A DNA stretch of 64,000 bases from Roseimicrobium sp. ORNL1. GTDB lineage: Bacteria; Verrucomicrobiota; Verrucomicrobiia; Verrucomicrobiales; Verrucomicrobiaceae. The position numbers and the translations under genes are program-made. Where the stretch lies: positions 3,782,001-3,846,000 of the forward strand of contig NZ_CP049143.1 in NCBI RefSeq assembly GCF_011044495.1, written 5' to 3'. This document shows, one piece after another, positions 1 to 64,000 of this stretch (position 1 is its first letter; every line of letters starts with the position of its first letter). A model generated the notes under the pieces. That model searched no databases, was not told the origin of the DNA, and saw only the letters and a list, made by a program, of their open reading frames with translations.

Positions 1-1
1 C

Positions 2-538
2 ATCTTCCTCATCATGCCTATTTGGGGCGGCGCTCAGCAGCTTCCCAACTTCATGGAGCACATTTACAAAGTGACTCCTGTGGTCAAAGCCACTCCAGCG
101 AAGCTTCCGAAGAACGGCAGTATTACGACCAACGAATCGTTCAAGCCACCGGTCGAAATTATCATCGAGGCGAAGACCAATGACAAAAATCTGCGTATCG
201 GGTACGCTGCAGATCAGGTGATTTTCAACTGGGAACAGAATCAGTCCCAATTGAGAGTCGACGGCGGACCCGCGCATAATCAACACAAGCCTGGAGTGGG
301 GTTGATCCCGAAGGACCAGTTCGTCACCATTCGCTGGGTGGTTCTGCATGACAGGCAGCAGATCTACGTGAACGGAACCCTCCGGTATGAACATCAAGGT
401 GACTACTCTAAGGTCAATCGACCGGTAAATGTATTCAGTGCACAAGGAAGCTATGTCACCGTGAAGTCTATTCGCGTACGTCAGTTGCCACCGACACCCT
501 CGCCAGCCAACGCTGTCAAAAATGGTAGCGCTTCTTAG
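2..538 (+). CDS. Secreted or anchored lectin-fold protein, 5' partial
   Basis: The reading frame is open from the window edge, so the true start is probably upstream although an ATG lies at 14. The first visible residues (IFLIMPIWGG) look like the end of a membrane or signal segment. The rest, about 150 residues, has the alternating beta pattern of a concanavalin-like sugar-binding or LamG-type domain, with motifs such as FVTIRWVVL, IYVNG and NRPVNVF. Comparable domains are known to me from secreted planctomycete and verrucomicrobial proteins. No catalytic residues are recognised. A good hairpin terminator follows. Confidence 0.6.
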   Translation: MFLIMPIWGGAQQLPNFMEHIYKVTPVVKATPAKLPKNGSITTNESFKPPVEIIIEAKTNDKNLRIGYAADQVIFNWEQNQSQLRVDGGPAHNQHKPGVGLIPKDQFVTIRWVVLHDRQQIYVNGTLRYEHQGDYSKVNRPVNVFSAQGSYVTVKSIRVRQLPPTPSPANAVKNGSAS

Positions 539-556
539 GATTACCATGAAGTGTAG

Positions 557-586
557 AGACCCTGGCCTAAACGGCAGGGTCTTTTC
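557..586 (+). terminator. Intrinsic terminator
   Basis: A perfect 8-bp stem (AGACCCTG/CAGGGTCT) with a 10-nt loop is followed by TTTTC, 18 nt after the stop of the lectin-fold gene. Confidence 0.8.
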
Positions 587-1005
587 TTAGCTGTGTCTCA
601 CCTCCATGAGACTGTCACATATTGTGGGTAGCTGGCACAGTGAAGGCTATGCGATCCAGTGGCCGGGATACGTAGATCTCGCCCCGGCGCTCCCTTCCGA
701 TTTGACATGTCGCCCTGATCGATTCTCAGGTGAAGAACAGACACCTAGCCCCGCTTCGGAATAGATCCAATGTGCACTGTGCCATGCTCCGACACTTAGA
801 AGGGCAGCGCGACTGGCGTTCGAGGGCGATCTAGCAGAGTGGTCGTCACTTCACAAACAAGGTTTCAGTACCGAGCAACTCAAGCCCATTTCGCGCCAAC
901 CATCATGTCTCGCCCCAGGGGCACTCTGTTTCACTACCGTTAGCAATGTATTAAATTGCAGCCGCGTACACAAAACCCACCGAATCACCAACCGTGTCTG
1001 ATTTG
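587..1005. other. Intergenic region, no recognised gene
   Basis: About 420 bases lie between the terminator and the MarR gene. An unrecognised open frame at 606-764 on the plus strand (52 codons, beginning MRLSHIVGSWHSEGY) is the only candidate. It has no clear ribosome binding site and no family that I know. Nothing else is seen. Confidence 0.4.
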
Positions 1006-1467
1006 CTATTGAGATTCCTCCAACCTTGACCTCAGTGTGAGAAGCACGCGCTTAAAAGCTGCAAGATCGCGGAGTGAAAGGCCTTCCGTCACACTGTTGA
1101 CCCAAGGTGCCTGCAAGACCATCGCGGCGTCGTAAACGCGTTGCCCCTTTTCAGTCAAAACAACAAGCTGCGCACGACGATGGTGCGGATTCGCCTCAAA
1201 GATGACGAACCCCTGCTCGTGGAGGTCGTTGACAATCCGCTGCACGTTCTGGCGATTGGCACCCATGTTGCGCGCCAGCCAGGCGACGGGCTGGGAAAGT
1301 CCGGCGCGCGCAATAGCTCCAAGAATCTGCCAGCGTGCGCTTGTCAGGCCGAGGTTGGTCACGAGGCGGTCGCCCGCATTGAGAAGGAGATTATTGAGGC
1401 GAAAAATGTCCAGGGTGAGGGCGGTGAGCACCTCGCCTGCGGGTGTTCGTTTGGGGGCACAACTCAT
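1006..1467 (-). CDS. MarR-family transcriptional regulator
   Basis: A 153-residue protein of normal MarR length. It has an N-terminal helix for dimerisation, then a winged helix-turn-helix at about residues 45-105 (SARWQILGAIARAG, ANRQNVQRIVNDL) and the wing sequence HHRRAQLVVLTEKG typical of the family. C-terminal helices complete the dimer interface. It is divergent from the secreted SGNH-like gene at 1619, so the 150-bp gap between them is the likely operator and promoter region. The ligand cannot be told from the sequence. The family call is secure and the target is an inference from position. Confidence 0.9.
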   Translation of the reverse strand: MSCAPKRTPAGEVLTALTLDIFRLNNLLLNAGDRLVTNLGLTSARWQILGAIARAGLSQPVAWLARNMGANRQNVQRIVNDLHEQGFVIFEANPHHRRAQLVVLTEKGQRVYDAAMVLQAPWVNSVTEGLSLRDLAAFKRVLLTLRSRLEESQ

Positions 1468-1618
1468 ATCGAAAGGGAGTTTCTTATTGACATCACGATG
1501 TCATATTGCTTCAATTGAACCATTCCACGCAATTCCTCACGCGCCAAATGGAACCGCGCGCTGCTCGATCCATTTATCCTTGAGGCCGACGCAGCAGCAG
1601 AATGCACCCCGCTCGTTT

Positions 1619-2533
1619 ATGAAACACATGCCCGCCCTCATCCTTGCGGCCCTGTCGTTGCTCGCCTCACCAAGACTTGCTGAGGCGCAGGGATCGCCGC
1701 GTGCCGCCCTTCAGAAGCCGTCGGCAGCTTTGCTTAAAGGGGAAAGCGTCTTTTATGCATCGCACAGCCTGATGTGGTACGTTCCGGAGCCGCTAAGAGA
1801 ACTGGCGGCGGCCGCAGGCATACAAGGCCACGAATTGGTGGGGCTGCAAAAGATCGGGGCCTCCAGAACTCTACAGCACTGGGAGTTACCGGAAGGGGAG
1901 AATCAAGCCAAACACGCGCTGGAAGCAGGCAAAGTGGGTGCCTTTGTCATGTCGCCCATCCAGTTTCCCGACGAGGGCGTGGAGAATTTTGTGAAGCTTG
2001 GCCTGAAGCAGAATCCCGACGTGCGGTTCATCGTCCAACTATCCTGGGGCGGTGGTGACACTGACAACCAGGATTTCCCCAAAGGCTCAAGGAACAACGG
2101 CCACCGCGAGAAGAACCCTGTGCAACTTAAGAAACTCTACGAACGCAACATCAGCGCAGGTGAGCGACAGGCAGACGAGATCAATCGAAAGTATGGTCAT
2201 GGCAAACGCATCATGACGCTCGTACCAACCGCTCAAGCGCTGGTCACTCTACGGACTAAAATCTATCAGAAACAGATGCCAGGACTCAACTCCCAAAGCG
2301 AGCTCTTCGTCGATGCAGCCCACCCGTCCCCGCCGTTGGAAGCGCTTAATGCGTACCTCCATTTTGCGGTACTCTATGGACGCTCTCCTGTAGGACTCCC
2401 GATGGTGAGTGTGTTGAAGAAAGCCAACCGGGCGGATTGGGATGAGAAGCTCAATCGTATGCTTCAGGAGATCGCCTGGCAGACGGCGGTGAATTACCCC
2501 TACACCGGCCTTAGCCCGGTAGGCAGGAAGTAG
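1619..2533 (+). CDS. Secreted SGNH-hydrolase-like protein
   Basis: The start at 1619 is chosen because it gives a clean signal peptide (MKHMPALILAALSLLASPRLAEAQ); the open frame upstream overlaps marR on the opposite strand and is a shadow. The mature protein of about 280 residues has a first block YASHSLMWY where SGNH enzymes carry the nucleophile, and a late DAAHPS block that fits the Asp-x-x-His pair. The central region (VRFIVQLSWGG) fits the SGNH core. The usual GDS motif is not present, so activity is uncertain. It resembles uncharacterised SGNH/GDSL-type proteins of Planctomycetes and Verrucomicrobia. Divergent MarR suggests regulated expression. Confidence 0.55.
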   Translation: MKHMPALILAALSLLASPRLAEAQGSPRAALQKPSAALLKGESVFYASHSLMWYVPEPLRELAAAAGIQGHELVGLQKIGASRTLQHWELPEGENQAKHALEAGKVGAFVMSPIQFPDEGVENFVKLGLKQNPDVRFIVQLSWGGGDTDNQDFPKGSRNNGHREKNPVQLKKLYERNISAGERQADEINRKYGHGKRIMTLVPTAQALVTLRTKIYQKQMPGLNSQSELFVDAAHPSPPLEALNAYLHFAVLYGRSPVGLPMVSVLKKANRADWDEKLNRMLQEIAWQTAVNYPYTGLSPVGRK

Positions 2534-2825
2534 AACGCTGACGCGGTCTGAAGGTCGGGGAAAGTCGTTGCCGAGACGGAAAGGATCCGTGACGCGCAGT
2601 CTCGGCAATCACAGCAACAATTGTGAGATTCAATTGGCTACAACCAGACTGCTCGTCGTGGAATTGTTCGGAGAAACCCGCTGAAGCTCCTGCGGCGAGG
2701 GAACCCAACGGCGGTGTGCCGATCGGAGACAGCTGCCCAAAGAGCGCATACAATCATCGGCTCAAATGATTGTGATGTGGAGGGATGCTGCCTCGCCTGC
2801 GCCCGTCGAAAGATACCCATGCTTT

Positions 2826-2848
2826 GCGGGGCCTTTTTGAGGCCCCGC
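2826..2848 (-). terminator. Strong hairpin downstream of the small gene at 2864
   Basis: A perfect 9-bp GC-rich stem (GCGGGGCCT/AGGCCCCGC) has a 5-nt loop. It lies 16 nt beyond the stop of the minus-strand small gene. There is no T-run on either side, so termination is inferred from position only. The rest of the interval 2534-2863 shows nothing recognisable. Confidence 0.45.
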
Positions 2849-2863
2849 GCACCCCACCGTTGT

Positions 2864-3040
2864 TTAGTAACCGCCGTATACCTCGCGGTCGTCATAGAAG
2901 ACCTCGAACTGTTCGGCGGTGTTGGGATGCGGATCCTTCTGTTCGGATTCACCTGCTACACGCACGGTCTGTCGAGCTTCAGAGTTGGGTTCGCCAACGA
3001 ACCGCTGCGGCAAGCTATTGGGGTAGTTTGCTGTGTTCAT
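2864..3040 (-). CDS. Tiny protein with C-terminal VFYDDREVYGGY tag
   Basis: A 58-residue hydrophilic protein of no known family (start at 3040; an ATG at 3061 would add seven residues). Its last 12 residues, VFYDDREVYGGY, are identical to the last 12 of the tiny protein at 38821-38982, while the preceding parts (Asn/Pro/Glu rich, no hydrophobic core) are unrelated by eye. In both, the stop follows the final Tyr directly, and the shared stretch differs at synonymous positions. This argues for selection on the peptide rather than a recent copy. No signal peptide or membrane segment. Function unknown. Confidence 0.6.
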   Translation of the reverse strand: MNTANYPNSLPQRFVGEPNSEARQTVRVAGESEQKDPHPNTAEQFEVFYDDREVYGGY

Positions 3041-3348
3041 AGCCTGTAAAGAACGCTCCATAAAACCGGCTTCTTAGAATCCGAAAGCGGGGAATTCTTG
3101 CCGGGAAATCATGACACAGAGCCTTGGGAAAAATTTGCAAAACTGAGACATTTTTGCACTTCAAACGCTCAAAAGGCGCGGCGTTAGAGTCCTTATTATG
3201 AGCACCTTACACCACAAGCAATCTGGTACAGATTTTGTTGTGCGGGAAAATGGCATTCCTACTGGAGTCCAGCTGACTAGTCGTAATGCGCGGACGGCTG
3301 TCAGCTTCCCCCCCGCGCGCCTACTCTACCTAACTCAACGTCCAAGCT

Positions 3349-3792
3349 ATGAATGCTGTTATGCGATGGAATCCAATTCGCGAGATTGAAAGTCTTCAGA
3401 ATCGAGTCTTCAACGCACTGGCACCCAGTATCTCCAACGGAACATCCGAAAGCGAAGGCCAGCCCTGGGCTCCCCTCGTCGACATCGTGGAGGACGCCTC
3501 GGAATACATCATCACTACGGAACTTCCCCAGATCCCCAAAGAGGATGTGAAGATCACCCTGGAAAACGGGCGGCTTACGGTCAGCGGAGAACGCAAACCG
3601 AACGAGGACAAGAAAGGCCGTAAAATCTACCGGCTCGAAAGGCCTTACGGAACGTTCTTCCGGACCTTCGCCCTCCCCAATGATGCCGAGCACACCAAGG
3701 TGAACGCTGTCTTTAGAGATGGTGTGCTGCAAATCACTGTGCCAAAGCATGAGAAGGCTCTTCCTCGCCAGATCGAAGTGAAGGTTGACTGA
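3349..3792 (+). CDS. Hsp20 small heat-shock protein
   Basis: A 147-residue alpha-crystallin-domain chaperone of typical bacterial length. The N-terminal MRWNPIREIESLQNRV is the common Hsp20 opening. The alpha-crystallin domain spans about residues 40-135, with PLVDIVEDASEYIITTELP, LTVSGER and the late AVFRDGVLQITVPK block that carries the conserved GVL motif. It should form oligomers that hold unfolding cytoplasmic proteins. It is the first of three Hsp20 genes in the same direction, separated from the next by a hairpin and a small membrane-protein gene. Confidence 0.95.
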   Translation: MNAVMRWNPIREIESLQNRVFNALAPSISNGTSESEGQPWAPLVDIVEDASEYIITTELPQIPKEDVKITLENGRLTVSGERKPNEDKKGRKIYRLERPYGTFFRTFALPNDAEHTKVNAVFRDGVLQITVPKHEKALPRQIEVKVD

Positions 3793-3805
3793 AGCACATG
3801 CCGAG

Positions 3806-3840
3806 CGCCGCTTCCGGCTCGCTACGCGATGGAAGCGGCG
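3806..3840 (+). repeat. 10-bp perfect inverted repeat after the first hsp20
   Basis: CGCCGCTTCC and GGAAGCGGCG are separated by 15 nt, 14 nt after the hsp20 stop. No T-run follows. It may act as an mRNA end or stability element or as a weak attenuator between hsp20 and the downstream genes. Confidence 0.5.
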
Positions 3841-3879
3841 ACACGCACACGGAGACAAGAATCCCATCGGGCAGTTAAC

Positions 3880-4110
3880 ATGTCCTACATCCGCCGACTC
3901 GTGCCTCCACCGATATTGGGCCCCCTAGTGCTGACGCTCATCATTCTTCTTTGCCCTGTCCTCGTCGCCTTGGTCGTACTGACCTCCTTGTTGGGTGACA
4001 CTCCGAAAATCGGTCGGACAAAACACGCACCTCGAGGCGCGGCCTCACCAGTGGGGCCACGGGAAACTCGATACGAGACGCTTCAACCGAACCATCCCAT
4101 CCGAATCTAA
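3880..4110 (+). CDS. Small single-span membrane protein in the hsp20 cluster
   Basis: A 76-residue protein beginning MSYIRRLVPPP. The frame is open to an ATG at 3829, but that start would lie in the hairpin and add a charged leader. One long hydrophobic segment at about residues 10-38 (VLTLIILLCPVLVALVVLTSLL) is followed by a basic, Pro-rich tail of about 35 residues. No family is recognised. It lies between two Hsp20 genes and 24 nt before the second, so cotranscription is likely. A role in anchoring or envelope stress is only a guess. Confidence 0.6.
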   Translation: MSYIRRLVPPPILGPLVLTLIILLCPVLVALVVLTSLLGDTPKIGRTKHAPRGAASPVGPRETRYETLQPNHPIRI

Positions 4111-4134
4111 CCGCACAAAGAAAGGAACCACGTC

Positions 4135-4578
4135 ATGAAACACAATCGCACAACGGGCAACACTTCGCTCGCCCCCCATGCTCGTCGCAGCAACTGGAGC
4201 AGCAATCCCTGGATCATTCCGGCGATGCTGCCAGTTGACCTGGATTGGAGCGGAAGCGGCAATCATACCGCAACGGGTCCAGAAAACCTCGGAGCCGACA
4301 TCCATGAGGATGCCGATCACTACTACGTCGGTATGGAGGTGCCCGGCATCAAAAGGCAGGATCTCGCCATTGAACTCAAAGACCGCATGTTGACGGTCTC
4401 TGGCCAGCGCTTCTGGAAACGAGGCGAAGGAGAAGCCGGGCAACCATTCAGCCGGACCGTCGCCCTCCCCACAAGCATTGTCTGGGAGAAGATCACAGCG
4501 CGTCTCGAAGACGGCATGCTCACCATCACGCTCCCGAAAGCCGAGCATATCAAGCCCCGCATCATCCCACTGACCTAA
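4135..4578 (+). CDS. Hsp20 small heat-shock protein
   Basis: A 147-residue Hsp20 with a good ribosome binding site (AAAGGA) before the ATG. Residues 1-45 are a poorly conserved leader. The alpha-crystallin domain begins around residue 50 (GADIHEDADHYYVGMEVPG), continues through LTVSGQR, and ends with ARLEDGMLTITLPKAEH. It is clearly diverged from the first copy, so the cluster is not a recent tandem duplication. Expected role: holdase chaperone in the cytoplasm, because no signal peptide is seen. Confidence 0.93.
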   Translation: MKHNRTTGNTSLAPHARRSNWSSNPWIIPAMLPVDLDWSGSGNHTATGPENLGADIHEDADHYYVGMEVPGIKRQDLAIELKDRMLTVSGQRFWKRGEGEAGQPFSRTVALPTSIVWEKITARLEDGMLTITLPKAEHIKPRIIPLT

Positions 4579-4632
4579 TCTGAAACCATGACCACCCCTT
4601 AAACCCTTGATTGAAGAGAGGAGATAAAAACT

Positions 4633-5589
4633 ATGAACTCAAAAACTTCATCCATATACCGCAGCCGCGTTGCGACCAAAGCTCTGGCCTTGGTTCTTGC
4701 CTCCGCCCTTGCAACGGTATCAGCATTCGGTGCTGAAAGCGCAAAAGAAGCATCCGGCGGCATTACCGAACATCTGAAAAAATGGCAGGAGAAGATGTCG
4801 GAAACCTTCCGGGATGCCATCAAAGGCCTGGTCAAAACAGATACCCAAAACAAACCGGCAGGTTCCGTGTCTGCGGATTTCCGGGAACAGAACAACAGCT
4901 ACATGCTCCGCCTGGACCTGCCGCACCGAACCCTCGACAAAGTCGAGGTCAACCTGACAGGAGAAACGCTCCGCGTCACGGCCCCGGAAGAGGCAGGGAC
5001 GCAGCGCTACGAGCAAACAATCACCCTCAAAGATGTACCGGCCAATGCAACTCCTGTGGTAGAACGGAAACAAGAGCAGGGCATGCTTGTGGTGACTATC
5101 CCCAAGACCCCAGTCAAAGGGGAATTGCCTGCCGCATCATCCAAGGGATTGCTAACACCTCCCTTGTACTTGGCGCGTGATACGGAGATCATGCAGCGGA
5201 TGGAGCAGATGCGCCGAGATATGGACCGCGCTTTCGAGGATTCCTTCAACGCCTTCAAGTTTATCCCCACCTACAAGGACATCTTCGACGAGTACCGCTT
5301 CGGATCCACCTACAATGTGGAAGACAAGGGCGAAAGTTACGAGGTTCGCATCTTCCTTCCCGATCGAGCTATGGAGAACGTAATCGCCACGGTTGAAGGA
5401 CAGACGCTACAAATCGAGGCGAGGAGCGAGAGCAGCTCTGCCGGCCTAAAGTCCAATGATCGAGAAGTTCACAGGGCTGCGTACACCCAGCGCATTTCGC
5501 TGCCCGGGCCGGTAGACCGCGCGAAAATGAAGGTGGAGAAGAAAGAGCGAATGATGGTGGTGATGCTGCCCAAGGCAACCACCCTTTAA
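4633..5589 (+). CDS. Exported protein with two alpha-crystallin (Hsp20) domains
   Basis: A 318-residue protein with a strong ribosome binding site (GAGAGGAG) and a cleavable signal peptide of about 36 residues ending SAFGAES. Two alpha-crystallin domains follow: about residues 75-160 (QNNSYMLRLDLPH, GMLVVTIPK) and about 225-318 (VEDKGESYEVRIFLPD, ERMMVVMLPK). A linker helix rich in Met, Arg and Glu (MQRMEQMRRDMDRAF) joins them, of the kind that starts many Hsp20 proteins. Hsp20 proteins are normally single-domain and cytoplasmic, so a secreted tandem form points to envelope or periplasmic chaperoning. Third gene of the cluster. Confidence 0.85.
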   Translation: MNSKTSSIYRSRVATKALALVLASALATVSAFGAESAKEASGGITEHLKKWQEKMSETFRDAIKGLVKTDTQNKPAGSVSADFREQNNSYMLRLDLPHRTLDKVEVNLTGETLRVTAPEEAGTQRYEQTITLKDVPANATPVVERKQEQGMLVVTIPKTPVKGELPAASSKGLLTPPLYLARDTEIMQRMEQMRRDMDRAFEDSFNAFKFIPTYKDIFDEYRFGSTYNVEDKGESYEVRIFLPDRAMENVIATVEGQTLQIEARSESSSAGLKSNDREVHRAAYTQRISLPGPVDRAKMKVEKKERMMVVMLPKATTL

Positions 5590-5611
5590 GACTGGACTGT
5601 GCGTCATGAGC

Positions 5612-5645
5612 GGGTGCTGCCTTCCGTGGGTGAAGGGCAGCACCC
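5612..5645 (+). terminator. Probable terminator of the hsp20 cluster
   Basis: GGGTGCTGCC pairs perfectly with GGCAGCACCC over 10 bp, 22 nt after the exported Hsp20 stop. Only a weak T content follows (TCATTCC), so this is a strong hairpin without a clear T-run. Confidence 0.55.
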
Positions 5646-5732
5646 TCATTCCAGAAATCGCCAAATCGAGGCGAACTCATCCATACATCTCCCATGATCT
5701 GTAATCATTGGGCTCACTAAAACTCCGATTTT

Positions 5733-6494
5733 ATGACTTGCGGTTCGAATCATCTTTCGCCTGTTGGCTTATCTCCTACGGAATTGGCAAACCTTGCAGC
5801 CCATTTGGTTGCTTCCAACATTCTTGCACCTCCTCCGCATCTCGTCGCGGGAGACCGCCGTGAATGTGAGTTTAAAAGGATCATCGATGAAACCTTGGCA
5901 TTCACTACCCTGTGCGCAGACGCGCTGCACTCGAGAAGCGAGCGCGTCTGCCAAACATCAGAGAGGCAGGCGATCGCCGCCAGCGCCGAGAAAATCAAGA
6001 CCAAGGCTTATGAGGCATCCCATAATATGCCAAATCCAACAAAATCTGCCCTCGCCGGCATCGGTGAAGACCGCAGTTGGGAGAGCCTTTCGAATGACGC
6101 CAAGTCTGCAGCGCGGAAAAGACTGGCTCGGGCGCCCATCGGGGAATTCTTACAGGAAGCCAATGTCAGTCAGATGTTGCCTACCGAAAAAGAGCTTGGA
6201 AGCATCGGCGAGAAGCGCTCATGGGCCTCGATTCCGCAGGACGAACGATCCAACTCGATCTTTCGCATCCTCACGAACCACATGGTGGAGCTTGGAAGCG
6301 ACCAGATTCCCGCTCTGAGCGATGCCACAATTACCGAGTACGGTACAGAAGGGGTGCCGGTGGAAATCGCAGAAACCATTCTCTGGCATCTCAAAGTGTC
6401 CAACGACGACCGGCAAAGTGTCCTAAACCTTGACGCCGCGCAGATGAGAACCTCCGGGGAAGCGGCCTCCATACTTAGTGACGGACAACCCTGA
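5733..6494 (+). CDS. Unknown protein with an internal repeat
   Basis: A 253-residue soluble protein of no family that I recognise. The N-terminal half contains a helical stretch with two Cys (CADALHSRSERVC). Residues about 108-135 (LAGIGEDRSWESLSNDAKS) and about 153-180 (LGSIGEKRSWASIPQDERS) are an internal duplication with the pattern L-x-x-IGE-x-RSW-x-S-x4-D. The region after each copy looks helical. It follows the hsp20 cluster in the same direction but after a hairpin. Coding potential is supported by length and by the repeat. Function not assigned. Confidence 0.65.
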   Translation: MTCGSNHLSPVGLSPTELANLAAHLVASNILAPPPHLVAGDRRECEFKRIIDETLAFTTLCADALHSRSERVCQTSERQAIAASAEKIKTKAYEASHNMPNPTKSALAGIGEDRSWESLSNDAKSAARKRLARAPIGEFLQEANVSQMLPTEKELGSIGEKRSWASIPQDERSNSIFRILTNHMVELGSDQIPALSDATITEYGTEGVPVEIAETILWHLKVSNDDRQSVLNLDAAQMRTSGEAASILSDGQP

Positions 6495-6750
6495 GTGCCG
6501 CACGCGAGGTCCAAATTTGAGGATGTCGCATACGGCCCTCTCAAGCATGGCGTGGATGTTGTTTTGTCTGCCGTTTGTTCATCTCAAGGGAGGAACTTCG
6601 GATTCCAGTGCCGTGGCGACTTCATAGAAGGAGCACACTGGGACGGGCTTTGCAGTGTGATCACTGAGAGTTCCCCAGCAGGAGCCGCCACTCGGGGAAC
6701 GGACGCTGCGACAGTCACGGTAAATGCAGTCAGAGATGGTCAGGAATTTT

Positions 6751-8058
6751 ATGTTCACCTATTTTCGCCAACGTAAACCGGTTGTTGTTTTAGCAGTTGT
6801 CGTGGGCCTTCTAAGTGCGTGCACATCGCCGTCCAGGCAGCATTTGGGTGATCGAGCCTTCATCCAATACTGGACGCCTCCCGTGGGAGCGGAGGGCAAA
6901 ATGCGGGTGGCCGTCAAGGACATCATCGATCTGCGAGGCGAAGTGACCACCGTGGGCTCGGAGTACTTTACAAAATGGGGGCAACCGGCGAAGCAGGACG
7001 CCGATTGCCTGAACTACCTGCGGCAGGAGCATGTTTGTCTTGTGGGCAAAACCAACCTCAACGAACTGGCCCTCGGGACCTCCGGAGTGAATGAATACTT
7101 TGGCACTCCCAAAAACAGTTTGGACCAAGGAATTGGCCTGATGCCCGGAGGATCTTCTAGCGGCTGCGCAGTCGCGGTGGCCGACGACCGGGCAGACATT
7201 GCAATCGGGACCGACACGGCTGGATCGATTCGAACGCCCGCGGCCTGTTGCGGGGTATGTGGACTTAAAACAACTTTCGGCCTCGTTTCGCTGAAGGGGG
7301 TGTATCCGCTTTCGCCGAAGCATCTCGACACCGTTGGGCCCATGGCCAAGGACATTCCACGCTTGGTCGAAGGCATGGAGCTACTGAAACCCGGATTTTC
7401 CAGGGAGTATGAGAAGGCGGTCGCGGCGACGCCGGAGAGTCCTCGCATTGTGATCGGCCGCTTACGTATACCTGGTACTGATCCCACCATCGACCGGGCC
7501 GTGGATGACGCGCTTAAGGCCGCGGACTTCGCAGTGGTGCCTTTGAGCCCCGGCTTGACGGCGGCTTGGCTTGAGGCCGAAAAACACGGACGAATCCTCG
7601 CCGTGACAGATGGATATGCGTCCAACAAACACCTCCTGGCAAAGAAAGGCATTACTCCTACAACGAAGGCTGCCATTCTACTGGGTAGGCTGGAGCGTGG
7701 AAGTAAGATTTATCAAGAGGCGTTGAAACGCCGCCCAGCTTGGCAGGCAATGCTCGATAGGACTTTTCAAACAGTTGACTTCATCGCACTTCCGACATTG
7801 AAGCATCAACCTTACAAGATACCGTGGATCGGCCGCCACGCACTTTTTGAGGCCAAGGCATTGGCGCTCCAGAACACGACCGCGGTCAACTACGCCGGCA
7901 ATCCCGCGCTCGCCATTCCCGTTCCCCTCAAGGGAGAGCGGATGCCCGTAACGAGCTTGCAGTTGATCGGTCCACTGCGGAGCGAAGCTTCTCTTTTGAA
8001 CGCGGGACGAATCGTTGTTGAAAGCGCAGCAGCCTCGATAACCGCCAGGTCAAGGTGA
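6751..8058 (+). CDS. Amidase-signature lipoprotein
   Basis: Start at 6751 gives MFTYFRQRKPVVVL followed by a hydrophobic stretch and lipobox LLSAC, so the protein should be a lipoprotein exported across the membrane. The amidase-signature catalytic triad is visible: Lys in AVKDIID, the first Ser in PGGSSSGCAV and the nucleophile region GTDTAGSIRTPAACCG. The 435-residue length is at the short end for the family. The C-terminal NYAGNPALAIPVPL block typical of GatA-like amidases is present. Expected reaction: hydrolysis of a carboxamide bond; the substrate is unknown. An exported location argues against a role as GatA in tRNA charging. Confidence 0.85.
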   Translation: MFTYFRQRKPVVVLAVVVGLLSACTSPSRQHLGDRAFIQYWTPPVGAEGKMRVAVKDIIDLRGEVTTVGSEYFTKWGQPAKQDADCLNYLRQEHVCLVGKTNLNELALGTSGVNEYFGTPKNSLDQGIGLMPGGSSSGCAVAVADDRADIAIGTDTAGSIRTPAACCGVCGLKTTFGLVSLKGVYPLSPKHLDTVGPMAKDIPRLVEGMELLKPGFSREYEKAVAATPESPRIVIGRLRIPGTDPTIDRAVDDALKAADFAVVPLSPGLTAAWLEAEKHGRILAVTDGYASNKHLLAKKGITPTTKAAILLGRLERGSKIYQEALKRRPAWQAMLDRTFQTVDFIALPTLKHQPYKIPWIGRHALFEAKALALQNTTAVNYAGNPALAIPVPLKGERMPVTSLQLIGPLRSEASLLNAGRIVVESAAASITARSR

Positions 8059-8262
8059 CGGACTGACAAGACAAGCAACACAGGAGACAATTTATTGGCT
8101 CGCTTGAGAACCCCCTGGCCAGTTTGTGAATCACAGAGCAAGTGCGGCAGTTATCTAGCGCCGTCCACGGAGGCGCAAGGTATGAAGTGCGCACACCTGC
8201 CACGGGATTCTAATGGAGTTCACAAAGATGTCCGTGGCGTTTGCTCGGAGACAGACCGTTTT

Positions 8263-8286
8263 AACCCCTGGGTGCATGGGTTTTTT
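8263..8286 (+). terminator. Possible weak terminator
   Basis: A 5-bp stem (AACCC/GGGTT) with a 10-nt loop runs into a T-run, about 200 nt after the amidase stop. The rest of 8059-8341 shows nothing recognisable. Confidence 0.35.
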
Positions 8287-8341
8287 AGCAGAGTGAGGTC
8301 GCAAGCATGAGTACCTTTCTCCTTCGCCGGCAAGGAAAGCG

Positions 8342-8983
8342 TCAGTATTCCGTGATGGCTCCAGTGTGGGCGTTGAGCACCAGCGTGCGGAAATTCGCGG
8401 GCAATCTCCCTGGCGCGCGTTCAAGGTCGACCGCCAGCGCGAGAGTAACACACCATTTAGGAGCGGTAGTGACTTTGGGAAGCGTGGTGCCTCCTCCGGG
8501 CTTGAAGGCGAAGAGCGGCGGCGTGGCATCCTCGTCGTCCACATCATCGGGGCTCGCGAGTGGGGTAACGTGCAGCAGGGTGGAGTAGATATCATTCGCC
8601 ATCATCACCGTGGACGGATCGAGTCGGTGTGCCTCACCCAGAGGGCGCCACTTGCCGGTGGTGCGGTCGGGCGCCAGCAGCTGCCAGGCGCGGTATTGTT
8701 CCGCTGCGTCGAGGTCGGATTCATCTTGGAGTTTGAGAAAGCGGATGCCGATCAGCCGGTTTTCCCTCGCGGCCAGTTGCGCGGCATAGGCGAGTTCATT
8801 GGTGAAGCGCATGGTGGAGGAAGTGAGCTGCTGCGCAGCAACGACATGACCGACGGAAACTGACGCGAGCACGAGCAGGATTCCCATGATCGAGACCACG
8901 AGCAGCAGCTCGATCAGAGTAAAGGCGCGGGTCGCTCGGCGGGCGTGTCCGTCCGGGCATGGGGATGCAGGTCTAGTCTTCAA
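8342..8983 (-). CDS. Verru_Chthon cassette protein D (pseudopilin-like)
   Basis: Last gene of the cassette. A TTG start at 8983 is proposed: it begins MKTRPAS, leaves a short basic leader before the pilin-type motif AFTLIELLLVVSIMG, and overlaps the stop of gene C by 11 bp (no ATG is available nearby). The prepilin peptidase site and hydrophobic N-terminal helix (about residues 21-45) place it with type IV pseudopilins. The 213-residue remainder is globular and specific to the cassette (TGKWRPLGEAHRL). Its order behind A, B and C matches the known Verru_Chthon arrangement. Function of the family is not established. Confidence 0.85.
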   Translation of the reverse strand: MKTRPASPCPDGHARRATRAFTLIELLLVVSIMGILLVLASVSVGHVVAAQQLTSSTMRFTNELAYAAQLAARENRLIGIRFLKLQDESDLDAAEQYRAWQLLAPDRTTGKWRPLGEAHRLDPSTVMMANDIYSTLLHVTPLASPDDVDDEDATPPLFAFKPGGGTTLPKVTTAPKWCVTLALAVDLERAPGRLPANFRTLVLNAHTGAITEY

Positions 8984-10085
8984 GGCTGGAGGAGAGCTTG
9001 GCCGCCGGTATCTGGACGGCAGTGGAAAAGACGCGGAAGTTGAGCTTGCGCTGGCCCAGCTCGGCTTCGAGCCGCTGGAGGTCCTGCTCATAGGCTGCAG
9101 ACTTCTGAAAGAGCGTGTTATTTACCAACCCAGTGAGTTCCTGGGCGAGCGCGTCCGCCTTCGCGGCGTCGAATGCGCTCCACTGGCGTTCATCCAAGGC
9201 GATGAGGGTGAGCCGCAATACCGGAGGAAGCTGGTGACGGGAGCGCGTGGCTTCGGTGGAAGTCTCCGGCCACTGGTAGCGTCGGGTGTCGTAGAGGTAG
9301 TTGGGCGCGGCATCGGTGCTCGCTCCGGTATTTCCGGTGGTGGCTGGCCATACGGGCTGGATGAGTACGGCCAGGACATTTTCCGCTACCGGCTGGGAGT
9401 CCTCTTCGAGCGAGTCACGAAACCACCGGTACAAGGCGTCCCTGCCGGTCTGCGCTTCCACCCACGGCACGGGCATGCTGCCACCCTTGGAATCGGCGAC
9501 CACGCCATAAAGCATCAGCCTTTCCGTCGGCTGGCGGAACTCCATGAGACGGAAACGCTTCTTCTCCGGGTGGGCGATGTCGGGCCCTAGAAAGTCGGGG
9601 CGGCGTGGCAGGTCGCTCTCATATTGCGCATACCAGCCCCAGCCGTTCAAAAGGTTCTCCAGCGACGAGGCGGATGCAGTGGCGCTGGTGTCGAGGGTTT
9701 CCCCGAGCGGCGCCTGAAAAAAGACGGCATGTCCCGCAGTGTGCTGAGCATCGGGAAGGAGGGCGGCTGCGGGCCCGCTTACGTAATGCAGCTCAGACTG
9801 GCGCTGGTAGAGAGTGGGGTTTCCATTGCTGTCCAGCTTGTACCCCCAGTAGGAATTCAGTGTCACCTGCGAAAGACGCCGGGCAATGGCCTCAAATGCC
9901 GCGCGCGACTCGCGGAACTCGCCGACACGTGCCCTGGCCCGGCCCCAGGTGCGCTGGGTGTCAGACAGCACCTGCGCGAGGAAGAGCATGAGCACGGACA
10001 GCACCGTCATGGAAACCAGCAGTTCCACCAGGGTGAAGCCGCGCGCTGCCGCCACTCGCCTCAATGATCCGGGGTTCTCATTCAT
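8973..10085 (-). CDS. Verru_Chthon cassette protein C (pseudopilin-like)
   Basis: A 370-residue protein that opens with a prepilin-type leader and helix (ARGFTLVELLVSMTVLSVLMLFLAQVL, about residues 15-40), then a region with AFEAIARRLSQVTLNSYWGY, the characteristic feature of cassette protein C in my knowledge of TIGR02599. The rest is a large globular domain (SELHYVSGP, MPVPWVEAQTGRDALYRWF, LRLTLIALDE). It is preceded by gene B with a 25-nt gap and overlaps gene D. Expected to be an inner-membrane pseudopilin, with assembly by a type II secretion or type IV pilus machine encoded elsewhere. Confidence 0.92.
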   Translation of the reverse strand: MNENPGSLRRVAAARGFTLVELLVSMTVLSVLMLFLAQVLSDTQRTWGRARARVGEFRESRAAFEAIARRLSQVTLNSYWGYKLDSNGNPTLYQRQSELHYVSGPAAALLPDAQHTAGHAVFFQAPLGETLDTSATASASSLENLLNGWGWYAQYESDLPRRPDFLGPDIAHPEKKRFRLMEFRQPTERLMLYGVVADSKGGSMPVPWVEAQTGRDALYRWFRDSLEEDSQPVAENVLAVLIQPVWPATTGNTGASTDAAPNYLYDTRRYQWPETSTEATRSRHQLPPVLRLTLIALDERQWSAFDAAKADALAQELTGLVNNTLFQKSAAYEQDLQRLEAELGQRKLNFRVFSTAVQIPAAKLSSSLED

Positions 10086-10110
10086 AACAGAGTTCGTTTG
10101 ACGGCCCGGG

Positions 10111-10611
10111 TTAGTTCACCGCGTATTTGTCCATCTGTGCTACGAGGGTCTGCGCCTTGCGGCAGGTTTCCGGTTTGGCCAGGGCCGCAGTGGGGTTGGG
10201 ACTTTCCGTCATGAGCATCTGCACGGACTTCAGCCGCGGATTGGTTTGCTGCATGCCCGGCAGCACCGGCGCGTCGCTCACGGTGACGCGCACGGTGAAG
10301 ATGGCACTGGCGTCGCCATCTTTGACGCGGGTACCCTGGCCGTCGAAGATGTAGTCCTTGCTTCCGCCGCTCGTCTGCTGTTGCAGCACCTCGCTCCACT
10401 CCCGCATGCGGTAGTCCGCGGCGATTGCCTGCACAATGCGAGCCTCCGCGGCCACGTTGGCGGACTCGCGCAGGGCATCCAGGGAAAGAGGAATCATGCC
10501 CACGAGGGTGACGATTACCGAGGCGGCGATACCCACGGCAACCGCGGTTTCCGCGAGCGAGAATCCCGCCGAGGATTTTTTGGAGGCAGGTCGTTGGGGT
10601 TTCGTATTCAT
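10111..10611 (-). CDS. Verru_Chthon cassette protein B (pseudopilin-like)
   Basis: A 166-residue protein with a short basic leader and the segment AGFSLAETAVAVGIAASVIVTLVGMIPLSLDALRES, a prepilin-like helix with the diagnostic Glu after the cleavage site. Cassette protein B is the member with this length and the GMIPLSLDALR continuation. The C-terminal part (AIFTVRVTVSD) resembles a minor pseudopilin beta domain. The ATG overlaps the end of gene A by 4 bp, so translational coupling is likely. Confidence 0.92.
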   Translation of the reverse strand: MNTKPQRPASKKSSAGFSLAETAVAVGIAASVIVTLVGMIPLSLDALRESANVAAEARIVQAIAADYRMREWSEVLQQQTSGGSKDYIFDGQGTRVKDGDASAIFTVRVTVSDAPVLPGMQQTNPRLKSVQMLMTESPNPTAALAKPETCRKAQTLVAQMDKYAVN

Positions 10612-13600
10612 GGCGCAAAGGTTTTTCTTCCGATCACACGGAAGCGGTAGTAGTCGTCCAGCGAACCATCCTGGTCCGGATTGGCGATGAAGTCGGGCAG
10701 GCTGGGATCATTGGGATCCAGGTAGCGCTCGATGGTGGCGGATCCGCGCTGCTCGGCGGCGATGATGTCGGTCTCTTCGTCCCATTCGGCGGGCCCGGTG
10801 GAGCGCGCTTTTTTGAGCACCTGCACACGGTAGTGCACCTGGTAGATGTTGGACTTGGTGGTGAGGCGCGGGTAGAGCTGGTTGTAGGGGGATTCGCGCG
10901 TGTTGTCGCCCGTCAGCTCGAAGCCATCTTTCTGGGTATTGAGGTTGCCGTTCCACCACTCAGTCATTTCATCGTACTTCGGAGACTTGCTGGGTTTGCC
11001 ATCGGAGCGCGGATAATAGGGCGAATCCTCGGAGCTGGTCTTGGTCTTGGGTTTGGGCACCAGGAAGATGTCGCAGATCTCAGAGGCGGAACGGAAGATG
11101 TCGCCCTGTTCGAAGCGGCGTTGGAAGCCCTTGACCGTCTCCTCGGCATTCACCTCATAGACGGTGTCGTATTTCAGCCAGTTTTCCCAACTCTTGTAAC
11201 ACTCCTCCAGTTGGGCCGGGCTGTGTGCAATGGTGGTGCCGTCCTTACACCAGGTAATTTCATGAGGAAGGGCATTGATGCGCACACTGCGCAACGCCGC
11301 ATGCAAGCCTGTGGCCCGTTCGATATACGAGAAGGGCATGATCTGGCTGTTCATGTTGACCTTGCCCGCGGTGGAAAGCGGCTCGCTGATGGCATAAGGC
11401 TCCACGACGGGCATCCAGAACAGATCCAGCATCAAGTGATCGCGTGGCGCTTTGAAGCCATAGTGATCCGTCACCGCGGGATCCGCGGTGGAGGCACGTG
11501 ACCGTGAAGGTGGATTCGGGCAGAAGAGCAGGGTCTGCCACGGGCTCACCTTGTTCGAGTTCGCGGGAATGGGATGCACGCCCGTGGGCAGCGAGCCAAA
11601 AGCGACGGCGGAACAGATCTGCCGATTGGGTGCGTAGGTTCTGCCGGAGTTCTCTTCAACATAACCGTCACGGGCGAAGTAGCCTTTCATTGGCCCGGTG
11701 GTGTCCCCCGTGATGCCCGTGTCATCCGGCTTGTTGATGTACGGACCATCTTCAATGCGGCCCATGCCATTGTCCCAGTCTCCAGGACGCCCCGTGCCGA
11801 TGGCATTGTAGGCGCCGTCCAAACGATAAGGTGTTGCCGGCTGGCAGTCCTGCCAGTAGGCCACATCTTTGAGAAGACCATAGGCTTTATCAACCTTCGT
11901 AGGCGAGCTGATGACGTAGCCCGCCATTTGCCAGGTATGCTGCCTGCCCTGCGTGCCGGTAGTGAGATACGACGCTTCAAATCCACGCCCGTAGTGTCCG
12001 GTCCACGCCGTCCCTGCGTGACGGAGGGACTGAGCCTCCTCCTTGGTGGCGCTATCGTAGTCCGCATGTTTCGTGTAGTAGTCGGGCGTGATCTCACGCA
12101 TGGCACACATTACCCGGAAGTCGCCCTTGGCTGGATTCGTGGCACTGGTCACCACGGAGCGCACCGTGTCCCCAAGAAGCAGGAGATAGTTTCGCGGGTC
12201 TTTTTTGTTCAGCCGCTCCTGCAGACTCATGTACACTTTGGCGTCCTCCCAATTGTTATGCGGAGCTCGGTTGGAATCCCAACGCAACTTCGGCACGGGC
12301 CACATACCCGCAGGTTTGGGGAAATTCAGGGTGGCCGTCTGGATGAGCGTGGAGTCGTTCAATTGCCCTGGCGGGCCGGCACCCAGGTGAATCTCCACCG
12401 TGATGGAACCGCCGGAGAACTGGAACTTGTCGGCGGTGGATACATCGATCTCCTGACTCACAAAGGGAAAGGAGTTCGTTTCATCCGCACCCGTCCCACC
12501 CGGCGCCACGTCCTTAACGCTCCCACTGGCTTTGTAGAATTGCGCGTGCATCGAGGTGTAGGCCGTGGAGTGCCCCCCGTCGCTGGCAGACCCGGCGGGC
12601 ACCCAGGAACGGTTGACGGCACTGGCCGGAAATCCGAGCGGCTTCCCATTGGCCGTCCATCCTTCCAAACCCTTGATGCGGTAGCGCACATTGGGCGTGT
12701 AAGGCGGCATGCCCACCACCGGGGTGAATGGCTGTAGCACCACAAAGGCCCGCATTTTCTTCGTCTTGTCCGCTTTGTTGTCCTTGGGAGCCTTGTCGAC
12801 GGGTTGATTATTACCTGTAGTGGGATCCTTTTCCATCTCCACCTCGGTGGCCATGAATACCACGGACGCCTCGATGATCGTGGGATAGCGGCCAAACGCC
12901 TTGAGCTTCGTGCCAAATTGCTCGGTGCTCGTACCAGAGGTGACGACCGGAACCGCGGAGGCTTCGGCAAGGAAGGTGGCATTGATGCCGGTATAGACGC
13001 GAGGGGGAATGTAGTGGTACTTCGGCGTGGTATAAGGGTTGGAAGCATTCACCCCCCAGCGGACCAGGTCGAACATGGAGAGCAGGATCTGGTTGCGATT
13101 CAGGGTGCCATACTTCTCATCAAATGTGGCGGCGCCGAATCCTGGCACACCCTTCTTGGTGAGTGTCTGCAGGTAGCCGAAGACCTTCTGATTTTGCGAC
13201 AATGCGAAGTCCGCGGTGGGACTCTGGGATGAGCCCTGCTTGCTCGAATCATTCTCCCAAGTGGTGGCGCGCTGGAAGCAAGCCGTCTGGCCGGCTGCCG
13301 TGGTGCAGAAGGTCAGTAGCTTGTCTTTGGCCGTCCGCTTCGTGGTCTCGGCCTGGATGGGCCAGAGGGAGACGCGCGGACGGTTGAAGACATTCACCTC
13401 CGGCGAGCGGCTGTGTGCGGTGAGAAAGAAGCGGCTCATCTGCAAATCCGCTGCATCTACCGCACCGCCGGAGGGGTTCACCGCGCGCTGGGCGGTTCCG
13501 GCGTTGAAAGTGGAACCATAGAAAAACTCATCCACCGAGGTGAAGAGCCGCTCGCGCTTCATCGGGAGGCCCTCGGCATTGGTGGGCGTCTCCGTGCCTC

Positions 13601-14672
13601 CGCGTGACCCTTCGCCCGCCAGCCCCGGATTGGTCCGCGGGATCAGATCATAGATGCTCTTCAGGTAAGTCTGGTAGCTGGATTTGTTTGCGACCGTGCC
13701 ATCCTTCAGCACGGTGGGAAGCTGAGGTTTGTAGCGATCGTCAAAAGCCTGGAGTACGGTACTGAGACACGTCATGGCCGGATGACCCGGGAAGCGCTGG
13801 AATTCGTTCTGTGCCGGGATGTAGTAGGCAAAATTGCGATCCGACCAGCTCACGGACCGGGGAACATCCCAGGGCGTGCCCTCGGCAGCGGTATTGAGGT
13901 TGACCTTGCAGCTTTCATCATCTGTCCAGAAGGCAATGCGGCCGATGATGGGATTGGCCCTGGTCACGACACTGGCGTCAAAGGTGGCCTTGTTACCGGA
14001 GCCGCCGCTGGGGACCACGAGACGGCCATTCTGCAGCACATAGAGCCAGCGGGCCGGCATGGGCAGCGGTTGCTCCGCGGTAGCGCCCGGCACGGTGGCG
14101 GTTTCCGCAATGCCAAAGCCCGCCACCTTTCCCTTCTTGCCACCCCCTGTGGGATCCTCAAGGGCAGTGGCATCAAGGATGGGATAGACGCGCCTGGTAT
14201 TTCCCTCAGTGTTGATTCGGGCCACTGGCTCATTCAGATCCGTGAACTGCGCACGGGTTTCCTTCCACTTGCTAAGCGTGTCCGCCTCGGCGTTCGCATT
14301 GAAACTCGCTCCCGCTTCGGACATCTTGTCGGAGGAGTAGAGCCGCCATGCTGTATCCAGCCTGGCACGACCTCCTGGTCCTCCGGCCCCCGTGCCGAAC
14401 ACGCGAATCATGCCGGGCTGTGAAGCCCAGGACTTTGTCATCCCCAGGCCTGAGGTGGCCTGCCGGATCTGCCCCATGATGATGCTCACGGGCATGTCCG
14501 AGAGGGTTCGAACCTGAGAGGACTGGCTGAACGCGGACGAGGAACGCGTCTCAGACGAGCCCATGGACAGGAGTGCCAGCACCAGCACCATGAGCAGGGC
14601 CATGATGGCGAGCACCATGACAATGGCCATGCCAGATGGCCTCACTCGCCTGGATGTGAATCGCTGTTTCAT
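10608..14672 (-). CDS. Verru_Chthon cassette protein A
   Basis: A 1354-residue protein that starts with one membrane segment (GMAIVMVLAIMALLMVLVLALLSMG, about residues 14-38) followed by SSETRSS, an arrangement like the PilX/GspK-type first helix. The very long exported remainder has blocks seen in this family, such as RIAFWTDDESCKVNLNTAAEGTPWD, PGHPAMTCLSTVL, and a late region LMLDLFWMPVVEPYAISEPLSTAGKVNMN. GspK-like roles (tip subunit of a pseudopilus) are a reasonable inference, not shown. It sits 32 nt after the autotransporter-repeat gene and overlaps gene B by 4 bp. Confidence 0.92.
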   Translation of the reverse strand: MKQRFTSRRVRPSGMAIVMVLAIMALLMVLVLALLSMGSSETRSSSAFSQSSQVRTLSDMPVSIIMGQIRQATSGLGMTKSWASQPGMIRVFGTGAGGPGGRARLDTAWRLYSSDKMSEAGASFNANAEADTLSKWKETRAQFTDLNEPVARINTEGNTRRVYPILDATALEDPTGGGKKGKVAGFGIAETATVPGATAEQPLPMPARWLYVLQNGRLVVPSGGSGNKATFDASVVTRANPIIGRIAFWTDDESCKVNLNTAAEGTPWDVPRSVSWSDRNFAYYIPAQNEFQRFPGHPAMTCLSTVLQAFDDRYKPQLPTVLKDGTVANKSSYQTYLKSIYDLIPRTNPGLAGEGSRGGTETPTNAEGLPMKRERLFTSVDEFFYGSTFNAGTAQRAVNPSGGAVDAADLQMSRFFLTAHSRSPEVNVFNRPRVSLWPIQAETTKRTAKDKLLTFCTTAAGQTACFQRATTWENDSSKQGSSQSPTADFALSQNQKVFGYLQTLTKKGVPGFGAATFDEKYGTLNRNQILLSMFDLVRWGVNASNPYTTPKYHYIPPRVYTGINATFLAEASAVPVVTSGTSTEQFGTKLKAFGRYPTIIEASVVFMATEVEMEKDPTTGNNQPVDKAPKDNKADKTKKMRAFVVLQPFTPVVGMPPYTPNVRYRIKGLEGWTANGKPLGFPASAVNRSWVPAGSASDGGHSTAYTSMHAQFYKASGSVKDVAPGGTGADETNSFPFVSQEIDVSTADKFQFSGGSITVEIHLGAGPPGQLNDSTLIQTATLNFPKPAGMWPVPKLRWDSNRAPHNNWEDAKVYMSLQERLNKKDPRNYLLLLGDTVRSVVTSATNPAKGDFRVMCAMREITPDYYTKHADYDSATKEEAQSLRHAGTAWTGHYGRGFEASYLTTGTQGRQHTWQMAGYVISSPTKVDKAYGLLKDVAYWQDCQPATPYRLDGAYNAIGTGRPGDWDNGMGRIEDGPYINKPDDTGITGDTTGPMKGYFARDGYVEENSGRTYAPNRQICSAVAFGSLPTGVHPIPANSNKVSPWQTLLFCPNPPSRSRASTADPAVTDHYGFKAPRDHLMLDLFWMPVVEPYAISEPLSTAGKVNMNSQIMPFSYIERATGLHAALRSVRINALPHEITWCKDGTTIAHSPAQLEECYKSWENWLKYDTVYEVNAEETVKGFQRRFEQGDIFRSASEICDIFLVPKPKTKTSSEDSPYYPRSDGKPSKSPKYDEMTEWWNGNLNTQKDGFELTGDNTRESPYNQLYPRLTTKSNIYQVHYRVQVLKKARSTGPAEWDEETDIIAAEQRGSATIERYLDPNDPSLPDFIANPDQDGSLDDYYRFRVIGRKTFAP

Positions 14673-14704
14673 CGTGGTATACGATTTTCTAGTACAGAGT
14701 GATA

Positions 14705-17700
14705 TTACATAGTACTCATAGGGCGGCGGCGGCGATGCGTGACAAGCAACGTAAGGCCGCCCAGCAGGAGGAGAGCCCGGTCAGGCTCAGGCACGACCGC
14801 CACCGCGATGTAGAACCCACTGGCGTCCGCGGAAGTGATCCAACTGAGTCCCGAATCCAGCGTAGGAAGGTCCAGCGTGGTGAAGCCGCCCGTAAACTTC
14901 GTGCCCGCGGTGACACCAGACCAGTCGAGCAACCGCCACTTGTCCCCTTCCGCCCAATCCGTGGCGGAGAAGGTGGTGGTATCCGTGACCTTCAGCGTGC
15001 CGCTGAGGACGATACTGGTATCGCTAAAGAGGAAAAGCTGATCATTCGATGCCGCGGGATTCTCGCCACCGAGATTGTCATAGATATCGAACTCCAGCGT
15101 GCCCAGGAGTGAGATGGTGCCCGCCCCGCTGGTGGCCAGGTCCAGGGTCTCGCTGGCGATGTCACCGGTGTTGCCCACCTCGATCACGCCGCCGCTGTTC
15201 ACGGTGATACTCTGCGTTCCCCCGAGGACTCCCACTCTGCCGATGCCACCCAATCTGCCCGCGGATTCCACAATGACATTTCCCGTACCCGTTGCAGAAC
15301 CGGTGGCATTGTTGGCCAGCAGACGGCCTGCGCTTACCGTGGTGGCGCCGGTATAGGTATTAGCACTGGTAACGGAAACAGAGCCGGCGGTGGTTTTCGT
15401 CAAAGCACCGCTGCCACCGAGGATGCCGCTGACCGTGCCGCTTTGCATCGAATAGGAAGAGGCCGTGATCACACCGGTAGTGCCGGTGATGGAGCCGCTG
15501 ACGAGCGTGAGGCCACCCACCGTTTCGGCATTGGCACCGATGTCGAGCGCACCGCCATTCACGGTCACAGTGCCTGTATCAGCCAGGGTGTTCGTGGCAT
15601 GTCCCAAGGCAAGTGTGCCTCCGGTGATGGACGTGCCCCCGGTGTAGGTGTTCGTGCCCGAAAGGGTGAGCACTCCCGCTCCACTCTTGGTGAGTCCGCC
15701 ACTGGTATTGGCTGCCAGACTGATGGTGCCGGCCGTCGCGGCGGTGGTAGCGCCACCGCCATGAAGTGTGACGGTGAGCACATCACCAACCACATAACCC
15801 GTGCCCGGATTGGTGATCACAAAGCCGGTGACGACCCCGCTGACGACCGTCGCAATCGCCGTGGCTCCGCTGCCGGAACCACCACTGAGGACCACCACGG
15901 GCGTATCGACATATCCGGAGCCGCCATCGGTCACGGCGATGGAACTCACGCCGCTGCCAGTGGGCGCCTGCAGCGGCTGCGCGATGGTGATATCAAAACC
16001 ACCCGAATCGATTTTCGCGCCGCCGCTGTAAACGAAAGCATTGGTGAGGCCGGTCATGAAGGTGGCGTTGGTCGCGTTGGCCTTCAGGGTGCCGCCGTTG
16101 AAATTGAACGTGCCTGTGCCTGCTCCCTTAATCACGCGGTTGGTGGTGATGGTGCCGCCCAGAAGGTTGACCGTGCCGTTGCTGTTGGCCACCTGTCCGA
16201 AGATCAGTCCGTTGACCGCCAGGTTGACGTTTGCGGAATCGGAGACGTTCAGGGTCCCAAGGCCGTTCTCACCTACGAACATGCCACCATTGCCACCCGT
16301 CGCGTTGAAGGTCGCTGTGCCACTGGCATTGTACACCCCGATGGATCCCGCGCCGCCGGCTCCGATGGTCATGCGGTTTGCTGCGAGCGTGATGTCGCCG
16401 TTGCTGTGATTCAAGATGGCGCGGTCATTGTTGAACCCAACCACAAACCAGCTCGCGCTCGCGACCGTGCCACCACTCATAGACATGGCGGCAAAGGCGC
16501 CCGCGCCGCGCCCGAGATGAAACTCACTTCCCGTAGTAATGGCGCCGGAGGTCATCTTCACAAAACCCCGGCTGTTTGCCACCGAGCCCACGGCGATGCT
16601 GGGGCTGGTGTTCTTGGAAGCGTTCAACGTGCCGCCTTCGATGGAGAGTATGGCATTGAGATTTGCAGCGCTTCCCACCGTGACGATCCCAACGTTGGCG
16701 GTATTGGGCGCATTGACCACTCCGCTGATTCTGAGCGTACCTTGATTGACGATGGTGGCCCCGGTGAAGGTGTTCTGCCCGGCAAGTTCCAGCGTTCCTG
16801 TACCCGCCTTGGTCAATCCCAAGCCGGCGCCACTAATGACACCGCCGACGGTCAGGGTGCCTGTTCCTTGAGTGGTCACCGTGCGGTTCGTGCCAAGAGT
16901 CACGGCACCCGTACCGAGATTCAAGTTGTTGGCTCCGCCGAAGATGAAGTCAGCATTCCAGGCCATCGCGTTGTTGGTCCCCAGGGTGACGAGCGAGCCG
17001 CTGGTGTTGTTGATGGTGCCGCCATTGATCGTGAAGGTTCCCGTGCCGAGAGCAGAGTTGCTCGCACCTGTGCCACTGCTGTTGATGTTCAGGGTCGTGG
17101 CTGCGGAGAGCGTGGTGCCGCCCGAGTAGGTGTTGTTGCCCGAGAAGGTGAATGCCCCCGTGCCCGCCAGAGTCAGTGCGCGAGCCCCACTGATGGCGGA
17201 GGTGATGGTGGCGGCGTTGCTGGAGTTGTTCGTCCACGTCTGATTGGAGCCCAGAATGACTTGCTGCGCGGTGATGGAAAGAGCTCCGGCTCCTGCATTA
17301 ATTGTCAGCGCAGTGGGATCCACCAGCGTGAGGGAGTTCGCACCGCCAATGCCCACGGCGTTGGTCGTGGCAATCGTCAATGACCTGATGGCGATATTGG
17401 CGCCCAGGGTGGTATTGTTTTCCAGAGCCGCACCTGTGGCGGAGAAGGTCACTGCCGAAGTACCATCAAGCAATCCACCCACATCGGTGGTTCCGGCGGC
17501 ATCACTGGTGAAGTTGGTGTTGCCGGCATTGTTGGTACTCCAGAAACCGTCCACGTCTCCCTTCCAGTAAGCGACAGGCGGAGCCGTACTGGCCAAGACG
17601 GAGAGTGTCAGCGTATTGCCGCCGGTGACGTTCAAGGCAAGATTGAAGCCAGCCAGCGAAGAACTGTAGAGCTGGAAATTGGCGAGATTGATGCCCGTTG

Positions 17701-20700
17701 CGCCTGTGATCAGATTGTAAGTGCCTGCGCCGTAGCCGGCCAAGTTCAGCAAATTGACGGAAGCAATGCCACTGCTGAACGTGAATGGGCCGCCCGTGAG
17801 CCCAATCGAGTCGCCAGTAGCGCCGAGATCAAAGAAAAGTGAATTGCCCCCGGTGAGTGTCAGCCCGCTGGAGAGAGTCAGCGTGCCCACGGTGCCGTCT
17901 TGCAGGTTGATGGCAGAGCCTGACCCCGCGAGGGTGACCAGACCGGCGATGGAACCGGTGCCGCCAAGCACTCCCGCAGTGCCCACGTTGACACTTGTAT
18001 TTCCAAGCCGCCCATTGATGCGGAGCATGCCGCCCGTGATCTGCGTGGTGCCCGTGTAGGTGTTGATACCAGAGAACGTCTGCGTGCCGGTTCCGGCCTT
18101 GATGATGCTCAGCGAAGATGCCAGCCCATTGCTGATGGCACCACCAAAGGTCTCTGTGCCGGTCCCCGTAAGTGTCAGTGTTGGGGATCCCACCGCGTTG
18201 TTGGAGGTGATGCTCACAGCGGACGCATCGTCCTGCGTACGGAGCAAGCCGGTACTCTGACTGTTTCCATTCAGGTCAATCGTGGTGCCTACGCCCATGG
18301 TCACGGTGCCGGAGCCAAGCACACCGGTGTTCGCGTTGTTCACGATGACGCTGCCTCCAGCGACGGTTAGACCGCCACTGTAGGCGTTGGCGCCGCCGCT
18401 CAAGGTGAGCGCTCCCGCTCCTGCCTTCGTGAAGAGACCGGTGCCGGTGATGTTTCCCGAGAGGGTCGAGGCATTGCCGTTCGTATCGAAGGTGCCCGCG
18501 CCCGTGAGCGTGATGGCCTTGCCGGTGGCAATACCACCTGCAGCCGCCTGCAACGTCCCACCATTGAACGTGATGCCGTTGGTCGTGTCGCCGCCATTGA
18601 TGCCAGCGGTCGAGGCGCGCAGGATGCCTCCATTCAGAGAGATGAGTCCAGTAAAGGTATTGTTGCCGCTGAGATGCAGTGTCCCCGCGCCGGCTTTGGT
18701 CACGGCAGAACCGCTCAATACCCCGGACACCAACAAATCCACCCCGCTCGCAGTCGCACCCTGCGCACTGGTGAAGACGATGGGGCCCGCATCGCGAGCC
18801 ACCACATTCGCGGTGACGGTGGACGTCACCGTGCTGGCGATGGTGGTGATGCCAAAGCCGTTGGTGAAGTTGTAAGCGCCACCCCCGGTCGAAGTCATCG
18901 TGCCCCCGGTCAGGGAAAAGTTGGTCCGGAGGCCCTGATTGCCTGCCGTGGTGTTGTTCAGCGTGCCACCATTGATATTCACCTGGGCTACACGCGTGGC
19001 GTCATTGTTGAAACCCAGGGCATCGACGGCTGAAAGGTTTACCAGGGCTCCGCTGTTAATCGTCAGCGCTCCACGAATAGCCCCGGAGCCACCACCTGCC
19101 GCAAGCGTCAGGGTCCCGGAGTTCACCACCGTGTTGCCAGTGTAGGTGTTGATAAGATTGAAGGTGGCGACACCGCTGAAAGGATCTCCGCCTGCGGCGC
19201 TCAACCCGCCGAACGTCACGCCACCCGCCCCGCTGATGATCCCTGTCTGGGCCAGGTTTCCGTTCCCCGTGAAAGTGACGCCAAAGCCTCCGTTCGTTAC
19301 CGCACCGAGCGAAAGCGTGGTCGTGCCACCGGCGGTAGGATTCACAATATGAAAAACGGGAGCGGCGGTGAACGTAGTCGCTCCTACAGCTACGCCCGCC
19401 GCTCCACTGGTGACATTGCTGCCACCAGCAATCGTCAAACGTTGGGCACCTATGGAAAGTGTGCCCAAGGTGTGTGTTACACCCGCACCCGCGGTCAGAC
19501 GATCAGAGGTAAGGCGCGCATCACCCGTGATGGTGGTGTTGCGGCCAAAGTTTAATGCGGTGTCATTGGCGAGCTGCAGCTCGCCGCCAGCCAGGGACAG
19601 CGTGCCTGCGCCTAGCGCAGACGCGCTCGTAGTGGCCCGGAGCACACCGGAATTCACCGTCGTCGCGCCGGCATAGGTATTCGTGCCCGACAAGACAAGC
19701 GTGCCTGCGCCGCTCTTGGTGAGAGCGCTGGTGCCATTGTTGAGGATCGCCGTGGTGATCGACAGTGCATCGTTCACCCCATCCGTGCGGATCACCAACT
19801 CAGCTCCACTCGCGGCCTGGATTCCCGTGCCTCCACTGATGATGGAACCACCAGCGACATTCTCCGACTTCAAAATGCCGCTCACCGTGAGCGTGGCTCC
19901 GCCTGCCAGCGTGACGTTGTGATTACCATGGATGTTCAGCGTGGTGAAGGTGGTGGTAGCCTGCGCGGTGATGGCGCCGGTGGTCTGCACATGAGTGCCT
20001 GTCAGCGTCGCCCCTCCCACGAAAGTATCCGCACCGGCATCCACTCCGTACTGAAGATCGCGCACAAATCCCGTCGCATCATAGAACGCATACCGGCTGC
20101 CACCGAAGAAGGTGCCGGTGTTCATGAAGGCGCCCGTGGTGACACCCGTGAGGACAATTTTGTTGGTGGTGCCATTGACACCGCCCGACACTACAAAGTT
20201 GCCGGTGGCCCCTGCGGAACGCGCGTAAGACGCAAATGTCAGCGTGGTGTTCCCACTGCCACCATAGGTGGAGGTCACCGTGCCTTCGCCCGTGGTGAAG
20301 GTCAGCGCGCCCATTCCCTGGCTGCTGCCAGCGGCTTCGTTGAATTCAATGGCACCGGTGCCGGTGAAATTGAGCGCGGTGCCCGTGGTGCCATTGAGGG
20401 AACCCGTCGTTCCGTTGCCTACCTTCAGAAGACCGCCACGGATGGTGGTCGCGCCGGTGTAGGCATTCGCCCCGGTAATCTGCATCGTTCCGTTTCCGGT
20501 CTTGAGCAGGGAACCTCCGGTGGTGCTATTCGGAACCCACACCAACCTGGCGGAAACCAGGAGATCCGTATTCGCATTGGCTGTGGCGTCCGCGACATCG
20601 AACGTGATGGTTCCATTGAGCATTACCCCGTTCGCCACGGTGTCCGCCACATCGGTATTGATGGTCGAAGCGACGCTTCCGCGGACCGTCACCGTGTTCG

Positions 20701-22006
20701 AAAGGATGATCCCCTGGAAGAGATTGCTGAATCCATTTCCGGTGGTCAGTGTGCCGCCGTTCATGGTGATGGGACCCAGGACGTTGGCATCACCGCCACT
20801 CACTCCACCTCCCACCGTCGTCACCGCCGAGCGAACGAGCGCGCCTTCATTGATGATGATACGCACCTGCGGGGTCGAGGTAGCACTCCCCAAGATGTTT
20901 CCGTTGGTCATGAGCAGCGTGCCGCCATTGTTCACGGTGATAGTCCTGCCTGCCGTCTGGCCGTTACCCAAGGCAGTTGTCGTGGGGTTGGCGACATTTC
21001 TTTGAAGGTTAGCGACCAATGTTCCAGCGTTCACCACAATATTCCCCGTGAACGAATTCTGGGCGGTGAGCGTGAGGCTGCCAGAGCCGGTCTTGATCAG
21101 GTTACCCGCGCCACTCAGCACACCACTGTAGGTGGTGTTTGCTCCATTGGCACCCACCGTGAGATTGACGTTTGCGCCAGTGACATCAGTGAGCGCAAAC
21201 GCGCCTGTTCCCGCCAATCCACCAAGGTTGTAGTTCAGCACGCCGCCGGCAAAGGTCACACCGTTGGCTGCATTGTTTGTCAGAGTGCTGTTCTGCACAG
21301 CATTGGCATTCGCAAGTCTCAATACACCTGCGGAAATGGTCGTGGCTCCGGTATGAGCATTGGCACCGGAGAGCACCCAGGTGCCCGTGCCGGCCTTCGT
21401 GATGGCCAGTGCCGCCGCACCACCATTAGAAATACCACCACTGATGGTGCCGCCTCCCGCTCCGGTGAGCGTGAGGGTCTTGGCACCTGCGACTCCACCG
21501 CTGCCACCACTGATGGGCCCGGTGAAGTTCAACAGCATCGACGTATTGTTGTTGGTGAACGTGTAGGCCTGCGCTGTCGCATCTGTTCCCAACACCAGCG
21601 CCGCCTGAATCAACTGGTTGTTGACGGTATTGGCGTTCATCGTGATACTGCCCCCGTTATTCAGCGTCAGCGTCTGGTTTCCTGCGCCGCCTGAACCGAT
21701 GACATAGGATGACGCCCATGTGCTATCAAAGAGCAATGACTGCACAGTGATTCCCGCCCCGAGGTTGATCACCGTATTGCCATTGCCTGCATTGCTGAAG
21801 ATCGCGGTGTCACCGGTGCCGGGCACCATGCCGGTGTTCCAGTTGGTCGTCGTACCCCAGGCGGCATCTGTCGTGCCATTCCATGTCGCTGTAGCCGCAG
21901 GTGCGGGTTGCGACGCCAGCAGGAGGGCACAAGCGCCCACGATGGCAGAGGCGAGTCCTGACAATCCGGTTCGCGGGCCACAGTGACTGATGATGTTTTT
22001 TTCCAT
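14705..22006 (-). CDS. Giant autotransporter-repeat protein with PEP-CTERM tail
   Basis: A 2433-residue secreted protein. Signal peptide: about 37 residues ending APAATATWNG. At least 12 autotransporter-associated beta-strand repeats are visible, each like LTKSGAGTLVLSGTNTYTG followed by TTVNSGVLR, spread over residues about 180-2280, in a Gly/Thr/Asn-rich beta-helix. There is no outer-membrane beta-barrel. Instead the end is VVPEPDRALLLLGGLTLLV plus an Arg-rich tail, a PEP-CTERM sorting signal (VPEP, hydrophobic span, basic tail), implying processing by an exosortase encoded elsewhere. It heads the cassette operon, so it may be the cargo or surface adhesin of the pseudopilin-like system. Co-occurrence of such repeats with the cassette is known in the phylum. 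Confidence 0.93.
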   Translation of the reverse strand: MEKNIISHCGPRTGLSGLASAIVGACALLLASQPAPAATATWNGTTDAAWGTTTNWNTGMVPGTGDTAIFSNAGNGNTVINLGAGITVQSLLFDSTWASSYVIGSGGAGNQTLTLNNGGSITMNANTVNNQLIQAALVLGTDATAQAYTFTNNNTSMLLNFTGPISGGSGGVAGAKTLTLTGAGGGTISGGISNGGAAALAITKAGTGTWVLSGANAHTGATTISAGVLRLANANAVQNSTLTNNAANGVTFAGGVLNYNLGGLAGTGAFALTDVTGANVNLTVGANGANTTYSGVLSGAGNLIKTGSGSLTLTAQNSFTGNIVVNAGTLVANLQRNVANPTTTALGNGQTAGRTITVNNGGTLLMTNGNILGSATSTPQVRIIINEGALVRSAVTTVGGGVSGGDANVLGPITMNGGTLTTGNGFSNLFQGIILSNTVTVRGSVASTINTDVADTVANGVMLNGTITFDVADATANANTDLLVSARLVWVPNSTTGGSLLKTGNGTMQITGANAYTGATTIRGGLLKVGNGTTGSLNGTTGTALNFTGTGAIEFNEAAGSSQGMGALTFTTGEGTVTSTYGGSGNTTLTFASYARSAGATGNFVVSGGVNGTTNKIVLTGVTTGAFMNTGTFFGGSRYAFYDATGFVRDLQYGVDAGADTFVGGATLTGTHVQTTGAITAQATTTFTTLNIHGNHNVTLAGGATLTVSGILKSENVAGGSIISGGTGIQAASGAELVIRTDGVNDALSITTAILNNGTSALTKSGAGTLVLSGTNTYAGATTVNSGVLRATTSASALGAGTLSLAGGELQLANDTALNFGRNTTITGDARLTSDRLTAGAGVTHTLGTLSIGAQRLTIAGGSNVTSGAAGVAVGATTFTAAPVFHIVNPTAGGTTTLSLGAVTNGGFGVTFTGNGNLAQTGIISGAGGVTFGGLSAAGGDPFSGVATFNLINTYTGNTVVNSGTLTLAAGGGSGAIRGALTINSGALVNLSAVDALGFNNDATRVAQVNINGGTLNNTTAGNQGLRTNFSLTGGTMTSTGGGAYNFTNGFGITTIASTVTSTVTANVVARDAGPIVFTSAQGATASGVDLLVSGVLSGSAVTKAGAGTLHLSGNNTFTGLISLNGGILRASTAGINGGDTTNGITFNGGTLQAAAGGIATGKAITLTGAGTFDTNGNASTLSGNITGTGLFTKAGAGALTLSGGANAYSGGLTVAGGSVIVNNANTGVLGSGTVTMGVGTTIDLNGNSQSTGLLRTQDDASAVSITSNNAVGSPTLTLTGTGTETFGGAISNGLASSLSIIKAGTGTQTFSGINTYTGTTQITGGMLRINGRLGNTSVNVGTAGVLGGTGSIAGLVTLAGSGSAINLQDGTVGTLTLSSGLTLTGGNSLFFDLGATGDSIGLTGGPFTFSSGIASVNLLNLAGYGAGTYNLITGATGINLANFQLYSSSLAGFNLALNVTGGNTLTLSVLASTAPPVAYWKGDVDGFWSTNNAGNTNFTSDAAGTTDVGGLLDGTSAVTFSATGAALENNTTLGANIAIRSLTIATTNAVGIGGANSLTLVDPTALTINAGAGALSITAQQVILGSNQTWTNNSSNAATITSAISGARALTLAGTGAFTFSGNNTYSGGTTLSAATTLNINSSGTGASNSALGTGTFTINGGTINNTSGSLVTLGTNNAMAWNADFIFGGANNLNLGTGAVTLGTNRTVTTQGTGTLTVGGVISGAGLGLTKAGTGTLELAGQNTFTGATIVNQGTLRISGVVNAPNTANVGIVTVGSAANLNAILSIEGGTLNASKNTSPSIAVGSVANSRGFVKMTSGAITTGSEFHLGRGAGAFAAMSMSGGTVASASWFVVGFNNDRAILNHSNGDITLAANRMTIGAGGAGSIGVYNASGTATFNATGGNGGMFVGENGLGTLNVSDSANVNLAVNGLIFGQVANSNGTVNLLGGTITTNRVIKGAGTGTFNFNGGTLKANATNATFMTGLTNAFVYSGGAKIDSGGFDITIAQPLQAPTGSGVSSIAVTDGGSGYVDTPVVVLSGGSGSGATAIATVVSGVVTGFVITNPGTGYVVGDVLTVTLHGGGATTAATAGTISLAANTSGGLTKSGAGVLTLSGTNTYTGGTSITGGTLALGHATNTLADTGTVTVNGGALDIGANAETVGGLTLVSGSITGTTGVITASSYSMQSGTVSGILGGSGALTKTTAGSVSVTSANTYTGATTVSAGRLLANNATGSATGTGNVIVESAGRLGGIGRVGVLGGTQSITVNSGGVIEVGNTGDIASETLDLATSGAGTISLLGTLEFDIYDNLGGENPAASNDQLFLFSDTSIVLSGTLKVTDTTTFSATDWAEGDKWRLLDWSGVTAGTKFTGGFTTLDLPTLDSGLSWITSADASGFYIAVAVVPEPDRALLLLGGLTLLVTHRRRRPMSTM

Positions 22007-22080
22007 GATTGAGAAGCGATGCGAATGGAGGCTCTAACAAAGTGAGATCTGCAGCCCTGACGGGAGGCGAAAAATCCGGC

Positions 22081-22311
22081 TCAGAACTTGATGCCCGTGA
22101 TGAAGTCGTGATCGACGCAGGTCAGAGGCACAGAGATATCTGCGCTCGGCGCATCTGACGGAGTGCGTGTGATCCACATGCGATCCATCGTGAAGGATTC
22201 GCCTCCTGATTGATTGTTCCCATCAGACGACCTTTGGTAACGATCCGTCGCGCTGCGTCCGCAGGCATCCTGCCGGTGTGCTGGCTGGAATGGCTGGTAT
22301 TCCGCGCTCAT
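22081..22311 (-). pseudogene. Short open frame, possible 3' gene remnant
   Basis: A 76-codon frame between the AraC gene and the autotransporter-repeat gene, on the same strand. The last 35 residues (FTMDRMWITRTPSDAPSAD ... FITGIKF) read like the end of a real protein. The first 40 do not. No family is recognised and no ribosome binding site is evident. It could be a tiny gene or the tail of a lost one. The remaining bases of 22007-22334 probably hold the operon promoter. Confidence 0.3.
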
Positions 22312-22334
22312 TTATTCGACGTATCGATGTTTCA

Positions 22335-23354
22335 TCAAACAGTGCGCAGCTTGCTCTGCGTCTTCCGGCGGCGGCTGCGGAAGGTCCGCGGAGTCTCGCC
22401 CGTGTGCTGACGGAACTGGCGCGTGAAGGCGCTCTGGTCGTAGAACCCATGATTCAGCGCGACCTCCGCAATCGAGCTTTCCGTGGCCAGGAGTTCATCA
22501 CTCGCTGCCTGGATGCGCGTGCGCACGATGAACTCCTGGGTGCTCATGCGATACGTCTTCTGGAAGCGCCGGTTGAGCTGGCGCTCGGAGAGGTGGGCGA
22601 TTTGGGCGAGATCCGCCACGGCGAGGCGCTCCCGAAAGTGGAGATGGATGTGGTCCACCACCTTCTGCAGCTGCTCGTCATCTTCACCGCCTCCCGAGCC
22701 CCCGTGATAGGGGCGGACAAAGCCCATGACTCCAATCACCTCGCCATGGGCGTCGAGAATGGGCAGTTTCGTGGTGACAAACCAGTCCTTGGCCCGTGTG
22801 CGCGCATAGAGCGCCTCCACCCGATCGATAACAGGCTGGCGGGTCTGCATGACATGCAGGTCATCCTGCCGGATGGCCCGCGCGACAAACGGCGGATGGA
22901 TCGTCGAGTCACTCACCCCAAGCAACTCCTCCTCTCGCGTGGCTCCGATGCGGCGAAGCATACCCTCGCCGATGGCGACGAACCGTCCTTCCGTGTCCTT
23001 GGCAAAGAAATCCGTGTCCGGCAGATGCTCGAACAGCATGCGGAACTGCTGCATCAGTCCCATGCGCTTGAAGAATGCTTTTTGAAATTCGCGTGGCTCC
23101 TTGATGGGCTGTTTCCCCTCCGTGGAAGACGGCTCAGCCTCCACACCTGAAACGGAGATGGTGAGGCGTGGCGTGTCGGAGGCCCGCTGGATCCGTGATC
23201 CTGCCAGACCCTCGAGGCGGGTCAAATGGTCCGGTGACGCTTGTCGCGTCTGCGGCATGAAGGATAGGTGGCTTCCGAGGAACATGGTGAGGAGCGGGGA
23301 AGCGCCGGAGCAACAAACCGGCGGGTGGGTGAATGCGATGTCGTTACTCCCCAA
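22335..23354 (-). CDS. PAS-AraC transcriptional regulator
   Basis: A 339-residue protein; the first 90 residues are poorly structured and the start could be internal. A PAS domain lies at about 100-215 (LFEHLPDTDFFAKDTEGRFVA, TTKLPILDAHGEVIGVMGF). An AraC-type double helix-turn-helix follows at about 230-330 (LAQIAHLSERQLNRRFQKTYRM, IAEVALNHGFYDQSAFTRQFRQHTG). It has the same architecture as the regulator at 58508 and similar key motifs. It is divergent from the kinase gene at 23488 and upstream of the cassette operon in the same direction, so either may be its target. Confidence 0.9.
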   Translation of the reverse strand: MGSNDIAFTHPPVCCSGASPLLTMFLGSHLSFMPQTRQASPDHLTRLEGLAGSRIQRASDTPRLTISVSGVEAEPSSTEGKQPIKEPREFQKAFFKRMGLMQQFRMLFEHLPDTDFFAKDTEGRFVAIGEGMLRRIGATREEELLGVSDSTIHPPFVARAIRQDDLHVMQTRQPVIDRVEALYARTRAKDWFVTTKLPILDAHGEVIGVMGFVRPYHGGSGGGEDDEQLQKVVDHIHLHFRERLAVADLAQIAHLSERQLNRRFQKTYRMSTQEFIVRTRIQAASDELLATESSIAEVALNHGFYDQSAFTRQFRQHTGETPRTFRSRRRKTQSKLRTV

Positions 23355-23487
23355 GCGTAGTGATCCCCCTCATGGGCATCTACAGAACGAATGTTCTGTT
23401 TTGCCGGTGTTGCTTCTGAACCGGGTCTGGCGCTCAATGGCACCGATGAGGTATTCTTGGAATACTTCACTCGCCGCTCCTCCCTCC

Positions 23488-26400
23488 ATGACCTTCCAGT
23501 ATCGATGTGCCAGCAGGCTCCTCACGTGGCTTGTCGCGTCCGGCATGTGCTTTGCCGGATCAGGTCTGGTCGCAGAGGGAGAGCCCGCGGAGTCTTCCTG
23601 GCTCTATCATTCCTGGCAGACGGATGATGGACTGCCCAACAACGATGTGACCGCCGTGACGCAGGCACACGATGGCGCCATGCTCTTCGCCACACAAAGC
23701 GGGCTGGCGCGGTTTGATGGCTGGAGGTTGCTGGAACCAGCGGACTTGCCCAAGACATGGAGTTCACGCGGGATCGGGGGCGTGATGTCTTCCCGGGATG
23801 GCACCCTGTGGCTTGCCACCAGTGTGGGCCTGGTCGCACATCGCGTGGGAAAAGAGCCCCAAGTGGTCGCTCAAGAGCTGGCTCGTGACGGCCGACTCAA
23901 TGCGTTCTTTGAGCAAGCGGATGGCACCATCTGGCTGAGCCACGAGAAAGCAGGAGTCTTCCGGCTAAGAAATGGGCTCCTCGCCAATGTCACCAGCGTG
24001 AGCCGGCCTGGAAATCCTCCCGTCCGATATAGTGCCCAGATGGTGGCACAGGATGGACGGGGTGCCATTTGGGCAGCAGGACGTGAGATCCTGGCCCGGT
24101 GGCAGGGCGACACGTTCGAGTGGGTGGCCGACCTTCCCGACGCAGTCACACTGTTGTGCAAAGCAAAAGAGGGCGGCCTGTGGATCGTTTGCGGCAGGCA
24201 ATTGTTAAGATTCACCGAGGCGGAAGGGCTGAAGACCGTGGCCACACTGCCCATCGGTCCCCCCGGCACCCGTCCCTCTGCCATTTTGGAAGATGAGCAT
24301 GAGCGCCTCTGGATAGGGACATTCGCAGACGGCCTCTACCTCAGAGAGGGTAGTTCATTTGAGAAAATCCCGCTGTCCAACTATGACGTGTGGTCGCTCT
24401 GTGAAGACCACGAAAGCAATCTCTGGGCTGGCACCGGCGGTGGCGGCGTGTGCCTGGTGCGGCCACGCGTGCTTGAGACGCTCCGCGAGGAAAACGCTCC
24501 CACCTTGCAAACCGCGCGCAGTTTGTGCACGGATGCACGTGGCGATATCTGGGTGGCTATGCAAACGGGGCAACTCTACACCAAGCGCTCCGGAAACTGG
24601 CGGCACCTGAGGGCTCCTGAGAACTGGCCCGGCCCCCTGGCGACCTGCGTTACGGCGGATACGCTCGGCAATGTCTGGATCGGCGCCAGCGAGAATCGCG
24701 TGGTGCGCTGGGACGGTAGCAAGTATGAAATCGCACCTCTCCCTCCCGCGCGCGAAGGCCAGTTGCGCATCAGAGCCATTATGGTAGCACGCAATGGGGA
24801 AGTCTGGATCGCCCAGGCGGAGTCAGTCACGCACGGAGAGCCCGGCATGTGGATCTCACTCCAACTCCCACCGGACGCCGGAGAGATTCACGCCCTGGCA
24901 CAGGATATGGAGGGGCGCATCTGGGTGGGCACCCTGGGCAGCCGTCTTCTGCTGGCGCAGGGTGACGCGCTCCTGGATCGAACGCCGCCCGGATTCCCCG
25001 GAGACGGCGGCATCCGTACGATCCTGGCCACCGACGATGGCTGCCTCTGGGTCGGCACTGGAGGTGATGGACTCGTCCGCGTGAAAGAGGGCCGCTGTTC
25101 GGTACTCACCACAGCCAACGGTCTGCGGCACAATGTGGTCTCCCAACTGATACTGGACCACAAGGGACGGCTCTGGGGCGCGGGAGATCGCGGCATTTTC
25201 CTTCTCTCCCTGGACGAACTCAACGCCGTGGCGGACGGCCGTGCGGAGAGATTTCACACCATGGCGTTTGGCGCCAGCGAGGGTGCCCCGAGTCTGCAGG
25301 CAAACAGCGGCTATGCTCCCAACACTATGCTGGCGCCTGACAACCGCTTGTGGTTCTCCTCGCGAAGCAGCGGCATTGTCATCGCCAACCCCGAGCTGCC
25401 GGGAGGGAACAAGTCCGCGCCACCAGTTGCAATCGAGGAATTCGTGGCCAACGGTAAAACGGTGCCAGATGGCATCCCAGGCCCAGCCGAGATTGGTCCT
25501 GGGATCATCAGTGCGCGCTTCCAGCTCAGCGCAAAAAGCTACACTGCCCGCGAGAATGTCGTGTTGCAGCACCGGCTTTCCGGAGTGGACGCAGGGTGGG
25601 TGGCCAGCGGACGGGATCGCATCGCAAGCTACGCCTCCCTCGATCCCGGCAGCTATATCCTGCGCGTGCGCGCGATGAACAATGACGGCGTATGGAGCAA
25701 GCGGGACGCCACACTCGCATTCACCGTCACCCCTTTCTTCTGGCAGCGTACATGGTTTCGCGTGGTGGCCGCAATAGCAGCACTCTCTCTGGCCGCGCTG
25801 GTGGCCAATACCTTCACGTCATGGAGGGTACATCGGCAGAACGTTCTTCTAAGGCAGGAGGTGGCGGTGAGAAGAGAGCGGGCCCGCATTGCAAGGGATG
25901 TTCACGATCAAATCGGCGCGAGCCTCACGGAGATCTCCATGCTCTCCGATCTGGCCCAGGCAGATGGCGCCGCCTCCACCTCCTACCTGCCACGTCTCGC
26001 GCGCACCGCCCGGAAGGCCGCGGCAGAAATGGACGAAATCGTCTGGGCCATTAACCCCGAGCACGACAACCTCGCCAGCCTGTTGGACTACATCGGCCAG
26101 CAAGCCATGGATCTGACGGGCGCTGCGGGCGTGCGCTGCCGACTGGACTTCCCCGATGAGATCCCCACAAAGCACCTCACGGCCGACTTCCGGCACCACC
26201 TTCTACTTATTGTTCGCGAAGCCGTGAACAACACCATCAAGCACGCCTCTTCGAACGAAGTTCATATCGAGGTCATCCCAGGCGATAGCGAGCTCCGTGT
26301 GACTGTCACCGACAATGGACAGGGATTCGAGCCCGGCGCAGTCACCACGGGGGGCGATGGACTCGCCAATATGAATACTCGCGCTACGGCCTTGCGCGGC

Positions 26401-26508
26401 ACATTGCAGATCCGTAGCAAGCCTAGTGCCGGCACTTCGATTATCGTGCGCCTGCCCTGGCCGTCGGATGACTCCCCTATGGCTACTACAGCGTCGAACC
26501 ACCCATAA
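23488..26508 (+). CDS. Propeller-type two-component sensor histidine kinase
   Basis: A 1006-residue sensor. Start at 23488 gives a signal peptide (about 31 residues); ATG 23437 is an alternative. A large periplasmic beta-propeller of two-component-regulator repeats (LPNNDVTAV, LWIGTFADGLY, IWVGTLGSRLL, LWVGTGGDGLV) covers about 35-650. A Y_Y_Y domain follows, then one membrane span at about 755-778 (VVAAIAALSLAALVANTF). HisKA_3 carries the phospho-acceptor in ARIARDVHDQIGASL, at about residue 805. The ATPase domain is C-terminal (REAVNNTIKHASS, DNGQGFEPG). The gene is followed by its response regulator after 10 nt. Propeller sensors in related phyla often respond to carbohydrates. Confidence 0.95.
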   Translation: MTFQYRCASRLLTWLVASGMCFAGSGLVAEGEPAESSWLYHSWQTDDGLPNNDVTAVTQAHDGAMLFATQSGLARFDGWRLLEPADLPKTWSSRGIGGVMSSRDGTLWLATSVGLVAHRVGKEPQVVAQELARDGRLNAFFEQADGTIWLSHEKAGVFRLRNGLLANVTSVSRPGNPPVRYSAQMVAQDGRGAIWAAGREILARWQGDTFEWVADLPDAVTLLCKAKEGGLWIVCGRQLLRFTEAEGLKTVATLPIGPPGTRPSAILEDEHERLWIGTFADGLYLREGSSFEKIPLSNYDVWSLCEDHESNLWAGTGGGGVCLVRPRVLETLREENAPTLQTARSLCTDARGDIWVAMQTGQLYTKRSGNWRHLRAPENWPGPLATCVTADTLGNVWIGASENRVVRWDGSKYEIAPLPPAREGQLRIRAIMVARNGEVWIAQAESVTHGEPGMWISLQLPPDAGEIHALAQDMEGRIWVGTLGSRLLLAQGDALLDRTPPGFPGDGGIRTILATDDGCLWVGTGGDGLVRVKEGRCSVLTTANGLRHNVVSQLILDHKGRLWGAGDRGIFLLSLDELNAVADGRAERFHTMAFGASEGAPSLQANSGYAPNTMLAPDNRLWFSSRSSGIVIANPELPGGNKSAPPVAIEEFVANGKTVPDGIPGPAEIGPGIISARFQLSAKSYTARENVVLQHRLSGVDAGWVASGRDRIASYASLDPGSYILRVRAMNNDGVWSKRDATLAFTVTPFFWQRTWFRVVAAIAALSLAALVANTFTSWRVHRQNVLLRQEVAVRRERARIARDVHDQIGASLTEISMLSDLAQADGAASTSYLPRLARTARKAAAEMDEIVWAINPEHDNLASLLDYIGQQAMDLTGAAGVRCRLDFPDEIPTKHLTADFRHHLLLIVREAVNNTIKHASSNEVHIEVIPGDSELRVTVTDNGQGFEPGAVTTGGDGLANMNTRATALRGTLQIRSKPSAGTSIIVRLPWPSDDSPMATTASNHP

Positions 26509-26518
26509 CGCCCCTCCC

Positions 26519-27145
26519 ATGCTCATCAAAGTCTCCATCGTGGAAGACGATCCGGCCACCCGTGAAAACCTCATGGTTATCATCAATCGCAGTGCTGACC
26601 TCACCGGCATGGAAACCTATTCCTCCGCGGAAGACGCCATTCGCGGCGTGCCCAAGAATCTGCCGGATGTCCTTCTGGTCGACATCAATCTCGGTCGCCG
26701 CAGCGGCATTGAATGCGTGGCCGTACTTAAGGCGGCTCATCCCAAGCTGCAGATGATGATGGTAACCACCTACGATGACACCAAGCTTATCTTCGAAGCT
26801 CTCCGCGCAGGAGCTAGTGGTTATCTCCTCAAGCGCACCCCTGCCGCTGACATAGTTGCTGCCATCAAAGAGGTTCACGAAGGAGGCTCGCCTATGTCCG
26901 CACAGATTGCGCGGAAGGTCGTATCATACTTCCACCCCAGCCGTTCTCCGGTCTCCGAGATGGAAACGCTCACTCCGCGAGAGCACGAGATCCTTACGCT
27001 GCTCGCAAAAGGCCTGCAGTACAAGGAGATCGCCGATCATCTGGATATCAGCACCAGCACCGTGCGCGGACACCTTCACCTCATCTACGGCAAGCTCCAT
27101 GTGCAGTCACGGACCGAAGCGGTACTGAAGTACTTGGGGCGATGA
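26519..27145 (+). CDS. NarL/LuxR-family response regulator
   Basis: A 208-residue response regulator; ATG at 26519 is chosen because the receiver domain begins directly (MLIKVSIVEDDPATREN). The acidic pocket (EDD), phospho-acceptor Asp in VLLVDINLG and the Lys in YLLKRT are present. The C-terminal LuxR-type helix-turn-helix reads LTPREHEILTLLAKGLQYKEIADHL then STVRGHLHLIYGKL. It is placed 10 nt after the kinase gene, so it is the cognate partner. Targets are unknown. Confidence 0.96.
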   Translation: MLIKVSIVEDDPATRENLMVIINRSADLTGMETYSSAEDAIRGVPKNLPDVLLVDINLGRRSGIECVAVLKAAHPKLQMMMVTTYDDTKLIFEALRAGASGYLLKRTPAADIVAAIKEVHEGGSPMSAQIARKVVSYFHPSRSPVSEMETLTPREHEILTLLAKGLQYKEIADHLDISTSTVRGHLHLIYGKLHVQSRTEAVLKYLGR

Positions 27146-27369
27146 CGGCTGTGAAAAAAAGAGAGTGTTGGATGCCGGACCCGCTTCACGTAGCTGGGAT
27201 GGGCTTTTTTCCGCCATTCCATTCTTTTTTGCAGGCTTACGCCAACAACGCCCGATCCAGCGCGCGACACAACCGATCGCTCAACACATCGTGTAACGCG
27301 GTATTCCGAGCCTTCCAAATCTGCCAGCGTGGTGCCAGCGATTGGTGCGGGCAAACAATGTTGCAAGCC

Positions 27370-27602
27370 ATGAGCGCGAAAACATTCTCAGCGACCCTCG
27401 TTGGCGTGAATGCCGTGGAAGTGGAAATCGAGTGTCACGAATCGCCGGGTAATCAGTTTCGCATCACTGTAATGGGCTTGCCTAAAGCTACCGTCAAAGA
27501 GGCACGAGACCGTGTCATTGCCGCCGTGACTTGCAGCGGCTTCTTCATGCCAACCAGTGCTATGTCACCTTTCACCTTACTCCTGCGGACCTCCCCCGCT
27601 GA
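27370..27602 (+). pseudogene. comM (yifB) N-terminal fragment, frameshifted and truncated
   Basis: MSAKTFSATLVGVNAVEVEIECH and VMGLPKATVKEARDRVIAAV are the opening of the ComM/YifB Mg-chelatase-like ATPase. After GFFMP the homologous frame shifts by one: NQCYVTFHLTPADLPR continues the family pattern (TVNLAPADL) in the other frame and then stops at 27602. The remaining approximately 430 residues, including the ATPase domain, are absent. ComM normally serves as a branch-migration helicase in natural transformation. This piece is a remnant, left upstream of the alginate-lyase-like gene. Confidence 0.8.
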
Positions 27603-27637
27603 GCTTATCCCGGAAAAGCAATCCTAACGTTCCTCAG

Positions 27638-30082
27638 ATGAAACATCTCATTCTATGCACGGCCGTCACCATCATATTCGGGGCCATAGGTATGCCCGCT
27701 AGTGCCTATACGCATCCCTGCATTCCGAATACTCGCGAGGAACTGGACACCATCAAAGCCAATCTCGATAAGGAACCTTGGAAACGGGGCTACGCCCTCC
27801 TCGCGGACGATCACCGCTCCAAGCTCAACTACAAGATGGCGGGTCCTTTCGCGAATGTCAGCCGGAGGGGGCGCTATGACCAGAACCTCCAGCGATGGCG
27901 GAATGACATGACCGCGGTGTATAACTTGGCGCGGATGTGGTATTTCACCGGCATCGAGGACTATGCGAAAAAAGCCCACGACATTCTCATCGCGTGGGCG
28001 ACCACGCACACGAGCTTCTCCGGCAACGAATCCGGCCTCGACCTGGGCGACTACGCCGTCTGTTACGGCGGCGGTGCCAGCATCCTGCGCGGCACCTGGC
28101 CCGGTTGGACCACCGCCGACACAACCACGGTCCAGAAGTATTTCTTAAACACCCTCTGGCCGGCTTCTCTTGCCTCGGGGAACGTGCTTGGTCCTTGCAA
28201 CAAAGGCGACATCTACATGGAGTCCGGTATCGCCATCGCTGCCTTTTGCGACGACACCGCGAAGTTCAACCAGATCGTCAATCTTTACCGCACGTTCCAT
28301 GGCTGCGGCTTGATGAACACCCTGGCCACAGGCCAGTTGGGCGAGACGGGCCGCGACGCGGGCCACTCCTACGGCACCCTCAACGCCTTGGCCTTCGTCG
28401 CCGACGTCGCCTGGAAACAAGGCGTGGACCTTTTCTCCGAATTGGATAACCGACTGCTCGCCTGCGGCGAATACTACGCCCGCAACACCTTCACCACCGA
28501 CAATCCTTACGTCCCCTACGGCACCATCGACTGGCAGTGGATGAAGAATGCCGCCGGACCTTACACCGCCCAGCGCAGCGGTTTTTACCTGCTTCAAAAC
28601 GCCTACAAGAACCGCAAGAATCTGCCCACTCCCTGGATCGACCGTAAACTCGAAGAACAGCCCGTGAATGGCTTCAACTTCATGTATGCCAAGACGGCGG
28701 ACTCCACCACCGCCACGCTGACGCCAGCCAGTTTCCCGGCGATTTCTTTGGCCTCGAGCGGATTAACTCTGACCACGCTGGGCAGCCAGACCGAGGGACG
28801 CAGCGCCACTTATGCGAACGGTATATGGACGGTGACCGGACTCGGGAAAAGTGTCTGGTCGGACAAGGATGACGACTGCCAGTTTGCTTGCAAGGAGATG
28901 ACCGGCGACTGCGCCATGGTCGCCAAGGTCACGTCCAACCAATATCCGAACGCTCAGGCCAGGGCGGGGTTGATGATTCGCGACAATCTCACTGCCACCA
29001 TCGGGCAACGCGCGTGGGTCGGAGTCGTGTCTGCACCCTCCATGCTGATGCAATCCCACATGCGCGGCTGGACTGAGAACTGGGGGGGAGGTGGATATGA
29101 CGACCGTTCTCACGACTGGCCTTCCGGCCTTCCCTACTGGATCAAGATCGAGCGCCGTGGAAAACAGATCACCACCTTCGCTTCGTTGGATGGCACCAGT
29201 TGGGCGGCCTTGAACTGCACCCATTACGGCAACCTCCCGTCCACCCTATATATCGGGCTGTTCGTGTGCAGCGGAACCACCACAACCAACACCGCCACCT
29301 TTGAGAACGTCGCCTTCACCGGCGGGACGGGCGGGCTGGTAACGACTCCCGCCGCTCCGGCGGCCCTATTTGCCGCCGGCTCCACGAAATCCATCACCGC
29401 GCGCTGGCTCCCGTCCTTTGGCGCAGACACCTACGACCTGCTCCGCTCCACTAAGTCCGACGGCGGCTATACTGCCATCGCCAGCAACCTAACTAACACC
29501 AGTACAAGCTACGTGGACACAACAGTGAACCCCGGTGTCACCTACTACTACGTGGCCCGCGCCAAAAACTCCGCTGGAACCAGCGGCGATTCGCCGAAGT
29601 TCGGCGCCTCTTTACTTCCTGCGCCGCTGGTCAACCTGGCCTCCGGCGGCATCGCGACAGCAAGCTTCAACGGCGACTCCGCCCGTGAAGGCGCTGACAA
29701 GACATTCGACCGCGACCCAGGCAGCAAGTGGTTTGGCTATAAAGCCCCCACTGGCTGGATCCAATACGACTTCGGCGCCGACAACGCGCAGGTCATCAAG
29801 CGCTACACGATCAACTGCGCCGACGTGCCTGAGCGGGATCCGAAAAGCTGGAGCTTCCTTGGCTCACAGGACGGCACCAATTGGACCACCCTCGACTCAC
29901 AGAGCAACCAGTCCTTTGGCATTCGGATGCACATGAAAACCCTCAACCTCGACAACCCCACCGCCTACCGATTTTACCGGCTCCAGATCACTGCCAGCAA
30001 CGGAACTCGTGGCGTGGCTATCGGCGAACTCGGCCTTTGGGGCAACAGCCAGACCCTACCCCCCAGTCAACCACAACAATAA
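27638..30082 (+). CDS. Secreted modular alginate-lyase-family protein
   Basis: The start at 27638 gives a signal peptide (MKHLILCTAVTIIFGAIGMPASA). Residues about 25-360 have the alpha-helical toroid pattern of the alginate lyase/chondroitin lyase superfamily (LARMWYFTGIEDYAKKAHDIL, LGDYAVCYGGGASIL, GETGRDAGHSYGTLNALA). Then follow a DUF1349-like concanavalin domain (about 385-560, ARAGLMIRDNL), a fibronectin type III domain (about 575-660, YYYVARAKNSAG) and a discoidin/F5-8C sugar-binding domain (about 665-800, GWIQYDFG). Total 814 residues. Likely role: secreted lyase or binding protein for a uronate-containing polysaccharide; the exact substrate is not deducible. It may be controlled by the upstream kinase pair. 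Confidence 0.85.
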   Translation: MKHLILCTAVTIIFGAIGMPASAYTHPCIPNTREELDTIKANLDKEPWKRGYALLADDHRSKLNYKMAGPFANVSRRGRYDQNLQRWRNDMTAVYNLARMWYFTGIEDYAKKAHDILIAWATTHTSFSGNESGLDLGDYAVCYGGGASILRGTWPGWTTADTTTVQKYFLNTLWPASLASGNVLGPCNKGDIYMESGIAIAAFCDDTAKFNQIVNLYRTFHGCGLMNTLATGQLGETGRDAGHSYGTLNALAFVADVAWKQGVDLFSELDNRLLACGEYYARNTFTTDNPYVPYGTIDWQWMKNAAGPYTAQRSGFYLLQNAYKNRKNLPTPWIDRKLEEQPVNGFNFMYAKTADSTTATLTPASFPAISLASSGLTLTTLGSQTEGRSATYANGIWTVTGLGKSVWSDKDDDCQFACKEMTGDCAMVAKVTSNQYPNAQARAGLMIRDNLTATIGQRAWVGVVSAPSMLMQSHMRGWTENWGGGGYDDRSHDWPSGLPYWIKIERRGKQITTFASLDGTSWAALNCTHYGNLPSTLYIGLFVCSGTTTTNTATFENVAFTGGTGGLVTTPAAPAALFAAGSTKSITARWLPSFGADTYDLLRSTKSDGGYTAIASNLTNTSTSYVDTTVNPGVTYYYVARAKNSAGTSGDSPKFGASLLPAPLVNLASGGIATASFNGDSAREGADKTFDRDPGSKWFGYKAPTGWIQYDFGADNAQVIKRYTINCADVPERDPKSWSFLGSQDGTNWTTLDSQSNQSFGIRMHMKTLNLDNPTAYRFYRLQITASNGTRGVAIGELGLWGNSQTLPPSQPQQ

Positions 30083-30574
30083 TGAGCTTCCTGGAGGCCG
30101 GAGAGAGTGGCGCAAGCGGATAGCCTGGAAAATGGGCCGTGATTCGCGTGAGTTAGCATTTTCGCATCTGGTGGGCCGCCGAGAACTACTTCTCAGGCCA
30201 CGAAATTTGCCGTCATGGTGTAGTCACCAACCCCTTCGCGGACGCTTACCTCCGAAAGCCACCGGTTGCCCAGCCTGGTGCAGCTCCGCCTAAAAATTGT
30301 TATAGCCAGGTCCTTAGGACGGAACCGGCATCGCGGCACACATTTCCTGCTATCTAGTATCGCGGCAAAGGCTTTATCCCCTACTAACAAGCCCCCCCGG
30401 CCTTCTCGCGGAGACATAATCGCGCGATTCGTTTCTGCTCGCCCCCCCCCGTTCAAGCCCCTACGGTTGGGGCTTCTAGAGGGGTGTGTTTGCAGGAATC
30501 GTGGCCGATATCCGCGCACACGGGACAGCGTTCTGTCATTTTGCCGGTGCCGGGGACACCTCGCGTATAGCCGG
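30083..30574. other. Intergenic region with a terminator-like hairpin
   Basis: Nearly 500 bases with no intact gene. AAGCCCC/GGGGCTT forms a perfect 7-bp stem at 30455-30475. On the minus strand, 30193-30290 reads LGNRWLSEVSVREGVGDY and may be the end of a lost gene, but nothing upstream supports it. Confidence 0.4.
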
Positions 30575-30774
30575 CAGCGTGCCGAGGTTTGGCACCGGCT
30601 AGCACGATTGCGGGCTCAGGCCGAGAAGCTGGAAGGCCCGCTGGTGTCCGCCCGGAACTGTGTCGCCTGGACCAGGAGATGCGCTTCGGGACGGCGCGGC
30701 ACCTGCAGTGGCCGGAAGGGCAGAGGCTGGAAGGCGCGCGCGTGACAGCCGGAGCAGTTCGCTACAGCGCCTGA
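30575..30774 (+). pseudogene. Remnant of a TPR-like gene (paralogue of 37964-38338)
   Basis: QRAEVWHRLARLRAQAEKLEGPLVSARNCVA matches NRAEVWHRLARLQAQAGHL ... VSATHCIELD of the intact TPR-like gene at 37964-38338. The match then jumps to the next frame (LDQEMRFG, compare LDESMWMEMA). Only the last repeat is left. No start codon or upstream part of the protein is visible. It shows that a second copy of the TPR-like gene once stood here, again close to a member of the HARW small-protein family (31454). Confidence 0.65.
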
Positions 30775-30786
30775 TAGGCGCTTCGT

Positions 30787-31206
30787 TCATTTTGGCTTTG
30801 CGCCCTCCTCCTTTTCCCTTGTTGTGCGCTTTGCAATCCAATCGAGCTTGACCCCTTCGCCACCATCGTGGCCAGGTGCTTGAATGGTCCCCTTGATCGT
30901 GTCGCCTTCGATTCTGCCCTGATATTTGACCACGTATTTCTTACCACCGAGGTCACGCACCACGGCGAACCTAATCAGATCGCCTTGGAGAGATGCGTCG
31001 CTGATCGCGGTGTCGCCATGTTGATTTGAATAAGCGCCGGCAATTATGCCGCTCTTCAATTCGAGTCTCAGGGAGGTTAAGATTTCGCCATCCGGCGATT
31101 TAGTGCTCCACATCCAAGTTCCGGTAGGTTCAGCGGGTTCAGCGGCAGAAGCCAGGGCAGCGACGGCGAGCGCGACCAACGAACAAATGATGGGGATAGC
31201 TTTCAT
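30787..31206 (-). CDS. Secreted hypothetical protein
   Basis: A 139-residue protein with a clear signal peptide (MKAIPIICSLVALAVAALASAAEPAE). The mature part begins TGTWMWSTKSPDG, and continues with short beta strands (LRLELKSGIIAGAY, RFAVVRDLGGKKYVVKYQGRIEGDTIKG), the pattern of a small lipocalin-like beta barrel. A charged tail ends the protein. Similar TGTW proteins are common in Planctomycetes and Verrucomicrobia but have no known function. Confidence 0.75.
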   Translation of the reverse strand: MKAIPIICSLVALAVAALASAAEPAEPTGTWMWSTKSPDGEILTSLRLELKSGIIAGAYSNQHGDTAISDASLQGDLIRFAVVRDLGGKKYVVKYQGRIEGDTIKGTIQAPGHDGGEGVKLDWIAKRTTREKEEGAKPK

Positions 31207-31453
31207 GAGGCGGAATTAGTGTTGAGGATGCGCGCTGAAGCACCTAACGACCCTGAACTCAGCGACAGTGGAGCACGCTTGAAGAACGACATGCTGACGG
31301 GGATTTAGTAGGCTACACTATCCGTAGCCGGTAAGTGGAGCTACGAAAAACTTCATCGGTCGATTTGACTGTCCTTGGTGTAAAAAGCGGGTTGATTAGA
31401 GCGATTTCCCGCCATACGGCCGACCACTTCTTGCTCTGCGAAACCATCGACTG

Positions 31454-31669
31454 ATGCTTGTAACCAAATCCGATCTTGAGCACGCCCAGTGGAGGGTACG
31501 ATTCCTGTCACGTTTGCTAGACATTCATCGCGCCACTCCCCGCCCCGGAGATCAAGAATGGCTCTTGGAGGAGGCAGACTTCTTGCAGCAAATCTCGATG
31601 GCGGAAGCAAGGGTCAAATACGTCCAGGAATTACTGACCGCGATTGATCAGGCCAAAGAAGTGGGATGA
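31454..31669 (+). CDS. HARW-family small protein, copy A
   Basis: A 71-residue, all-helical soluble protein. The pattern SDLEHAQWRVRFLSRLLDIHRAT, then W-x-x-EE-x-x-FL and a late MAE, is shared with three other tiny proteins in this window (37704, 45554, 45378): core [HA]-x-W-[RK]-V-[RK]-F, then L-x-x-[LI/M]-H, then HW or EW plus E-x4-L. No similarity to a named family is known to me. The predicted structure is a two-helix hairpin. Such size and basic/acidic patterning could suit a protein-binding adaptor, but no function is assigned. Confidence 0.6.
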   Translation: MLVTKSDLEHAQWRVRFLSRLLDIHRATPRPGDQEWLLEEADFLQQISMAEARVKYVQELLTAIDQAKEVG

Positions 31670-31714
31670 GAAGGGTGGGGGCGCTCGGCCTACCTCGCAG
31701 TAAAGGCGGCGGAA

Positions 31715-31960
31715 CTAGGGCGTTACTTCGAACAAGCAACCCCCGCTACCGAAGGGGGTAATACGATCCGCTGCCCGCATAATGCTCCAAATGCGAGGCA
31801 GGTCTTCGAGCACATCGGGGCAGTGGGTGCGGACGGCTTCCACGACTTCCTGAAGGCCAAACGGAGCGGAAAAGAATCTACACGTTTCCACAGACGGTCT
31901 GCGCAGGGGTGATACGCGGGCAGGGGCGTGAATAGAGAGGTTGAAGTCATCCTCGGTCTT
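31715..31960 (-). pseudogene. Decayed gene downstream of the uvrA paralogue
   Basis: An open minus-strand frame of 81 residues without an early start codon reads EDDFNLSIHAPARVSP ... GLQEVVEAVRTHCPDVLEDLP ... IWSIMRAADRITPFGSGG, with coding-like composition. Just upstream, another frame reads RLNEGWFEFLDGGEVKD before a stop at 31947, so the two may be parts of one gene split by a frameshift. No family is recognised. The 5' portion overlaps the uvrA-like 3' end. Confidence 0.4.
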
Positions 31961-31999
31961 TCACTTCGCCGCCATCCAAGAACTCAAACCAACCCTCAT

Positions 32000-33624
32000 T
32001 CAGACGCCATTCGTCCGCTCGGCCCGAGCCAGCTCCGCAGCAAGGAAGGGCGCGGTACGGCTGTCTTTTGCTGCGGCCACTTGCCGCGGGGTTCCGACTG
32101 CTACCAAGCTCCCGCCAGCGTCTCCCGAGCCCGGCCCCACGTCGATCACCCAATCCGCTTGCGCCACCGCCCGCATGTCGTGCTCGATCATGACGACCGT
32201 GTTGCCCGCGGTAACGAGCAGCTGCAACTGGGCCATCAGCCGGTCGGCATCGGAGGCATGCAGGCCGGTGGTGGGCTCATCGAGCACATACAAGTTGCGT
32301 CCCCGCTGGCTCCGCTGGAGTTCGGTCGCCAGCTTGATGCGCTGGGCTTCTCCACCGGACAGTTCTGTGGCTGGTTGGCCCAGCCGCAAGTAGCCGAGAC
32401 CGATGTCACGCAGCAGCAACAGGGGGCGGAGTACAGTGTCTTCTTCCGCAAAGAAGTCGCAGGCTTCATCCACGGTCATTCTCAGGACCTCGGCGATGTT
32501 TTTTCCGTTCCAGCGCACCTTAAGCGTGGCCTCGTTGTAGCGCGCGCCGTGGCAAGTCGAGCAGGGCGCATAGACACTGGGCATGAACAAGAGTTCGACA
32601 CTCACAAATCCCTCCCCCTCACAGGTTTCGCAGCGTCCTTTCGGCACATTGAAGGAGAAGCGCCCCGCGTCGTAGTGGCGGCGACGGGCGTCCGGGGTAG
32701 CGGCGAAGAGCTTGCGGACATGATCAAAGAGGCCGGTGTAGGTGGCGAGGTTGGATCGCGGGGTGCGACCAATGGGCTTCTGATCCACCTGCACCAGACG
32801 CTGCACGGCATCCACATCACCAGCCAGGTGACCACCGGTGGTCTCCATCACCGCCGGGCTCTCTCCATCGCCAGCGTCGGTGGAATCGTCCTCCGGCTCG
32901 TGACCTAGATGCAACCGGAGGAGCTCGGGCAAGGCTTGTGCCACCAAGCTGGACTTGCCAGAGCCGGAGATACCCGTAACCGCCGTCAGCACACCCAGCG
33001 GAATCCTCGCGTCCACCCCCCGGAGGTTATGGCGGCGAATTCCAAGCAGCTCCAGCCAGCCGGTGGGCTTACGCGCCAGGCTGGGCGGCGCTGGGATCTC
33101 GTCGAAGAGATAACGTGCCGTGCGGGATTCGGCAATCTCACGCAGACCGGCAGGCGGTCCACTGTAGAGCACGCAACCGCCATTTTCCCCGGCATCCGGC
33201 CCCACATCCACCAGCCATTGAGCGCGCCGCATCAGGTCCAGATCATGCTCCACCACGAACACCGAGTTTCCCGCCCCACGCAGCCTGTCCAACGCATCGT
33301 AAAGCGCGTGGCTGTCAGCGGGATGCAGGCCGGCGGAGGGTTCATCCAGGACGTAAATTACCCCAAACAGCAGCGAGCTGATCTGCGTGGCCAGCCGCAG
33401 TCGCTGCATTTCCCCGGCGGAAAGAGTCGGTGTGGCACGGTCAAGCGTCAGGTAGCCCAAGCCGAGTCTGTCGAGCTGCCGCAATCGCGCCACCACTCCC
33501 TCAGCCAAACGCTGCGCGGCCAGTCGCTTTTCCTCCGAGAGCGCGGAGGTGCGGCGAACATCGGGGGCCGCGCTATGAACCGCCCGCCCAGAGACCTCTC
33601 GCTTGGCGCGGTCTCGCCGGGTCG
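32000..33624 (-). pseudogene. UvrA paralogue, C-terminal portion (after frameshift)
   Basis: The same gene as 33625-34662 but in another frame. The frame is open from 33624 and an internal ATG lies at 33508. It contains the UvrA block LAAQRLAEGVVARLRQLDRLGLGYLTL, the first signature TPTLSAGEMQRLRLATQ with YVLDEPSAGLHP, the second Walker A ([15 protein letters not shown]), zinc motif Cys pairs (GRCETCEGEG, CSTCHGARY), and a second signature ELSGGEAQRIKLATEL with YVLDEPTTGLHASD. Combined with the N-terminal part it would be about 885 residues, the short UvrA-like class (UvrA2/DrrC type), often linked to DNA adduct or drug tolerance rather than core repair. Confidence 0.85.
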
Positions 33625-34662
33625 CTACAGCATCGGTTTCACCCGCGGCGTGACCGGTGAAGTCTCCCCGGCAATCGGCTCCAGCAGTTGCGCGAGCTGG
33701 TTCAGCGGCATTTGCAAGAACTCGCCAATGTCCAATCCGGCGAAGGTCACCGACAGGGCTTCGCGCTTGAGTCGTTTGCCCTTACACTCCGGGCACGGTT
33801 TTCCCTGCATGAAGCGTGAAACACGCTTTCTCATCAGCGCGCTCTGGGTGTGGGCAAAGGTGTGCAGCACATAACGCCGCGCCCCGGTGAACGTTCCCAT
33901 ATAGCTGGGTTCCATCTTGCGCTTCAGGGCAACGCGGGTCTGCTCCGGCGTGAAGCCCGCATACACCGGTACCGTGGGGGATTCCTCCGTGTAGAGAATC
34001 CAGTCGCGGTCCTTTTTTGGCAAATCCCGCCAAGGCCGATCCACATCGTAACCCATGCTCACCAGAATATCGCGCAGGTTCTGGCCCTGCCAGGCCGGAG
34101 GCCAGGAAGCGATGGTCCGGTCGCGAATCGTCAGCGACGGGTCCGGCACCATCGCGGACTCGGTGACCTCAAATACATGGCCCAGTCCGTGACAGACCGG
34201 ACAGGCTCCCTGCGGTGTGTTGGGGGAAAAATCCTCTGCATACAGCATGGGTTGACCGGCGGGATAAGCCCCAGCGCGCGAATACATCAACCGCACCAAG
34301 CTGGAGAGTGTGGTCAGGCTGCCCACGGACGAGCGCGCATTATTGCCACCTCGCTGTTGCTGAAGTGCCACGGCGGGCGGCAGACCGTCAATGGAAGTGA
34401 CGTCCGGTACGCCCGCTTGGTCGATCAAGCGCCTCGCATAAGGGGCGACCGACTCGAAATAGCGCCGCTGGGCCTCCGCGAAAATCGTTCCAAAGGCGAG
34501 CGACGATTTGCCGGACCCCGAAACGCCGGAGAAGACCACCAGCGCGTTGCGAGGGATGTCCACCTCCACGTCCTTGAGGTTGTGCTCCCGTGCACCGCGG
34601 ACTTGGACGAACCCATTGGAGCCCTCAGCAGGAAGAGAGACCGTTAAAGCGGGCTGGGGCAT
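33625..34662 (-). pseudogene. UvrA paralogue, N-terminal portion (frameshifted)
   Basis: 345 codons with the first Walker A ([22 protein letters not shown]), [15 protein letters not shown], a zinc-finger half (CPVCHGLGHVF), and later CPECKGKRLKREAL, all UvrA features. The frame stops at 33625, after LEPIAGETSPVTPRVKPML. In the -1 frame the protein goes straight on to the C-terminal part, so one base is missing or two are extra near 33625. It could be a real pseudogene, a sequencing error, or (less likely) programmed shifting; no slippery heptamer is evident at the junction. It probably encoded an ATP-dependent DNA-damage-binding protein. Confidence 0.85.
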
Positions 34663-34937
34663 ATACGCAAATCTATTGCGAAGGCGTGTTGAATCGTGAA
34701 TCGGGAACCGCTGGCGTTTCCCTCACATACCACATCGCCGCGCTATCCTGCTCCGCTCGTAGTGTCTCTCTCGTGCCGCCAGGAAATCGGCGCGTGGAAC
34801 AAATTGGCCGGAGTTATTTCCGCGCTCTGCCGCCGCAATGGCCCGCGGTGCGCGCTTACCGTGTCGCCCCTCACCTCTGAACTTGCTCTAAGCTCCGTCG
34901 GACGCTCCTTTATTCGAAACGCTGGGACGAAGTAGCA

Positions 34938-34967
34938 AGGCCTGCCTCCCGAACGGGAGACAGGCCT
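34938..34967 (-). terminator. Terminator-like hairpin after the YflT-like gene
   Basis: AGGCCTGCCTCCC and GGGAGACAGGCCT pair with one mismatch around a 4-nt loop, 17 nt beyond the stop of the gene at 34985. The remaining 34663-34937 shows no gene. Confidence 0.6.
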
Positions 34968-34984
34968 GCACAAAGACGCTGCTA

Positions 34985-35512
34985 TTACGAATGTTGCGGC
35001 GCTGAGCTTTCGGAGGCGGAGGTGATATCCTCTGCCTCGGCGTCCTTGAAGATCCTCTTCGCCCGTTCTTCCTGATCGTTGTCATTCACGTGCGCGGAGA
35101 TGAGGTAGTTCCCCTTCTTCAGCTTCTCCTCGTACTTTTTGGCTTCAATCTCTGGAATACCGAGACCGATCAGGCCTCCGACAAGGCCGCCGGCGGAAGC
35201 GCCCACAGCGGCACCGCTAAGCGCGGCCATAATTGGGCCTGCTGCGATAAACGGCCCCAAGCCCGGAATCGCCAGAGCACCAATGCCAGCCAAAAGGCCC
35301 AGGACTCCACCCGCCACACCTCCTGTCGTGGCGCCTGTGACTGCTCCTTCAGGTGCTTTCGACGCCTTGATGTGTCCAATATCATGGGTGCCGGAAGTCT
35401 CGGGAAGAAGAACGGAAATTTCAGAATCGGCGAAGCCATTCGCTTGGAGATTGCGAACAATCTTCTCGGCCTGGCCCTGAGTGGTTGCGATGCAGAATAC
35501 AGATTTGGACAT
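34985..35512 (-). CDS. YflT-like general stress protein with a glycine-zipper core
   Basis: A 175-residue protein. Residues 1-45 (SVFCIATTQGQAEKIVRNLQANGF, ISVLLPE) fit the beta-alpha-beta YflT/general-stress-protein-17M domain. The middle (about 60-120) is a long Gly/Ala-rich hydrophobic stretch (GGVAGGVLGLLAGIGALAIPGLGPFIAAGPIMAAL), a glycine zipper able to insert in membranes. The C-terminus returns to a YEEKLKKGNYLISAHV strand-helix module. It is adjacent to BON, DUF892 and Mn-catalase genes, so a stress response role is likely. Confidence 0.8.
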   Translation of the reverse strand: MSKSVFCIATTQGQAEKIVRNLQANGFADSEISVLLPETSGTHDIGHIKASKAPEGAVTGATTGGVAGGVLGLLAGIGALAIPGLGPFIAAGPIMAALSGAAVGASAGGLVGGLIGLGIPEIEAKKYEEKLKKGNYLISAHVNDNDQEERAKRIFKDAEAEDITSASESSAPQHS

Positions 35513-35557
35513 ATGTAATGGGGGGTTGGATTTATAAGAAGAGAAACATGGAAGGGA

Positions 35558-35941
35558 CTAGCTGCCCTTTTTGACTTCGAGACGGCTGTCTACCTTGCCT
35601 TCGCCCGCCGACTTGGTGGCGTGCGACTCAATGGCGGCCTTCTCTTCTGAGGTGTTCACCGGCCCGCGGAGCACGACACGCCCTCCGGAAGTAATGATTT
35701 TGCAGTTCTTGGCGGTGGACGAAAGCGTGTCATCCTTCACCACAAGCTGACGGATGGTCGCCACCAACTTAATGTCCGCAGGGTCATTTGACTGATCCAT
35801 TGGCGTTTCAGTTTTACCGGGCTGGTCACGCTTATTGCGCTCGGTGTTATCCGCGTCACTTTCTTTTTTCTCTTGTGCCACGGAAAGTGAGAGCGTGCTT
35901 GCAAAGACGAGACTGAGGAAACCTAGGTGCTTCGTTTTCAT
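35558..35941 (-). CDS. Secreted BON-domain protein (OsmY-like)
   Basis: The start at 35941 gives signal peptide MKTKHLGFLSLVFASTLSLSVAQ. A charged linker (about residues 24-55) leads to one BON domain (about 58-125: IKLVATIRQLVVKDDTLSSTAKNCKIITSGGRVVLRGPVN, then EKAAIESHA and KVDSRLEVK). BON proteins such as OsmY act in the periplasm on phospholipid or osmotic stress. It is 45 nt upstream of the YflT-like gene in transcription order, so the two may be cotranscribed. Confidence 0.88.
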   Translation of the reverse strand: MKTKHLGFLSLVFASTLSLSVAQEKKESDADNTERNKRDQPGKTETPMDQSNDPADIKLVATIRQLVVKDDTLSSTAKNCKIITSGGRVVLRGPVNTSEEKAAIESHATKSAGEGKVDSRLEVKKGS

Positions 35942-36063
35942 CAGCCTATCAATCGCGGTTGTGGTGCCGTGCGGTTGTGTAGTCAAATGGAGCAAGGGCA
36001 GTCACTTCGCACGAAGCGATCACAAGGGTTGCACTTTATAGAGCAGACCAACTAGGGCGTGTT

Positions 36064-36735
36064 TTAGAAATGGTATTTGATAGCATTGAGAACGCAAGCT
36101 AGCTGAACAAAGGCGAGGAAGGTGGCAGCAAGTTTGTCGAGGCGGCGGTCGATGCGAAGGAAGGTTTTGAGGCGTTGGAAGAAGTTTTCCACTTGGTGAC
36201 GCTTGCGATACCAGCCTTTATGATGTGCGGCTGGCTGCTTGCGTCTCTCGCGTGCGGGCACGCAAACGCCCACACCGCGGTCCTCCCAATGGTCACGCAA
36301 GGCATCGACATCATAGGCTTTGTCTCCCACCAGCGTACAGCCTTTGGGCACGGCCTTGGTCAACTCGAGAGCCACTGTAGATTCATGAACCTGTCCGGCA
36401 CTCAGCTTCACGCAACAGGCCATGCCTTTGGTATCTACCAAGGCGTGAACCTTGGTGTTGGCCCCGCCCTTGGTGCGCCCGATGGCATTGGCTTGGACTC
36501 CTCCATGTCCGCCATTGGCAAACTGATGCACCTTGCAGCACGTAGCATCCATGTGGCGCAGCTTGCCTGTGGTGTAGCGTGCCAGCCTGCCTAAAAGGCG
36601 CTGCCAAAGGCCACCCGCCAGCCAGCGACGAAAGCGACCGTACACTGTCTCCCAAGGGCCAAACCCCTCAGGCAGGTCCCGCCATGGGGCTCCTGTACGC
36701 AGCACCCAGACAATGCCCTCCAGCATCAACCGCAC
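36064..36735 (-). CDS. IS5-family transposase, main reading frame
   Basis: A 223-residue DDE transposase (GTG start at 36735 assumed; the frame is open to 36807). The core contains GIVWVLRTGAPWRDLPEGFGPW, the first catalytic Asp in MDATCCKVH, TKVHALVDTKG, the second Asp in LVGDKAYDVDALRDH and the Glu region in YRKRHQVENFFQRLKTF (Y-x2-R-x3-E signature). A short upstream frame (36803-36868) carries the usual N-terminus, so the complete enzyme would need a +1 shift, as in other two-frame IS5 elements. The protein should mediate movement of this element. Confidence 0.9.
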   Translation of the reverse strand: MRLMLEGIVWVLRTGAPWRDLPEGFGPWETVYGRFRRWLAGGLWQRLLGRLARYTTGKLRHMDATCCKVHQFANGGHGGVQANAIGRTKGGANTKVHALVDTKGMACCVKLSAGQVHESTVALELTKAVPKGCTLVGDKAYDVDALRDHWEDRGVGVCVPARERRKQPAAHHKGWYRKRHQVENFFQRLKTFLRIDRRLDKLAATFLAFVQLACVLNAIKYHF

Positions 36736-36802
36736 ATCCTTGGAAGGACGGCCACGCCGGCGTCTCCTTTTGGATCGAATCGAAAAATCTTTCTCCGACC
36801 GC

Positions 36803-36868
36803 TTACGTTAATTTTTTTAGCGCCTCCCAGCGGGCGTCCGACAGCCACAAACGTTTGATTGGTTGCAT
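36803..36868 (-). CDS. IS5-family transposase, N-terminal short frame
   Basis: It encodes MQPIKRLWLSDARWEALKKLT, the typical start of IS5/IS427-type transposases, and ends at TAA after a run of seven A (minus-strand sense). Frame two begins again at CGTAAGCGG overlapping that stop (RKRSEKDF ... RRRGRPSKDVRLM). A +1 shift at the stop codon would fuse them. It may be programmed or a mutation. Confidence 0.7.
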   Translation of the reverse strand: MQPIKRLWLSDARWEALKKLT

Positions 36869-36996
36869 CGCAATCACCTATCACTCAAGAACATTGCCCA
36901 GGCAATCTCGTCGTCCTACATTATCAAAACACGCCCTAGTCTTTGCTCCACATTGATGAATACAGCCGTTATCTCAGAGCTGAACGATTTCGAGGC

Positions 36997-37488
36997 ATGA
37001 ATCTAAACACGCTCTCTGATTTGTATGTTCACGAACTCAAGGATCTCTATAGCGCCGAAAAGCAACTGCTGAAGGCTCTTCCCAAGATGGCAAAGGCGGC
37101 TACCAATGCCGATCTCAAAGCTGGCTTTCAGCAGCATTTGGAAGAAACCAAGGAGCATGCCGCGCGGCTAGAGAAAGTGCTGGCAGGACGCGAGGCCAGC
37201 ACGCGTGGTCCCAAATGCAAAGCGATGGAAGGACTCATCGCGGAAGGCTCCGACTTGATGGAAGAGGAAGGCGACCCCGAAGTGCTCGACGCGGGTCTTA
37301 TTGTGGCTGCCCAGAAGGTGGAGCACTATGAAATCGCGGGCTACGGCTCGGTCTGTACGTTCGCCAAACTTCTGGGAGATAAGGCGGGCCTGGAGCTGTT
37401 GAAGCTGACGATTAACGAAGAGGAATCCACGGACAAGAAGCTGACGAAACTTGCAACGTCGGTGATCAATCTTGAAGCCTCCAAGTAG
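36997..37488 (+). CDS. DUF892 ferritin-like protein (YciE/YciF family)
   Basis: The start at 36997 gives MNLNTLSDLYVHELKDLYSAEKQLLKAL, the standard opening of the family. At 163 residues it is the usual length, with a four-helix ferritin-like bundle. Candidate metal ligands are the Glu and His of HELKDLYSAE, QHLEETKEH and KVEHYEIAGY. Family members are induced under stress; the biochemical role is not firmly known. The IS5 element ends 60 bp upstream, so native regulation may be changed. A strong terminator follows. Confidence 0.93.
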   Translation: MNLNTLSDLYVHELKDLYSAEKQLLKALPKMAKAATNADLKAGFQQHLEETKEHAARLEKVLAGREASTRGPKCKAMEGLIAEGSDLMEEEGDPEVLDAGLIVAAQKVEHYEIAGYGSVCTFAKLLGDKAGLELLKLTINEEESTDKKLTKLATSVINLEASK

Positions 37489-37552
37489 ACCTGCTTCGCA
37501 CACGAGTAAGTGCATGTGCCTCGTGGAGATCATCCACCTCTAAGTTTGCTCT

Positions 37553-37590
37553 AAGCCCCTAGGCGCCTTGCGTGCCTCGGGGCTTCTTGT
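37553..37590 (+). terminator. Intrinsic terminator (possibly bidirectional)
   Basis: AAGCCCC pairs with GGGGCTT with an inner GGC/GCC stem, followed by CTTGTTTG, 65 nt after the DUF892 stop. Confidence 0.7.
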
Positions 37591-37703
37591 TTGAAAGGCG
37601 ACGGAAAGTAATCTCTGCCGAAGTAATAACCGCGATAGGTTAAATCTATATTCAACTCAAATTGCCAGAGTGGGCTTCCGCGGTAGCCTCCCCGCCCGAA
37701 AAA

Positions 37704-37949
37704 ATGGAGCCTACTGCCTCGAATCTCGAAATGTTCTATCACGCCCGATGGCGAGTGAGATTTGTACGGCATCTTGCTGAGATGCATGAGACCAACCAGC
37801 GCAGAGGGACAGAAAGCTGGTATGAGGAGAAGGCCGCTTTGCTACAACGTCTCCAACTGGCTGAGGTAGAGCTGCACCGATTTCCTGCACACTGGGAAGG
37901 AGTGTACAAAGAGGACAAAGGAGATTCTGCCCCCGGAACCCGGGTCTAG
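37704..37949 (+). CDS. HARW-family small protein, copy B
   Basis: An 81-residue protein. The start MEPTASNLEMFYHARWRVRF is supported by copy C, which begins MEPTPERIQDFRHARWKVKF. Shared later positions are HL-x2-MHE, ESW-x-EE, LLQR-x2-LAE and the RFPAHWEGVYK end (copy C: NYPKEWNDLYP). All helical, no signal peptide. It is convergent with the TPR-like gene at 37964, with stops 14 nt apart. Unknown family, four copies in this window. Confidence 0.7.
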   Translation: MEPTASNLEMFYHARWRVRFVRHLAEMHETNQRRGTESWYEEKAALLQRLQLAEVELHRFPAHWEGVYKEDKGDSAPGTRV

Positions 37950-37963
37950 CAAAGTTGACTCTC

Positions 37964-38338
37964 TCACCAAATCCTTTTTAACCCTTCATCCTGCGCCATC
38001 TCCATCCACATGCTTTCATCCAGCTCGATGCAATGGGTCGCTGAGACGGTTGCGGCGTCGAGATGTCCGGCCTGAGCCTGTAACCGCGCGAGCCTATGCC
38101 ATACTTCTGCGCGATTGGGGTACGCCGCTACAGCTTCCTCAGCCATCTGCAGCGCCTTGGTCGACAGTTGCAAGGCAGTCAGCACATCGATCCTTTTGAG
38201 TAGGACGCTTGGGAAGTTCTGGAACTGCGCTGGCAAGTCATCCAGCACCTTCCAAGCTGCAGCCCACATTTGCAGCTCGAGGTAGGCCTCTGCTTGCTTA
38301 CAAAGTTCTGAGAATGTTTTCCAATCTTGGCTCACCAC
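37964..38338 (-). CDS. TPR-like helical repeat protein
   Basis: A 124-residue protein (GTG start near 38338 preferred, because the upstream part of the frame is Arg/Ser-rich and overlaps a hairpin). Three tetratricopeptide-like repeats are visible: FSELCKQAEAYLELQMWAAAWKVL, QNFPSVLLKRIDVLTALQLSTKALQMAEEA and NRAEVWHRLARLQAQAGHLDAATVSATHCIE. TPR units mediate protein contacts. A remnant paralogue lies at 30575-30774, also near a HARW-family gene, so the two families may work together. Confidence 0.75.
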   Translation of the reverse strand: MVSQDWKTFSELCKQAEAYLELQMWAAAWKVLDDLPAQFQNFPSVLLKRIDVLTALQLSTKALQMAEEAVAAYPNRAEVWHRLARLQAQAGHLDAATVSATHCIELDESMWMEMAQDEGLKRIW

Positions 38339-38390
38339 TATCAATCGCAGGAGCCGCGGCCGATGGCTTGACGATTTCCCGTTGCAAGAA

Positions 38391-38428
38391 CAGGCCCGCC
38401 TATGCATTCGCGCAGTAGGGCGGGCCTG
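38391..38428 (-). terminator. Terminator-like hairpin
   Basis: CAGGCCCGCC and GGCGGGCCTG form a perfect 10-bp stem with an 18-nt loop, followed on the minus strand by TTCTTGC. It lies 37 nt after the stop of the gene at 38465. Confidence 0.65.
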
Positions 38429-38464
38429 TCGGAACTTGGGCACCGGGAGGCATGAGCCTCGCGG

Positions 38465-38746
38465 TTATGTGCTCTTGTTTCGCAGTCCAAGGACGGGACG
38501 GTCGTATGAGGTGGTACGAAGAATGACTTCGTCCCACGCTTCGATGACTTGTCGCAAGGCAATTCCGTGGGCCTTCAGTTCATCGCCCTTTCGCTCCTTG
38601 AGATTCCACAGTCCATCTGCCACTTGCTGAGCGGTAAGCTTCTCCCAAGTCACGATGCGGAATTCTCTCCCAGCTTCCAGCTCTGCGATGCCGCGGGCGA
38701 GCATGCCAGCGAGGATCAGGCCGTCCCACTTCGTGGCCTGCTCCAA
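38465..38746 (-). CDS. Hypothetical small protein
   Basis: A 93-residue soluble protein of no recognised family, starting MEQATKWDGLILAGMLARGIAELEAGREF. A central KLTAQQVADGLWNLKERKGDELKAHG looks helical and charged, and the end is RPVLGLRNKST. It is followed by a good terminator and divergent from the tiny VFYDDREVYGGY gene at 38821. The paired divergent layout is reminiscent of small regulatory modules, but nothing in the sequence proves it. Confidence 0.6.
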   Translation of the reverse strand: MEQATKWDGLILAGMLARGIAELEAGREFRIVTWEKLTAQQVADGLWNLKERKGDELKAHGIALRQVIEAWDEVILRTTSYDRPVLGLRNKST

Positions 38747-38820
38747 AAAGGCGCAGGCGGCGGAAGAAGTTCATGGCACATGCGTCCGGAACGCGCGGCG
38801 GTGGCGATGATTTCGGCGCC

Positions 38821-38982
38821 ATGAAACCTGATCAAGACCCTACCCTAGTAGAGCCGGGTCAGCGCCCCGAAGAACCCTCATGCACACCAGATAGCGATGG
38901 CCTTCAGGAGTTCCAGAAAGCCGTCAAATCCGGTGGCTTCACCGTCTTCTACGACGACAGAGAGGTGTACGGCGGTTACTGA
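38821..38982 (+). CDS. Tiny protein with C-terminal VFYDDREVYGGY tag
   Basis: A 53-residue acidic, Pro-rich protein (MKPDQDPTLVEPGQRPEEP) ending GGFTVFYDDREVYGGY. The last 12 residues equal those of the gene at 2864-3040, with the stop directly after the last Tyr in both. The rest of each protein is different. No signal, membrane or metal motif. A strong terminator follows 17 nt after the stop, supporting a real transcription unit. Confidence 0.65.
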   Translation: MKPDQDPTLVEPGQRPEEPSCTPDSDGLQEFQKAVKSGGFTVFYDDREVYGGY

Positions 38983-38999
38983 ACGGCTCTGAAACAATG

Positions 39000-39033
39000 C
39001 CCGCCGGCGTCTTCATGGTGCTGGCGGGTTTTC
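39000..39033 (+). terminator. Intrinsic terminator
   Basis: CCCGCCGGC pairs with GCTGGCGGG around an 11-nt loop and is followed by TTTTC, 17 nt after the stop at 38982. Confidence 0.8.
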
Positions 39034-39162
39034 TGTTTCACCGCTGGTTTGGCCAGTGGATGTCTTGGAGTCGCCACCGCAACCTGGTTGCCTGTGAGGG
39101 AGCGAATTTTTTTCCGCTCACCTGCTCATCCAAAGGCGATTAGGTGCTGATTTGGCACGGCA

Positions 39163-39450
39163 ATGGATCTCGAAACCAGAAGGAAATACAAAGCCTACAA
39201 AATCCGGGCGCTCATGGCGATTGCTGAGAATCCGTCCCATCCCCCGACAGTCGCCGAACTTGCGCAAAGGTTCGGTTGTGAGGTCGATCTTCTCGAGTCT
39301 TTTCTCCGTGAGGGCGAAGGACTTTCGCACCGGAGCCCGGCAAAGAGAAAGAAAGCCCAGCCCCGCGCTCCACGGCGGAACGACTCAGACAATGGGGCTC
39401 GCCGGGTTTTGCTTGGCATTGCGCCCTGCCCCTCTTATACGGAGTTATGA
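39163..39450 (+). CDS. Small helix-turn-helix-like protein
   Basis: A 95-residue protein: MDLETRRKYKAYKIRALMAIAENPSHPP, then TVAELAQRFGCEVDLLESFLREG, which resembles a helix-turn-helix unit (recognition helix after the GC turn), then a strongly basic tail (SPAKRKKAQPRAPRR). It may bind nucleic acid. The last codons overlap the next gene (ATGA at 39447), so the two are translationally coupled. No named family recognised. Confidence 0.6.
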   Translation: MDLETRRKYKAYKIRALMAIAENPSHPPTVAELAQRFGCEVDLLESFLREGEGLSHRSPAKRKKAQPRAPRRNDSDNGARRVLLGIAPCPSYTEL

Positions 39451-39755
39451 TCAAGGTCGAGATGTCCAGTGGCATTGGAGTCTCCCCGGAGGTGCTCTGC
39501 AACATCTGTGGAGAGCCGATATGCCATTACTCTGAGGGCATTGGTGTTTTCCAGGGCGAAGGCTCGCTCCTACGCTTCCACCACAGGAACTGTGCCTTTG
39601 GCGGGTTCACCGAACATTGGCCTTCGCTCCCTATGCTCGAGATCTTTCTCAAGACTGCTGCCCACTTGGGGATCACGCGAGATCATTGGCCCGAAGGCGT
39701 CCCTGACGAGGAAAAGATCAGCCCGCCGGGAGGTAAGAATCTCCCAACGGGCTGA
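39447..39755 (+). CDS. Small putative zinc-binding protein
   Basis: A 102-residue protein. CNICGEPICHYSEG followed later by HHRNC forms a Cys4/His-like zinc-ribbon pattern at about residues 18-50. The second half (HWPSLPMLEIFLKTAAHLGITRDHWPEG) is helical. It is coupled to the upstream helix-turn-helix-like gene by a 4-bp overlap. Its 3' end contains an inverted repeat (39720-39753). Function not known. Confidence 0.6.
   Translation: MIKVEMSSGIGVSPEVLCNICGEPICHYSEGIGVFQGEGSLLRFHHRNCAFGGFTEHWPSLPMLEIFLKTAAHLGITRDHWPEGVPDEEKISPPGGKNLPTG
39720..39753 (+). repeat. Inverted repeat covering the stop codon
   Basis: AGCCCG/CGGGCT with an inner GGGAG/CTCCC stem spans the last codons of the preceding gene. 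No T-run follows. It is a possible transcript end. Confidence 0.45.
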
Positions 39756-39877
39756 GCCGTTTGCATGGGTATGAAAACGATCCGCGCAACCGACTGCTCT
39801 ATGCTAACTGGGACGTACATTCCGTCTCCCTGAAGGAAGGTTCAGCCCCCCTTTCCGGGCAATCGATATCGCGGGCG

Positions 39878-40867
39878 CTACTTGTAGCGCTTCACAGCCT
39901 CGACCATTTCGAGCAATTCGGGAGTGAGACCTGGAGCGAACTCCTCTGGCCTTTCGGGCAAGTCCTCAATTGGCGCACCCTCGGGAGCTTCCTCCTCGGT
40001 CTCGACCTCGGTGCCATCATTGACCGGAGAGTTGCCTTGGAAGATCTTGCCCATCTCGGACCCATCGAGACGGAAGTGATGCTGCTTCAGGTGGATGCCC
40101 AGGTCCATCAGCTTCTTCACCTCGGGATACTGGGACGCGTCGAAGTTTGGAATGGGAAGGACCTTGCCCCAATTCACGCCGAGCGACTCCAGCGCCTTCG
40201 CGAACGCCAACTCATGAGCGTGATCGCGGGCGATGAGGAATGCCACAGTACTGCGAAGCGTTTTGTTGTCGGACATTTCGTAAATGCGGCACTTTTGCAA
40301 TCTGCCGGTGGACTCCAGCATGAGATTGTACATGAGGTCCAACACGAGATTGCCACTGGCATACACGTACGACCCGCTCCAAGGATTGCCCGCGGCATCA
40401 ACGGGTAATGCGCATTGCGGAGCTACAATAAAATGATGAGTGTTGGGAGCAAAGGGTGCCTCATCAAGTGGTGTAGTGCCACCTGCACCTGGTTCCTTAG
40501 GGGCCTTCTTTGCCGCAGCGCCTTTTGCCTTTGTCTTTGCGTTCTTACCCTGATACCGGGACGAGCCATCGAGCAGCAAATTGATCGTCGTGGTAATCAG
40601 TTCGACGTGGCTAATCTCTTCGATGCCTACGCCTTGAATGAGATCTTTGAACGGCTTTGCGTCTCCCCTCGCGTTGAAGCTCTGGAAGAGATATTGCATC
40701 ATCGTGCGCATTTCCCCAAACTGGCCGCCCAGTCCTTCCTGGAGGATGTTGGCCGCTGCGGGATCGGGCTCGTCTGCTGCAATCGGGTTGATCAGTTTTT
40801 GGGTGTGGAAGAACATAAGTGGACAGATATCGCTGTCGCTCCCCGTAGCGTTGTAGGGCTCCGCCAT
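39878..40867 (-). CDS. Manganese-containing catalase
   Basis: A 329-residue di-manganese catalase that converts hydrogen peroxide to water and oxygen in the cytoplasm. Typical blocks: MFFHTQKLINPI (about residue 18; possibly the true start at 40816), GGQFGEMRTMMQYLFQSF with a Glu ligand, GIEEISHVELITT (Glu and His ligands), SGNLVLDLMYNLMLE and ARDHAHELAFAKALESLG. A low-complexity Lys/Ala insertion (AKTKAKGAAAKKAPKE, about 115-130) is unusual. The acidic C-terminal tail is common in bacterial relatives. It stands alone on its strand. Confidence 0.95.
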   Translation of the reverse strand: MAEPYNATGSDSDICPLMFFHTQKLINPIAADEPDPAAANILQEGLGGQFGEMRTMMQYLFQSFNARGDAKPFKDLIQGVGIEEISHVELITTTINLLLDGSSRYQGKNAKTKAKGAAAKKAPKEPGAGGTTPLDEAPFAPNTHHFIVAPQCALPVDAAGNPWSGSYVYASGNLVLDLMYNLMLESTGRLQKCRIYEMSDNKTLRSTVAFLIARDHAHELAFAKALESLGVNWGKVLPIPNFDASQYPEVKKLMDLGIHLKQHHFRLDGSEMGKIFQGNSPVNDGTEVETEEEAPEGAPIEDLPERPEEFAPGLTPELLEMVEAVKRYK

Positions 40868-41079
40868 GATTGTCAGCTAGGGCCGCGGCGAATATCACCC
40901 TGTCCTCCAGCGTATCCGGCGGCCATCATAAAGGTCGGGGGGTCCGTCAATTCCTCGAAGCAACCGCATCCATGATAACTGTGCGCCACGATCTCTCAGC
41001 GTGGCCTGCACACTTCCATTGAGCTTGTGCAACTGCCGATGTTTTTTCGCCGGATAACATCACTTCTAGCTGCCCCCAT

Positions 41080-41412
41080 ATGCCTGACGTAAGCCTATTC
41101 ACTGCGACGGAACCCATTCCAGCAGACACTCCAGTCATCATCCGCTACTCCGTGGAAGTCGGTGGATTGCCTGTGTATAACGAGTCCTATGATGTGGACA
41201 AGCTGGCGTCCGAGGTGGCACAAGACAAGGCGCGTGCGCTCGGCTTCTGGGCACGGCGCTTGTTGGCGCCCATTGCGGTCCGCGAGCGCCCCGGTTTCAG
41301 TGCCGCCCTCACCCGGGCCATCGCGGATGGGCACGTGTGCGACTACGGGGCCGAACCCTGCGAACAGTTGGACAGTCTGGGCATTCCCAGCAAAGCCAAG
41401 TCCGTGAAGTAG
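41080..41412 (+). CDS. Hypothetical protein
   Basis: A 110-residue soluble protein: an N-terminal beta region (DTPVIIRYSVEVGGLPVYNESYDV) is followed by a helical part (KLASEVAQDKARALGFWARRLLA) and FSAALTRAIADGHVCDYG. No family recognised and no signal peptide. It lies 25 nt upstream of the PHP-domain gene in the same direction, so cotranscription is likely. Confidence 0.65.
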   Translation: MPDVSLFTATEPIPADTPVIIRYSVEVGGLPVYNESYDVDKLASEVAQDKARALGFWARRLLAPIAVRERPGFSAALTRAIADGHVCDYGAEPCEQLDSLGIPSKAKSVK

Positions 41413-41437
41413 GCGCTCAAGGAACTCATCAGCATCC

Positions 41438-42466
41438 ATGCTGTCGAACCGGGACATCTCCGAGTTATTAATTCAAGAGAGTCATGCAACCACCGGGAAG
41501 CGGAGCGACGCTTTGATGGAAGCCGCAAAAAGCGCCTACCTCTGGCCAGAGGAGGTGGCTTCGGCGTGGGCGCAGGGTCAGTCTCTGGCTGAGTTTCACA
41601 ATCTGAAAGGTTCCGCGCTACGACTGGTAGAGGGTTGGCTGGACGCTCCTCCCCAAATCACGGCGCCGGCGAAGGTGCGGCAGGATTTTATGACGATGGC
41701 GGAAGCCAAAGCGGTCCTGCACAAGCACAGGCGTCGCTCTGCGGGGCTCAAAGGAGATCTTCAGATGCATACCAAGTGGAGTGATGGGTCCGGGACCATA
41801 CTGGAAATGACTGCTGCTGCCGTGGAGCGCGGGTATGAATACATCGCGCTCACCGACCACACGGCGGGATTGACCATCGCAAATGGCATGGATGAAAGGC
41901 AGGTGGAGGCGCAGGGAGCGGAGATTGACAGGGTGAATGAGGCCCTTCAGAAAAACGGAGTGCGCTTCACTGTGCTCCACGCGGTGGAACTCAACCTTTC
42001 GGAGTCGGGAGCTGGCGACCTAAGGCCTGGCGCACTGAAGAAGTTGGACCTGGTGCTCGGCTCATTCCACAGCGGCCTGAATACAAAGAGAGACCAGACC
42101 TCCCGATATCTGGCAGCGCTCCGCAATCCCCACGTGCACATCCTTGGCCACCCTCAGACGAGACGCTGGAACAAGCGCCTCGGTTTGGAGGCTGATTGGC
42201 CCCGGGTATTTGCTGAAGCGGCAAGACTCGGCAAAGCCATTGAGGTGGATGGGTACGCCGAGAGGCAAGATTTGCGGCAAAGCCTGCTGAAGATCGCGAA
42301 GGCGGAAGGCTGCTTCATTTCGCTCGGCAGTGATGCCCATCGAGCGGAGCAGCTCGACTACATTACCTTTTCACTCGCTTCTATTTTCACGGCGGGGATT
42401 CCCCTTGCCCGCGTTCTCAATTTTTGGGATGCACGACAAGTTCTCAAATGGGCTGGAGAACGGTAA
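41438..42466 (+). CDS. PHP-domain metal-dependent phosphoesterase
   Basis: A 342-residue protein. Residues 1-90 are helical and resemble the helix-hairpin-helix part that precedes PHP domains in PolX-type proteins. The PHP domain has the metal-binding series GDLQMHTKWSDG, ALTDHTAG, HAVELNL, LGSFHSGL, HILGHPQTR, IEVDGYAE and LGSDAHR. It lacks a polymerase domain, so it is a stand-alone PHP enzyme. Family activity: phosphoester hydrolysis; the substrate is unknown. Confidence 0.9.
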   Translation: MLSNRDISELLIQESHATTGKRSDALMEAAKSAYLWPEEVASAWAQGQSLAEFHNLKGSALRLVEGWLDAPPQITAPAKVRQDFMTMAEAKAVLHKHRRRSAGLKGDLQMHTKWSDGSGTILEMTAAAVERGYEYIALTDHTAGLTIANGMDERQVEAQGAEIDRVNEALQKNGVRFTVLHAVELNLSESGAGDLRPGALKKLDLVLGSFHSGLNTKRDQTSRYLAALRNPHVHILGHPQTRRWNKRLGLEADWPRVFAEAARLGKAIEVDGYAERQDLRQSLLKIAKAEGCFISLGSDAHRAEQLDYITFSLASIFTAGIPLARVLNFWDARQVLKWAGER

Positions 42467-42506
42467 CTCCAAGCCTGCGTGTCCCCCCGAGTCCAGAAGC
42501 GTGGAC

Positions 42507-42857
42507 TCAATGAACGTCTCTACCGCTTTCGCTTTCTTCGTCGTCGCACTCATTGAGCAGCTCCTCCAAGTCCACAGTGGGCGGATAGCCAACTTCTTCG
42601 ACTTCGAAGTAAGGGTGTGCGCCTCCCTCACCCGCAAAGGCAAAAGCCATGTCTTCCCTGCTGACATTTCCCGCCTCTTCCAGACTGTTCAGTACCTTGA
42701 AAGCAAAACCTTCAAACCTCACCGCATCCGCGCCCACGCTGCATGCGCGAATCCCAGCGGCGTTCTGCTCCGTTAGTTGAGCGACCTCGCTCACGGTCAG
42801 CACCAGTCCGAAGGGGCAAAGAGCCGAAGATGGAGTTCTGATGGTCTCGAAGTACAT
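42507..42857 (-). CDS. Hypothetical protein
   Basis: A 116-residue, rather acidic protein with no signal peptide. It contains VSEVAQLTEQNAAGIRACSVGADAVRFEGFAFKVL and ends in a strongly acidic Glu/Asp-rich tail (DLEELLNECDDEESES). No family recognised. It sits 3 nt after the stop of the tiny lipoprotein gene at 42861 in the same direction. Confidence 0.5.
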   Translation of the reverse strand: MYFETIRTPSSALCPFGLVLTVSEVAQLTEQNAAGIRACSVGADAVRFEGFAFKVLNSLEEAGNVSREDMAFAFAGEGGAHPYFEVEEVGYPPTVDLEELLNECDDEESESGRDVH

Positions 42858-42860
42858 GAA

Positions 42861-43031
42861 TCACCAGGATTCGCTGTTGCGGTTTACGTCATCAACCTTG
42901 TTGGGGGCCTTCTGGCCATCTCCTCCTATGGATGACCCCTTGTGAGTTCCGGGAAGCTTGGGATTCATGTCCTGCGGTTCCTTGTCGCAAGATACAAGGA
43001 GCAGGACCGAAGCGGCGAGCAGAACTCTCAT
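42861..43031 (-). CDS. Tiny lipoprotein
   Basis: A 56-residue protein. Start MRVLLAASVLLLVSCDKEPQ (43031) gives a short signal and lipobox LLVSC, so it should be lipidated and anchored. The mature part of about 40 residues is Gly/Pro/Asn/Lys rich (LPGTHKGSSIGGDGQKAP). Such tiny lipoproteins are common and without known function. Confidence 0.6.
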   Translation of the reverse strand: MRVLLAASVLLLVSCDKEPQDMNPKLPGTHKGSSIGGDGQKAPNKVDDVNRNSESW

Positions 43032-43149
43032 GCTCATGAATCGCGCTTCCTCCGCCACACCCGTCTCCCTTATCCGCTTCTCCGGGTTTGACCTTCATCC
43101 TGCCATGTTGCGAGGATCGGCTGCGAGTGCACTGACCTTGGGCCTCCTC

Positions 43150-43353
43150 TTAACCCCAAAAATCATCAATGTCGGACCGGGTAACCGACTCAGGCGGGTC
43201 GTCGATTTCCATCACATTTCTCACCAGTTCGCCCGGGTAGTTGGCAAATGGAATGTCACCGTGGAAGAAGACAACTTTTTCTCCACGTTCATAGCGCTCG
43301 GCTTCCACGCAGGCGGAACCTGCGCCTTTCAACTGGACAAGATACAACTTCAT
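43150..43353 (-). CDS. Hypothetical small protein
   Basis: A 67-residue protein, MKLYLVQLKGAGSACVEAERYERGEKVVFFHGDIPFANYP, then a short acidic end (SDIDDFWG). It reads like a small beta-rich domain. No family recognised. It lies 12 nt after the terminator of the gene at 43448, so it has its own promoter or is weakly read through. Confidence 0.55.
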   Translation of the reverse strand: MKLYLVQLKGAGSACVEAERYERGEKVVFFHGDIPFANYPGELVRNVMEIDDPPESVTRSDIDDFWG

Positions 43354-43364
43354 AGGGATAAAAA

Positions 43365-43396
43365 ATTCGCCGTCATCCCGGAGGATGGCGGCGAAT
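43365..43396 (-). terminator. Intrinsic terminator
   Basis: On the minus strand ATTCGCCG-x-CATCC pairs with GGATG-x-CGGCGAAT (4-nt loop) and runs into TTTTTTATCCC. It is 52 nt downstream of the stop of the gene at 43448. Confidence 0.85.
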
Positions 43397-43447
43397 AGCT
43401 ACTCGGGGATGGTGTTGCGGGGATTGGAACTATGAAACTCCTAACAC

Positions 43448-43777
43448 TCAATCGTCGATTTCCACTTTGTTGATCACCTTCGAATCGCCGTCAGCAGCAT
43501 AGTGCACACGCACCGGGGCTCCGACTTTGATGCGGGTCTTCACGTCTGCATCGCTGAGCGTTTTGCCACTCTTGGTGACGTAGGTCACTTTTTCACCGTA
43601 CTTGTAGGTCACAGGTCCTGACGTCTCCTTCACAACGAAGGTGGCTCCGGGTGAGTATTCCGTGATGGTGCCAGTGCCCACAGTCGTGGAGGTGGTCGTC
43701 GTCACGGTTTTGTCATCTGCAAGGGCGGCAGTAGCGCCAATCACAGCGAATGCGAGGGTTAAGAGGATGGTCTTCAT
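43448..43777 (-). CDS. Small secreted protein
   Basis: A 109-residue protein with a clear signal peptide (MKTILLTLAFAVIGATAALADD). The mature part opens with a Thr-rich stretch (KTVTTTTSTTVGTGTITEYSPG), then FVVKETSGPVTYKYGEKVTYVTKSG and VGAPVRVHYAADGDSKVINKVEID, a small beta-barrel pattern seen in several verrucomicrobial secreted proteins with unknown role. A terminator follows. Confidence 0.75.
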   Translation of the reverse strand: MKTILLTLAFAVIGATAALADDKTVTTTTSTTVGTGTITEYSPGATFVVKETSGPVTYKYGEKVTYVTKSGKTLSDADVKTRIKVGAPVRVHYAADGDSKVINKVEIDD

Positions 43778-44091
43778 AGCGAATTGGGATTACATTCCTA
43801 ACTCGCAATTGCAGGCAATACTGCGCGTGCTCGAAAAACTTTCCGGTTATGCGACGCGTTAATTTCCTCCACCAAGTACGACTACATCCTCCGGCATTGA
43901 TGAGTAGCCAAGGCTTTCCCAGACTATCCAGGACGTGAGGCTTTCTGCACGATTTTTATAAGAGGCTGCCCTGAATAAGCCCTAGGGGTTGATACTCATG
44001 CTTTTCAACTGCCGCAATCTCAGTCAAATGCCCTCGTTGCGATTGGAAACAATCGCTCGGCATTGAAACCCACAAACAACCATACCTCACG
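43778..44091. other. Intergenic region with a paralogue remnant
   Basis: On the minus strand near 43893-43945 the frame reads KPHVLDSLGKPWLLIN, closely matching KPVLLDDQGKPWLLLTE of the 58-residue gene at 45187-45363. No start codon or full protein is present, so it is a remnant. The rest presumably holds the promoter of the outer-membrane-like gene at 44092. Confidence 0.45.
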
Positions 44092-44625
44092 ATGAAGCCC
44101 CTATCCAGTCTCCTCCTCGCCCTCGGCCTTGCGCTTCCCGCGTTCGGCGGTGAAGCCTATGTCTCCAGCAAAAACACCGTCACTACGCCTCCGCCCCCCG
44201 TGGGCTGCGACTGCTTTAACCCCGGACTTTCCCTCGGCATCTTCGGCGCGGGCATCCTTCCCGACAGTGATGAGGACGACGCTCTCGGCGGCGGCGTGCT
44301 CCTCGACTATTTCTTCACGGAGCACATCGGCCTGCAGGGCAGCTATGGCATCTTTGCCACCGGCAGCGAGCACCATGAGTTCGACGCGGCCCTCGTGGTG
44401 CGCTTCCCCATTACGGATATCTGCATCGCTCCCTACATCTTGGGTGGCGCGGGTTACGCGACCAATTCGGAAGACAACTGGAACCTGTTCGTCGGCGGTG
44501 GCATTGAAGCCCGCATTCCGGACGCTGACTGCCTCGGCATCTTCGCTGATGGCGCCTATCATTGGGGTGAAGATGACTCCGGTGATTTCACGATTGTTCG
44601 CGTGGGACTCAAGTTCAAGCTGTAG
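44092..44625 (+). CDS. Outer-membrane beta-barrel-like protein
   Basis: A 177-residue protein with signal peptide MKPLSSLLLALGLALPAFGGEAY. The mature part has alternating strands of a small porin-like barrel: LSLGIFGAG, GGGVLLDYFFTEHIGLQGSYGIFATG, FDAALVVRFPI, IAPYILGGAGYATN, WNLFVGGGIEARIP and FTIVRVGLKFKL with the C-terminal hydrophobic/aromatic pattern (weak, ends in Leu). The CDCFNPG pair may form a disulfide. Probably an OmpA/OprF-type eight-stranded barrel of unknown role. A strong terminator follows. Confidence 0.8.
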   Translation: MKPLSSLLLALGLALPAFGGEAYVSSKNTVTTPPPPVGCDCFNPGLSLGIFGAGILPDSDEDDALGGGVLLDYFFTEHIGLQGSYGIFATGSEHHEFDAALVVRFPITDICIAPYILGGAGYATNSEDNWNLFVGGGIEARIPDADCLGIFADGAYHWGEDDSGDFTIVRVGLKFKL

Positions 44626-44724
44626 TCGTTCACCTGGCGAGCGAATCGCCAACGTGAACCCTTCAGGCGCTTGGGCACCCATGCGAAAAGGAGTTAGTTA
44701 GTTCAAATCAAATCATGCGTGTTT

Positions 44725-44762
44725 CCCCGTCTGTGCGTGTCGGCGCGCAGGCGGGGTTTTCT
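44725..44762 (+). terminator. Intrinsic terminator
   Basis: CCCCGTCTGTGCG and CGCGCAGGCGGGG pair with G-U matches and run into TTTTCTTTT, about 100 nt after the stop at 44625. Confidence 0.8.
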
Positions 44763-44817
44763 TTTCTGCCGCTATACCCACTTCGCAGAGAACAACAGAC
44801 CGATATGTACTGAGGGT

Positions 44818-45111
44818 GCGCCGTTTGTCAGTTCAGGTTTTCGTGTGCTCACTCCCAGAGGAGCCGATGGATAGCCTCCTTTGCTGCATGTCTTGTTCAG
44901 TCGGTCACCTTGAATGGAGGTGGCCTGAAGAATAAGAGCCCCCAGGACCTCATCACCGCTGAGGACGCCCTAACTCAAGCATTGCTTTCCCTCCGTTGAT
45001 AGCAACTTGCCACTGGTGGATTTGTGGCTGTCTGATTACTCAGAAAAGGCCTCACGCTTGAATAGGGAAATGACGCATTTTCATGCTGCTATTCGCTCTT
45101 TAGCACATTGA
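44818..45111 (+). pseudogene. Decayed gene, two frameshifts
   Basis: Three consecutive coding-like pieces in different frames: CSLPEEPMDSLLCCMSCSVGHLEWRWPEE (to 44934), then KSPQDLITAEDALTQALLSLR (to 44999), then VDSNLPLVDLWLSDYSEKASRLNREMTHFHAAIRSLAH (stop 45109-45111). Joined, they make about 90 residues of helical protein. No family is recognised. The whole interval 44763-45186 has no other gene. Confidence 0.4.
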
Positions 45112-45186
45112 TAATCGCCCGTGCAAAGCTTGAACCTTGGCAAACTGGGAAGGATCAGGGTTCGGAGGAACAGGTAATCTCACATT

Positions 45187-45363
45187 TTACTCTCCCCGTC
45201 TTGGACAGCTTGGTCCGTGCTCAAAATATCTTGGTTCTGTGAGCAAGAGCCAAGGCTTTCCTTGGTCGTCTAGCAATACCGGCTTTCCCTCCCATTCCCC
45301 CGTTCCCCCCTCAATCTCGAAGGAGGGCCCGTCGGGGTTTTTGATGTGGTAGCGATGGGGCAT
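45187..45363 (-). CDS. 58-residue hypothetical protein
   Basis: It begins MPHRYHIKNPDGPSFEIEG and continues GEWEGKPVLLDDQGKPWLLLTEPRYFEHG, then a Cys/Arg tail. It reads as a small beta-sheet protein. It starts 15 nt after the stop of HARW-family copy D, so C, D and this gene form a three-gene unit. A clear remnant of a paralogue lies near 43893-43945. No known family. Confidence 0.6.
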   Translation of the reverse strand: MPHRYHIKNPDGPSFEIEGGTGEWEGKPVLLDDQGKPWLLLTEPRYFEHGPSCPRRGE

Positions 45364-45377
45364 GCAGCGGGATCATT

Positions 45378-45557
45378 CTACTTACCGCTCAAATTCTCAA
45401 GCCGGATTCGGGCCATGATAAGATTGTCCAGGATCGCCGATTCCTTCAATGCCCAGTGCATGGAACTGTCTTTTGCGGAGCGGTGCGCTGCAAGCTGCCT
45501 TTCCAGCAATGCGATTAGCTTTCTGAGTGTGTCGGGGTCTTCCAGTGGAGATTTCAC
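45378..45557 (-). CDS. HARW-family small protein, copy D (divergent)
   Basis: A 59-residue protein with a GTG start at 45557 that overlaps the TGA of copy C (GTGA), so it is translationally coupled. Sequence VKSPLEDPDTLRKLIALLERQLAAHRSAKDSSMHW then ALKESAILDN and MARIRLENLSG. The spacing of H, S-x-HW, E, L and MA matches copies A-C although the HARW block itself is lost. All-helical, unknown function. Confidence 0.6.
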   Translation of the reverse strand: MKSPLEDPDTLRKLIALLERQLAAHRSAKDSSMHWALKESAILDNLIMARIRLENLSGK

Positions 45558-45763
45558 GGGTAGAGATCATTCCACTCTTTGGGGTAATTAGACAAGGTCT
45601 CCTTGGCCATCGCATGCCGATTGAGGAACTCGCCATGTTCTTGGAGCCAATGTACACTACCTTTGTTTTCCTTGCATTCATGCAGGGCAATGAGGTGAGC
45701 GGTGAATTTCACTTTCCATCGGGCGTGCCTGAAGTCTTGGATTCTTTCGGGAGTCGGTTCCAT
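45554..45763 (-). CDS. HARW-family small protein, copy C
   Basis: A 69-residue protein; start MEPTPERIQDFRHARWKVKFTAHLIALHE chosen to match copy B (MEPT...HARWRVRF). Later positions SVHW-x2-E-x2-EFL, AMAKETL and NYPKEWNDLYP also match copy B. Upstream extension to 45886 is unlikely. Coupled to copy D by a GTGA overlap. Together with A, B and D it defines an unnamed family. Confidence 0.7.
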   Translation of the reverse strand: MEPTPERIQDFRHARWKVKFTAHLIALHECKENKGSVHWLQEHGEFLNRHAMAKETLSNYPKEWNDLYP

Positions 45764-46224
45764 GGGGAGTGGAGAGGGGCATGCGATTCTCCTTTCGCAG
45801 TTCCTCCCCTCAGTGGATGTGCATCGATTACCCAGAATTGCAACCATTTGAACGACCACAGCAAACCACACCCCGAGGCAACGCAATGCATCATGATATG
45901 ATGATGCGTACTACTGAGGCAGCCCGCGAGAAGACGTGTGAATCTCGACCCACCTGATTTGCGATGCGAAGCGATCACCTGGTGGTTCCGCGTCGAGTCA
46001 TCTACCTTCTCACGAGGATCTTTAGGTCCGAGACGTGGCGCCGCACCGCGCGCCTCCGCACGCTCCAACAGTTCCGGGATGTTCACGTTGGCACTCCAGA
46101 TTCCTGAAAGGACTTGCTGACCGAGAATGCTATTCGGCAGGAACGCCCTTCGACTGTGGAGGAATTTCTCGATCCTGCCACGAACGAAATTTTGGTAGCC
46201 TTCAAGGCCTGCTATCCAGGACAA
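45764..46224 (-). pseudogene. Possible gene or remnant behind the winged-helix gene
   Basis: The open minus-strand frame that starts at 46224 overlaps the winged-helix stop by 23 bp and reads MSWIAGLEGYQNFVRGRIEKF, SILGQQVLSGIWSANVNIPELLERAEARGAAPRLG and STRNHQVIASHRKSGGSRF. That first 105 residues look coding. The following part (to 45709) does not, and runs into copy C. Probably a gene that has lost its 3' half. No family recognised. Confidence 0.35.
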
Positions 46225-46513
46225 AGCGAATAAGTCCGTCCACCGTGCAGTGAGATTCTACCGGATGTCGCAGTGGCAACTTCCTATTGAGCGTATAGGC
46301 GTTACGGCGGCCTTCTTTCGTGCGTTTCAGGACTCCCCCAGCCTCAAGTTCTGTAACGATTTTATGCGCGGCTCGTTCGGTAATGCCAACTGTGGCCGCA
46401 AGATCGCGCAACCGGATGTGCGGGTCTGCAGCGAGGCAAAGAAGTACATGGGCGTGGTTTGTAAAAAACGTCCATGCACCGGATTCTCGCACGGGAGGTG
46501 ACGGTTTTTTCAT
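46202..46513 (-). CDS. Winged-helix transcriptional regulator
   Basis: A 103-residue protein. TFFTNHAHVLLCLAADPHIRLRDLAATVGITERAAHKIVTELEAGGVLKRTKEGRRNAYTL is a clear winged helix of the ArsR/MarR type: helix-turn-helix at about residues 34-60 and the wing at GRRNAYTL. It is divergent from the SbtA-type transporter (start 46627), with a 113-bp gap that should hold both promoters and the operator. The regulated gene is thus likely the transporter. Confidence 0.88.
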   Translation of the reverse strand: MKKPSPPVRESGAWTFFTNHAHVLLCLAADPHIRLRDLAATVGITERAAHKIVTELEAGGVLKRTKEGRRNAYTLNRKLPLRHPVESHCTVDGLIRFVLDSRP

Positions 46514-46626
46514 GTTTGTCGTTGACGCAAAATTCTAGAACTGTAATACATGCACTCCAGTTCCGGTTTCCAAGTTCAGGTAAATAGACAATAGGTCACG
46601 CCTTTCCGCAAGGCGCACTCACTGCC

Positions 46627-47397
46627 ATGGATGTCCTTAGCCCCCTCTCATCAAGCCTACTTTCTCCCGTCATACTCGCCTTTGGACTCGGCATAGTTGC
46701 AACACTTCTAAAAAGCGACCTGAGCTTTCCTGAAGGATTACACTCTGCGCTCACTATCTATCTGCTTTTTGCCATCGGGCTTAAAGGGGGCATGAAACTG
46801 GAGGGAATGAGCCTGAGTGTAGTAGGGGCGCCTCTGCTGTGTGCCGTCCTGCTCAGCCTAGCCATTCCCGTGTGGTGCTTTTACTTGCTGAAAGCCTTAG
46901 TTGGCCTGGATGCCACGAACGCCGGAGCTCTTGCGGCTCACTACGGTTCTGTTTCTGCGGTGACCTTCGGGGCCGCGCTGGCTTTTCTGGAGAACGCGAA
47001 AGTCCTCGTAGAAGGCTACATCCCTGCACTTCTCGCAGTCATGGAAGCCCCAGCGATCCTAGTCGCGGTATTTCTTGCCATGAAGTACCGGACGACCGGC
47101 GGCACCGAGCCCGGTGGTTTCAAAGGCATGCTTCACGACCTGCTAACCGGTAAGGGTATCATCCTGCTGCTTGGAGGCCTCGTAATCGGAGTCTTGTGTG
47201 GCAAACAGGGTTTTGAACAGGTGGCCCCACTCTTTGAGGCGCCGTTCAAAGGAGTGCTCACACTATTTCTGCTGGAGGTGGGGCTCGTCACGGGACGGAA
47301 GCTACATGATCTAAGAACTGTTGGATGGAAATTGGCAGCGTTCGCCATTTTGATGCCAGTGATACATGGCCTCCTCGGGGCGCTGGTAGGCGCCTGA
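46627..47397 (+). CDS. sbtA: SbtA-family sodium/bicarbonate transporter, interrupted by in-frame TGA
   Basis: 256 codons of a hydrophobic protein with about seven membrane segments (LSPVILAFGLGIVATLLKSDLSFPEGL, YLLFAIGLKGGMKLEG, AAHYGSVSAVTFGAALAFLE). These blocks are typical of the SbtA family (Na+-dependent HCO3- import). The frame meets TGA at 47395-47397 in GALVGA-stop-CGLSVGGATVL. The next 69 codons in the same frame are the normal C-terminus (47398-47607). The full length would be about 325 residues. No SbtB-like PII gene follows. The next genes, purK and purE, use bicarbonate, giving a plausible link. Confidence 0.88.
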   Translation: MDVLSPLSSSLLSPVILAFGLGIVATLLKSDLSFPEGLHSALTIYLLFAIGLKGGMKLEGMSLSVVGAPLLCAVLLSLAIPVWCFYLLKALVGLDATNAGALAAHYGSVSAVTFGAALAFLENAKVLVEGYIPALLAVMEAPAILVAVFLAMKYRTTGGTEPGGFKGMLHDLLTGKGIILLLGGLVIGVLCGKQGFEQVAPLFEAPFKGVLTLFLLEVGLVTGRKLHDLRTVGWKLAAFAILMPVIHGLLGALVGA

Positions 47398-47607
47398 TGT
47401 GGTCTTAGCGTCGGCGGGGCGACCGTTCTCGCAACGTTGACCGCGAGCGCATCCTATATCGCGGCACCTGCAGCCGTCCGGATTGCGCTGCCAGAGGCCA
47501 ATCCGGCTTTCTACTTCACCTCGTCGCTCGCAATAACTTTCCCGTTCAACATCGTCCTAGGCATTCCGCTTTACCACAGCATGGCCAAGACTTTCATACA
47601 CTCATGA
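47398..47607 (+). pseudogene. C-terminal part of the SbtA-type transporter after the TGA
   Basis: In the same frame as 46627-47397, with no other start needed: GLSVGGATVLATLTASASYIAAPAAVRIALPEANPAFYFTSSL ... FPFNIVLGIPLY, ending at a TGA at 47605. This is the most conserved part of SbtA. Its intactness, with no frameshift or second stop, shows that the break is a single codon. Readthrough, selenocysteine-like recoding, a recent mutation or a sequence error are all possible. Confidence 0.85.
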
Positions 47608-47699
47608 ACGCACAATCCTCGCTCTGCACTTCTGCCACCATACCGGCGGGATGTATGCCCTCTGTTGACTTACATTAAAAAACTTTGACCGAATAGCCA

Positions 47700-48866
47700 A
47701 TGCAGTCTGCTAAGACAATGACCTACCCTCACTGGCCCATCACCATCGGGATACTTGGCGGAGGGCAGCTTGCCCTGATGCTTGCCCGGTCTGCTTCACA
47801 ACTGGGGATGGCTACCCTCGTCTTAGACCCCGCACCGTCATGTCCCGCCGGGGCCTCCGCCAAACATGGCCAGGGTCATTGGACGGACGCTGAAGCTCTC
47901 GCTGATTTCGCAAAGGGAGCCGACGTGATCACCGTCGAGAACGAATTTGTGGAAGCTGAGAGTCTTGCACGATTGGAACAGCTTGGACACACGGTCTTGC
48001 CATCCTCAGGAACGATGCGGCTGGTTCAGGACAAACTCGTGCAGAAGCAGACGCTTCGCGGCGCGGGCGTGCCGGTCACGGAATTTCTAGCTGTATCCAG
48101 TCAGCATGACTTGGATGAAGCCATGAGAATGTTTGGGTTTCCCATCATCTTGAAGAAGCGGACCTTGGGTTATGATGGCACGGGAAACTTTACGGTTTCT
48201 ACACCGGCTGATATTTGGTCGGGTGTGCGACGGTTGGGGGGCTTCGAGGCGGGCTTATACGCAGAGAAATGGTGCCCATTCTCCAAAGAACTGGCAGTCA
48301 TCGTAACGAGGGGCAGGCAGGGCCAAACGGTCTTATACCCAGTCACGGAGACTCGGCAGCACGAACACGTATGCAGTGATGTGCTGGTTCCTTGCCAAAT
48401 CACTCCCCAAGAAGCAGAGGCTGCGGCGCAGATGGCGCTTCGTTCGGTTGAAGCAGTGTCTGGGGTAGGGAGTTTTGGCATTGAACTATTCCAACTGCCG
48501 GACGGGAATCTGGTATTAAACGAAATGTCTCCACGGGTCCACAATTCGGGACATTACACTCTCGAAGCCTGCGACTGCTCGCAGTTTGAGAACCACATTC
48601 GCGCTGTCTGCGGGCTTCCTCTAGGGAGCACAAGACTCCGAAGTGCTGCTGCCATGGTTAATGTCTTGGCAAAATCCACGGGCACTGGCTATCCATGTGG
48701 TATGGCGGAAGCCATGGCAATTCCTGGTGCCAGCGTGCACTTCTACGGGAAGTTGCGTGCGTCGCCAGGGAGGAAAATGGGACACGTCACTGCGCTGGGA
48801 GCAAGCGCCACTTCAGCTCTTGAAACCGCGAAGCTTGCGGCCGCACAAATCAGTTTCAAAGAATAA
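47700..48866 (+). CDS. purK: N5-carboxyaminoimidazole ribonucleotide synthase
   Basis: A 388-residue ATP-grasp enzyme of normal length. It converts AIR, ATP and bicarbonate to N5-CAIR in purine synthesis. Motifs: IGILGGGQLALMLARSASQLG (N-terminal PurK signature), VITVENEFVE, FPIILKKRTLGYDGTGNF (ATP-grasp lid and lysine), GSFGIELFQL, LVLNEMSPRVHNSGHYTLEAC and the C-terminal HFYGKLRASPGRKMGHVTALG. PurE follows after 6 nt. The preceding bicarbonate transporter could supply its substrate. Confidence 0.97.
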   Translation: MQSAKTMTYPHWPITIGILGGGQLALMLARSASQLGMATLVLDPAPSCPAGASAKHGQGHWTDAEALADFAKGADVITVENEFVEAESLARLEQLGHTVLPSSGTMRLVQDKLVQKQTLRGAGVPVTEFLAVSSQHDLDEAMRMFGFPIILKKRTLGYDGTGNFTVSTPADIWSGVRRLGGFEAGLYAEKWCPFSKELAVIVTRGRQGQTVLYPVTETRQHEHVCSDVLVPCQITPQEAEAAAQMALRSVEAVSGVGSFGIELFQLPDGNLVLNEMSPRVHNSGHYTLEACDCSQFENHIRAVCGLPLGSTRLRSAAAMVNVLAKSTGTGYPCGMAEAMAIPGASVHFYGKLRASPGRKMGHVTALGASATSALETAKLAAAQISFKE

Positions 48867-48872
48867 GACTCT

Positions 48873-49373
48873 ATGAATGGTTCCAACACTCCTATTGTCG
48901 GTATTGTAATGGGCAGCGACTCTGATTGGCCCACCATGCGCACTGCTGCGGAGATTTGTCGCGATTTCGGTGTAGCATTCGAAGCACGAGTGGTGTCCGC
49001 TCACCGCACCCCTGAAGACATGGCGGAATATGCCCGTTCAGCATCTTCCCGCGGACTGGGTGTAATCATAGCAGGAGCAGGAGGCGCTGCACATCTACCC
49101 GGAATGATTGCCAGCCATACGGTTCTGCCGGTCATTGGAGTGCCTGTCGAAACCAAGAGCCTTAAAGGCGTGGATTCATTACTGTCGATTGTGCAGATGC
49201 CTGCGGGAATCCCGGTGGCTACGGTCGCCATTGGCAATGCCAAAAACGCGGGGCTGTTGGCTTTGCAAATTCTGGCACTCACCGATCCGCAGCTCAGACA
49301 GCACTTGCTGTCGTTTCGCGAGAAGATCGCATCCGAATCGCGTCAAAAAACTGCAAACCTGAAGCTTGAGTGA
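48873..49373 (+). CDS. purE: N5-CAIR mutase
   Basis: A 166-residue PurE, normal length, which moves the carboxyl group from N5-CAIR to give CAIR. Signature [14 protein letters not shown], catalytic His in [33 protein letters not shown] and [29 protein letters not shown] are all present. It starts 6 nt after purK, so the two are cotranscribed. No other purine genes are nearby. Confidence 0.97.
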
Positions 49374-49490
49374 ATGATTTGCCGACTAGTTCCTCTTCAG
49401 GGTTCAGGATGGTGTAAAAATTCAAAGTTTCACTATCCTGGGCTGAGAATCTTACAAGAGCATGAAACCCCTCGCGATTCGCGCGGCGAG

Positions 49491-50732
49491 CTACAATTTT
49501 GACTTTTCGTTTGCCAGCAAGGCCTCGGCGAAGGCTCGACCCATCAATGCAAATGTTTTTGCGCATCCGAGGTAATGATATCCCGCGTTTGAGGCTCCTC
49601 GATTCCATAGGGCCACTTCGGCTTCAGACATGAGTTCCCCCTCGAATTTTTTCATGTATTGGCGTTTCTGCTCCTCGGTCATTGTCCCGTCGGCGTGGGA
49701 GTAATCTTTGTGCTTTGAGTCCAGCAGGCCTCGCATCTGACGGACTTTGGCATGCTTCTTATCAATCGCGTCGAGTTCCTCAGACCAGAAAGGTGCGGTT
49801 TCCACGGCAAAAACGTTACCTTTGAACTCCGGAAGTGATGCCGGTGCTGCCATCGCCTTGCGAAACTCCACCGTATCCATCTCTGCCTTCACGCCTCCCA
49901 CGCCCATCACACCGATAACGAACGGCATAGTCGGAGCATCAAGGTCACGGCGCACATCCCGGATAAAGTGCTTTAGGAGATTGCTATAGAGATCGAAGCG
50001 ACCAGGTTTGCCGCGAGCCGGATAGGTGTGTCCATCAACCATGTCATTCCAGCCTTGCAGCCAGACAAAACCGGCAATTTCGTAGCCTTGAGCCGGATCA
50101 TACGCCGGGCAGGCCCGCTTGGGGTCAGCCAGCACTTTCTTCACGTGGTCCACCATCATCCGGTAATGGTGCCCGGTATCGCGGCTCTTTTCGGCGAGCC
50201 ACAAATTCATATTCTTGGGAACGCCATGTCCTGGCGGACCATAGTACAGTTTTTTCTGGTAGTCATTGAGCTTGTACACACCCGCACTCGGCGGACGAAA
50301 ATCTGTATGCAGGCTCTTTCCTCCCCAGGCTGTCTTAATGATCAAAACCGGCTCCGTGTGCGCCGCGTCCATCGTGAGCCCGAAAGTGAACTCCGGCCCG
50401 ATTTTCCCGCCGTCCTCCTGTGGATTTCTCCTTGAACCGTAGCCAGCCGTGAGTTTGCCCACACCTTCTCCGTTGTTCTGGCCCACACCCGTGAGATACG
50501 AAATCCACGCTCCTTCACATACCGCCGGGTTCCCATCCGGGCCCCGCATCATCTTCAGCAGCGGCGCGGTTGCTGCATCATCGCCGATGTAATCAAAGGT
50601 CTCGACTTTGGCGTGCCCCTCCATATTTGACTGCCCAGCGAGGATGTACACTTTCAGCGGCTTCTTTTCCAACGCGACAGCGTCAACGCAAACGAGCGCG
50701 GAAAGCGCCATGATGATGAATGTTGGTTTCAT
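49491..50732 (-). CDS. Secreted SGNH esterase (sialate O-acetylesterase-like)
   Basis: A 413-residue exported protein with a signal peptide (MKPTFIIMALSALVCVDAVA). The DUF303/SGNH core starts LKVYILAGQSNMEGHAK (nucleophile Ser in GQSNM) and has IIKTAWGGKSL, FVWLQGWNDM and the late HYLGCAKTFALMG block with the catalytic His. Expected to remove acetyl groups from polysaccharides. Last gene of the six-gene operon, 6 nt after the C-terminal frame of the sulfatase. Confidence 0.9.
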   Translation of the reverse strand: MKPTFIIMALSALVCVDAVALEKKPLKVYILAGQSNMEGHAKVETFDYIGDDAATAPLLKMMRGPDGNPAVCEGAWISYLTGVGQNNGEGVGKLTAGYGSRRNPQEDGGKIGPEFTFGLTMDAAHTEPVLIIKTAWGGKSLHTDFRPPSAGVYKLNDYQKKLYYGPPGHGVPKNMNLWLAEKSRDTGHHYRMMVDHVKKVLADPKRACPAYDPAQGYEIAGFVWLQGWNDMVDGHTYPARGKPGRFDLYSNLLKHFIRDVRRDLDAPTMPFVIGVMGVGGVKAEMDTVEFRKAMAAPASLPEFKGNVFAVETAPFWSEELDAIDKKHAKVRQMRGLLDSKHKDYSHADGTMTEEQKRQYMKKFEGELMSEAEVALWNRGASNAGYHYLGCAKTFALMGRAFAEALLANEKSKL

Positions 50733-50738
50733 GGGTGG

Positions 50739-50906
50739 CTATGGCTTTGGTGCGCTCCGTCCGCTGGACTTGGACAGTTCGAGCACCGCTTTGAGTTCCC
50801 TGGCAATGTCCGGTCGAGTGTCGAAGAGATTGTTCGTTTCGCCGAGATCTGCGGCGAGAATGTACAGTGCAGCAGGCGCATGGTCGGGCCTGTAGTAGGG
50901 CTTGAG
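50739..50906 (-). pseudogene. C-terminal part of the sulfatase after the in-frame TAG
   Basis: It continues the sulfatase in the same frame: LKPYYRPDHAPAALYILAADLGETNNLFDTRPDIARELKAVLELSKSS, the usual C-terminal DLGE-N-L pattern of sulfatases, to a TAG at 50739. No frameshift or further stop is found. The gap to the esterase gene is 6 nt, as expected for an intact operon. Confidence 0.85.
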
Positions 50907-52271
50907 CTAAGGGGAGGCGTCGTATCGATTTCCGCCCGAGCCGTTGTGATCCATCAACTTCCAATCGCCGCGTCTGATGGAAAGCGTGCGCGCCCCGCCA
51001 GCGGCTTGCTGAATTAGAAAGGGGCGGATTTGGCCTTCTGCTGTCCCCAACCAGGCAGGCAGCATGTTGAAACTGTCTTCCGCGGCCTGGTTCGGAAGGT
51101 CGGCGCCGACTACGGAGGCAACGGTCGCCATCACATCGGTGAGACCGGTAAGCTGCGAGCTCGTCGAACCAGGCTTCACCTTGCCGGGCCAGCGAACGAT
51201 AAAAGGGACGCGGTGCCCTCCTTCCCAAGCGTCGCGCTTCATGCCGCGCCAGGGTCGCGCGCCATCATGACCGTGGTCAGAGCGCATATGGACCACGCTA
51301 GTGACTTCCGGGCCATTGTCGCTGGTTAAAATGACTACAGTATCCTCCGCAATCCGAAGTCTTTCGAGAGTGGCAAGCAACTCTCCCACAATCCAATCGA
51401 GTTCATAGATGAAGTCGCCATGCGGTCCTGCTTTGGTTGCGCCTTTAAACTGCGGAGCAGGAAACGAAGGAAGATGCACGGCTTGCGTGGAATGAAAGAG
51501 GAAGAACGGCTTGCCAGGTGACTGGCTGACATGCTTCTCAAGGAACTCGCGACTCCTTCTTAGAAAAACGATGTCCACTTCCTCCATCGGAAAATCTGGA
51601 GCAATGAAGCCGGGGCGGCAGTCGTTGGCGTAGGCATGCTTCGGCAAAGACCCTTTGTCGACGAGCCTCGTCGGTGGCACGGGCACCCGGTCATTTTCGA
51701 TGAAGGCATAGAGCCAATCTGTGGTGGGACAGCAAGCTGTGCCGAAAAAGAAATCGAACCCGTGATCCGCGGGCCCTCCCTGGATGCGGCGCGAGAAGTC
51801 GACGCGTCTCACTGCATCGAGACCACCGGCGTTCACCGGATGTCCCTCGTTATCAAAGAAGGTGAGGCCGACGTGCCACTTGCCTATGCAAGCTGTGCTG
51901 TAGCCTTTGGAGCGCAACATGCCGGGCAGCGTGAGCCTTCCCGTGGCAATGAGCGACGGTCCGCCGACACCGGTGAAAACCGTGCCTCCATTTGGCACAC
52001 GAAACGCCATCTGCCCCGTCATCAAGCTGTATCGAGTGGGCGTGCATACCGTGGCCGGACTGTGCGCGTCCGTGAATCGCATCCCTTCGCTCGCGAGCCG
52101 ATCGATGTGAGGCGTGGCCACCTTCGACTGGTCGTTGTAGCAGCGGAGGTCACCGTAACCGAGGTCGTCCGCCAGGATCAGGAGAACGTTAGGAGCGGCC
52201 ACGGGACCAGCGCCACAAGCCAGTACACGCGATGCAAGTACGAGAAGCACCATCAAAAATCTCGCTCTCAT
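50907..52271 (-). CDS. Secreted sulfatase, interrupted by in-frame TAG
   Basis: 454 codons: a signal peptide (about 25 residues), then [18 protein letters not shown] with the metal Asp pair, and the formylglycine signature [14 protein letters not shown] (Cys at 76). Later blocks [26 protein letters not shown] and [12 protein letters not shown] are typical of arylsulfatases. The frame ends at TAG 50907-50909 just after NRYDASP, and the C-terminal 55 codons follow in the same frame (full length about 510). The catalytic core lies before the stop. Expected reaction: hydrolysis of polysaccharide sulfate esters in the periplasm. The stop could be a real mutation or a sequence error. Confidence 0.93.
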
Positions 52272-53371
52272 GGCAGGGAGAGGACCGGCGGTCCGAGCAC
52301 TTCCGTTTTTGGAGTGATACCGAGACCTGGCTTCGTGCTCGCGCCCATGTGGCCGTGGAGGCGCTGCGGAGCGCCCTCGGCTGTGCTCACGGTGACGTAG
52401 CTGTTGAAGTCCGTGGTGGTGAACAGGAACTCCGCAGGCGTGCTTTGCGCCAGGTGCGCGATGGCGGCCGTGGCGATGTCACCACCCCATGAGTCCTCCA
52501 GCGTCATGGCGATGCCCATGCTGACACAGAGGTCGCGAGCCTGTTTGGTTTTCGTGAGTCCGCCAAGTTTGCTGATCTTCAAGTTCACCACGTCCATCCC
52601 AAGGTCTGCCTTTGCGCGCAACAGGATGCCGAGATCGTCGATGTTTTCGTCGAGCACGAATGGATGTGGAATCTGCCGTCGCACTGCGAGGCACTCTTCG
52701 TAGGTGAGACACGGCTGCTCAATGTAGACGTCCACGTCCTTCACCGCCTTGGCGACACGGATGGCCTCATGTTGGACCCATCCTGTATTCGCGTCCGCCA
52801 CGAGACGGTCCCCGGTTTGGAGCTTCGCGGCAACGGCGCGAATGCGCTCGATGTCCACGTCCGGATCACCTCCGACTTTGAGCTGGAACCGACGGTAGCC
52901 TTCCGCCCGGTAGCCGGCCACTTTCGCCGCCATCTCATCCGGCGATTCCTGTGAAATGGCACGGTAAAGCTGCACCTTGTCGGCGTACCGTCCGCCAAGC
53001 AGTTCACATACCGGAAGACCGCAAGCCTGCCCCAGGATATCCCAGCAGGCAATGTCCACTCCGCTCTTCACATACGGATGCCCCTTGAGAGCGGCGTCCA
53101 TGTGGCGGTTCAGCTTTACGAGCTGACGCGGGTCTTCGCCAATGAGGTGTGGACCGAGTTCACGCAAGCCTGTCCGGACACCTTCGGCATAGGCTGGCAG
53201 ATAAAACGGCCCGAGAGGGCATACTTCGCCATGACCCACAAGGCCGACGTCCGTCTCAATGCGCACGACTGTGCTGTCAAACACAGTCACGGACTTGCCC
53301 CCACTCCACTTGTAGGAGCCCTCACGCAGCGGTAGTTTAACACGGTAGGCAAGAACGCGGGAAATTTTCAT
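52268..53371 (-). CDS. Enolase-superfamily enzyme (mandelate racemase/muconate lactonizing type)
   Basis: A 367-residue cytoplasmic enzyme of the usual length. Metal ligands fit VADANTGW (Asp, about 192), YIEQPC (Glu, about 217) and LDENIDD (about 242). Lysines in FQLKVGGD and [11 protein letters not shown] fit the general acid/base sites, and [10 protein letters not shown] is the barrel end. These fit the dehydratase or epimerase branch (cis-3-hydroxyproline or betaine-epimerase-like proteins are close in pattern), but the substrate is not certain. It overlaps the sulfatase gene by 4 bp and lies 7 nt after the propeller gene. Confidence 0.9.
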
Positions 53372-53378
53372 GGATTCA

Positions 53379-54857
53379 TCAAGGCTTTGGAATCTCGTTC
53401 AGCGTGTAGTAGGCGCGGTCGTGCAAAAGCAACTCACCATCGCTGGATTTGAATTCGGGCAGGTGGAATTCATGCACGTGGCCCTGCATGAGCCCCTTCA
53501 CGCGGAGGCGCACGCTCCGACCGTCAGGCGCAACTTCCGCCGATACCACCACCGGGCGCGTCTGGTCGACCTCAGGGCTTCCATAGCCCTGGTGGTAGAT
53601 GTGCGTATAGGTCTGCAGTGCGTAGCTCTCAGGACGCGCAGCCTGTAGTGGATCAACCGGGCGCGTGAAGTGCACAGTGAAGCCGTCAGGCTGCGCCCGG
53701 ATTTCGAGAATCTCAAATGGCGTCCTGCCAGTCCAGTCAATCCGTTGAAGCAGGTTGTCTTTCATCCCACGTACGGGCCAGCCGCGGTTGGTACCCCCGG
53801 TGATGAGCTTGCCATCTGTCGTGAAATGCACCGCCAGGATGCCGGTGCCCAGGCCTTCGCGGAAGGGATAACAGGCTCCCTGCCACACGCCGTTCACCTT
53901 CTCAGTCGTAGCCCGCATCACCATGCTGAGCGTGTAGTCGCCGAGGAATATCTGGTTGTCGAAAGGGCCGAACTTTCCACCCGCACGACACACTTCGAAT
54001 GCGGAAATCGAACGCCCCATTTTTTTGTAGGGAAAGACCACCGCGTATGGCACAAGTTCCGGCACCCGCTTCCGTTCGGTCTCCATGCGCGAGGGAGAAT
54101 TGGGCATGACTGGCACCGGGCCCATCTCCGGGGCGAAGGCATACCAGTTGAAGCTGACCGGGTGCCCCATGAATCCCCCGGGCTTGAGGTGCTTGAGCGA
54201 GCACGAGCCGTTCCACGGTCCCTGGCTTTCGACGTAAAACATTTCGCCGTGCTCATTCTCGCCGACTCCGAGGGGACTGCGCAGGCCGCTGCAGATCGGG
54301 ACGGTCTTCCCGTCTGGCGAAATCTTCAGCGCCCAGCCCCGGAACAGGGCTTTTGAGTGATAGGACTCCGAGAGACCCAGTGCGACATAGAGATTGCCTG
54401 CAGCATCGAATTTCGAGCCTAGCGCATATTCGTGGTAATGACCGAAACCCCAGGCGTCGCTCACGGTGTCGTAGCGATCGGCGCGACCGTCTCCATTGGT
54501 GTCGGAGATGCGCGAGATCTCGGTGGCGTGTGTGGCAAAGAACGCACCGTCGCGCCAGGCAAGTCCGAGCACTTCATCGAGCCCGCCGGCAAAGGTGGTC
54601 ACCTGCGGACGCGGTTTCTCCTCGGAGATCCCGCTGAAAAGCAGGATCTCACCGCGACGCGTGCCAACCGCAAGCCGGCCATCGGGCAGCGAGACAAAGC
54701 TCCCGGCCTCCAGATACACTCCGTCGGGCATGGGCACGTTTACAATCCGGTAGAAGGCCTCTTCACGCTCCGCAGTGCCCCAGGTATCCCCGAAACTCTC
54801 CGCTGCGTGGACGCGGAGCATGAACAGGCAAAGCAAGAACAAGACACGCACGATCAT
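53379..54857 (-). CDS. Secreted beta-propeller protein (sugar-dehydrogenase-like, PVC type)
   Basis: A 492-residue exported protein (signal [18 protein letters not shown]). A six-bladed propeller of the PQQ-dependent or soluble glucose-dehydrogenase-like type is indicated by [64 protein letters not shown] and [19 protein letters not shown]. In PVC bacteria this module is often joined to, or next to, a cytochrome. Here a multiheme cytochrome gene overlaps by 4 bp upstream. A role in oxidation of sugars with electron transfer to heme is an inference. Confidence 0.85.
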
Positions 54858-57076
54858 GGCTTGGACGTGAGGTGGTATTCGATTTTCAGCTCCTCACCGT
54901 GAACGGGAAGGATGAGTTCCTTCGCGTCTCCGGCTGCCCGCAAAAGCGGCTCGGCAGGAAGGCGGACGAGTAACTTTGTGCCGACGGCAAAAAGGTTCCC
55001 GGCATGCGGCTCGATTGACTTCTCGCGGGCCACGCGAAAGTGCAAATCGGAAGGCAGTGCGCCCGGGAATCTCAGCGTGCGCTCCAAGAATACGCGACCA
55101 GCATCGTCACGGCGCTCGTGGAAGAAGTCCTCCACGATGAAGCCTTCCATCGCATAGCGCAGCGTCGGCCTCTGCTGCGCATCCAGTGAGTAGCCTTTGA
55201 AAACCAACGGCGATGGTCTGGGCGTGGTGTCAGGTTCAGGCCACGCAGTCGCGGGCGTGGGCAGCACGGCGAACGCGGGACCCGGTGGGAATTGGACGGG
55301 GTCTTTCCCGAGCAACCGTGCCTGCCCCGACCCCTGCCCCCGCCAAAGCCCGGACGCTTCGATGAAACCGCCACTCCAGAGGGACGCCAGCCGCATCTGA
55401 GACGAGTCGAAGGCGAGATTGATGCCTCCAGGATAACCGACGCCTAGTCCCCGCTTGCCAATGCCTGGAAATGCCCGGCGCACGATGACCGCTTCATCGC
55501 GGACCTCAATGACGAGGGCTGCAAGCACGAGCCCTTCAGGTTCGCGCGCCTCGGGACCTTGCGCGAGGTACTGCCAAATGGCATCACGCTGGCGCCGGGG
55601 ATCTCCGCCGAGAACGTCTGGCAACGGAGATTTTCCATCCGGCCAGTAACTAGGCATGACGGTGAGCGCGGCGAAGCGCTGAGGATGCGCGAGGAAATGG
55701 TGAAACCAGTTTTCTTCCAGGCGCTCTGCGAGGGTCGTGAGTTCTGGGCCGCGAATCGCCGCGCTGCGGCCTCGGAAGCTATGGCAGGCGATGCAGTTCA
55801 GCCCTTTCACGCCCACAAGATCGCGCCCGATGTTTTGCGGCCTTGCCGAATTCGGAACGCGCTCCACAGGCGCGGGCGGCAGGGTGTCCAGCTGCTTCAT
55901 CCACGTGACAAGCGGCTCAGTGTTGACTGCACCAAATTTCGGCATGCGCGTATGCAGCGACGGCCGGGCACTCGCGCCGTTGCACACGACCTGGCGCAAC
56001 CACTCTTCCTTCAACTTTGCGCCCACTCCGGTGAGGGGCGGCGGCATCCGGCCCTGCTCACCAAGGCTTTCCTCGCTCCCCGTGAAATAGACGTTCCGCT
56101 CCCTGGTCACGCCACCCAGGTCATCGCGTTGATGGCAGGCGATGCAATTCAACCGTGTGATCGTGACTCGCACCTGCTCAGCGGGGGTCCATGCTTTATG
56201 CTCTTCGGCCAGCGCGCTCCGGAGCGATGCGCGCTGCACGTCACTGAGGGCGTAGAGTGGCCACTTACCAGGCTTCGTAGAGAGACAACCAGCGTCCGGC
56301 CGCAAACTTTCGAGTGCGGGGAGTTCCGGTGTTGTAGCAGTCTCGCCAGTGCGATGGCAGGCGTGACAGTGGTGCTCGGCAAACAGCACGCGACCGCGGG
56401 CCGCAAGCTTGGCGTCGGGCTGGAAGTCCGCTGCCGGTGCTGCCTGCTCCCGCAACAGGTAGCTCGCCAGATCCATGGCTTCATCGTCCTCAAGGTGGCA
56501 ATCTGGCATCCGCCCGCCGGGCCGTACGGCCAGCGGATCCTTCAGAAACGTGGCGAGACTCGCGAGCGTGTATTTGTCCGCCAGCGGCCCAAGAGGCACG
56601 GAGCCGTCGAGGGCTTTTTCTGGGGAATGACAGGCCACGCACCCCACTGAGTGGTAGAGTTTGCGTCCCCGCTCGATGGCGTCGCTTGCAGGTATCGTCG
56701 AGGGGGCGGGTTTGCCAAGCGTGGCGAGGTAATGCGCCAGCGCCTTCGCCACTTCGTCGCGATTCGCAGCAGACAGGTGTCCGAGCGCGTCCGGCATCGT
56801 CGTGCCGGGCTTCACGCCCGAAGGATCTGCGATGAATTTCTGCAGATGCATGCCTTGCACCCGACCACCGACTTCCGACAAGTCAGGTCCTGACTTTGGC
56901 GCAAATGCGGCCTGCTTGCTCTTGTGGCAGGCAACGCACCCCAATTCGCTGATGAGCACGGCACCTCTGAGTTTCTCATCATGAGTCCGCTCGAGCCCTC
57001 CGATGACCGGCGGAGGCGCAGCGGCTGCGCAGGTGGCCAGCGTGGAGCCGATGACGATGGCCGCGAAAGACTTCAT
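54854..57076 (-). CDS. Secreted pentaheme c-type cytochrome
   Basis: A 740-residue exported protein; start MKSFAAIVIGSTLATCAAAAPPP (57076) fits a signal peptide and overlaps the upstream stop by 4 bp. Five CxxCH heme motifs are seen: GCVACHKS (about 47), GCVACHSP (about 144), CHACHRTG (about 234), CIACHQRD (about 308) and CIACHSFR (about 425). The last 250 residues lack heme and look beta-rich (FAVLPTPATAW, LRYAMEGFIVEDFF). Such large cytochromes accompany sulfatases and propellers in Planctomycetes and Verrucomicrobia. It may pass electrons from the neighbouring propeller protein. Confidence 0.93.
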   Translation of the reverse strand: MKSFAAIVIGSTLATCAAAAPPPVIGGLERTHDEKLRGAVLISELGCVACHKSKQAAFAPKSGPDLSEVGGRVQGMHLQKFIADPSGVKPGTTMPDALGHLSAANRDEVAKALAHYLATLGKPAPSTIPASDAIERGRKLYHSVGCVACHSPEKALDGSVPLGPLADKYTLASLATFLKDPLAVRPGGRMPDCHLEDDEAMDLASYLLREQAAPAADFQPDAKLAARGRVLFAEHHCHACHRTGETATTPELPALESLRPDAGCLSTKPGKWPLYALSDVQRASLRSALAEEHKAWTPAEQVRVTITRLNCIACHQRDDLGGVTRERNVYFTGSEESLGEQGRMPPPLTGVGAKLKEEWLRQVVCNGASARPSLHTRMPKFGAVNTEPLVTWMKQLDTLPPAPVERVPNSARPQNIGRDLVGVKGLNCIACHSFRGRSAAIRGPELTTLAERLEENWFHHFLAHPQRFAALTVMPSYWPDGKSPLPDVLGGDPRRQRDAIWQYLAQGPEAREPEGLVLAALVIEVRDEAVIVRRAFPGIGKRGLGVGYPGGINLAFDSSQMRLASLWSGGFIEASGLWRGQGSGQARLLGKDPVQFPPGPAFAVLPTPATAWPEPDTTPRPSPLVFKGYSLDAQQRPTLRYAMEGFIVEDFFHERRDDAGRVFLERTLRFPGALPSDLHFRVAREKSIEPHAGNLFAVGTKLLVRLPAEPLLRAAGDAKELILPVHGEELKIEYHLTSKP

Positions 57077-58353
57077 GGTGGTGAGATCACGAACGCCGGA
57101 CGCGAGAGCACACCTTTCGCCTGGGCTCCGTAATAATCGGAACGCCAGAAGTTCTTCAAGTCCTCCGCAGTGATGAGTTGCAAGCCTGGAGTGGCAACAG
57201 CGGGATTGCAGAGGATGTAGAGGTCCTCCGCGGCTATGTAGCCACAAACACTGAGGGTGTGACCCGCGAATCCCCCGGGGTATTGGGGGCCGATGTATTT
57301 GAAATCGACGACCACCGGTCTGCCGGCATCAAGCTCACCTTTCAGGAGTTTGGTTGATTCGGCGAACCCTGAATCATCCGGAGTGAACGTGACGAGTTTC
57401 CAGCTCTGCCCAATCTTCTTCGATGCCTCCAGCAGGTGCCACCAATCTGTGCCGGTGCCGAGGGGAGACGGGCACAGCTTTTTGAACTCCCAACCGCCAA
57501 TCTCACTGCCCTGAAAGCGCGCGAAGGTGGCACAGGCGGTGGCACCGCAGTTGTTGTAGCCCTGATGGATGTGAGGCATCGGCACGAAGGTAAACTCGCC
57601 CGGTACGGATTTGCGCCGCCGGTACTCGACAAGCTTCAAAAGATCGGCTCCCTGCTGCGCGGCAGCATTGTCAGACGGCTGGGCCGGATGGCCGGTCGGG
57701 CCGGTGGGAAGGCGTTTGGAGGCCTCTGTCCAACTCACCCTGGCCGCATCCAGTTCTCCGGCCTGAAACTGCATTTCACCCAACAGGACGAGTCCTGAGG
57801 GATTCTTCAGTTCCGCTGCCCGCTCCGCGAGAAGCCGCGCCTGCACAAGGTCCCGAGCGACGCCTTCGCCGGAGAAATAGGCCATCGCAGCGCTCGCCGC
57901 CGCCCTTCCGTGCCCGCGCTGGGCTGCCTTTTTCCACCACTCCAGTGCCCGAGGGATGTCCTGCTCCGTGCCCTGCGCGCCAAAGTAGCACTGGCCAAGA
58001 TTGAAGGCAGCTTGCGCGGACTGGGGAGCGGACGCCTTGAAATAGCCAAAGGCAATTTCAGGACTGCGCTTTACCACGCTGCCACGAAGGTAGGCAAAGC
58101 CGACAAAATCCATCGCATCCGGATGGCCGCTGTCTGCTGCGCGATGTGCCCACCTCATGGCCTCCGCCTCATCTTTGGGGACTCCCCTGCCATCTCGGAG
58201 GCGATGGACCAACTCGAATTGAGCTTGTGGCTCGCCACTTTCAGCGCGGCTGCGGAGTGCTTCCCATTCCGGATGATCCTCGGTCGCTGGTAAAAGGGAA
58301 CCACTCATGAGTATCATGCCGTATAGAGGAGTCAGGACAACACACCTCGTCAT
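57073..58353 (-). CDS. Sel1-repeat protein with C39-like peptidase domain
   Basis: ATG 58353 is preferred (signal-like MTRCVVLTPLYGMILMSGSLLPA); the frame is open to a GTG at 58464, which would add another hydrophobic segment. Sel1-like repeats cover about residues 45-205 (AQFELVHRLRDGRGVPKDEAEAMRW, AFNLGQCYFGAQGTEQDIPRALEWWKKAA, AMAYFSGEGVARD). A C39-type papain-like domain follows: HIHQGYNNCGATACATFARF with catalytic Cys, GGFAGHTLSVCGY with His, and ILCNPA with Asn in place of Asp. First gene of the operon. Exported peptidase role likely, target unknown. Confidence 0.85.
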   Translation of the reverse strand: MTRCVVLTPLYGMILMSGSLLPATEDHPEWEALRSRAESGEPQAQFELVHRLRDGRGVPKDEAEAMRWAHRAADSGHPDAMDFVGFAYLRGSVVKRSPEIAFGYFKASAPQSAQAAFNLGQCYFGAQGTEQDIPRALEWWKKAAQRGHGRAAASAAMAYFSGEGVARDLVQARLLAERAAELKNPSGLVLLGEMQFQAGELDAARVSWTEASKRLPTGPTGHPAQPSDNAAAQQGADLLKLVEYRRRKSVPGEFTFVPMPHIHQGYNNCGATACATFARFQGSEIGGWEFKKLCPSPLGTGTDWWHLLEASKKIGQSWKLVTFTPDDSGFAESTKLLKGELDAGRPVVVDFKYIGPQYPGGFAGHTLSVCGYIAAEDLYILCNPAVATPGLQLITAEDLKNFWRSDYYGAQAKGVLSRPAFVISPP

Positions 58354-58507
58354 GTTCCAGGCGGTAGTCAGAGGGAAAAAGAAGCACATGGCGATAGTCA
58401 CAATGGCGGAGGTCCATGCCTGAGTCTTGAACGAGATGGCCAATGAACGCATCAAAAGCTGCACAATGGCACACCCGCAAGAAAGCCGGGTGAGGATCTC
58501 CCACGTA

Positions 58508-59347
58508 ATGTCTCCTCCTCACATGAGAACTACAGCCACGGGGCTCCTCGGCAGCCTTTCAACCAAAGGGAGCCTCGTCGTCGACGCGCGTCTTGTCGAG
58601 CAAATCGCGGATTTCATGCATGACACCGCGTTCTTCATCAAAGATGCCTCCGGGCGCTACCTCGTGGTGAACCAGTCCCTCGTCGAGCGGCATGGCTTGG
58701 AACACAAATCACAAATGCTAGGCCGCAGACCCTGTGATGTGTGCCCCGGCGAATACGGCCGCATCCCTACGGAGCAGGACGCACATGTACTCCGCACGGG
58801 CCGGCCCATCACAGAGAGGCTGGAACTCTTCTGGCGCCGACCAAATGTCCCCGTATGGGGCCTTACTACCAAGCTGCCAATCCGGGATGGGCGAGGCCGC
58901 GTCACCGGGCTGATCGGCATCTCCAAGGACCTGACGGCACTTGTGAGCCCTGAGGAGGTGCCACGTGCCGTCGCCCAGGCCCTGCGCCACCTTGAGAGCA
59001 CTTTTGACCAACCGGTGAGCCCGTCCACGCTGGCAAAACGAGCCGGCATGAGCGCAGGTCGATTCGCCCGCATCATCAAGCGAATCCATGGCGTCAGCCC
59101 CATGCAGTTGATCACCAAGACGCGCATCACCGCAGGCTCACGACTGCTGCTCGAGACGGACTCCTCGATCGCGGAGGTCGCGCTGGCGTGCGGCTTCGCC
59201 GACCATAGTGCCTTCACCCGCTCCTTCCGCGCCGTCACCGGGATGTCTCCTAGCGAACATCGTCGCGTCGCTGGTACAGCTTGGAAACCAGGACGTGGCC
59301 ATGAGGATTTCGATCTGCTTCAAAAAAGACACAGATTATTGTCGTGA
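58508..59347 (+). CDS. PAS-AraC transcriptional regulator
   Basis: A 279-residue regulator (start 58508 has a GTGAGGA site upstream; 58523 is also possible). A PAS domain covers about residues 20-135 (IADFMHDTAFFIKDASGRYLVVNQ, TKLPIRDGRGRVTGLIGI) and includes CDVCPGEYGRIP. The AraC DNA-binding domain is at about 165-260 (LAKRAGMSAGRFARIIKRIHG, SSIAEVALACGFADHSAFTRSFRAVTG). It is divergent from the operon at 57073-49491, so it is the likely activator. Same architecture as the regulator at 22335. Confidence 0.9.
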   Translation: MSPPHMRTTATGLLGSLSTKGSLVVDARLVEQIADFMHDTAFFIKDASGRYLVVNQSLVERHGLEHKSQMLGRRPCDVCPGEYGRIPTEQDAHVLRTGRPITERLELFWRRPNVPVWGLTTKLPIRDGRGRVTGLIGISKDLTALVSPEEVPRAVAQALRHLESTFDQPVSPSTLAKRAGMSAGRFARIIKRIHGVSPMQLITKTRITAGSRLLLETDSSIAEVALACGFADHSAFTRSFRAVTGMSPSEHRRVAGTAWKPGRGHEDFDLLQKRHRLLS

Positions 59348-60820
59348 TGTAGTTCTGGACAAACGGGATCGTTCTGCTGCGGCGCTGATAACTTGGCCAC
59401 ATGGAGCCACGCAGAGTAAAGATGGCAATGACGATCTCTTACACTCACTATTACAATTCATTTGCTCTAGTGTTGGCAATGCGGTCAGCGGCTGTTCCGA
59501 GTCCAGTGACCAACTGATGGCTCGAAGGCATTTCGAGGTGGGATTGCAGACTTCTGCGACCAGCTGCTGTGCCTGCTCGTCCGTGATGTTCTTCGCAAAG
59601 CGATACATGCCGGTCTGGCGGCCAAGCGTTTCGCGGAGCGATACGGATTCCAGGGTATTCCCAAGCCAGTGCTCCCAAAGTCCCACCGCTGCCGGGTAGA
59701 GAAAGTCCAGGGCGAGCAGCAATTCGGATGTGTTGGAAAGTTCGAGCATCCAGCCGCGGCGCAGAGTGGGGGCGGTTTTCAAGGCGCGGAAGTTTCCTGC
59801 GTCATCGTAGGTCGCGATGGAGCGTGCATCTTCCGGGGTCTTGAAGGCTTGGAGTCCACCGCGATTCTCGGCGTCGTCCACATGGTGGCAGTGCCATGAG
59901 CCATCATCATTCCGATTCACTTGCACCTGCCCAATGCGGAAGCCTCCTTCCCGCGAAAGCAGGAATTCAAGTGCCTCGCCGTGCTTGAGCAAGGATGCAT
60001 TGGAACCAGCAGCAGTCTCCTTCGTTAGCCCATGCCGCGTCTTGAAGTCACTCACCTGATCCAGGACCACATCCGCCATGAGTGCCTCAGTGCCGATGGC
60101 GCTGCTGTAGTACAGCTTCCGTCCGTGAAGGTCGTGGGGATTGTGCCAGAAGACGTCGTTCTGGCTCGCGGCTGCCGTGGGTTCATTCGTGATGCCAAGC
60201 AACACGGGAATGTCCTGGTAGCTGTGCAGGCCATCCGCGATGAAGAAGGGCACCACGACGACGTTCGGCGCGGTGCTCATCTCATTCCACTTCGCGACAA
60301 ACGGCGCTTCTTCCATGTAGGCATCGAGCACCTCCGCAAACCCATATCCGCCTTCGCGAATGAAAGTCACCTGGTCCTTGATGGCCTTGGTAGAGTTTTC
60401 ATTCAGGCTGGTGCCATGACCCACGATGACGAGCGCGGTCTGCTCACGCGGTACGCCGGGCGCCACCTCATCCGCACGCTTCAGCAGGAGCTTGGTCATG
60501 CTGGGGTGCACACCGACGGGTGCGCAATAGTAGATATTCGTATCGCCGCGCTTCGTGATCGGGCCTTCAACGCGCAGTTCCCGCGGAATCACCTCCTGGC
60601 AGAAATAGCCCTCGCTGGTGAAATTCGGCACTACGAAGATCTCCTTACTCTTCACCGTGTAGAACACCTCGCGCATGGAGGGCTCTTCCTTCCAGAAACA
60701 GCAAGCCACTTCATCAAACACGCCACGACGGCGGATCTCATCCGCATGCTGATGCGTCGGCGCGCTTGAGTCAGGGTTCAGCGTAGAACCGTGACCGACG
60801 AGAATTAATGCAGTGGACAA
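59336..60820 (-). CDS. Double CbiX-domain protein with DR2241-like C-terminus
   Basis: A 494-residue protein with two CbiX/SirB-type chelatase-like domains: residues 1-110 (STALILVGHGSTLNPD, metal His in GHGS) and about 125-250 (TALVIVGHGTSLNENS, VVVVPFFIADGLHSYQDIP). The C-terminal 230 residues fit the DR2241 iron-sulfur region: CNPTSKCLRAISW, MNCNSECKRSSLPSLLCVAPCG. Class-II chelatases insert metal in sirohydrochlorin or cobalt precorrin. The fused iron-sulfur domain may stabilise or sense. Last gene of the block with crtI and SDR. The end overlaps the AraC gene (convergent, 12 bp). Confidence 0.88.
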   Translation of the reverse strand: MSTALILVGHGSTLNPDSSAPTHQHADEIRRRGVFDEVACCFWKEEPSMREVFYTVKSKEIFVVPNFTSEGYFCQEVIPRELRVEGPITKRGDTNIYYCAPVGVHPSMTKLLLKRADEVAPGVPREQTALVIVGHGTSLNENSTKAIKDQVTFIREGGYGFAEVLDAYMEEAPFVAKWNEMSTAPNVVVVPFFIADGLHSYQDIPVLLGITNEPTAAASQNDVFWHNPHDLHGRKLYYSSAIGTEALMADVVLDQVSDFKTRHGLTKETAAGSNASLLKHGEALEFLLSREGGFRIGQVQVNRNDDGSWHCHHVDDAENRGGLQAFKTPEDARSIATYDDAGNFRALKTAPTLRRGWMLELSNTSELLLALDFLYPAAVGLWEHWLGNTLESVSLRETLGRQTGMYRFAKNITDEQAQQLVAEVCNPTSKCLRAISWSLDSEQPLTALPTLEQMNCNSECKRSSLPSLLCVAPCGQVISAAAERSRLSRTTSRQ

Positions 60821-60878
60821 AATGCGTTGGGGTGAAACTTAGCAAGCCATCACTACCAGTGACCAGGAGTCGGTGCGT

Positions 60879-61355
60879 TCAATTTGGCAAATCCTTGCTG
60901 AACAACTTTCTTACGCGCTCCTCCCGATAGTCAAAAATGAATTTCAGACGTGGCTTCACAAAGGCCGCGTGTGCCAGTTCCCCAAAAGGTTGGAATGGTA
61001 GACGATAGGTGACGCGATCTGACATTTGCACTCCGCCTTCTTTCAACTCCGCAAAATAGTGCTCATGCCGCCAGAGTGCATAAGGCCCCACGCGCTGTTC
61101 ATCGATGAAACATCGGTGGTCGACCACATGTGTGATCTCTGTCAGCCATTTCATTGAGAAGCGTGGCAGCGCTTTCACGCAATATTCTATTTCCAGCCCC
61201 TTGTAGATCCTGGCAGGCAGATTTGGACTTACGACCTGCAGCCCTAGCTGCGGCGGCGTAATGAGGCTCAAATTTCTGGGATCAGAGAAGAAGGACCATG
61301 CTTGAGCTAATGTAGACGGAACGAACTGATCACGGATTAGTGTATGGGCAGGCAT
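60879..61355 (-). CDS. SRPBCC-fold ligand-binding protein
   Basis: A 158-residue protein starting MPAHTLIRDQFVPSTLAQAWSFFSDPRNLSLITPPQLG, the standard opening of START/SRPBCC (polyketide-cyclase-like) proteins; the frame extends to 61415 but this start fits best. Internal strands WLTEITHVVDHRCFIDEQRVGPYALWRHEHYF and the end FDYREERVRKLF match. It probably binds a hydrophobic small molecule. It lies 58 nt upstream of the CbiX gene and behind the SDR gene, in the block with the phytoene-desaturase-like gene. Confidence 0.85.
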   Translation of the reverse strand: MPAHTLIRDQFVPSTLAQAWSFFSDPRNLSLITPPQLGLQVVSPNLPARIYKGLEIEYCVKALPRFSMKWLTEITHVVDHRCFIDEQRVGPYALWRHEHYFAELKEGGVQMSDRVTYRLPFQPFGELAHAAFVKPRLKFIFDYREERVRKLFSKDLPN

Positions 61356-61435
61356 TGGGATGGGGACTCGTATTTCATCGGCTGGCCAAGTTACACGGCA
61401 TATCTGGTCGAACATCTTCTAGCGAGAGCGCATGC

Positions 61436-62281
61436 TCACGAAGCTTGGCCATTCGCTGGCAGCTCGAAGTCGACTCCCAGACCTACTTGCTCCCAGTCAC
61501 AGAGCTCCCTTTCGAGTTCTGAGTTCTTACGCCGCGCCTTTTGGTTCGCGTACCTGCCTAGGGTCAGGCGCAACGGCGGACTGGCCGAAGCAGCGACCTC
61601 AAGGATGGCTTTGGCAGCCAGGTCTGGATTTCCTGGTTGTCTGCGGTCGGTCGAACGGACCAATCGCGCAAACTTGCCTGAAGTACTGTCGTAAGCTGGG
61701 AGGTGATTCCCGGCCGCTTGCAAACCTCGACCAACGAAGTCAGTACGAAAGGGCCCGGGCCGCACGATTGTCACGCGTACATTGAACGGTGCCAATTCTA
61801 ATCGTAAACTCTCGCTGAGAGCCTCGAGTGCGGCCTTCGCGGCCCCGTACGCGCCAAATCCCGGATAGTTCGAAATCGCCGCAGCAGCACTGAAGTTGAA
61901 GATGTGTCCGGACTTCTGCTCACGAAACATGGGCAAGCATGCCCGAATGAGATTGAGGGCTCCGAAAAAATTTACTTCGAAGTTGTCCCTGATCTGGAAT
62001 TCTTCGCACTCCTCCACCGCACCCAGAAGCCCCCTGCCGGCGTTGTTGACGAGTACGTCAAATCGACCTGCAAAACCGATAGCTTCCCTAACGCTCTCCG
62101 GGTCTGTAACGTCCAGTTCCAGAATGCGGCATCGCTCACAGGCTGACCAGGCGAATCCAGCGAGGTCGGACTTGTTCCTTGCTGTCGCAATGACAGAATT
62201 GCCAGACTCAAGAGCCTTTTTGGCGAGAGCTTGGCCAAGGCCGCTGGAGCAGCCTGTAATGAACCAGGTTTTCAGAGACAT
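61436..62281 (-). CDS. Short-chain dehydrogenase/reductase
   Basis: A 281-residue SDR enzyme. NAD(P)-binding TGCSSGLGQALAKKALESG, LDVTDPESV, NNAGRGLLGAVEE, active-site Ser in FNFSAAAAISNYPGF and the Tyr-x3-Lys pair (YGAAKAALEALSESL) are present, followed by VRPGPFRTDF. The C-terminal part varies between members. Probably an oxidoreductase acting on a lipid or carotenoid-like compound in this block. Neighbours are 21 nt from the phytoene-desaturase-like gene and 20-80 nt from the SRPBCC gene. Confidence 0.93.
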   Translation of the reverse strand: MSLKTWFITGCSSGLGQALAKKALESGNSVIATARNKSDLAGFAWSACERCRILELDVTDPESVREAIGFAGRFDVLVNNAGRGLLGAVEECEEFQIRDNFEVNFFGALNLIRACLPMFREQKSGHIFNFSAAAAISNYPGFGAYGAAKAALEALSESLRLELAPFNVRVTIVRPGPFRTDFVGRGLQAAGNHLPAYDSTSGKFARLVRSTDRRQPGNPDLAAKAILEVAASASPPLRLTLGRYANQKARRKNSELERELCDWEQVGLGVDFELPANGQAS

Positions 62282-62302
62282 TGTACTGACTGGTGTTAGG
62301 AT

Positions 62303-63787
62303 TCACGCGAGATCCTCCAGAAGGAGTCGTGAGCTGATCCTGGCGGATTCAAATATTACCGGCAGCCCGCTCCCGGGGTGAGTTCCACCTCCTACAAGAT
62401 ACATCCCATCAAATTCTTCAAATCGGTTTCTCGGCCGAAGGTGCAACATCTGGGAAAAACTGTGGGCGAGATTGAAGGTCGCACCTCTGTAAATGTCCAC
62501 CTTCTGTTCCCAGTCTTGAGGTGTGATGATCCGTTCAAAGCGGATCCGTTTCTCAATATCCGGAACCCCAATTTTTGCCAGTTGCTTAAGGGCAAGCGAG
62601 CGGTAGCGCATCTTCTCTTTGTTCCAGTCTACATTAGGATGCTGATGGGTAACGGGTAGAAGGACGTAAAGGGCGCTGTGGCCGCGCGGGGCCATGGTGT
62701 CATCAGTCGTAGCTGTGTTGGCAACATAGAATGATGGGTCGTCCGAGAGCACGTGCCGCTCCTCAATATCCTGCAGGTTACGCCGGTAATCCTTGGCCAC
62801 ATAGATGTTGTGGTGCGTGAGATTCTCGAAGCGACCTTCAACTCCTAAATACAACATGAAAGTGGAGCATGAATACCGCTTACGAGATAAAGTAGCATCA
62901 CTCCACTTTCTTCTAAGTTGTGGCGCCACCAGTTTGGACATTGCGTGAGCAAAATCCGCGTTCACCACAACGGCATCAGCGAGTTCCTCGCCATGCTTCG
63001 TGCGGACGCCTACAGCACGCTTACCTGTGAAGATGATCTGTTCGACTGCGGTATCGAGATGAATCTTCACACCAAGCTCACGGGCGATCCTCGCCATATT
63101 CTCGGTGAGGGCGCTACAACCACCCGTGGGGTGCCAGATCCCGTGTTCGTATTCCAGGAAGGAAAGGATGGAGAACAGGCTTGGGCACTGGAAGGGCGAC
63201 ATCCCTAGGTACTTGGACTGAAATGTGAATGCCAGTTGAAGGCGCGGGTCATGAAAGAAATCCGCAAGCTCCTGATGAAGGGACTTCCAGGGCTTCAGGA
63301 ACGGCAGGACAGCGAGAAGACGGGCGCTGAGAAGGCTCGTCCAGCCTTGGAAAGGGGTTTGCAGACACGGGGCGAACTTCTCAAGCTTCACCCGATTGTG
63401 AGCCATGAATTGGCGGAATCTCGGAGCGTCTTCGGGCGACAGACGCGCGATCTCTGAACACATCCGTTCTATGTCTGAGGTAGCGTTAATCTCACCTCCG
63501 GCTCCAAAAGTGATCCGGTATTGCGGGTCCAGTCTTTGCATCGGCACTTCGGTAAAGAGGTCTTTGCCGACTGCTTGAAAGATCTCCTGCAGAACTTGGG
63601 GATACAGAAAGAACGTGGGCCCCAAATCGAAGCGATAACCATCACCTTCGATGCATGAAGTGCGCCCTCCCACACGGGGTTGCTTCTCCAAAACCGTGAC
63701 CTCAAGCCCTTCCTTTGCTAATAGCATCGCAGTGGCAAGCCCCCCCGGGCCAGCTCCAATGATCAATACGCGTTTAGGTTTCGCCAT
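62303..63787 (-). CDS. Phytoene-desaturase-family (CrtI/CrtN-type) FAD oxidoreductase
   Basis: A 494-residue protein (ATG 63787 starts MAKPKRVLIIGAGPGGLATAMLLAKEGLEVTVLEKQPRVGGRTS, the FAD-binding Rossmann motif). Typical blocks: YRFDLGPTFFLYPQVL, SKYLGMSPFQCPSLFSIL, HGIWHPTGGCSALTENMARIA and the C-terminal GMYLVGGGTHPGSGLPVIFESARISS. Expected: desaturation of a colourless carotenoid precursor (phytoene or dehydrosqualene). A C30-type pathway is common in the phylum, but the substrate is not decided here. The upstream gene at 63859 ends 72 nt before, in the same direction. Confidence 0.93.
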   Translation of the reverse strand: MAKPKRVLIIGAGPGGLATAMLLAKEGLEVTVLEKQPRVGGRTSCIEGDGYRFDLGPTFFLYPQVLQEIFQAVGKDLFTEVPMQRLDPQYRITFGAGGEINATSDIERMCSEIARLSPEDAPRFRQFMAHNRVKLEKFAPCLQTPFQGWTSLLSARLLAVLPFLKPWKSLHQELADFFHDPRLQLAFTFQSKYLGMSPFQCPSLFSILSFLEYEHGIWHPTGGCSALTENMARIARELGVKIHLDTAVEQIIFTGKRAVGVRTKHGEELADAVVVNADFAHAMSKLVAPQLRRKWSDATLSRKRYSCSTFMLYLGVEGRFENLTHHNIYVAKDYRRNLQDIEERHVLSDDPSFYVANTATTDDTMAPRGHSALYVLLPVTHQHPNVDWNKEKMRYRSLALKQLAKIGVPDIEKRIRFERIITPQDWEQKVDIYRGATFNLAHSFSQMLHLRPRNRFEEFDGMYLVGGGTHPGSGLPVIFESARISSRLLLEDLA

Positions 63788-63858
63788 GCGATTCTTCCTA
63801 CGCCACCGGCGGCGAACTGGATACCATCCCGCTAAAGATATTTTTCTGCCCTGGGGTT

Positions 63859-63999
63859 TCAGCGTCCCAACAGAAAGCGTCCGGCCTTTTTCAACATCGT
63901 CAGCGAAGTCTTCATAGGGGGGTAGCGGAACGCTGAGTCGAAGCGGAATCCGCGGTTCATGACCGCCCGCTGGTGTGAGAAACACTCAAACCCGTACTT
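63859..63999 (-). CDS. C-terminal end of an upstream gene (partial)
   Basis: The minus-strand frame open from the window edge reads KYGFECFSHQRAVMNRGFRF and DSAFRYPPMKTSLTMLKKAGRFLLGR, then stops at 63859. Composition and spacing to crtI support a real gene that begins outside the window. Product unknown. Confidence 0.6.
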   Translation of the reverse strand, partial: KYGFECFSHQRAVMNRGFRFDSAFRYPPMKTSLTMLKKAGRFLLGR

Positions 64000-64000
64000 T

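Follow-up and report, generated by a model that had tools for sequence, protein, structure and literature searches.

A trio of small genes, here called C, D and G, lies on the minus strand at positions 45187 to 45763 of the window, the whole stretch of 64,000 nucleotides of the Roseimicrobium sp. ORNL1 genome that was analysed (contig NZ_CP049143.1, positions 3,782,001 to 3,846,000). The trio and the features that bear on its interpretation are as follows.

31454..31669, plus strand: solitary HARW gene, found by six-frame and profile search
31718..31891, minus strand: gene of the PFTLQEVVEA family, a third recurring small family, beside the HARW gene at 31454
37704..37949, plus strand: solitary HARW gene, found by six-frame and profile search, with a DUF892 gene (36997-37488) just upstream
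43150..43353, minus strand: gene of the VEAD family, 67 aa, a second small family clustering with HARW
about 43896..43943, minus strand: remnant of a G-type gene, KPHVLDSLGKPWLLIN, found with the G profile
45187..45363, minus strand: G, GKPWLLL protein of 58 aa, predicted (at low confidence) to be a five-stranded small beta protein
45378..45557, minus strand: D, divergent HARW-family gene with a GTG start, 59 aa, assigned by profile and tree
45554..45763, minus strand: C, HARW-family gene of the MEPTPE.. clade, 69 aa, assigned by paralogue matches and model
45827..45841, minus strand: GCAATTCTGGGTAAT, candidate shared element 78 bases upstream of C, one mismatch from GCAAW-N4-GGCAAT
46202-46513: winged-helix gene, which ends 438 bases before C
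46627-47397: SbtA-like bicarbonate transporter gene (Pfam Sbt_1), divergent from the winged-helix gene

A previous reading, made from the sequence alone, had described three minus-strand genes for proteins of fewer than 80 residues, joined by a 4-base overlap and a 14-base gap, and the frames are found exactly so. The GTG start of D (45557) lies inside the TGA of C, which ends at 45554, as the coordinates confirm, and 14 bases separate the end of D (45378) from the start of G (45363). Annotation is known to be weak for proteins of this size (<80 residues). By codon usage, C (11.7) and D (6.9) have positive scores, the winged-helix gene a slightly negative one (-1.5) and G, at -9.0, that of non-coding DNA; the case for G as a gene therefore rests on conservation. 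Comparison with close relatives gives pN/pS ratios of 0.34 for C (against L080), 0.37 for D (against L078) and 0.54 for G (against L088), indicating that all three frames are protein-coding despite the atypical codon usage of G. C, D and G are real genes in operon-like spacing.

C has many relatives in its own genome. A search of the 7.96 Mb genome with C as the single query yields 17 places at E<=10, the best 14 of them at E<=0.00125, and a profile of the family, termed HARW, yields 18 matches at E<=0.01. A six-frame search of the window adds to the trio the two plus-strand HARW genes given above and the remnant of a G-type gene. The same profile has 21 matches in G061, the genome of the sister species and the only other member of the genus among the genomes searched; in the 66 other genomes of the taxonomic family it has one match in G023 (E 2.6e-7) and one weak match in G052 (E 0.0067). 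Matches thus occur in 4 of 68 genomes of the family, both genus members included. The HARW-like domain in G023 (L032:1477-2091) is the C-terminal part of a 204-aa protein; no other genome searched outside the genus gave a clear match. In a sample of the phylum, with up to 15 candidates scored per genome, the own genome alone matched (1/387) and the 386 others had no match among those listed. Iteration of the profile over the fetched regions gives 39 HARW, 13 VEAD and 5 G-type sequences, the G remnant being counted among the last.

Database searches return no relative of known function for the three proteins. Pfam (E<=10), PADLOC and PHROGs (both at E<=1) give nothing for C, D or G, and the matches of the three in NCBIfam are at chance level, far below cut-off. 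Neither C nor an alignment of C-type proteins finds a named relative in GTDB contigs, a set that may lack records close to the own genome, and abstracts retrieved in a literature search for the HARW family held nothing on it. As judged from these comparisons, HARW appears to be a new, taxonomically restricted (nearly genus-private) family of small proteins. A PDB sequence search with the HARW profile aligned GALNT9 over 32 positions (E 0.001), a match judged to be due to chance.

The sequence-only reading took both C and D for HARW copies. This stands for C, which is very probably a HARW-family paralogue under purifying selection; it stands for D in a qualified form, as D is divergent and lacks the HARW motif, keeping the H28, W39 and A53 positions. 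Pairwise comparison of C with D gives E 0.18 only. The match of D to the family profile (E 3e-14) is inflated, because D is part of the seed alignment. When the profile is built from the 35 non-D-type members, the four D-type genes are its four best new matches, with D at E 0.002 and the next other sequence at 0.046. Conversely, a D-type profile ranks HARW genes next after its own members, from E 0.003 onward, and comparison of the two profiles gives a probability of 84% (E 8e-6). On these results D is probably a divergent member of the family.

HARW copies that pair between the two species are under purifying selection. Fourteen of the 18 HARW genes of this genome have a reciprocal best partner in G061, and pN is lower than pS in all 14 pairs (ratio 0.10 to 0.67); C and D are among the four genes without such a partner. 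Flanking genes agree at several reciprocal locus pairs among those listed. A tree of the 39 sequences, which are short and leave many nodes weak, contains a C-type clade (MEPTPE.., ten members including the gene at 37704), a second-gene clade (MDPQ..) and a D-type clade. The sister of C is L080, and that of D is a gene at L090 (support 0.93) with a same-strand C-type gene about 0.9 kb downstream of it; the best BLAST match of D in the sister genome is the solitary gene at L087, not the one at L090. The fetched regions hold seven same-strand tandem pairs of HARW genes (C-D, one at L074, two at L084, one at L090 and the matching pair L077/L085). In four of the seven, an MDPQ-type gene comes after a C-type gene; at the trio only does a D-type gene take this second place. 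The remaining HARW genes of the fetched regions, 25 of 39, stand without a tandem partner, and many HARW genes sit amid ordinary housekeeping genes.

The AlphaFold2 model of C is a helical hairpin of high confidence (pLDDT 94.5, pTM 0.76), with helices at residues 5-29 and 37-58. The model was built on an alignment of 34 of the 39 members; as neither H28 nor W39 is present in three of the five omitted members, conservation was counted again over the full set of 39. In that count 36 members have W39, 35 have H28 and 37 have A53, so these positions, all present in both C and D, are not strictly invariant. The members without H28 and W39 are three C-type proteins (L079, L088 and L089), of which those at L079 and L088 adjoin G-type genes. 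Of the 39 members, 37 carry a net basic helix 1 and 35 a net acidic helix 2; in the 34-member model alignment the numbers are 34 and 31. Foldseek comparison of the C model with the PDB gives nothing under E 1. A second structure comparison returns many hairpins at Z 7 to 8, with a top value of 8.2; Z near 8 is the background for a helical hairpin, which is a very common shape. One such match is Aqs1, a phage quorum-sensing anti-activator (PDB 6v7v and 6v7u), a small hairpin like C that aligns over 61 residues at background level (Z 7.6 and 7.5); unlike HARW, Aqs1 is a phage protein by its PDB title, and the HARW profile has no sequence match to it.

Apart from the remnant, G has three relatives: two of full length in this genome and another in the sister species. 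The remnant, which the sequence-only reading had placed at about 43893-43945, is likely to be real, as it scores 15.9 bits against the G profile and the best of 20 shuffled windows scores 11.8. A C-type gene lies within about 1.1 kb of the G-type gene at all four loci (the window, L079, L080 and L088), for which the chance is 0.0026 if neighbours are drawn from all 39 HARW genes, a figure calculated after the fact; in the window itself, the HARW gene nearest to G is D, not C. In this genome 3/3 G genes are near a HARW gene, against 0.016 expected within 1.5 kb (0.034 within 3 kb), and the single G gene of the sister species is likewise near one (1/1). G represents a small family of its own, all of whose genes in the two genomes lie close to C-type HARW genes, and the trio is one local cluster of two nearly genus-private small-protein families. 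Conservation of the gene order of the trio had been set as a test, and it fails: at the three other G loci the neighbouring C-type gene is on the opposite strand, and since order and orientation vary, the trio is not a conserved operon.

The model of G, built on four sequences, has five strands (pLDDT 69.5), and G is probably a small beta-barrel as far as this low-confidence model indicates. Its best structural matches are proteins of the YgdI/YgdR type (DUF903), namely 2ra2, 2k57 and 5cai at Z 4.3, 3.9 and 3.8, of which 2ra2 and 2k57 reach E 0.6 in Foldseek; these are small beta proteins of similar length. G itself has no Pfam match. Two of the three, 2k57 and 5cai, are titled putative lipoproteins, and the N-terminus of G (MPHRYHIKN), read directly from the sequence, displays no hydrophobic stretch and no visible signal peptide or lipobox. 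Weaker matches of the model are C-terminal domains of biotin ligases, followed by Hfq (Z up to 3.4), all matches having Z<=4.3, and a PDB sequence search with G gives nothing under 0.1.

The trio had been placed behind a winged-helix regulator, but that gene is not part of the unit. Genes with 75, 71 and 62% identity to it occur in three other genera, each of them divergent beside an SbtA-like gene, as in the window; no HARW match is found in the genomes of these genera that carry the pair, and no match to the winged-helix gene is found in the sister species, which has 21 HARW genes. The divergent pairing with the SbtA-like gene and the absence from the sister species remove the winged-helix gene from the unit. 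It alone has matches in PADLOC, to models such as SoFic (E 5e-6); these concern helix-turn-helix portions and are taken as generic.

Other small families recur beside HARW genes. VEAD proteins are small and beta-like, with 11 matches in this genome and 10 in G061, and are found in 11 of 68 genomes of the family; two members scanned have no match in Pfam. A HARW gene is found within 3 kb of 7 of the 11 VEAD genes of this genome, or of 4 of the 7 clusters that they form, where 0.08 clusters would be expected; members are also present at L079, L080, L090, L094, L081 and L095. The PFTLQEVVEA family has seven matches at E<=0.01 in each genus member, some of which adjoin HARW or VEAD genes; two of six clusters are within 3 kb of a HARW gene (0.06 expected), and other sites are G000:2303736 and 4654709 and, in the sister species, G061:C15 and C8. 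A union of VEAD and G in one superfamily was considered and dropped, as profile comparison gave no alignment. Inspection by eye further shows a MYFET.. protein (116 and 131 aa) in two HARW-bearing regions, at 42507-42857 and L079:5965-6360; the copy in the window has no match in Pfam.

A stress module had been another suggestion. The window contains YflT and Mn-catalase genes in addition to DUF892, families that also make up general-stress neighbourhoods, as well as a BON gene, and a DUF892 or DUF892-like gene stands beside HARW at 2 of 14 HARW clusters in this genome; unlike such neighbourhoods, HARW loci contain these genes in a minority of cases only. The DUF892-like gene, which adjoins the HARW gene at L081, is below the Pfam cut-off (E 0.00019), and its L095 counterpart has no match. 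A general link was sought in a neighbour scan covering 93 of 137 near and 83 of 99 far genes and comparing the best 25 of 71 and 25 of 87 Pfam families, and was rejected: the near set differs by DUF892 and Transgly_assoc (two each) and OMP_b-brl (three), with otherwise no clear trend among the families listed. The suggestion thus retains local hints and no general signal, and a stress link of HARW genes is doubtful.

Upstream regions provide a candidate control element. The direct-repeat-like pattern GCAAW-N4-GGCAAT has 20 exact copies in the own genome and 7 in G061, whereas the reversed pattern occurs 1 and 2 times, respectively. Of the 27 exact copies, 7 are inside called genes and 20 are not, and four precede the start of a HARW or VEAD gene by 46 to 71 bases. 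In a set of 46 upstream regions that omits the second genes of pairs, the exact pattern occurs in 4, against 0 of 143 controls, and with one mismatch in 7, against 2 of 143, a post hoc comparison. The upstream motif beat four shuffles. Cross-validation between the species against control genes is significant only at widths 12 and 16 (p 0.008 to 0.026), and not at widths 20, 24 and 30 (p 0.08 to 0.75). Because the sequences tested are those from which the motif came, and cross-validation is mixed, it is a lead only.

The best overall explanation might be that the trio encodes chromosomal small accessory proteins that act as dimers or adaptors, a reading that is plausible, if somewhat short of probable. 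Hairpins of the size of C commonly pair into a four-helix bundle. The overlap of the C stop with the D start would let both be translated from one message, allowing the paralogous hairpins to form such a bundle with each other; the conserved basic helix 1 and acidic helix 2 would drive this pairing, or would provide the dimer with a basic surface that a partner could bind. G, as a small SH3- or Sm-like barrel, might bind the same partner or the C-type dimer, and the whole would serve a chromosomal accessory function, possibly stress-induced, rather than a mobile conflict system. This dimer and adaptor mechanism is a more tentative proposal; against it, the C-D pairing appears from the available loci to be unique in detail, the other tandem pairs joining different clades.

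HARW genes might instead be dispersed genomic hitch-hikers, small genes spread by duplication that confer little or no benefit and decay in place. The roughly 20 scattered copies per genome in nearly one genus only, the G remnant and the short divergent HARW copies at L084 (7452-7640) and L090 (5990-6229) are what such a history would leave, but the reciprocal partners of 14 of the 18 own copies, with pN below pS, argue against it. A mobile origin is likewise not indicated: C-type proteins have no relative in viral contigs and C has none in plasmids, and the searches of viral contigs, of plasmids with C and of phages with G gave a single match, of 11 residues, at L175. The hitch-hiker explanation is unlikely.

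A role in nucleic-acid binding like that of Rop/Rom of ColE1 plasmids is distinctly unlikely. Rop is a dimeric RNA binder that binds RNA pairs, and HARW dimers might similarly bind RNA or DNA through the basic helix 1, with G as an Sm/Hfq-like partner. Like C, Rop/Rom is a single helical hairpin of about 60 residues, and its chains and C align over nearly their whole lengths (Z 7.1 to 7.7 over 56-63 residues, rmsd 2.0 to 2.8), but unrelated hairpins match equally well or better. C has no sequence match to the Rop family in Pfam, and HARW, unlike Rop/Rom, is chromosomal and multi-copy; moreover, despite the basic helix 1, the mean total charge of the 34 aligned members is -0.68, and although G weakly matches Hfq chains, its top matches are of the YgdI/YgdR type. 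An extended scheme is quite improbable as a whole: about 20 paralogous hairpins would form a genus-private set, some co-translated as mixed pairs and some joined by small beta-barrels and mini winged helices that are likewise private, and, under a common GCAAT direct-repeat control element, these hairpins would serve in stress control as interchangeable adaptors for nucleic acid or protein, each built as a four-helix bundle.

The accessory-protein reading is also to be preferred to the toxin-antitoxin-like module that had been proposed. C with D, or G with C or D, might form such a pair, as two or three tiny genes overlap or lie close together and G is near a C-type gene at every locus; however, C and D are paralogues of one fold, most HARW genes are unpaired, G-type genes are present at 3 places in this genome against 18 HARW genes and in varying orientation, and no toxin or antitoxin family is found in Pfam, NCBIfam or PADLOC, making this explanation very improbable. 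The idea of an anti-phage defence module, suggested by the clustering of small genes of unknown function, is extremely improbable given that C, D, G and the VEAD protein have no PADLOC match, that C, D and G have none in PHROGs, and that partner copies are present in both species, many adjoining housekeeping genes.

The HARW set comprises 39 sequences from two species and shows purifying selection, a confidently predicted fold and recurring partners, and yet C, D and G have no Pfam or above-cut-off NCBIfam match; it would be useful for studying the origin, multiplication and retention of a lineage-specific family of small proteins. Inspection of the window by eye also shows an ATG at 45780, with GGAG upstream, that opens a short frame overlapping the start of C in another frame. 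Farther from the trio, the adjacent minus-strand frames at 32000-33508 and 33625-34662 read like two UvrA-type ABC halves, which we take to be possibly a broken or split gene.
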